From: a virus
Direction: 5' to 3' (one strand)
DNA length: 24,015 nt
Virus record (IMG/VR): IMGVR_UViG_3300037963_001099
Span: 1-24,015 of that record
Part shown: piece by piece, positions 1 through 24,015 of the stretch
How the letters are laid out: every line of letters starts with the position of its first letter
How positions within the stretch are numbered: position 1 is the stretch's first letter
Translations under genes and position numbers: made by a program
The notes under the pieces: generated by a model
The model's database searches: none
What the model was told of the DNA's origin: nothing
The model's input: the letters and a program-made list of their open reading frames with translations, nothing else

Positions 1-1353
1 GAAGACGTGTTTTTCCCGCCCTACACCATCAATCCGCAGGAAGCTCCGTATTGCTTCCACGTGGTTCACATGACTCCCGAGCAACTTCGGGGCAAGATGG
101 CGAGCGAGGATTGGGACAAGGAGTTCGTTGAGGCCGTAATTGAGAAGTCCGGTCAGACCGAAGCAAGCGAGGGCAACTTAAACCGCCTCCGCGACAACCT
201 TGAGTTTACCGAGGACCATCACGACGAAACTTTGAGAATCGTCTATTGCTACCAGCGCCTCCTTGACGAGGACGACGTTCCCGGCATCTATTGTACGGTA
301 TTCAATGCCGACACGCCCGAACTTTACGCCAAGCACCAATTGCTCGACTACGGGCATGGCGGCTATCCTTTCGTAGTCACGACCCTTGAGAAAACCAGCA
401 AGCGCCTATACTCGTCACGCTCCTACCCGGAGCTTATCGAGAGCATCCAGCAGGTACTCAAGGTCGAGACGGATGCGGCGATTGACCGACAGTCGTTGTC
501 AACGCTTCCCCCACTTGAACACCCTCTTGGCCGGGCGCCGACCAAGTGGGGACCGGGGGTAAAGGTTCCTTACCGCACGCCGGGAGAATATCGGTTTGCC
601 GAAACCCCGCGCTTCGACGTGGGGTCGGTTGAAATACGCAAGTACGTCAAGGAGCAAGCCGACCGATACTTCGGCAGAAACGCTCCGAACGTTGACCCGG
701 TGGAAGCGCAGTCCAAGCAGCAGGAAGTAGTGGACAAGGTGTTCGGCCACCTCAAGAAGGTGTTCGACCAAGTGTTCACCCTGTACCAACAGTACGGCCC
801 GGACGAAGAGTTCTTCCGTGTCACCGGCATGAACAACATGCAGAAGTACGCAAAGGGCGCGGCGGGTGAGCGCTTTGACTTCTGGCTCCAGTTTGACGTG
901 GCGACCCAAGACCCGCAACAAATGGTCGAGCGCGTCAAAGCGGTGGCCGAGCTTGGGGGTATGCTCGACAGAAGCGGCACCCTGGATACCGAACGTCTTC
1001 TGCAAGTAGCCGTAGAACAAATCCTGCCCGGAGCCGCAGAGAAGGTCATGCTTCCGAAAGAAACCGCATCTGAGAAAGCGGTTGAGGAAGAGCGCGCTAC
1101 GATTGCCGAACTGTCTGCGGGTGTGCCTCCCAACGTTCGCGAACAGGATGCGCATGAGTTGAAGCTTCAAGTATTCCAGCAATGGCTCCAACAGCCCGAC
1201 GTCCAGCAACGGATACAGGGCGACGAAGCCATGCAGGAGCGCGTGAAGAACTATATGCAGCAACGTCAATTCGCCATCCAGCAAAAGCAAAATGCTGAAA
1301 TTGGAAGGATTGGCGCCCAGCCCACTCCATACGGACAAACGGCAAGTGGCTAG
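1..1353 (+). CDS. Portal protein (head-tail connector), 5' end missing
   Basis: The frame is open from the first base of the window, so the start lies upstream; about 450 C-terminal residues are present. The stop TAG is at 1351-1353. The portal is the dodecameric ring at the capsid vertex through which DNA is packaged and ejected. The visible N-terminal stretch (IxPxxxxxxxFHVVHMTPEQLRGKM) has the pattern seen where P22-like podovirus portals describe a conserved arginine/histidine-rich strand before a short helix. A long Gln- and Glu-rich helical C-terminus (about residues 385-440) ends in a flexible Gly/Thr/Ser tail. Position directly before scaffold and capsid genes supports the call. Complete P22-type portals are usually 600-750 residues, so some 200-300 residues are probably outside the window. 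Family assignment is from motif memory and context. Confidence 0.82.
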   Translation, partial: EDVFFPPYTINPQEAPYCFHVVHMTPEQLRGKMASEDWDKEFVEAVIEKSGQTEASEGNLNRLRDNLEFTEDHHDETLRIVYCYQRLLDEDDVPGIYCTVFNADTPELYAKHQLLDYGHGGYPFVVTTLEKTSKRLYSSRSYPELIESIQQVLKVETDAAIDRQSLSTLPPLEHPLGRAPTKWGPGVKVPYRTPGEYRFAETPRFDVGSVEIRKYVKEQADRYFGRNAPNVDPVEAQSKQQEVVDKVFGHLKKVFDQVFTLYQQYGPDEEFFRVTGMNNMQKYAKGAAGERFDFWLQFDVATQDPQQMVERVKAVAELGGMLDRSGTLDTERLLQVAVEQILPGAAEKVMLPKETASEKAVEEERATIAELSAGVPPNVREQDAHELKLQVFQQWLQQPDVQQRIQGDEAMQERVKNYMQQRQFAIQQKQNAEIGRIGAQPTPYGQTASG

Positions 1354-1489
1354 AAAGAAGGCAACCAAGACGCGCAAGGACTCTTGCTACCGCAAAGTTA
1401 AAAAGCAGTACAAGGTGTTTCCTTCCGCTTATGCCAGCGGGGCAATTGCCAAGTGTAGAAAGAAGAAGGCCGGCAAGAAGAAGAAGTAA
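1346..1489 (+). CDS. Small lysine-rich Cys-containing protein (47 aa)
   Basis: A GTG at 1346 lies inside the portal stop region and gives a 47-residue protein, translationally coupled to portal. An ATG at 1292 in the same frame would add 18 residues but runs deep inside portal without a Shine-Dalgarno, so I prefer GTG. The product contains the pattern RKDSCYRKVKxxYKVFPSAY followed by ASGAIAKCRKKK and ends in a KKAGKKKK tail. This YKVxPSAYASGAxxKCRK pattern recurs, as I remember it, in many uncultured aquatic phage genomes near the portal and capsid genes, with two conserved cysteines. Its function is not established. The extreme basic charge suggests nucleic-acid binding or a virion-packaged role, which is inference only. 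Confidence 0.7.
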   Translation: MARKKATKTRKDSCYRKVKKQYKVFPSAYASGAIAKCRKKKAGKKKK

Positions 1490-1728
1490 TGCCTGTTAGG
1501 AAAACCAAGAAAGGGGCTTCCTTGAAGCGGTGGTTCAAAGAAAAATGGACCGACCAACACGGCAGACCTTGCGGGAACAAAAAAACCAAAGGCGTAAAAA
1601 AATGCCGTCCCACGAAAAAAGTTTCTAAAAAAACACCAAAGACTTGGAAGCAAGTCGGGAAAAAGAAAAAGGCGCTCGTAGCTGAAAAACGAAGAGTAGG
1701 CATGGGGCGTAGAACCAAGAAAGCATAA
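1489..1728 (+). CDS. Small basic protein, DUF5872-like (79 aa)
   Basis: ATG overlaps the previous stop (TAATG at 1487-1491), indicating coupled translation. The protein carries the motif WFKEKWTDQHGRPCG near residues 15-29, then KKCRPTKKVSKKTPKTW near residues 37-53 and a basic tail. I associate this arrangement (W-x-x-E-K-W, one Cys, then C-R-P-T/S-K-x-V-S-x-K-T-P-x-T-W) with DUF5872, a family found in phages and some large eukaryotic viruses. No biochemical function is known to me. About one third of residues are Lys or Arg, so binding to DNA, RNA or an acidic virion partner is plausible. It is the second of four basic microproteins in a row. Confidence 0.75.
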   Translation: MPVRKTKKGASLKRWFKEKWTDQHGRPCGNKKTKGVKKCRPTKKVSKKTPKTWKQVGKKKKALVAEKRRVGMGRRTKKA

Positions 1729-1737
1729 GGAAAAGTC

Positions 1738-1854
1738 ATGCCAAGAGTAGGAAAAAAACATTACGCTTACACGCCAGCAGGAATGAAAAAGGCCAAAGCC
1801 GCCGCGAAAAAGGCAGGTAAGAAAGTTACTTACAAGAAAAAGAAAAAGAAATGA
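1738..1854 (+). CDS. Tiny lysine/alanine-rich protein (38 aa)
   Basis: Start ATG at 1738 has AAGGAAAA just upstream as ribosome binding site. The stop TGA at 1852-1854 overlaps the next ATG (ATGA at 1851). The 38-residue product begins MPRVGKKHYAYTPAGMKKAK, continues with an Ala/Lys helix and ends in six lysines. The MPxVGxKxYxYTxAGxxxAK opening is a recurring pattern in phage genomes, from memory, usually beside portal or capsid genes and sometimes fused to larger proteins. Function unknown. It resembles a minimal DNA-condensing or virion-filling peptide in composition, which I infer without direct support. Good coupling on both sides makes a real gene likely despite its small size. Confidence 0.7.
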   Translation: MPRVGKKHYAYTPAGMKKAKAAAKKAGKKVTYKKKKKK

Positions 1855-2099
1855 GCATCACCCATCGCGGCGAAAGGTTCTCGGGCTACAACAAGCCAAA
1901 GAGAACTCCCGGTAAGTCGAAAAAGTTTGCGGTCTTGGCCAAAGAAGGCGACAAGGTGCGCTTGGTACGATTTGGCGACCCGAACATGACTATAAAGAAA
2001 CATGACCCGAAGCGCAGGAAGTCCTTCCGCGCTAGGCATAAGTGCGACCAGAAGAAGTCAAAGCTGACGGCAGGGTACTGGTCTTGTAAGAAGTGGTGA
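1851..2099 (+). CDS. Basic protein of the GYNKPKRTPGK...VRFGDPNM family (82 aa)
   Basis: ATG overlaps the preceding stop (ATGA). The protein contains GxxFSGYNKPKRTPGKSKK (residues 7-25), then a hydrophobic strand pair LAKEGDKVRLVRFGDP (29-44), and ends with KSFRARHKCDQKKSK and AGYWSCKKW. I recognise this as a conserved viral and phage family (my recollection is DUF6321) in which the RTPG, VRFGxxxM, FRARHxC and YWxCxxW blocks are constant. The two cysteines near the C-terminus could bind metal or form a disulfide. Function is unknown. It is often found in the same neighbourhood as the other basic microproteins, so the four may act together. Confidence 0.78.
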   Translation: MSITHRGERFSGYNKPKRTPGKSKKFAVLAKEGDKVRLVRFGDPNMTIKKHDPKRRKSFRARHKCDQKKSKLTAGYWSCKKW

Positions 2100-2326
2100 T
2101 GAAACAATACGAGGAACCCGACCTTGAGAGGGTCCACAAGACCATTTCCTCCATCAAGAACGAACCTAACTTCAAAGAGTTCGTAAGTCTGTTGGAGTAT
2201 TTCCGAGAAGACTCCATTCGGGCGCTTCAGTCCGAAACCTGCATACAATGCACAAACCGGCATTACATGGTGTCGGGTAAGGTAGAAGCGCTGGACGAGT
2301 TGCTTGACCTTATCGCAAACGCTTAA
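2099..2326 (+). CDS. Small acidic hypothetical protein (75 aa)
   Basis: I chose ATG at 2099 because it overlaps the previous stop (TGATG). Two in-frame GTG codons lie immediately upstream. The product begins MKQYEEPDLERVHKTISSI, is mostly helical and acidic, and contains a C-x-x-C pair (CIQC) near residue 48 followed by a hydrophobic helix. It does not match a family I can name. Unlike the four preceding genes it is not basic. It is the last gene before a strong intrinsic terminator, so it closes the portal transcription unit. Confidence 0.6.
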   Translation: MKQYEEPDLERVHKTISSIKNEPNFKEFVSLLEYFREDSIRALQSETCIQCTNRHYMVSGKVEALDELLDLIANA

Positions 2327-2348
2327 TTTTCCACGCCACATCCTCCCG

Positions 2349-2384
2349 CCCCTGCGTCGTTCCCATCGCGGCGCAGGGGTTTTT
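2349..2384 (+). terminator. Strong intrinsic terminator after the portal/microprotein unit
   Basis: A stem pairs CCCCTGCG (2349-2356) with CGCAGGGG (2372-2379). Further pairs and G-U wobbles extend it to about 12 base pairs around a loop near 2361-2367, and a run of five T (2380-2384) follows. This is the classical rho-independent layout for plus-strand transcription. Confidence 0.85.
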
Positions 2385-2385
2385 C

Positions 2386-2414
2386 TTGGCAAAAGAGCGA
2401 CCTTGGGGTAACAT
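2386..2414 (+). promoter_or_regulatory. Candidate sigma70-type promoter for the scaffold/capsid unit
   Basis: TTGGCA (2386-2391; five of six matches to the -35 consensus) is separated by exactly 17 bases from TAACAT (2409-2414; four of six matches to the -10 consensus). It begins two bases after the terminator T-run and lies about 37 bases before the scaffold start. The position is what one expects of a promoter that restarts transcription for high-copy capsid genes. The match alone is modest, so this is a candidate. Confidence 0.45.
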
Positions 2415-2450
2415 TTGCAACACTGCGCCAAAGCGCGCTGGTTTTTAGTC

Positions 2451-3557
2451 ATGAGTAACGAGACTACCGAGGTCGTCTCCGCACCCTTAGAAGAAAGTGC
2501 GGTGGAAACGGAAACGCAGCCGGACGGCAATTTGTCGATGTCCGATTACGTCGCGTCGATTATGACGCGAGGTGAAGAGACGGAAAGCGAAGCGCCTGAA
2601 GGTCAAGCTGAAGCTGAAGAGGAGTCCGCTGAACAAGCTGCGGAAGCCCCGGAAGCCGAGGAACCGGAAGACGTGCCGGAGGAATCTTCGCAAGAAGAGC
2701 CGCCCGCAGAGACTTCCACAGATGTTCTTTCTAAGTTAGGAATAAACTTGGACGACATGTCCGAGGAAGACGCGAAAGCGTTGTCGAAGGCGCTCAATGC
2801 CTCGGCGGTCAAGAGGTTCGGGAAACTTACTGCGCAAAAAAAGGCGCTGATAGAGCGGAACGAGGAACTTGAACGCCAAGTCCAGAGCGCTGAAAGCGCG
2901 CCGGTCAACGAAACTCCTTCTTATATGCAGGACAATGCCCTGCATAAAGTCACCTCCCAAGAGGAGATGCAGAAGGAAGTGGACAGCTTGAACTCGCTCA
3001 TCGAATGGGCGGAAGAAAGTATGGACGGCGAAGAGCAGTACGACGACGAGGGGAACGAGTACGTCGCTGAAAACGATGGGGTCAAGTATTCCAAGGCTGA
3101 ACTGAAGAAGCTAAGGAACAACGCCCGGAAGATTCTGCGGAAAGACGTACCGGAGCGCCAAAAGTGGATACAGGAGAAACAGCAATCCGACCAGCTTGCG
3201 GTGGATACCTTCGACTTCCTCGGGGATAAGGAGAGCCCGGACTACGCCATGTACCTACAAGTGAAGAGTTCGCCGCTTTACGCGCCGCTTCTGGCGCGGA
3301 TGCCGAACGCCAACTTTGCGATAGGGCTCATGGTGGAGGGAGCCAAAACGGTAAAAGCGCGCTACGAAGCGCAGGACAAACCAAAGGCAACTCGGAAACC
3401 CAAGGCGCCCGTAGCTTCCACCGAAGCAGCGGTCACGGCCAAAACGTCGCCCAAGTCCCAACGTGAGAAGTCTGTGCAGGCGGCTCGTCAACAATTTGAA
3501 GAGTCCGGAAGCATGTCCGACTACCAAACTTACCTGCGCCTAAAGCGCGAAACTTAA
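2451..3557 (+). CDS. Capsid scaffolding protein (368 aa)
   Basis: ATG at 2451 is chosen. An upstream TTG at 2415 is in frame but overlaps the candidate promoter region. The N-terminal ~110 residues are strongly acidic and low in complexity (Glu, Ala, Pro, Ser), followed by predicted coiled-coil helices (about residues 100-250, Glu/Lys/Arg/Gln-rich). The basic C-terminus near residues 310-368 ends DYQTYLRLKRET. An acidic disordered head, central coiled coil and a basic C-terminal helix that contacts the capsid shell are the hallmarks of P22-type scaffolds, which guide procapsid assembly and then leave. It sits immediately upstream of the capsid gene, the usual position. No protease domain is visible. 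The Shine-Dalgarno is weak. The call rests on composition and gene order. Confidence 0.78.
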   Translation: MSNETTEVVSAPLEESAVETETQPDGNLSMSDYVASIMTRGEETESEAPEGQAEAEEESAEQAAEAPEAEEPEDVPEESSQEEPPAETSTDVLSKLGINLDDMSEEDAKALSKALNASAVKRFGKLTAQKKALIERNEELERQVQSAESAPVNETPSYMQDNALHKVTSQEEMQKEVDSLNSLIEWAEESMDGEEQYDDEGNEYVAENDGVKYSKAELKKLRNNARKILRKDVPERQKWIQEKQQSDQLAVDTFDFLGDKESPDYAMYLQVKSSPLYAPLLARMPNANFAIGLMVEGAKTVKARYEAQDKPKATRKPKAPVASTEAAVTAKTSPKSQREKSVQAARQQFEESGSMSDYQTYLRLKRET

Positions 3558-3574
3558 TATAAGGAGAAAAAACT

Positions 3575-4543
3575 ATGGCTAAAGCCGCATCGTACAACGT
3601 GGCGGGAAACCGAGAAGACCTCTCGGACATCCTGACCATTCTTGAGCCAGAAGCGACTCCCGTCACTTCTATGGCTAAAAAGCAAAAGGCGTCCGCTACT
3701 TTCTTTGAGTGGCAAGTGGACGACCTTCAAGAAGTCGAGTTCGCCGGAGTGAACGAAGGCGAGGACGTTAGCGCCTTCACCAACGCTTCCGCCAACCGCG
3801 CTCGTCTTGGCAACTACATCCAGAAGTTCCGTCGCACGTTCGCCGTGTCCGACATCCAAGAACTTACGGACACCGCCGCCGTTTCCAGCGAGTTCGCTTA
3901 CGCCGAAGGCAAGGCCGCTCGGGAAATCAAGCGCGACGTCGAAGCCGCCATTTGTTCCGGTCAAGACCGTCAAGCCGACTCCGGCGCGGGAAGCCCTTAC
4001 AAGACTCGCGGCATGTTCAAGTGGCTTGGAAACGGAGGGCAACCTTCCGACATTCCCGCTGCTTTCCAAAACGTAGCCAACGATACTTCCGCCACGCAAT
4101 CGGAAGGCAGCTTTAACAGCGTGCTTCAAGAGCTTTACGAAGCTAATGGGATGCCCGGTGGACAACTCACCTTGGTAGCCGGCCCGCAACTGAAGAAAGA
4201 AATTTCTGATTTTGCTCGTCAGGAAGGTGGAACGACCGCCCTGTCCTTCTCGGTGACTCAGAGCGCTGAATCCAAGAAGATTACGCTCTCCGTCAACATG
4301 TACGAAGGTGATTTCGGAAACGTGGCCATCGTGCCTTCCGTGTTCCTTAACAGGACTAGCGGTTCTGCTACGCTTGACAGCGATGCCGGACTTCTTCTGG
4401 ACCCGGACTACTTCGCTCTTCATCAACTGAAGGCCGAAGCTAAAACCGAGCTTGAAGACCAAGGCGGCGGACGTCGCGGGTTCTGTGACATCATCTGCGG
4501 TCTAGCTTGCTTGGCTCCCAAGGCTCACGGCTACTTCGCCTAA
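3575..4543 (+). CDS. Major capsid protein, SU10/DUF5309-like HK97 fold (322 aa)
   Basis: A strong ribosome binding site (AAGGAG, eleven bases upstream) precedes ATG 3575. Features of the family are visible: an N-terminal arm with NREDLSDILTILEPEATPVTSM, the strand/loop FFEWQVDDLQ (residues 44-53), the RLGNYIQKFRRTFAVSDIQE block (77-96), and the helix containing KRDVEAAICSGQ. Later come NQ-less G-loop equivalents and a C-terminal DPDYFALHQLKAEAKTELED strand. This matches what I know of SU10-type major head proteins, an HK97-fold family common in podoviruses of this type. An odd detail is three cysteines at 304, 308 and 312, each four residues apart, next to the C-terminus, plus one at 127. It would assemble into the icosahedral shell on the upstream scaffold. 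Confidence 0.88.
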   Translation: MAKAASYNVAGNREDLSDILTILEPEATPVTSMAKKQKASATFFEWQVDDLQEVEFAGVNEGEDVSAFTNASANRARLGNYIQKFRRTFAVSDIQELTDTAAVSSEFAYAEGKAAREIKRDVEAAICSGQDRQADSGAGSPYKTRGMFKWLGNGGQPSDIPAAFQNVANDTSATQSEGSFNSVLQELYEANGMPGGQLTLVAGPQLKKEISDFARQEGGTTALSFSVTQSAESKKITLSVNMYEGDFGNVAIVPSVFLNRTSGSATLDSDAGLLLDPDYFALHQLKAEAKTELEDQGGGRRGFCDIICGLACLAPKAHGYFA

Positions 4544-4568
4544 ATCTTAAATATAGGAGACAAATACA

Positions 4569-5015
4569 ATGGCTGAATTAAGTAATAATGAGTCCGTAGG
4601 AGATTTCACGCATGTCCTACGTCTTAGCACGCAAGACATTATTGACGCTAGTACCAACCGAACCGTATGGGGGCAAATTCCTGGCGGCGGTGCAGTTGAC
4701 GTTGCCTTTGCAGTTGAGTCAGTAGCACTTGCTGGTGCCACCGACATTACGCTAGAAGTTGGCACGGGTACAGACGATGATACATTGATTGCATCATTTG
4801 ACGTTGACGGTAATAACGGTGCAACTGTTTACAACACTGGAACGGACTTCGTTCAGGGTGCTGGTACTACAACAGTTGAAGCCGGAGCTGCTCCAGTAGC
4901 TGTTGGTGCATCTGCTACTAACCTTATCTACAAGTTTGGTGGCACGGTTGCTAATCTTACCGCAGGTGAAGTAATTATTGGGGTTCGTGTATTCGACCCA
5001 ATGAGATTTGCTTAA
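4569..5015 (+). CDS. Putative head decoration or virion surface protein (148 aa)
   Basis: AGGAGA sits nine bases upstream of ATG 4569. The protein is rich in Gly, Thr, Val, Ala and Asp, without charged helices, and looks like an all-beta protein: short alternating strands such as VDVAFAVESVALAGATDITL and TAGEVIIGVRVFDPM. Genes of this size and composition directly after the capsid gene often encode head decoration or stabilisation proteins. No family motif identifies it, so the role is by context. Codon choice differs from the neighbours: many GGT, GCT, GTT and ACT codons where adjoining genes prefer GGC, GCC and GTC, which may indicate a different origin or selection for high expression. Confidence 0.55.
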   Translation: MAELSNNESVGDFTHVLRLSTQDIIDASTNRTVWGQIPGGGAVDVAFAVESVALAGATDITLEVGTGTDDDTLIASFDVDGNNGATVYNTGTDFVQGAGTTTVEAGAAPVAVGASATNLIYKFGGTVANLTAGEVIIGVRVFDPMRFA

Positions 5016-5037
5016 CCTTTCTTTCATCGGGGGAATC

Positions 5038-5076
5038 GAGCGCGCCGGGTTTTTTATTCTTTCCCCCGGCGCGCTC
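5038..5076 (+). terminator. Very stable GC-rich hairpin with T-rich loop, possible attenuator or terminator
   Basis: Perfect 12-base arms GAGCGCGCCGGG (5038-5049) and CCCGGCGCGCTC (5065-5076) enclose a 15-base T-rich loop. It lies between the decoration gene and the next gene, just ahead of that gene's GAGGAGG ribosome binding site. The T-run is inside the loop rather than after the stem, so it is not a textbook terminator. It could protect the capsid mRNA 3' end, reduce read-through or be an RNA-processing site. Confidence 0.6.
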
Positions 5077-5098
5077 CCTCGGTGAGGAGGATAAACCG

Positions 5099-5404
5099 AT
5101 GGCAGACATTTTTCTACCAAAGTGGAAGAACGGAAACGGTTCTTCCTTTATGCGCAACCTCGACCGATACTTGCGGTACGAGGTTGATTTGGAGCAGCAC
5201 GAAGCGTCCATGCGGGAGACTATGGCCCGCAAGGAGAACCGCGAAATGGGCAAAGCTCAAATGGACGGACTTGGCAAACTGAAAGGTTCCATCCCCGCTC
5301 GCGAGTATTTCCGTTGGCACCAGTCCCATAGGGGGTGCTGGGGGGACAAGGGCTTCGTAAATGAGTTCTTCCGCGACAATCCGGAACTAAGGGCGCAAAG
5401 TTGA
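5099..5404 (+). CDS. Hypothetical protein, possibly head-tail joining region (101 aa)
   Basis: GAGGAGG about eight bases upstream gives ATG 5099 a very strong start. The protein opens MADIFLPKWKNGNGSSFMRN and has a charged helical middle (residues 20-60, Arg/Glu/Met rich) and an aromatic, basic C-terminal segment with REYFRWHQSHRGCW. I recognise no family. It lies between the decoration gene and the adaptor, the position in which podoviruses often carry small structural or assembly genes. Its stop overlaps the TTG start of the adaptor by four bases (TTGA). Confidence 0.65.
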   Translation: MADIFLPKWKNGNGSSFMRNLDRYLRYEVDLEQHEASMRETMARKENREMGKAQMDGLGKLKGSIPAREYFRWHQSHRGCWGDKGFVNEFFRDNPELRAQS

Positions 5405-6231
5405 GAACGGTTGCGGTCAGCTTGATGACTACCAACCTCCGGCATCTGCTGGGGGTTGACGCGCTTACTACCGCCGAGTCCTCTGCCGCAGTTCGTAGCT
5501 TCAACAAATACTCGCGCTTGGCGCGTGAGCGCACGGATTGGCCGGACGTAACCGAGTTGAAGCAGTTCATACCCGACGTTCGGGTAAGAGCGGTGAACGT
5601 CGGGAACGGAGGCACCGGGTATTCAAGCGCTCCTTCCGTGGCCTTTTCCGGAGGAGGAGGAAGTAGCGCCGCCGCTACCGCCACCATAGATTCGGACGGA
5701 GCGGTAAACGGGGTGGCGATTACGAACCAAGGCACCGGATATACGAGCGCCCCGACCGTCGCTTTTTCGGGTGGAGGAGGAAGCGGAGCAACCGCCGAGG
5801 CAACCGTCCTTGGGTTCATTGACCACGGCACCTCCGTGGGTGAAGTTCTGCGCATTACGGAGAACGACCCGTACAGCGCCGCCGTGCCGCAGGAAGTACC
5901 CTTTCGCTCCATATACGAGTCAGGGTCCGACTACGGTCTCACCTTGCTGGAGAACAGGAGTTCCACCGCTCCCGTTTGGGTGAAGTATCGACTGCCGATA
6001 GCGGACTACACTTCATCCAGCACCAACTACCCTTACGTCTTTTCCGAGTATGCCATTATGGGAGCCTACGCTGACTGGCTTCTCGCTGACGGTCAAATGG
6101 AGAAGGCGAACGTAGCGTCTCAGCGCGCTGAAAACTTTATGCTAAACGAACTGGACAAGCTGGAGCGCCAGCAACGCCAGTTCACTTTCACGCAATTCAC
6201 AACCTACGGGACAAGCGCGGCACAGCCGTAA
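5401..6231 (+). CDS. Head-tail adaptor protein with two inserted Gly-rich beta repeats (276 aa)
   Basis: The TTG at 5401 overlaps the previous stop (TTGA). ATG 5425 is an alternative start that would remove eight residues, and neither has a clear Shine-Dalgarno. Residues 1-60 (RSFNKYSRLARERTDWPDV) and 155-276 (ENDPYSAAVP, WVKYRLPIADY, YPYVFSEYAIMGAYADWL, then a long helix ending LERQQRQ) resemble the podovirus connector/adaptor family that sits beneath the portal. Between them lie two 25-residue copies of GTGYxSAPxVAFSGGGGS at residues 71-95 and 111-135, 40 residues apart. Such repeats are common in phage tail and surface proteins as short beta modules. Here they interrupt the adaptor, which probably projects them outward from the neck. 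The adaptor role comes from pattern memory plus position. Confidence 0.65.
   Translation: MRTVAVSLMTTNLRHLLGVDALTTAESSAAVRSFNKYSRLARERTDWPDVTELKQFIPDVRVRAVNVGNGGTGYSSAPSVAFSGGGGSSAAATATIDSDGAVNGVAITNQGTGYTSAPTVAFSGGGGSGATAEATVLGFIDHGTSVGEVLRITENDPYSAAVPQEVPFRSIYESGSDYGLTLLENRSSTAPVWVKYRLPIADYTSSSTNYPYVFSEYAIMGAYADWLLADGQMEKANVASQRAENFMLNELDKLERQQRQFTFTQFTTYGTSAAQP
5611..5805 (+). repeat. Two tandem 75-base coding repeats (120-base period) in the adaptor gene
   Basis: The segments 5611-5685 and 5731-5805 encode near-identical GTGYxSAPxVAFSGGGGSxAxAxAT modules, with synonymous DNA divergence (for example GGG TAT TCA versus GGA TAT ACG). The intervening 45 bases encode IDSDGAVNGVAITNQ. The silent differences show an old duplication rather than a recent slippage event. 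Confidence 0.85.
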
Positions 6232-6241
6232 AGGAGTAAAT

Positions 6242-6502
6242 ATGGGCGGTTCAACCAACATCTATAATCTCAGCGGCGGCAACGGTTCGCAGTATGTCAC
6301 CACAGCGGGTCCGCATACGGGAGACTTTTACGCCATTCAGTTTTTAGGCACAACGCAAATTGATGCCCTTACTGGTAACATGGATAACTCATCTGCTCTT
6401 ATTAGCGACAACCATGAGTTTTCAAACGGAGATGTAATTTATGGACGCTTTTCCAGTGTGACCATAGACGGCTCCGGTAAGGCAATCTTGTATAACGCCT
6501 AA
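6242..6502 (+). CDS. Small virion-associated hypothetical protein (86 aa)
   Basis: AAAGGAG precedes ATG 6242. The protein has Gly/Ser/Asn-rich ends and a core reading FYAIQFLGTTQIDALTGNMD, then NGDVIYGRFSSVTID and a final strand KAILYNA. I recall this AIQFL...ID.LTGNM.....G..IYGRF pattern in small phage structural proteins adjacent to tail genes, with no known biochemical role. The fold is probably a small beta barrel. Its stop overlaps the next start (TAATG), so it is likely co-translated with the tail protein that follows. Confidence 0.6.
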   Translation: MGGSTNIYNLSGGNGSQYVTTAGPHTGDFYAIQFLGTTQIDALTGNMDNSSALISDNHEFSNGDVIYGRFSSVTIDGSGKAILYNA

Positions 6503-7485
6503 TGTCCCTCTCTCGACTAGGACTAAGCCTCGGGCTGGGAGGCGGAACCTCCGCTACGTCAAGCGGCGGGGGTGGAGGGGGAGCCGCTGCGGCAAATCCC
6601 TTGCTCGACGATTACGGGAGCGCGAAAATTGGATACAGCCTACGTCACTTGAACAGTAGTTACAGCGGTAACTGCATAAAAGTTCGACTGACAAGCGGTC
6701 CGAATACTTGGTTTTATGAAGCTGGCTTTTCTTCGGGTGTATTAGACACGGCGGGCGTAGAGGCGTTTGTCGCCTCCAATGCCGCAGGAAGTGATGCGTT
6801 TGTGCACACGTGGTACGACCAGTCTGGAAACGGCATTAACGCCACTCAGGCTGAAGGCATTTACCAACCGAAGATTGTCGATAGCGGAAGCGTGGTCACG
6901 CTCAACGGAAAGCCCTCAATGGATTTCGACGGCACGGACGACCATTTGGACATCGGCTCCGAAGTCTTCGGCAACACAAATCTTGGTACCGGCAATATGT
7001 CATTCTGGGGGGTGGCCTCGCTAGACTCCGCGACGACGGCTACGAACAATCCGTTTACGCTCATTGGCGAAGGCACGTCGGCCACGACCAACACATATTT
7101 TCTCAGCTACGGCGACAAATTTGGGGCGGTCGGAGACGGTTCAACTGCCAATTTGTATCGGGTCAGCACAAGCGGGTCCGTAGGTCCGCAAGTGAAGGAC
7201 ACTCAATTGAATCTAATTTCACACACTTCTCAGTTTATTTTGGGCTACACTTGGGACGGGACCACGCATCGTTTGTCGAGCAATGACAACTCGGTAGTGA
7301 CCGACACTACGACGCCGAATCCTTATGCTGGTTACGCGAATAACTCCATCGGGTGCGCTAGTTCAAAAGTGGGCAGCGAAATGTGGGACGGGAAAGTTGC
7401 CGAACTTGTTCAATGGCACTCCTCGCAGGAATCGAACCGAGCGGGAATTTTTAGCAATATAAACGGATTTTACGGAGCATACTGA
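6502..7485 (+). CDS. Tail protein with arabinofuranosidase-B-like / concanavalin-like domain (327 aa)
   Basis: A Gly/Ser/Ala-rich flexible segment (about residues 8-35) precedes a large beta domain. The blocks GYSLRHLNSSYSGNCIKVRL, DAFVHTWYDQSGNG, NATQAE, NGKPSMDFDGTDDHLDIG and ILGYTWDGTTHRLSSN match, from memory, the arabinofuranosidase-B catalytic-like jelly roll (AbfB, GH54-type) or LamG-like folds that phages use in tail fibres. The conserved pieces are a Y-S-L-R-x-L start, W-Y-D-Q-S-G-N-G and F-D-G-T-D-D. Whether it cuts or only binds sugar cannot be told. Its place among tail genes suggests host recognition, binding a surface polysaccharide. The stop overlaps the next start (TGATG). Confidence 0.72.
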   Translation: MSLSRLGLSLGLGGGTSATSSGGGGGGAAAANPLLDDYGSAKIGYSLRHLNSSYSGNCIKVRLTSGPNTWFYEAGFSSGVLDTAGVEAFVASNAAGSDAFVHTWYDQSGNGINATQAEGIYQPKIVDSGSVVTLNGKPSMDFDGTDDHLDIGSEVFGNTNLGTGNMSFWGVASLDSATTATNNPFTLIGEGTSATTNTYFLSYGDKFGAVGDGSTANLYRVSTSGSVGPQVKDTQLNLISHTSQFILGYTWDGTTHRLSSNDNSVVTDTTTPNPYAGYANNSIGCASSKVGSEMWDGKVAELVQWHSSQESNRAGIFSNINGFYGAY

Positions 7486-7715
7486 TGGAGGTTTTCGGTT
7501 ATTCTTTTGAAAGCGAATCCGCCGCGACGGAAGCGCGCGACCGCCTCGACCAGCTTCATGGTTTTTTAGAGTACGAAGGCGAACACGCTTGCGGGGTCGA
7601 AACCGCCCAAGACCCCGAAACAGGCAATCTGGTTTGGTTTATTTTGTACGACAAAGTGCTAACTTCCGACTTGGGTGAGCCGAGCACGTTTTCAGTCGAA
7701 CGGGAGGGGCCATGA
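7485..7715 (+). CDS. Small acidic hypothetical protein (76 aa)
   Basis: ATG overlaps the preceding stop and the TGA overlaps the next start (ATGA at 7712). The protein is acidic (many Glu and Asp) with an early FESESAATEARDRLDQL helix, then GNLVWFILYD as a hydrophobic strand. The alternation of strand, helix and strand could be a small alpha/beta fold. No family is recognised. It lies between the tail receptor-like gene and the lipoprotein gene. Confidence 0.6.
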   Translation: MEVFGYSFESESAATEARDRLDQLHGFLEYEGEHACGVETAQDPETGNLVWFILYDKVLTSDLGEPSTFSVEREGP

Positions 7716-8110
7716 CCTACCTCCTCGCCATCGTCCTCCTACTCTTGACGGGATGCAAGATGTCCTCGCTTTATCCCGTGCTAGGGGCAACGGGCGGGGC
7801 GACTGTCGGAAGTATCGGCGGTCCTGTGGGAAGCGGAGGCGGTGCTTTGGTCGGTTATGGGGTCGGCAAGGGCGCTCAACTCATGGAAGAGAACCAGCAA
7901 CTCTCCGACACCGTGAGCGCGCTCTCCGAGGGAGACGTCCAGGCGTTGGTAGCGGCCCAAATGGGTGAGCAGCAAGGGTGGGTCGAGGAAACGATGCAGG
8001 GGTTCTGGACCACCGTTAAATTTTGTTTAGTCGGCCTAGTCATCTGGCAGGTCGTACCTCTAATTTTACACAAAAGGCTTTCCAATGGAGACACTAAAAA
8101 AACTTCGTAA
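7712..8110 (+). CDS. Putative lipoprotein with glycine-zipper and C-terminal membrane helix (132 aa)
   Basis: GGGAGG is six bases before ATG 7712. The N-terminal hydrophobic signal MTYLLAIVLLLL is followed by the lipobox L-T-G-C with Cys15 as the lipidation site. Residues 25-53 are a glycine-zipper region (repeated Gly-x-x-x-Gly: GATGGATVGSIGGPVGSGGG). Residues 54-95 form an acidic helix, and residues 101-120 (TTVKFCLVGLVIWQVVPLI) a transmembrane helix. A protein tethered by a lipid and by a second helix, next to two small membrane proteins, could act in lysis (spanin-like), superinfection control or as an ejected channel component. I cannot choose between these. Stop at 8108-8110. Confidence 0.7.
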   Translation: MTYLLAIVLLLLTGCKMSSLYPVLGATGGATVGSIGGPVGSGGGALVGYGVGKGAQLMEENQQLSDTVSALSEGDVQALVAAQMGEQQGWVEETMQGFWTTVKFCLVGLVIWQVVPLILHKRLSNGDTKKTS

Positions 8111-8225
8111 CCTGTACAAGGGCTTGGACAAGCGCGGCAAGTCCGTCGCGCTCATTGTCTTGGCGGTCGTCGCCATCGCCCTTGTCGAACTCTTTACTGG
8201 TTGCTCTTGCCAGAAATGCGGGTGA
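8085..8225 (+). CDS. Small membrane protein with Cys cluster (46 aa)
   Basis: ATG 8085 starts inside the end of the lipoprotein gene (26-base overlap, different frame). The 46-residue product has a strongly basic N-terminus (METLKKLRNLYKGLDKRGK), a hydrophobic stretch (residues 21-35, VALIVLAVVAIALVE) and a C-terminus with cysteines at 40, 42 and 45 (GCSCQKCG). The positive N-terminus predicts cytoplasmic N and external C. LFTGC at 36-40 resembles a weak lipobox (Phe instead of Leu at -3). The Shine-Dalgarno (AAAGG) is poor but translational coupling is possible. The composition and embedding are typical of small lysis or envelope proteins, and the function remains open. Confidence 0.6.
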   Translation: METLKKLRNLYKGLDKRGKSVALIVLAVVAIALVELFTGCSCQKCG

Positions 8226-8228
8226 GCC

Positions 8229-8546
8229 ATGTCGGGAGACATTGAACTTATTCGCTCCGACGTCAGCAAGTTGGACGGGAAACTGGATAAAATCCAAGAC
8301 GACATCCAGTCGTTCATGCGCGAGCAGGTCGGCACGGTAGCCACGCTGAAGACCGAGACCGAATCGCAAGCGCGGAACATCACCGAAATTTGGTCCCAGC
8401 TAAATGAGACCAAGGCAAAACAAACAACTCTTCACACCGCTATCGAAGCGGTCGAAGCCAAGGCCAAGGGCATGTCAAAAATGTGGGCGCTCATTGGTGG
8501 AGCCGCCGCGCTGATTCTCGCCTTAATGCAAATCTTTCGCCCATGA
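8229..8546 (+). CDS. XhlA-like coiled-coil membrane protein (105 aa)
   Basis: An N-terminal helix rich in Asp/Lys (residues 2-40, including DIELIRSDVSKLDGKLDKIQ) has heptad-like spacing of hydrophobic residues. It continues through a long coiled coil to residue 84, and a transmembrane helix WALIGGAAALILALMQIF fills residues 86-103. This layout matches haemolysin-XhlA-type proteins, which phages use with holins. Such proteins bind the membrane through the C-terminal helix and project a soluble coiled coil. Together with the two preceding genes it forms a membrane trio. No transglycosylase, amidase or lysozyme gene lies beside it. The stop overlaps the next ATG (ATGA). Confidence 0.65.
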   Translation: MSGDIELIRSDVSKLDGKLDKIQDDIQSFMREQVGTVATLKTETESQARNITEIWSQLNETKAKQTTLHTAIEAVEAKAKGMSKMWALIGGAAALILALMQIFRP

Positions 8547-10201
8547 GAAACTATCGCTCATTCGGTCAACTGGACGACCAAGTTCTTACTGACGGAGACA
8601 ATGGTTTCCGAGGGGTTGACTCGTACTTGGAACCGGAATCTTTAGAGTCTGGCTTTCTGCAAACTTCCGAAAACATGCGCCTCGATGGCGACCGAGCGAA
8701 GGTTCGACTCGGGTGGGATTTCCTAGCCGGCACCGTCACCCTCACCTACGCCGCTGGAAACGAAGAAGTTTTCGCGACTGGTAAATACTCGGACCCCGAC
8801 GACGATAATAAGGACTGGCTCGTCGCAGTCACTAAAACCAAAGTCATCATTTGGAACGAAAGCAATCCAAACGGGCTAAACGTCAATTACGACACCACGA
8901 CTAATCCTACTGTTACTACTGCTCAAAAAGCTATGGTTGTCCAAGCTTTCAGTAAAGTTTACATCATGCGATTAGGTCAACGCCCGCTAGTTTGGGACGG
9001 GAATACTGCGGCGACAGGCAGCACGGTGAACTCCGAGTTTGAAGTACTTTCCGCTTCCGCTTCCGGCTCCGGAGACCCCTTCCCTTCCACTAACGTCGCT
9101 CTCTACGCCCGTAACCGCCTCGTCGGATTTCAGCCGCCAACAGTCGCAACGCCCACTAATTCCAAGACGGGCGCTCAGACTATTGTTATGAGCGACTTGC
9201 TCGACGACAACAACATCACCCCAACCGAATCCGAGTTTTATTTGAATTATGGTTCGGCGGATTACGCTGTTGCGATGGTTCCCTACCTTGAGAACCAATT
9301 GCTCGTCCTCCTCCGGAACTCCATCCACGCCATCACCAACATCCACGCCACTTCTATTTCTGAACATTTTGAAATCACTCGCGAGTACGGTTGCATCGCT
9401 CAACGAAGCGTAGCTCAGTCCGGCGCCCAAACCTACTTCCTATCGGACCGAGGCGTAATGGTTCTCACCCCACAGGCGGATCCCGGCAAGGGTATGGGTA
9501 TCGTCGTATCAAAAGTGCAGGGGGAAGCAATCCCGCTCTCTAGGCAAGTCCAGGACACTTTCGATACCGTTAATCTCGACTACGCTCATCTGGCCGCTGG
9601 AGTCATCTACGACAACCGCTACTACCTCGCCATTCCCACCGGTAGCGACACAACCCCGAAGACTGTCTGCGTTTACAACATTTTACAGGGCGCTTGGGAA
9701 AGTGTGGACACTTACCCGGAAGGGATTCTTGATTGGGTCGTGATGCCTTACGGCAGCAACCCCGCGCGCGCCCGTCTATTTGGAACCTTGACTAAAGGTT
9801 GGTTTCTTATGGAGCAAAACGTCGGGGCAGACGACTCGGGCCGGACCATCGGCTCGTCATCCGAGTCCACCACCACGGCAATCGCCGGCAAAATAAAAAC
9901 GCGCAACTACGCATTTGGAGACCCTTCGGTAAAGAAGTGGAGAGGAGGGCAGGTCGCCGCCAACGTAGCTTCCGGAGATGTGTTTAACGTTAAAATCAAC
10001 AGCACTGACCCCGACGTGGCATCGTCTGCAACCACCTATACGGCATCGGGAACGGAAGATGTTCTTGTTCGTTTTGGGGCTAGGCAACGAGGTTATTCCG
10101 CAAACATTGAAATCAATGTAACAGGTGGTTCTCCCGAGTTTCGTCACGTCGCCATACAGGCCACCGGCCAAGCATTGTCTGCAAGGAGGACTGTCGCATG
10201 A
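8543..10201 (+). CDS. Large tail protein, nozzle/stabilisation-like (552 aa)
   Basis: ATG 8543 overlaps the previous stop (ATGA). The frame is open further upstream at 8483 but that region encodes the membrane helix of another gene. The protein is almost entirely beta strands with repeated WxVxxx/DNRYYLAIP-type segments, consistent with a beta-propeller-like platform. The N-terminal GFRGVDSYLEPESLESGFLQ and NMRLDGDRAKVRLGW are like the opening of the podovirus tail-nozzle / P22 gp10-type family, which forms the lower tail ring. It is the largest mid-cluster tail gene. Assignment uses motif memory and position; a search would confirm it. Its final codons overlap the next gene's ATG. Confidence 0.62.
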   Translation: MRNYRSFGQLDDQVLTDGDNGFRGVDSYLEPESLESGFLQTSENMRLDGDRAKVRLGWDFLAGTVTLTYAAGNEEVFATGKYSDPDDDNKDWLVAVTKTKVIIWNESNPNGLNVNYDTTTNPTVTTAQKAMVVQAFSKVYIMRLGQRPLVWDGNTAATGSTVNSEFEVLSASASGSGDPFPSTNVALYARNRLVGFQPPTVATPTNSKTGAQTIVMSDLLDDNNITPTESEFYLNYGSADYAVAMVPYLENQLLVLLRNSIHAITNIHATSISEHFEITREYGCIAQRSVAQSGAQTYFLSDRGVMVLTPQADPGKGMGIVVSKVQGEAIPLSRQVQDTFDTVNLDYAHLAAGVIYDNRYYLAIPTGSDTTPKTVCVYNILQGAWESVDTYPEGILDWVVMPYGSNPARARLFGTLTKGWFLMEQNVGADDSGRTIGSSSESTTTAIAGKIKTRNYAFGDPSVKKWRGGQVAANVASGDVFNVKINSTDPDVASSATTYTASGTEDVLVRFGARQRGYSANIEINVTGGSPEFRHVAIQATGQALSARRTVA

Positions 10202-10482
10202 CTCAGCCGGTAGGCAGTCCGGTCACACCCGCCACGGTTGGCGGAACGATGGCGAAGCAGGACGCCGACAACGTCCTCATCACGGGGGGCTTAATTAACG
10301 ACACCACCCTCGGCGGGCCATACGTCACCCTCCGTCAATACAGCGTCTCAAGCTTGCCCGTTAACGCACCCGTTGCCCGTGTAAATTACGTCACGGATGG
10401 AGACTCAGGGAGTCCATGCCTTGCAGTTGGTGACGGTTCAACTTGGAGGAGAATCCCCCTAGGGGCTACCTGTGCGACATGA
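10198..10482 (+). CDS. Small tail-associated protein with DGDSGSPCLAVGDGSTWRR strand (94 aa)
   Basis: AAGGAGG a few bases upstream of ATG 10198 is a strong ribosome binding site inside the end of the preceding gene. The protein has Gly/Thr-rich flexible ends and a C-terminal block ARVNYVTDGDSGSPCLAVG followed by DGSTWRRIPLGATCAT. The (A)xxYVTDGxxGxPxLAxxDGxxWxxxxLG pattern is a short beta domain common at the C-termini of phage tail-fibre and capsid-adjacent proteins. Here it stands as a separate small gene. Its function may be as a fibre tip or decoration, unproven. Its stop overlaps the next start (ATGA). Confidence 0.6.
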   Translation: MTQPVGSPVTPATVGGTMAKQDADNVLITGGLINDTTLGGPYVTLRQYSVSSLPVNAPVARVNYVTDGDSGSPCLAVGDGSTWRRIPLGATCAT

Positions 10483-10817
10483 ATGCTTTTCAAGACGCAT
10501 TGGATTTTTACCGAAAAATCGAAGGCAATCTGCTTTCGGATATTGCGGCTTACGCTACTCTTGGCGGCTACGTGTTCGTTACTCCACAGTCTCTTATGTT
10601 CGGGAAAGCAGTTCGGAGAGACGGCGGCAACCCCGACGACCAATGGAACGTCACCGCTCCCGATGCGTGGTACGTCCGTTTTGCCGCCGGCGAGGGGAGT
10701 ATGCAGGATTTTATTGAAAAAATACCGTACCCTTTGCCGTACGTCGGCTGGGCGCGGCGCCTAAAAGACAGACCCGCTATTTGGTTTGATTACGACAAAG
10801 TTTTAAGGAGAAAGTAA
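10479..10817 (+). CDS. Hypothetical protein, structural region (112 aa)
   Basis: ATG 10479 overlaps the previous stop (ATGA), and I prefer it to an in-frame TTG at 10443. The protein opens MNAFQDALDFYRKIEGNLL and includes a hydrophobic region with GGYVFVTPQSLMFGKAVRR, then WNVTAPDAWYVRFAAGEGS and a basic end DYDKVLRRK. It looks like an alpha/beta cytoplasmic or virion protein. I know no function, although similar small genes lie beside tail genes in podoviruses. The two-base gap to the next gene keeps it in the operon. Confidence 0.6.
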   Translation: MNAFQDALDFYRKIEGNLLSDIAAYATLGGYVFVTPQSLMFGKAVRRDGGNPDDQWNVTAPDAWYVRFAAGEGSMQDFIEKIPYPLPYVGWARRLKDRPAIWFDYDKVLRRK

Positions 10818-10819
10818 CT

Positions 10820-12949
10820 ATGGGTGGAGGAACAACTATTCAACAGCCGGCCATGCCGAGCTATGGTGAAGGTCTAGCTAAAGCGCTAGAAGTGCAGCTT
10901 GCTATGCTGACCGGTAAGAAGGTTGGCGAGCATGACTTCAGCGAAGTGCTACCGAGAGGCATGGAGACCATCGTCGAGTATGAACGACCCGGACGACTTG
11001 CCGCCGCTCAATTGGAATCGGACGTTCTCCGCCGGCAAATCCTTGGCGACCAGATGCGGGCGCAAGCCGTGACACAGGCCGACGTAGCCAAAGGTCGAGC
11101 AACTGAAGACCAACTTGGACAGGGTTACTTTCCCGCCCCGAATACGGTGACTTCCGAGGAATTTGGTGGCGGCTCGACGCAAACTCCCGGCGGGCGTTAC
11201 CAAGTGGTTAGTACCGGCACGGGAGGGCAAAATAATACAAGACAGTTTGGCCTTTACGACACTAAAGAAGGTCAGATGGTAGACCTCCAAGCGGAACTGG
11301 TCAGGACCGGGCACTTAAAAGAACAAGGCAGCGGAAATGCCAGGCAGTTTGGACTGTTGTCCAAGGGGGCTGAAATAGGGTTGGGCTCCGAGTCTGACGT
11401 GAACGAATGGTATCAGCCGGGCCAATCTTTCGACATGAACGAGGCTGCGGTAAAGGTTGTCCTCGATGATTTGAGCGGAAAAATTGAGTCCGGTGAAATA
11501 AACGAGTCCGACTCTACCCCTCTTTCTACCATCGACCCGAGCACCGGCAGGACCATTAAGCCTGGAGAAATCGCCCGCGACGGCACCGGACTCATCGACC
11601 TCTACGGTCCAAAAGACATCGCCCAATACGCGACCGAGCAGGACGTGGCGGCAGGCGCCGCCGAAAACGTAGGCGACTTTTTAGGCTACCGCCAAGCCGG
11701 CATTGCTACCGAAGCAGATGTCGCCGCAGGGCGAGCCGGCAATGTGGGCGAGTTCATGGGCCTCGCCCCTGCAATGCAGCAGGGCATGGAGTACATGGCC
11801 GCTAGTCAACGCGAGGCGGATATTCGTGACGTCGAGCGCCTAGGCCAGCGGGCTACGGAAGCATATCGTGACCAAGGCGGCATACGAGACGCCCTAAGCC
11901 GCATATCGGGCCTCGCAGGGCAGACTGCTCCCACGACCCTCCAAAGTTATTCCGGCCCGACATACACTCCACCCACGGAGTACTCCCCCGTAAGCGTGAA
12001 CGAGTATGCCGACCCGCTCACCGCCGCCGCGATGGACCGCCGAGCAGCAATGATTGCTGACCGTGAATCGGCCCAAAATATAACCCTCCCGGAAGCTCCG
12101 GAGTTTTCGTTTGAGCAACGCGCTCCCGACTTGGCGGAACCACAGCAAAGGACGGTAGCTCGCGACCCTCTTGACGTCATGGAAAGGCGCTACGATTACG
12201 GTCAGCGGGTGCGACCGGTCCAAAACCTCAACGACCCCAACGCTCAAGGGCAACTTGTGAATGCCGGCCCTACCACTCTTCAAGAACTCTCGTCACAGAT
12301 GGGGGCGTCTTTAGACCCCATTCGGGCTCGACTTTTCAACCAAGCGGTTTCCGGCCTAGAAACGGGATTAACCGACCGTGAACGCAGGAACGTCGAGCAG
12401 GCGTCCCGCATCGCTACTGGTGCACGTGGTCGTCTTCGCGACTTTGGTTCCACGGTAAAAGAAGTGCAGGACGTCATGGCTGAAGACCGCAATCGACTTG
12501 ACCGAAACCGCGCATTTGCCCAAGCAATTCTTGGTGGCGAGCAAGGGCTGCAACAGCGCGAACTTGCCGCCGCCGAAGCAGACATTGCCAGAGCGGCCCA
12601 GCGGCAAGCCGGTGACCGTGGGTTCGCTCTCCAAGCCCTCGGGGCGGAACAGGCGACTTCCGCCGACCCGTTCATGTCCATATTGGGCAGACCTTCGGGC
12701 GCCGCCGCCGGAGCGGCTCAAGGTCTTATGACGGCAGGCCAGCAGAACAACGCTATGGCCGGCCCGCAATTCATCAACCCGGAATCGGGATTGAGTTATA
12801 TATCGCAAATGGCGGCGAACGAAGCTAATATGTACGGAGCCAACGTTTCTGCTGACGCTTCGCGAAGCGCCGGGCTAACGGGAATGGTCGGGTCCGTAGC
12901 AGGAGGGTTACTAGGCAACACTAATTTATTCAAAAAAAGAGGAGGATAA
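10820..12949 (+). CDS. Large internal virion / tail protein, putative (709 aa)
   Basis: AAGGAG is ten bases before ATG 10820. It begins MGGGTTIQQPAMPSYGEGLA, a start seen in large structural proteins of podo-like phages. A disordered, Gly/Gln-rich first half contains internal duplications: RQFGL at residues 141-145 and 175-179, and ATExDVAAG at residues 271 and 296 followed each time by NVGxF. The second half is Ala/Arg/Gln-rich and helical, and the C-terminus (MVGSVAGGLLGNTNLF) is hydrophobic enough to touch a membrane. Being first of three large proteins before the operon end, it may be an ejection (internal core) protein. A tail-fibre scaffold is the alternative. No enzymatic motif is seen. 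Confidence 0.6.
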   Translation: MGGGTTIQQPAMPSYGEGLAKALEVQLAMLTGKKVGEHDFSEVLPRGMETIVEYERPGRLAAAQLESDVLRRQILGDQMRAQAVTQADVAKGRATEDQLGQGYFPAPNTVTSEEFGGGSTQTPGGRYQVVSTGTGGQNNTRQFGLYDTKEGQMVDLQAELVRTGHLKEQGSGNARQFGLLSKGAEIGLGSESDVNEWYQPGQSFDMNEAAVKVVLDDLSGKIESGEINESDSTPLSTIDPSTGRTIKPGEIARDGTGLIDLYGPKDIAQYATEQDVAAGAAENVGDFLGYRQAGIATEADVAAGRAGNVGEFMGLAPAMQQGMEYMAASQREADIRDVERLGQRATEAYRDQGGIRDALSRISGLAGQTAPTTLQSYSGPTYTPPTEYSPVSVNEYADPLTAAAMDRRAAMIADRESAQNITLPEAPEFSFEQRAPDLAEPQQRTVARDPLDVMERRYDYGQRVRPVQNLNDPNAQGQLVNAGPTTLQELSSQMGASLDPIRARLFNQAVSGLETGLTDRERRNVEQASRIATGARGRLRDFGSTVKEVQDVMAEDRNRLDRNRAFAQAILGGEQGLQQRELAAAEADIARAAQRQAGDRGFALQALGAEQATSADPFMSILGRPSGAAAGAAQGLMTAGQQNNAMAGPQFINPESGLSYISQMAANEANMYGANVSADASRSAGLTGMVGSVAGGLLGNTNLFKKRGG

Positions 12950-12954
12950 AAAAC

Positions 12955-14157
12955 ATGGCTAAATTTTTCTCAGGTAATTACGGAGGGCAGTTAGGCTCTA
13001 CCGCGCGAGCCGCTCAACTTATCGCAGACGCCGGGGCTAGGGAAGGCGAGTCTTTAAGAGAAATAGGTTCGATGATAAAATCTGCCACGGACAAATATGG
13101 GGAAAAGCGAAGGAAAGAAGAAGAAAAGCTTATTGCCGCAGGAGCGGCGCTAGCGGCGGCATCTGAATACAACCCGGACATTGTAAAAGATATAGAGTCG
13201 GGGGCTCTTGGCGAAGAAAACAAAAGGGCTCTTAAACTAATAAACGATGGAAACGCAGATGAAAAAAATGCCGACCGATTACTGGCAACTTTGGGGGCCA
13301 TGAACTCGGCTCAGGCGCTGAAGTTGAAAACACAAAATGCGAGGATTCTAAACTTACTGGAACGTACAAAGCTGGAGTCAGAGCGAGATAAACAAACACG
13401 ACTTCAAGCAGAAAGTACGAGGCACAATAAGCTGATTGTAGGCTTGCAGCATGAACTTAAAGAAACTCTGCTTGAATGGCCTGAGACCAGAGAAAGAGAT
13501 GAAGAGCAACTTAAAGGGATGAATGACAGGCAAGCTTGGTTGCTTGCCAATAAAGCCGCAATTGAAGCTGGAACCATAACGCCGGAGCAAGCGGTATTTG
13601 ACCTAGATAATGTAACAGATTACCGCGCCAAGGTGCTTGAAATGGGGAAGACAAAGGCGGAAGTAGAAGAATCAAAAGCCTCAGTAAGTCTCAAAGAAGC
13701 TCAAGCCAAACTCGCTAACGCTCAAGCCGAAGCCGAAAAAGTTGATACGAAGGACATGGGGGCGGGCCAAACAAAAGAAATAGATGGAGTTACTTTTTAT
13801 TGGACCGGTTCATCTCTACAACCTATTGCAGGACAAATAACCCAAGCTGATACGTTCAAGGCAGCGGTCGGGACGATAGGGGGAGACGCATTGCTGGAAT
13901 ACATGGCTGAAACAAGACATGATAAGACTGGAGAAATAAATCAATACAATGAATTAAACCCAGCTTATGAAAGAATGCTTTATATTCTGAAGTTGAGCAA
14001 CGTGAAGACGGAGGATGATTTGAACAAATTAGAAAAAGAAAATCCAAAAGCTTACGCCGCTATTAAGGAGGCAATGGATGCGGAGAAACCTTCCTCCCCG
14101 AATGACCCGAATGTTCTTTACATGGATGCAGAGGGTAATCCACGACCACGACCCTAA
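12955..14157 (+). CDS. Coiled-coil internal virion protein, putative (400 aa)
   Basis: GAGGAGG about nine bases before ATG 12955 is a strong start. The protein is rich in Lys, Glu and Ala with long helical tracts (residues 50-130 and 135-270) and no recognisable domain. Its N-terminus (MAKFFSGNYGGQLGSTARAA) is followed by heptad-like repeats such as KASVSLKEAQAKLANAQAEA at about residues 237-256. This is typical of podovirus internal virion or core proteins that are ejected into the host cell with the DNA. DNA composition is visibly more A/T-rich (AAA, GAA, ATA codons) than in the preceding gene. Function is by position and helicity only. Confidence 0.6.
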   Translation: MAKFFSGNYGGQLGSTARAAQLIADAGAREGESLREIGSMIKSATDKYGEKRRKEEEKLIAAGAALAAASEYNPDIVKDIESGALGEENKRALKLINDGNADEKNADRLLATLGAMNSAQALKLKTQNARILNLLERTKLESERDKQTRLQAESTRHNKLIVGLQHELKETLLEWPETRERDEEQLKGMNDRQAWLLANKAAIEAGTITPEQAVFDLDNVTDYRAKVLEMGKTKAEVEESKASVSLKEAQAKLANAQAEAEKVDTKDMGAGQTKEIDGVTFYWTGSSLQPIAGQITQADTFKAAVGTIGGDALLEYMAETRHDKTGEINQYNELNPAYERMLYILKLSNVKTEDDLNKLEKENPKAYAAIKEAMDAEKPSSPNDPNVLYMDAEGNPRPRP

Positions 14158-14162
14158 CTAAA

Positions 14163-17069
14163 ATGGAAAGAGTCTTAAAGTTAGCTGACGGACGGGAGCT
14201 TCGGTTCCCCGAAGGTACGACCGATGAAGTAATGATTAAAGCAGGTCGAAGGATTTTAGGAAAATCCCCGGCGCAACCATCGGCGCAACCATCAGCGCAA
14301 CCATCGGAGCAAGAAACACCAGCTTCACGCTTTTTAGCAAGAGGTCTTGAATTTGCTCACAACACTCCTGCGCCAAGGCCGGTAGATATGGGCGGAACTC
14401 CACCGAGCCCTCCGCCCCCCGCTCCTGAGTTCTCCTATGAGCAGGCTATAAAAATTTTAAGTATGCGAAACAAGGGAGCAAATGAGGAAGCCATATTTGA
14501 AGAGATAAAATCTCCAGAACTTACGGAAGAATATCAACGTTCCCTACTTCGTAAAGAACTTGATTTTGTAGATAAAAATACTGGTGACTTGCGTGACCAG
14601 TTGGAAAACTTGCCTTGGTATGAAGCAATAGTGTGGGACACTATGACGAACAAATACCTCATGGGAACCCTAATGGGAGTAGGGGAGGGGCTCCACGAAC
14701 TCCCCAAAGCCGCAAACTTATTTGGAGCAGATTACGAGAACCCCATGACTGCTGAGGTTGACAAACTTGACGAGTCCTTAAAGGGCTTGGGCGAAGAAGG
14801 TGTAAGTCAACCAACCAGAGAGATTTCACGTATAGTAACTCAACTGGCTCCGGTAGGAGCATTAGTTCAAGCTACCAGCAAAATACCTTTGCTTGCGACT
14901 CAACTAGAAAAAGTTCCCAAGACCGCCCTTGCAATGAAAGTCGCACTAACTGACTTTCTGGCATTGTCCGGAGATGAACCGGGCCTTGCGGATGCTGTTG
15001 ATGATGCAGGGGCGCTTGCTCCTTTGCTGTTTACCAAGAAAAAAGAAGGAGAACCGGAAGCTATTGGGAGGCTCAAAAACTCAGCAGAGGCGTTGCTTCT
15101 ACTAGGAGGGGCTGGGGCGGCGGGAAAGTATATGCTGTCTCCGGCTGTCCGGAAGACTGCTGAAATCACGAATAAGGCTTTATCTGCGGAACCTATTGCC
15201 CGTTACATAAAACCAATTTCAGCTAGGTTGCAGGAAATTAGCCCGCGCTTAGTAAATCGACTTCATGCCTTTGAACTGCAAGGAAATCTTCTTAAACAAA
15301 AATACGTAGACTCAATGGAGCCGTTCGCAGAATTGTATAAAAAAATGGATGCGAACGAACAGAAGTTACTACAACGCTTCACAAGCAGTAGCAAGACGAT
15401 GCCGGATGCGTTTCGCTTACTTGGGAGACTGGAAAAGAATAAGCCAGAACTTTTAGGAATAAAGGGTGCCTTCCAGGACGTAAGGGCATCACTTGATGAA
15501 CTCCATCAACTCGCTAATAAAAATGGAGTAGAAATTCAATACCGAAGGGACTACATCCCTAGGACAATGAATTACGAAAAATACCTAAAGGAAGAGTTCG
15601 GGAAAAAGCGACCTAATGAATTGCAGATGCTTCTTAATAAATATAAAGACAAAAAAAGAGACGACTTAATGACTAGCATGGAGCGCTCCGGGAGTGATGC
15701 TCGTGGTTTGTCTATGAAAGTAGAACTGAGCCCCTTTGAAGAAGCTGAAGTCATCCAAAGATATGCACAAGGAGAGCGAGTAAAAAAAGGCTCAGGCTTT
15801 CAAGGAGAAAGAAAAATAGAACAAATTGGTGTAAACAACCAAAAGTATTACGATGACATGTTGTCCGGAATGCAGAAATACGTGAACAACGTAACTCATC
15901 AGATAACAAAAAATAGGTTTGTAGGGAAAGCTCCGGGAACTGAGAAGGACAACATTTGGACCCAAATCCAAATGCACGCCAAAGACCCTGACTCTCGCGA
16001 AAAGGCTATTGACTTGATAAACACCAGACTAGCCGGAGGTGAACAGAGTATAGGGAAGAAGCTAGGCGCTTATCGAGACTTTGCTTACTTAGCTACCATT
16101 GGGAACCCGTTTGCCACAATAACTCAATTGGGTGACATAGGATTAAACTCATATCGAAATGGTTTAATCAACACCGTTTCGCCTTTTGGGAAAAAAGTTA
16201 AACTTAAAGATTTCGGGCTTAACGACATAGCCGCAGAGTTCACCGACCCTGCCTCTACCCGTAAGGCAGTTGATTGGGTTTTTAGGAAAACTGGCTTTAA
16301 GAAACTAGACCAAGTTCTTAAACAAAGTAATATGAATGGAGCCTTGAGGCAGGCTCAGAAGCAATTAAAAAACAAAAACAGCAAGGAATATAAGGAGTTC
16401 TCAAAAGCCAACTTTCCCTTTTTCAAGCATGAGACCGGAGACCTCATAAACGCGATAAGGGCAGGAAACATAGATGACGAAAACGTAAAGCTGTTCCTTT
16501 TTTCAAGGTTGTCAAAAACTCAACCAATCTCCCTGTCGGAAATGCCCGAAATTTATTTGAAATCAAAAGGAGGGCGTTTGGGTTATGCCCTCAAGTCCTT
16601 TACTTTGAAGCAATTGGAGCTAGTGCGTTCCGATATTCTAGAAAAACTTTCTAAAAAAGAAACAATGGGCGAAGGCATGAAGAATGCCGCCCGGCTAGGG
16701 GTGTTATTTGGAGGAGTAACAGGGTCCACAAACGTTGTAAAAGACCTGATACTTGGCAGGCCCGTAGATGTTCCGGATGCAGCTATGGACGCTTTAATGA
16801 CTAACGCAGGCATAACTCGTCATCATATTTACAAGACTAAAATGGGGATACAAGAAGGGGCTGCGTCCATATTTCTCCCTCCTGCTCCAGTTATCAATGA
16901 AGCTGTAAAAGTTGCTTTTGCCGATAACAAAGGAAAGGCATTAGAAACGCAATCACAAGAATTGCCAAAATACATTCCCATAGGAGGAAAGTTATATTAC
17001 TGGCGCCTAGGAGCAGGAGCGGAAAAATCGCGAGAGCAAAGGATTAGAAAAATAAAAGGCAAAGACTGA
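14163..17069 (+). CDS. Giant internal virion/ejection protein (968 aa)
   Basis: ATG 14163 lies five bases after the preceding stop without a clear Shine-Dalgarno, so coupling is likely. Residues 3-33 (LKLADGRELRFPEGTTDEVM) form a short N-terminal motif I know from phage internal and tail-associated proteins. A Pro/Ala/Gln/Ser-rich linker with three AQPS repeats follows (residues 37-48). The remainder is long helices with hydrophobic stretches such as ALLLLGGAGAAGKYML and AARLGVLFGGVTG that could insert into membranes. A C-terminal KYIPIGGKLYYWRLGAGAEK block recalls ends of polyvalent or ejection proteins. The size is comparable to large podovirus core proteins (T7 gp16 is about 1300). I see no lytic transglycosylase motif. 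Composition is A/T-rich like its neighbour. Confidence 0.6.
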   Translation: MERVLKLADGRELRFPEGTTDEVMIKAGRRILGKSPAQPSAQPSAQPSEQETPASRFLARGLEFAHNTPAPRPVDMGGTPPSPPPPAPEFSYEQAIKILSMRNKGANEEAIFEEIKSPELTEEYQRSLLRKELDFVDKNTGDLRDQLENLPWYEAIVWDTMTNKYLMGTLMGVGEGLHELPKAANLFGADYENPMTAEVDKLDESLKGLGEEGVSQPTREISRIVTQLAPVGALVQATSKIPLLATQLEKVPKTALAMKVALTDFLALSGDEPGLADAVDDAGALAPLLFTKKKEGEPEAIGRLKNSAEALLLLGGAGAAGKYMLSPAVRKTAEITNKALSAEPIARYIKPISARLQEISPRLVNRLHAFELQGNLLKQKYVDSMEPFAELYKKMDANEQKLLQRFTSSSKTMPDAFRLLGRLEKNKPELLGIKGAFQDVRASLDELHQLANKNGVEIQYRRDYIPRTMNYEKYLKEEFGKKRPNELQMLLNKYKDKKRDDLMTSMERSGSDARGLSMKVELSPFEEAEVIQRYAQGERVKKGSGFQGERKIEQIGVNNQKYYDDMLSGMQKYVNNVTHQITKNRFVGKAPGTEKDNIWTQIQMHAKDPDSREKAIDLINTRLAGGEQSIGKKLGAYRDFAYLATIGNPFATITQLGDIGLNSYRNGLINTVSPFGKKVKLKDFGLNDIAAEFTDPASTRKAVDWVFRKTGFKKLDQVLKQSNMNGALRQAQKQLKNKNSKEYKEFSKANFPFFKHETGDLINAIRAGNIDDENVKLFLFSRLSKTQPISLSEMPEIYLKSKGGRLGYALKSFTLKQLELVRSDILEKLSKKETMGEGMKNAARLGVLFGGVTGSTNVVKDLILGRPVDVPDAAMDALMTNAGITRHHIYKTKMGIQEGAASIFLPPAPVINEAVKVAFADNKGKALETQSQELPKYIPIGGKLYYWRLGAGAEKSREQRIRKIKGKD
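14271..14306 (+). repeat. Three 12-base tandem repeats encoding (A-Q-P-S)n
   Basis: GCGCAACCATCG, GCGCAACCATCA and GCGCAACCATCG follow directly (one base different). They encode AQPS three times, extending a flexible linker after the N-terminal motif of the 968-residue protein. The near-perfect identity points to recent replication slippage, so repeat number may vary among relatives. Confidence 0.85.
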
Positions 17070-17072
17070 CCA

Positions 17073-17807
17073 ATGAAAACCTTCGTGTTCGCCAGCGACC
17101 TCCACGGCGACCACCAGCATCCCGATGCGGTGGAAGCGTTGCTGAAGTTTTGTTCAATCTTCAACCCCGACGTAAGGATATTCGGCGGCGACCTGTTTGA
17201 CTTCCGAGCTATCCGCAGAGCCGCAACGGAATCGGAAAAGAACGATAGCATGGCCGCTGACGTGGAAGCCGGACTGACGTTCCTCCGAGACTACAAGCCG
17301 CAAGTCTTCCTGCGTGGGAACCACGACGAAAGGATATGGGACGTGGCCCGAACCACCCAGCACGGCTTAATTCGTGACGCCGCCGAGCAAGGAATAAAGG
17401 ACATTGAGAAGGCGTGCCGAAAGAACAAGACCAAGATGTTCCCTTACGACAGCAGGACCGGGGTATATCGGCTGGGCAAACTTAGCTTCGTTCACGGCTA
17501 CCACGCCGGAGTGTACGCCACCAAGAAACACGCTGAAATCTACGCAGAACCCGGAGGGTGCGTCCTGCACGGGCATACGCACTCCATACAATCTGCAAGC
17601 ATTGTCCGCTATGGTGGAGCGCACGGGAGAGGTGTGGGGTGCTTGACTTATCTCGACCCCGACTACAACCGCCACCAGACCGCGAAGCTAGGCCACGAAA
17701 ATGGTTTTGCCTACGGGGTGGTGGACGGAAAGCATTGGCAATGTTATCAAGCACGACCAACGGAGAACGGAAAATGGCACGTAGCGAAGGAACTGACGAC
17801 ACTTTGA
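17073..17807 (+). CDS. Calcineurin-like metallophosphoesterase (244 aa)
   Basis: All five motifs of the family are present: D9-x-H11 (SDLHGD), G39-D40-x-x-D43 (GGDLFD), G82-N83-H84-D85 (RGNHDE), H141 (FVHGYH) and G167-H168-T169-H170 (HGHTH). These residues hold two metal ions and hydrolyse phosphoester bonds, so the active site looks intact. Substrate could be nucleotide, nucleic acid or phosphoprotein and cannot be read from the sequence. The best fit is the MPE group often seen in phage genomes. The start ATG 17073 follows the ejection protein by three bases with only a weak ribosome binding site. The stop at 17805-17807 overlaps the next gene by 34 bases. Base composition returns to that of the rest of the phage. 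Confidence 0.88.
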   Translation: MKTFVFASDLHGDHQHPDAVEALLKFCSIFNPDVRIFGGDLFDFRAIRRAATESEKNDSMAADVEAGLTFLRDYKPQVFLRGNHDERIWDVARTTQHGLIRDAAEQGIKDIEKACRKNKTKMFPYDSRTGVYRLGKLSFVHGYHAGVYATKKHAEIYAEPGGCVLHGHTHSIQSASIVRYGGAHGRGVGCLTYLDPDYNRHQTAKLGHENGFAYGVVDGKHWQCYQARPTENGKWHVAKELTTL

Positions 17808-18040
17808 ACTGGACGCGCGTGTTGGAGCGCGCGAACGAAATAAACCTCAACGAACCCAAGGGGGAAGGTTGGAGGACGATGAGGGAAATCATCGCGGAGT
17901 CCCCATTCGGTGACAACAAGACTCGCATGCTTGTCAGGACGGAGGTAAAAGCAGGACGCATGGACGTTTACCACGGCACGCAGACCGGCCCAAAGGAGAT
18001 GCCGGTCAGGCAGCGTTGGTATCGCCCGAAAAAGTTCTAG
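17774..18040 (+). CDS. Small winged-helix/HTH-like protein (88 aa)
   Basis: ATG 17774, with GGAG eight bases before it, starts inside the phosphoesterase gene in another frame. The block GWRTMREIIAESPFG (residues 32-46), then RMLVRTEVKAGRMDVYHGTQ and a final WYRPKKF, has the helix-turn-helix plus hairpin pattern of small phage winged-helix proteins. In these a first helix carries G-W-x-T, a middle helix reads off, and the wing ends in x-x-W-Y-R-P-K-K. It could be a regulator of the late or early switch at the operon boundary, though no target site is visible. It is the last plus-strand gene. Its stop TAG shares bases with the stop of the opposite-strand gene. Confidence 0.6.
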   Translation: MARSEGTDDTLNWTRVLERANEINLNEPKGEGWRTMREIIAESPFGDNKTRMLVRTEVKAGRMDVYHGTQTGPKEMPVRQRWYRPKKF

Positions 18041-18210
18041 TCCAGCATTTCATCGCCCAAGTCCCACTCGACGGGCTGGGCTAATCTGGTTGCGGCGTTT
18101 ATCAGCACGCCAATCATGGTCTCCTCCAAAAGGTCGAACTCTTCGGTGTAGCGATATATCAAGCTCTCAAGGTCCAAGGCGAAGGCATCTGCTTGTTCGT
18201 CATACGTCAT
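18037..18210 (-). CDS. Small acidic hypothetical protein (57 aa), last gene of minus operon
   Basis: An ATG at 18210-18208 (reverse strand) gives a 57-residue protein, MTYDEQADAFALDLESLIYR and on to WDLGDEMLD, ending at the stop in 18037-18039. There is no strong Shine-Dalgarno. The MTYDEQADAFAxDLxxLxxRY opening is a pattern I recall in small phage proteins near replication genes; their job is unknown. It is strongly acidic and probably helical. It lies 45 bases beyond the primase-helicase stop and ends exactly at the convergence point with the plus-strand operon. Confidence 0.62.
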   Translation of the reverse strand: MTYDEQADAFALDLESLIYRYTEEFDLLEETMIGVLINAATRLAQPVEWDLGDEMLD

Positions 18211-18255
18211 AGCATAACTTTAGCAGGACATGGCGTCCTTGGGAACAAAAGACAG

Positions 18256-20019
18256 CTATTTCTTCTTGGTCTTGTAAACCGTTGGAGGCTTGGGCGGAGG
18301 GCATTGCTCCCAATGAATACCCGTGGTCGAGTGCTTGAGGAACACCTCGGAGCTAACCTTACCCATGTGGTCCCGCATACCCGCTCTCTTTCGGCGCTTG
18401 GCCAATTCAAACTTAAAGGTCGGCGTGCCCTCCACCTGCAAGCGCGTCAGCACCGCCACTTCTCTCGCCCAATTCGTCAGCGCCGAGGAACCCAGCCCGG
18501 AGTACGCGACGTCGCTACTCGTCCAGTTCGTCTTCGCTTTCGGGTCGGTCGAAGGCTTGCCCGTGTGATGCGCAAGTATGAATATGCACCCCGTCCGCTC
18601 GGCAATGGGGTTGAGCATCCCGGCGCAGAACTCCGACACGACCGACTGCTTGCTCACGTCGTCGCCAATGAAGTTCAGGAGCGGGTCCACCCATACGAGG
18701 TCGGGCTTGTGCCGGTCAACCAAGGTGGCTACCGTGCGGGCGAAGGTCGGGCCGCTGTGAATGGTGTCGTGGTAGAAAATCAGAGAATCCTCAAGGGACA
18801 ATGCCTTCTCCTTGGATAATCCCATCCCCTCACGGCACCCTTGGAACATTTCAGCCAAGTCACCGACGTCGTTCTCCGCTTGTATGACCAGCGACCGCAG
18901 CGGACGGACCGGGAAGATGCTGAACGCCGGCAAACCGAGCGCCCAAGTCACCGCCAACTGCATCGTCAGGCTGGACTTGCCTATGCCCGACTGCCCGACA
19001 AGCAGGAGTGAGCCGCCACGGCACAGCCAACGCTCGCCAAGGACGTTGTTGGGGTCGTTGCCGGTGTCGAACTCACCAAGGGTCGAAATGCGCAGGGGAG
19101 CGGACAATCCCATGCCGTCCGTCTCCCTCTCCCAAGTGTCGAAGTCCTTGGCCCCTACGTTGACCCCGAGAAGCTTCTGTATCTTGTCGCCGCGAGATGC
19201 GGTCGGAAGACGCGAGAAGCGCGACGGGTTCTTGTTCTGCCGGTCGATAGGGAACTCCTCCGGGAGCGCCGCCCAAATCCTTTCCCGACGTTCATGGTAC
19301 TCCTTCTCGTCCTTGGCGTTGATGCGGACCCATGCGTGGATGCTCTTGCCACCGGAGTCAATCAACGCCGCAATCGGCAAGCCGCTCGCCCGCAGGATGG
19401 ACTCTTGCTGGTCTTTCGGCAAGTGGTCCGACTCGATAAGAGTGTGGCGATAGGCCGTGACGTCCTTGTTGCCGCCGTTCGTTCCCTTTTGAATGGGGTT
19501 CACCCGAATATACATGCCGTATGCGGAAGGGAAGTTGTCCGGAATAGGTTTCGTAGCGTGCTTCTCCAACCATTCCGCAGTCGTCAGGGCATTTACCCCG
19601 CCGTGGGCCGGGCGCTCCCCGTTCTCGTCCTTCTCCGATGGGCAGATGGAGATAATTTCACCGGGCTTGAAGCAAGCCAAGAGGAAGGTCTCCATTGCAT
19701 CCGCTCCTTTGCGTATCGGGGCAAGAGGCTGGCGGTTCCCCGCCGCTTCCTGCTTACCTATCTCCGAGCGTAAGGCATGGTTGGCCTTGTCCACCTCCAC
19801 CGCACACGAATCATGGAAGCAGTAAATCGTCGGTGGTCGGTCGTCCTCAATCGAGATACGGCAGTCCCGCTTCCCGCCGGGAGTGGAGTGGAGGTGAGCG
19901 CCGGGGCAATGGCAGTACCCGCTCCCACCTTCTTCCCACTCCACGTCCCCTACGATACTCTCGGCAATCTCCCGGAAGTTCCGGGGCTGGACATAGTGCT
20001 TGGTTCCTTTGTATCTCAT
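18256..20019 (-). CDS. Primase-helicase: Zn-finger, AEP-type primase, RecA-like helicase (587 aa)
   Basis: I start at ATG 20019-20017 because it overlaps the upstream stop (ATGA); longer in-frame starts lie inside the helicase gene. Residues 36-72 hold C36, C38, H44, C53, C67, H69 and C72, a plausible zinc-binding head. Residues 190-275 look like an archaeo-eukaryotic primase domain: L-I-E196-S-D198, then S222-G-G-K-S-I-H228 and PSRFSRLPTASR. A RecA-like RepA/AAA_25 helicase follows, with Walker A G342-QSGIGKSS350, Walker B LVWVD445 and A-H484-H485-T-G. The enzyme would make primers and unwind the phage fork. The AEP label is motif-based and should be checked; the helicase call is strong. The tail is basic (KTKKK). 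Confidence 0.8.
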   Translation of the reverse strand: MRYKGTKHYVQPRNFREIAESIVGDVEWEEGGSGYCHCPGAHLHSTPGGKRDCRISIEDDRPPTIYCFHDSCAVEVDKANHALRSEIGKQEAAGNRQPLAPIRKGADAMETFLLACFKPGEIISICPSEKDENGERPAHGGVNALTTAEWLEKHATKPIPDNFPSAYGMYIRVNPIQKGTNGGNKDVTAYRHTLIESDHLPKDQQESILRASGLPIAALIDSGGKSIHAWVRINAKDEKEYHERRERIWAALPEEFPIDRQNKNPSRFSRLPTASRGDKIQKLLGVNVGAKDFDTWERETDGMGLSAPLRISTLGEFDTGNDPNNVLGERWLCRGGSLLLVGQSGIGKSSLTMQLAVTWALGLPAFSIFPVRPLRSLVIQAENDVGDLAEMFQGCREGMGLSKEKALSLEDSLIFYHDTIHSGPTFARTVATLVDRHKPDLVWVDPLLNFIGDDVSKQSVVSEFCAGMLNPIAERTGCIFILAHHTGKPSTDPKAKTNWTSSDVAYSGLGSSALTNWAREVAVLTRLQVEGTPTFKFELAKRRKRAGMRDHMGKVSSEVFLKHSTTGIHWEQCPPPKPPTVYKTKKK

Positions 20020-21512
20020 CGTCCGAACTTTCGACTTAGGAATGCGCCGGCTTCCTTGAAGGTAGCTTCCTCCGGCGTGGGATGCCCCAGCTTCCTGAGC
20101 CAAATGACTTGCTTTGGCGTAGCCAGACCATGAGTACGTCGAGTGAACAACAAGTCAAGTATCTTTGAGGCATGGCCCCTGTACTTGATGCCCGACAGGT
20201 CAAACCCTGCTCGCGCCAAGTGGTTCGCTTGCTTTTCGGTGGGCGCTTTCTTCTCCCATTGTAGCTCGGGCCGATATTCAGCGGCGGCTATCTGCGACAA
20301 CGACAGGCAGAATTGAATGGCATCCACTTTCTGCGCTTTCCTGCGGGCCTTGCGCTCCAGTTCCTCCTGCAATTTGGAGATGCGCTCCTCCTCCGATACC
20401 TTGTGGGCGTCGAGCAGGTCGTCCATCAGGCCCAGCTTGGCTTGCAGGGCGTTTGCTTCTTCGGTCGTCTTGGCAACGAGGCGCGCCGGCGTGATAAGGT
20501 TATGGTCTCCGACCAGATACAACGGGTCCAGAAGGAGAAGGTTCTCCTTCCCGTCCGCAATCCGAGTCCCACGCCCCACCATTTGCTGGTAGAGAGTGAG
20601 GCTTTTCGTCGGACGCAGAACGTACACGCAGTCCGTCTTCGGGCTGTCCCATCCGGTCGTGAGCAGGGACGCGCAGGAAATGACGTCGGCGCGTCCGGCT
20701 TCATATTCAGCCAACCCGGTGCGGTCCTTGCCATCGACGTGAACCGCCCGCAGTCCGACCTCCCGGCAAGCTTGCGTGAACGCCTTGCTTGTCTCCACCA
20801 GCGGGAGAAAAGCCACGGTCTTGCGTCCGCTCGCCTTCTCCTTGAGCAGGTTGGCCGCTTGGAGGAGGTGCGGCTCCACCGCATCGCCAAGGTCCGTGTC
20901 CCGGTAGTCCCCGCCCGACGTCCTTACGCCGGACAGGTCAATGGGGAGCGGCGCCTGCTCCACTATAATGCGGGACAGGTAGCCTTCTTGGATTAAGCGA
21001 ACCAGTCCAATCTCGCAGGAAATCTTCTCGTAGAAGTCCCCGAGGTTCTTCCGGTCCGAACGGAAGGGAGTGGCAGTCACGCCAAGCACTTGAGCGGAAC
21101 CGAAATGCTCCAACACCCCCTGCGCTTGCTCTCCCAGCGTATTGCGGTGGGCTTCGTCCACTATTAAGTAGCGGAAGTGGTCCGGACACCATTTGTCCAG
21201 TCGGCGGGCCATGCTCTGCATGGTTCCCACCACCACCCGGTCGTCGGCGGTTGCGTGGTCTTCGGCCATCTCCACCCCGCAACGCTTCCCCGTGTAAGCC
21301 TGGAACTTGTCCCGGTTCTGGCGAACGAGTTCCTTTGCATCGGCCAAGAAGAGGCAGTTCCCCTCCCACTTGTCCATCAACTCCGAGGCGATGATGGTCT
21401 TGCCGGCGCCGGTGGCGGCGACCCCGAGGACTCTCTGGAACTCCCCGGATAGGTCGCGCGCCACGGCTTGCGTAAACTCGTATTGGTATGGACGGAGACT
21501 AAAACGGCTCAT
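20016..21512 (-). CDS. Superfamily 2 DEAH-box helicase (498 aa)
   Basis: ATG at 21512-21510 is preferred; upstream in-frame methionine lies in the SSB gene. Helicase motifs are clear: SLRPYQ at the N-terminus (Q-motif-like), Walker A AATGAGKT (32-39), DEAH (119-122), TATPF (146-150), LLTTGWD (283-289) and QMVGRGTR (310-317). This matches the XPB/UvrW-like phage DNA helicases that unwind branched intermediates. The C-terminal 170 residues contain a coiled-coil tract (EERISKLQEELERKARRK) and two repeats resembling SAP-like helices: TEKQANHLARAGFDLS and TPKQVIWLRKLGHPTPEE. The start overlaps the SSB gene by 14 bases and the stop overlaps primase-helicase by four, so they are translated as a unit. 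Confidence 0.9.
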   Translation of the reverse strand: MSRFSLRPYQYEFTQAVARDLSGEFQRVLGVAATGAGKTIIASELMDKWEGNCLFLADAKELVRQNRDKFQAYTGKRCGVEMAEDHATADDRVVVGTMQSMARRLDKWCPDHFRYLIVDEAHRNTLGEQAQGVLEHFGSAQVLGVTATPFRSDRKNLGDFYEKISCEIGLVRLIQEGYLSRIIVEQAPLPIDLSGVRTSGGDYRDTDLGDAVEPHLLQAANLLKEKASGRKTVAFLPLVETSKAFTQACREVGLRAVHVDGKDRTGLAEYEAGRADVISCASLLTTGWDSPKTDCVYVLRPTKSLTLYQQMVGRGTRIADGKENLLLLDPLYLVGDHNLITPARLVAKTTEEANALQAKLGLMDDLLDAHKVSEEERISKLQEELERKARRKAQKVDAIQFCLSLSQIAAAEYRPELQWEKKAPTEKQANHLARAGFDLSGIKYRGHASKILDLLFTRRTHGLATPKQVIWLRKLGHPTPEEATFKEAGAFLSRKFGR

Positions 21513-21900
21513 CGCCCTTGCCCCCATCGCGGGGCAACCACTTGCCCACCTTGTTGCTTGAGCCTTCCTTGCCATCGGAAGACCATTTTTCCACGACTAT
21601 TTGTGCATTGGCGCTCTTACCCTCCCAAGTAGAGACGTCAATTTCCACCTCCTCGCCCTCTTTCGGCTCCTCGCCTATCGACCGGCGGAACTGGTCGATT
21701 TTCCAGAAGGCATTTTCAGAGAGGACAAGGTACGCGAAGATGCGGTTGCCGTGGTCGTCCACTTCAACCTCCAACTTGACCATCTCCTTGCCGCCCTTCG
21801 ATACCGTTTCCTCCGCTGAGAGGACGGTAACGGCGTACTCGCCTTCCGGCAGTAGCTCGTATTCTGTTTTTTCACTTGGTGCTGGTGGTGTATACTTCAT
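21499..21900 (-). CDS. Single-strand DNA-binding protein, DUF669-like with SSB acidic tip (133 aa)
   Basis: ATG 21900 overlaps the Gp157 stop (ATGA). The N-terminal strand LLPEGEYAVTVLSAEETVSK, the KEMVKLEVEV strand, and RIFAYLVLSENAFWKIDQFR with EEVEIDVSTWEGKSANAQIV form the DUF669-like OB-fold arrangement found beside phage replication genes. The last five residues, G-D-E-P-F, are the acidic and aromatic tip by which SSB proteins recruit replication partners. The protein would coat single strands at the fork and during annealing. Position between Gp157 and an SF2 helicase supports it. Exact DUF membership is from memory. Confidence 0.78.
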   Translation of the reverse strand: MKYTPPAPSEKTEYELLPEGEYAVTVLSAEETVSKGGKEMVKLEVEVDDHGNRIFAYLVLSENAFWKIDQFRRSIGEEPKEGEEVEIDVSTWEGKSANAQIVVEKWSSDGKEGSSNKVGKWLPRDGGKGDEPF

Positions 21901-22424
21901 CGGATTTGTATATTTTGTTTGGTTACTAGTTCGCAGCCGGCAAGAGTGCCGTCCGCCTTAAGGTGCTGTTTGATTTTGGTGACGTCCGCTTCGGTCTTCA
22001 CCCGCCGAAACTCCCAAGGAAGTTCTTCCGGGTCAATGAAGACGTCCACAGCGGTCGATTGGCGCCAACCAATTTGAGCGCGGGCGTCCTTGATTTGCGT
22101 GCCCGGCTCTAGGAAGTCGGAGAGGTAGCCTTTCAGCCTTTCCGCCATGCGTTCCGCCGCTTGCTGACGCTTGTGGAGCCGCATCTTCTCCTCCTTGAGC
22201 GCCTTGGCTTCCGCCAGAGCGTTCTTCACCATACAGGAGATGCGGACCGCTTTCTCGTCCCGCTCGTCCTCGATTTCCTTGAGCGCCGATTCCAGTTGGT
22301 CAAGCGCTTGTGACTCGTCCTCGATAGGGGAACCGTCCGGCCAATGCTTAATTGCCCCGGTCAAGATACCCTCAGTCTCGGACCACAAGTACTGCAACTC
22401 GTCATAGGTTTCGTACAACCTCAT
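21897..22424 (-). CDS. Siphovirus Gp157-family protein (175 aa)
   Basis: Start ATG 22424-22422 has a strong ribosome binding site AGGAGGT and shares ATGA with the end of the HTH gene. The protein shows an acidic coiled-coil front (residues 25-100, including LDQLESALKEIEDERDEK and KALKEEKMRLHKRQQAAERM) and then a beta-rich end with AQIGWRQSTAVDVFIDPEEL and EFRRVKTEADVTKIKQHLKAD. That combination is characteristic of the Gp157 family seen with phage SSB and recombinase genes, thought to help host-phage recombination or resistance. Its biochemical role is not known. The protein ends at a TGA overlapping the SSB start. Confidence 0.85.
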   Translation of the reverse strand: MRLYETYDELQYLWSETEGILTGAIKHWPDGSPIEDESQALDQLESALKEIEDERDEKAVRISCMVKNALAEAKALKEEKMRLHKRQQAAERMAERLKGYLSDFLEPGTQIKDARAQIGWRQSTAVDVFIDPEELPWEFRRVKTEADVTKIKQHLKADGTLAGCELVTKQNIQIR

Positions 22425-22606
22425 GCTTCCACCTCCTGAGTCCGTAAAAAACGGAGTACGGTGCGTCGGCTCACCTTGACGGCCTCGGCTATTTGGCGCG
22501 AGTTGCGCCCGGCGTTCCACAAATCAACGATTTTCTTCTTGTTGTCGTTATTGAGGACGGAGGGTCTCCCCCGTGTTACTGGTCTATTCAGCTTCATTGT
22601 TCTCAT
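22421..22606 (-). CDS. Small helix-turn-helix protein (61 aa)
   Basis: The exact start is uncertain: an ATG at 22606 and another at 22597 are in frame, and a TTG at 22630 lies further upstream; none has a good Shine-Dalgarno. Coupling to the recombinase gene (stop 22584) by overlap is likely. The protein carries RGRPSVLNNDNKKKIVDLW, then the helix-turn-helix NSRQIAEAVKVSRRTVLRFL, similar to the resolvase or invertase DNA-binding domain and to small phage regulators. A standalone HTH of this size could regulate the operon or load the recombinase at DNA. It overlaps the 3' end of one gene and the 5' start of the next. Confidence 0.6.
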   Translation of the reverse strand: MRTMKLNRPVTRGRPSVLNNDNKKKIVDLWNAGRNSRQIAEAVKVSRRTVLRFLRTQEVEA

Positions 22607-23531
22607 GTAGTTTTTGTCGGAGGAAACCAATGGCCTTGGCCATCTGCTCCCGGTTTAATTCTTCCCACTCCTCCATGCTCTCGATTGAGTCCACCCCCAG
22701 CCACCGGAAGAGTTTCGTTTTCTCGGCGCCGTTGTAACCCAACTCCTGCCAGATATTCAGCAAGGTTTCCAGTTGCGCCCCCGTCTTTTTCTCCACCGGC
22801 TTCGCTTTCTTCGGCGCGTCCGCAAAAAGGTGAGCGATGCTCTCCCATTCTGCGGGCAAGGTGGCATCTAGCCCGTGGCGGTTCTTGGCGTCGAAAGCGG
22901 CGTGGTGTTCCGTGTGGAGCAACCGCTCCTTGCCACCTATTCCTCGCTTCTTACCGGTTTCCCCACCCGTCACCTTCGTCTTGTAGTTAAGAAACAACAG
23001 CATGTCAGCCCATTCCTTGACGAGTGGCGAAACTTGCTTCGTCATCTTCAACTCGTAGCGGTCGTAGGCTCCGGCGGCGTCCGGTTGCTCAAACTTCTTG
23101 ATGGTGGAGTGTGCCACCAAAAGAACGTTCATGCCACGGGTAGCGCGGAGGGCGTCGAGGGTGCGCAGGAAGCCCGAGAAAGCTTCCGCAAGGTAGGTGT
23201 ACCCCTTGCCATAGCCAAAGTCTTCTATGCCTTTTTTGTGATTGGAGCGGACCACGTAGTCGATGAGGAGCCGCTCCGTCCAGTCCACGGTATCGACGAC
23301 CAAGGTCTTGAAATCGTGGTCTTCGTCGGTGAGAGACTTCACGGCGTTCGTTACGCCCTGCCATGCGGCCGGAGCGTCGAAGCGGGTGACGTCCATGTGG
23401 CTCGTTCCCCCCTCCGTATCCAAGAACACCGGAGCCGGGAAGGCGGATGCCAGCGTTGATTTGCCGACCCCCTCCGGGCCGTATAGCACGACACGTTGAG
23501 GGAGAGACTGTTTACCTTTGTTTAGTTTCAT
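22584..23531 (-). CDS. Sak4-like RecA-fold recombinase ATPase (315 aa)
   Basis: AAGGAAAG a few bases upstream of ATG 23531 is a good ribosome binding site. Walker A is G18-PEGVGKST26, Walker B lies in TLVVD80, and HSTIKKFEQP follows at 141-150. An adjacent DFGYGKGYTYL segment and an ERLLHTEHHAAFDAKNRHGL block at about residues 203-222 also appear. These are the elements of the AAA_24/phage nucleotide-binding (Sak4) family, single-strand annealing recombinases related to RecA. C-terminal residues 240-315 are helical and possibly partner-binding (KKTGAQLETLLNIWQELGY). In related phages Sak4 works with an SSB, and an SSB-like gene is two genes downstream here. It would catalyse strand annealing during phage replication or repair. 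Confidence 0.85.
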   Translation of the reverse strand: MKLNKGKQSLPQRVVLYGPEGVGKSTLASAFPAPVFLDTEGGTSHMDVTRFDAPAAWQGVTNAVKSLTDEDHDFKTLVVDTVDWTERLLIDYVVRSNHKKGIEDFGYGKGYTYLAEAFSGFLRTLDALRATRGMNVLLVAHSTIKKFEQPDAAGAYDRYELKMTKQVSPLVKEWADMLLFLNYKTKVTGGETGKKRGIGGKERLLHTEHHAAFDAKNRHGLDATLPAEWESIAHLFADAPKKAKPVEKKTGAQLETLLNIWQELGYNGAEKTKLFRWLGVDSIESMEEWEELNREQMAKAIGFLRQKLHENNEAE

Positions 23532-23546
23532 TTTTTCTTTCCTTTC

Positions 23547-23726
23547 TTAACTATGCGAGGAACCATCCGGTTCTATGCCTAGCCACATTTCGGCACCCGT
23601 TTCGTGCGATTTTACATGGACTAGTACAGTGTCAGCATACCCTAGGACGGGTGCTGGTTCAGACACTTCATCCCATATGCGCTTGAGGGCGTCTACTTTT
23701 TCTTGTTGTTTAGGTGTTAGTTTCAT
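23547..23726 (-). CDS. Small hypothetical protein (59 aa)
   Basis: ATG 23726-23724 carries AAGGAAAG upstream and follows the conserved 25-base leader. The protein begins MKLTPKQQEKVDALKRIWDE and continues with VLGYADTVLVHVKSHETG and a C-terminal EMWLGIEPDGSSHS. It is weakly acidic with one helix and two strands, and I recognise no family. It is too short for many gene callers, but start, leader and operon spacing (15 bases to the recombinase gene) support it. Confidence 0.65.
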   Translation of the reverse strand: MKLTPKQQEKVDALKRIWDEVSEPAPVLGYADTVLVHVKSHETGAEMWLGIEPDGSSHS

Positions 23727-23751
23727 TTTCTTTCCTTTTGTTGAGGGTTAA
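23727..23751 (-). promoter_or_regulatory. Conserved leader copy 1 (stop, spacer, ribosome binding site)
   Basis: Read on the minus strand, TTAACCCTCAACAAAAGG followed by AAAGAAA leads to ATG 23726. It is identical to copy 2 at 23943-23967 except for one base (24 of 25). It includes the stop of the upstream gene and the AAGGAAAG ribosome binding site. The wider ribosome binding part (AAGGAAAGAAAA) also recurs before the recombinase gene at 23532-23543. Confidence 0.75.
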
Positions 23752-23942
23752 CTTTTTTCGTCTGTCATAAATCCGTACGTCGGATTTTTGAAATAGTTGT
23801 CAAACATTCCCACTTCATCGAAACCGTAAAGTATGAGGGCGTTATCACCTTCGGGGTTTCCCTTTTCGTAGACCACGAGGTCTGCTCCTGCTGGCATGCT
23901 CCCCGTGAAGGTTTCAATGTTTGGTATTTCGGTGACGGTCAT
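23748..23942 (-). CDS. Small acidic hypothetical protein (64 aa)
   Basis: AAGGAAAG before ATG 23942 and the conserved leader support this start. The product begins MTVTEIPNIETFTGSMPAGA and continues with DLVVYEKGNPEGDNALILY and GFDEVGMFDNYFKNPTYGFM, ending MTDEKS. It is acidic, probably a small alpha/beta fold, and I recognise no family. Its stop TAA forms the first bases of the next leader copy, so the two small genes form a repeated gene-plus-leader unit. Confidence 0.65.
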   Translation of the reverse strand: MTVTEIPNIETFTGSMPAGADLVVYEKGNPEGDNALILYGFDEVGMFDNYFKNPTYGFMTDEKS

Positions 23943-23967
23943 TTTCTTTCCTTTTTTTGAGGGTTAA
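23943..23967 (-). promoter_or_regulatory. Conserved leader copy 2
   Basis: Read on the minus strand, TTAACCCTCAAAAAAAGG followed by AAAGAAA leads to ATG 23942, one base different from copy 1 at 23727-23751. The downstream half is the ribosome binding site. The remaining 48 bases to the window edge (23968-24015) contain no gene I can assign; two minus frames are open through the edge but give only short basic peptides. Confidence 0.7.
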
Positions 23968-24015
23968 GGCCCGCTTTATTTGGGCTTTTAGTGTGAAGGT
24001 CAAGGTCTTTCCGGA

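Follow-up and report, generated by a model that had tools for sequence, protein, structure and literature searches.

The question raised by this locus is what a run of very small, lysine-rich proteins does in the head-gene cluster of an aquatic tailed phage. The window analyzed is a stretch of 24,015 nucleotides (positions 1 to 24,015 of IMG/VR virus record IMGVR_UViG_3300037963_001099), and all of the features considered lie on its plus strand. The 3′ part of a portal gene (1-1353) forms the left edge of the slot that holds the four genes, O1-O4. The portal protein has no Pfam or PHROG family match of its own and was named by its position and by its relatives, in which homologues precede the same gene order. 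O1 (1346-1489; 47 residues, pI 10.7) has a GTG start that overlaps the end of the portal gene and is joined by a TAATG overlap to O2 (1489-1728; 79 residues, pI 11.7). After a gap of 9 nt comes the polylysine protein O3 (1738-1854; 38 residues, pI 10.7), which is coupled through an ATGA overlap to O4 (1851-2099; 82 residues, pI 10.8). A fifth coupled gene, that of the acidic protein O5 (2099-2326; 75 residues), was absent from the first-pass annotation of this DNA; it follows O4 through a TGATG junction and forms the right edge of the slot, and its homologue sits 5′ of the scaffold gene in relatives. Further downstream are an acidic scaffold-like protein (2451-3557), which gave no convincing Pfam or PHROG family match and was named by its position directly 5′ of the major capsid protein (MCP) gene, and the SU10-type MCP itself (3575-4543; PF17236, E = 3.8e-58). 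Four coupled, basic reading frames between portal and scaffold had been proposed in the first-pass annotation; the frames were confirmed at these positions, and the same placement is found in relatives of the window.

Lysine and arginine account for 32-43% of the residues of O1-O4 (pI 10.7-11.7), whereas the net charge per residue was −0.09 to +0.03 in the 15 larger neighbouring proteins checked. Given their many homologues, and the conservation of O2 and O4 despite saturated synonymous sites, O1-O4 are judged to be real genes. The terminator-like hairpin between O5 and the scaffold gene (2348-2380), which is a consensus match only and was likewise absent from the first-pass annotation, combines a 13-bp stem, of whose pairs 9 are GC, with a run of T. 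Across 2348-2414 this strong terminator-like hairpin is followed by a weak promoter-like site, and together they may separate a portal-cassette transcript from that of scaffold and MCP.

O1 and O2 were assigned by comparison with the DUF5872 profile (PF19197). O1 carries the two-cysteine motif KDxCYxKVKxxYKVFPSAYASGxIAKCRK and aligns to profile positions 9-41 with an E-value of 0.0087 and 17.1 bits, under the gathering cut-off of 27.5; its match to phrog_727 has an E-value of 1e-10. O2, with the motif LKRWFKEKW...CG...KKCRP...EKRRVGMG, aligns to positions 48-111 with an E-value of 2.1e-12 and 48.1 bits, above the same cut-off. In the close relatives L015, L016 and L023, O1 and O2 form one fused gene, and the fused L023 protein spans positions 6-111 at 56 bits. 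Given the consecutive profile matches and the fused relatives, the single DUF5872 architecture corresponds to O1 plus O2 and is split in the window into two coupled genes, of which O2 is the C-terminal part. Since the full profile is covered by the fused relatives only, O1 is termed DUF5872 N-part-like. The family is also found in giant viruses, for example CpV-BQ1, and in a haptophyte virus DUF5872 proteins occur alongside DUF5754 proteins (PMC12085832). The model obtained for fused O1-O2 was weak (pTM 0.33) and had no match in the PDB; the O1 part of the fused homologue was modelled as two helices (pLDDT about 76-84).

O3 has the pattern VGKKxYxYTPxGxxxAK..KK and, by its profile match (E = 1.5e-6), is a member of the small orphan family phrog_33179. 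It adjoins O4 or O2 in relatives, and a tblastn search with O3 against phages gave no match. Comparison by hhalign revealed no homology among O1, O2, O3 and O4.

Residues 2-82 of O4 match positions 6-96 of the phrog_7595 profile with an E-value of 2.4e-24. The match to DUF5754 (PF19058) has an E-value of 6e-4 and 20.3 bits, under the gathering cut-off of 27.4, and this family was matched by 8 of 53 O4 relatives at E ≤ 1e-3; O4 was therefore assigned to phrog_7595 and is referred to as Tlr6F-like. Work from 2015 singled out Tlr6F as conserved across nearly all polinton-like viruses; it is also present in several virophages, many giant viruses and some phages, and is without detectable similarity to domains of known structure or function (PMC4642659). 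Relative to Tlr6F/DUF5754, O4 differs in scoring below the Pfam gathering threshold and in its location in a tailed-phage head cassette. The AlphaFold2 model of O4 is confident (pLDDT 87, pTM 0.71) and comprises two β-hairpins and two C-terminal helices, with no match of Z ≥ 2 in the PDB. A Foldseek search of BFVD returned proteins of Tunisvirus (probability 0.99) and Chloriridovirus (0.93) at a TM-score of about 0.55 and E-values of 0.02-0.15, both being predicted proteins and possible Tlr6F members; other structural matches were an XkdF-named protein, a ChaB-named protein and ICP1 ORF125. The residues N14, K24, V28, G42, F59, A61, R62, K71, Y76, W77 and W82 of O4 are invariant. Its two cysteines were both present in 44 of 51 dereplicated sequences and both absent in 7, and in no case was a single one retained. 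The O1 pair is likewise kept or lost jointly, alignment gaps aside, and such paired retention in both proteins would fit a disulfide or a shared site.

Thus, the earlier proposal that three of the four proteins belong to families of aquatic phages and large viruses, none of known function, holds: DUF5872 (O1 and O2) and Tlr6F/DUF5754 (which O4 resembles) are common to tailed phages and to giant or other eukaryotic DNA viruses, and neither has an assigned function. The accompanying analogy with viral histone-like proteins was not sustained by any histone or HU match in Pfam, PHROG or the PDB. A relationship to histones or HU-IHF was accordingly rejected, given that no family match was obtained and that neither the O4 model nor the weak O1-O2 model matched a PDB entry.

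In relatives with the order portal-O5-scaffold-MCP, the gap between portal and O5 holds varied mixes of small, very basic reading frames. The order is portal-O3-O4-(O1O2)-O5-scaffold-MCP in L016 and L023 and portal-O1-O2-O4-O5-scaffold-MCP in L095, and in L026 and L029 a pair designated B7-B6 (phrog_17747 and phrog_14910) takes the place of O1-O2. The two pairs occupy the same slot in the same order and spacing, adjoining O4, but B7-B6 lacks the cysteine pair. B6 shares with O2 an N-terminal LKRW..W block (hhalign P = 4e-5), and B7 bears a weak likeness to O1 (P = 0.008). When B6 served as the query, 80 loci were retrieved; in the 83 loci analyzed, B7 was present in 80, O4 in 57 and an O1 or O2 match in 0, and more than 30 had the order portal-O4-B7-B6 with O5 or scaffold downstream. 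Exclusion between the two editions is not absolute, given that a single locus, L118, matches both. In L014, the portal, O4, O5 and scaffold proteins are 98-100% identical to those of the window and O1-O3 are replaced; this exchange in a near-identical phage suggests that O1-O3 are individually dispensable. The L014 region 1860-2971 contains two tandem, related basic reading frames of 181 and 166 residues together with a duplicated portal-end flank; the first has KTPAKK repeats, and neither gave a PHROG or Pfam match. Acidic reading frames also lie in the gap in a few relatives, and several slots contain acidic or membrane-like genes, so that basic genes are not the only occupants. The varied contents imply that the slot exchanges cassettes, of which O4 is the steadiest member, and the window and its relatives join families shared across realms as one exchangeable unit among head genes.

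Linkage among the members is uneven. O1 was present in 78 of the 80 loci fetched with O2, and DUF6321 ('SFC') in 57. In 46 of 46 dereplicated records with both genes O1 lay 5′ of O2, at a distance of ≤500 nt in 44, and by this measure O1-O2 is a near-obligate ordered pair. The 80 loci fetched with O4 contained O1-O2 in 15 cases, B7-B6 in 5 and O1 or O2 alone in 4; neither pair was nearby in the remaining 56, many of these contigs being short. O2 was absent from 17 of 23 longer O4 records. O4 and DUF6321 occurred together in 0 of 47 longer records, but the queries used to select these records differed, and the result is therefore not taken as proof of mutual exclusion. The first-pass annotation had the four genes working as a set and proposed co-occurrence across genomes as the check. 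This stands for O1-O2, which co-occur, keep their order and are fused in three relatives. It does not stand for the four together, whose composition is not fixed, as the O4 records lacking O2 and the replacement of O1-O3 in L014 demonstrate; for the whole set the check is only partly answered.

The reading that we prefer, tentatively and with a probability of roughly 0.45, is that the cassette is a modular island of late, head-linked basic proteins that most likely pass into the prohead and end up with the packaged genome. The proteins would be made late, alongside the head proteins, would be taken up by the prohead and joined to the packaged genome, and would perhaps enter the cell together with it. 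O1, O2 and O3 would work chiefly by bringing a high density of lysine charge to DNA phosphate. For O4 we envisage a small folded domain that binds DNA or the prohead interior and that can be attached to the head-maturation protease, a protein needed inside the prohead. The swapping of versions at one spot in related phages suggests, we infer, entry into the head with DNA. Consistent with this reading are the position and coupling of the genes, the order portal-[basic genes]-O5-scaffold-MCP, which is retained in relatives with differing slot content, the replacement of O1-O2 by B7-B6 in about 80 loci and of O1-O3 in L014, the contrast in charge between O1-O4 and their larger neighbours and, as described below, the protease fusions, the match to phrog_220, the neighbourhood of O4 and the genes between scaffold and MCP in P-SCSP2. 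Against it stand the weak charge of the protease-fused O4 copies, the non-obligate nature of the set, the apparent dispensability of O1-O3, the slot contents that are not basic, and the location of such genes near lysis genes in other phages or, for O2, near groEL, RNR and others.

On this reading O1-O4 would work like the internal proteins of T4 (IPI, IPII and IPIII), swappable small basic proteins of the head interior that, like O1-O4, vary among close phages. They number about 1000 per head and contact DNA phosphate through lysines, and are highly diverse among T-even phages; one is an injected inhibitor of restriction, and the 76-residue mature IPI* adopts a novel compact fold (PMC3012670). 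The T4 proteins are packaged in the head, as O1-O4 would be on this reading; inspection of the N-termini by eye revealed no common capsid-targeting sequence among O1-O4 such as the T4 proteins have.

The same parallel lends itself to a second explanation, in which the cassette is a swappable accessory module of injected counter-defence or takeover cargo directed against host nucleases or the nucleoid. Cassette swapping between near-identical phages, alternative alleles that never occur together in the B6 set, and the precedent of T4, whose internal proteins are diverse defence proteins (PMC3012670) and whose IPI* blocks GmrSD, would all agree with such a role. Sequence conservation points the other way. 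O2 is 94% identical between the window and L095, in which portal, scaffold and MCP are 57, 42 and 51% identical, and O4 is 93% identical between the window and L016, in which the values for portal and scaffold are 70 and 49%. Such strong conservation between distant phages is unlike that of arms-race proteins and unlike the diversity of the T4 internal proteins. In addition, relatives of the same families are found in eukaryotic viruses, which face different defences, and the cargo explanation is therefore considered unlikely. Comparison of O2 and O4 with their relatives gave pN values of about 0.05 and pS values of 0.8-1.05, with synonymous sites saturated; on these estimates both genes are under purifying selection. 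The saturation implies that the constraint is long-standing and not the mark of a recent transfer, and an old exchange between lineages is also possible.

A domain resembling O4 is fused to PF14550 (the head-maturation protease XkdF, of XkdF/S78 type) in four Vibrio or Aeromonas phages, which ties it to this protease in two domain orders. In ICP1 gp125, annotated as a capsid protease, PF14550 (36-160) is followed by the O4-like domain (184-261); in qdvp001 gp133, 2L372X gp101 and 1.101.O gp105, the O4-like domain comes first. All four fusion genes lie between portal and MCP. The ICP1 copy is weakly basic, with 19 positive versus 15 negative residues. Given the weak charge of protease-fused copies, the function of O4 cannot be charge alone, and O4 is probably a folded binding or targeting domain and not a simple DNA neutralizer. 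These fusions, in both orders and between portal and scaffold or MCP, together with the structural matches of O4 to the XkdF-named protein and ICP1 ORF125, could also be explained if the cassette encoded factors for prohead assembly or maturation, with O4 as a targeting or cofactor domain for the protease or scaffold and O1-O3 serving the same step without being retained in the virion. Tailed-phage capsids and proteases have no relationship to those of polinton-like viruses, virophages and giant viruses. The presence of Tlr6F-type proteins in all three groups (PMC4642659, PMC12220804) and the many O4 genes without a protease nearby make this assembly role improbable. O4 also gives a match within phrog_220 ('minor head protein and DNA pilot'), and Melnitz gp18 combines a cytidyltransferase N terminus, DUF5824 and an O4-like C terminus. 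A cytidylyltransferase-type virion protein of S-SM1 was reported by Sullivan et al. (PMC3037559); it is a possible counterpart of Melnitz gp18 and is not taken as direct virion evidence. The MPP-C cyanophage cryo-EM paper and the cobavirus paper make no mention of cassette proteins.

Gene neighbourhoods bear on whether these proteins belong with the head at all. Among 99 larger proteins encoded within 2.5 kb of O4, at loci mostly outside the close lineage of the window, the overlapping families included phrog_2 terminase (16), head-tail adaptor (11), portal phrog_1216 (10), major head protein (5) and head maturation protease (5); phrog_2 was not among the top 25 for 91 distal proteins. Near O2 in larger records (86 proteins), phage groEL (phrog_5725) was counted 10 times and major head protein 4 times, with virion structural proteins and RNR also present. 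Thus, O4 tends toward packaging and head genes and O2 in larger phages does not. That the products are nucleic-acid-binding proteins acting in the infected cell, on nucleoid, RNA or replication, and merely co-transcribed with head genes would suit their strong basicity, the position of O2 in larger phages as often near RNR and groEL as near head genes, and the lysis genes that adjoin O4 in cobaviruses, but the recurrent head-module position, the protease fusion and the many terminase, portal and head genes around O4 leave this the most doubtful of the three alternatives.

A bolder reading may also be considered, in which tiny basic proteins, mostly with two cysteines, constitute a protamine-like, exchangeable virion chromatin in both tailed phages and eukaryotic DNA viruses despite their unrelated capsids. 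The Tlr6F fold would then supply the member that is folded and can be targeted, and after release the chromatin could be locked by disulfide pairs. This reading is highly speculative. The role of these families can now be tested in cultured marine phages; cultured phages with homologues include CRP-2, CRP-7, P-SCSP2, KBS-S-2A and the Aeromonas phage 2L372X.

DUF6321 (PF19846; the 'SFCAR...WNC' cyanophage proteins) has the motif RRKSFxAR in common with O4, a weak likeness confined in hhalign to 12 profile columns. Syn9 gp114 is a single polypeptide that contains an O1-like domain together with DUF6321; its gene (L003:4149-5480), which adjoins the region of the small terminase gene, also encodes a two-cysteine CW..VPNCVP stretch, and a similar stretch is found in Melnitz (L178:2303-4255). 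In the cyanopodovirus P-SCSP2 (L012:4588-5566), five small reading frames lie between scaffold and MCP, and the members of this island include O1-like, O2-like and DUF6321-like genes and a short EF-hand-looking reading frame.
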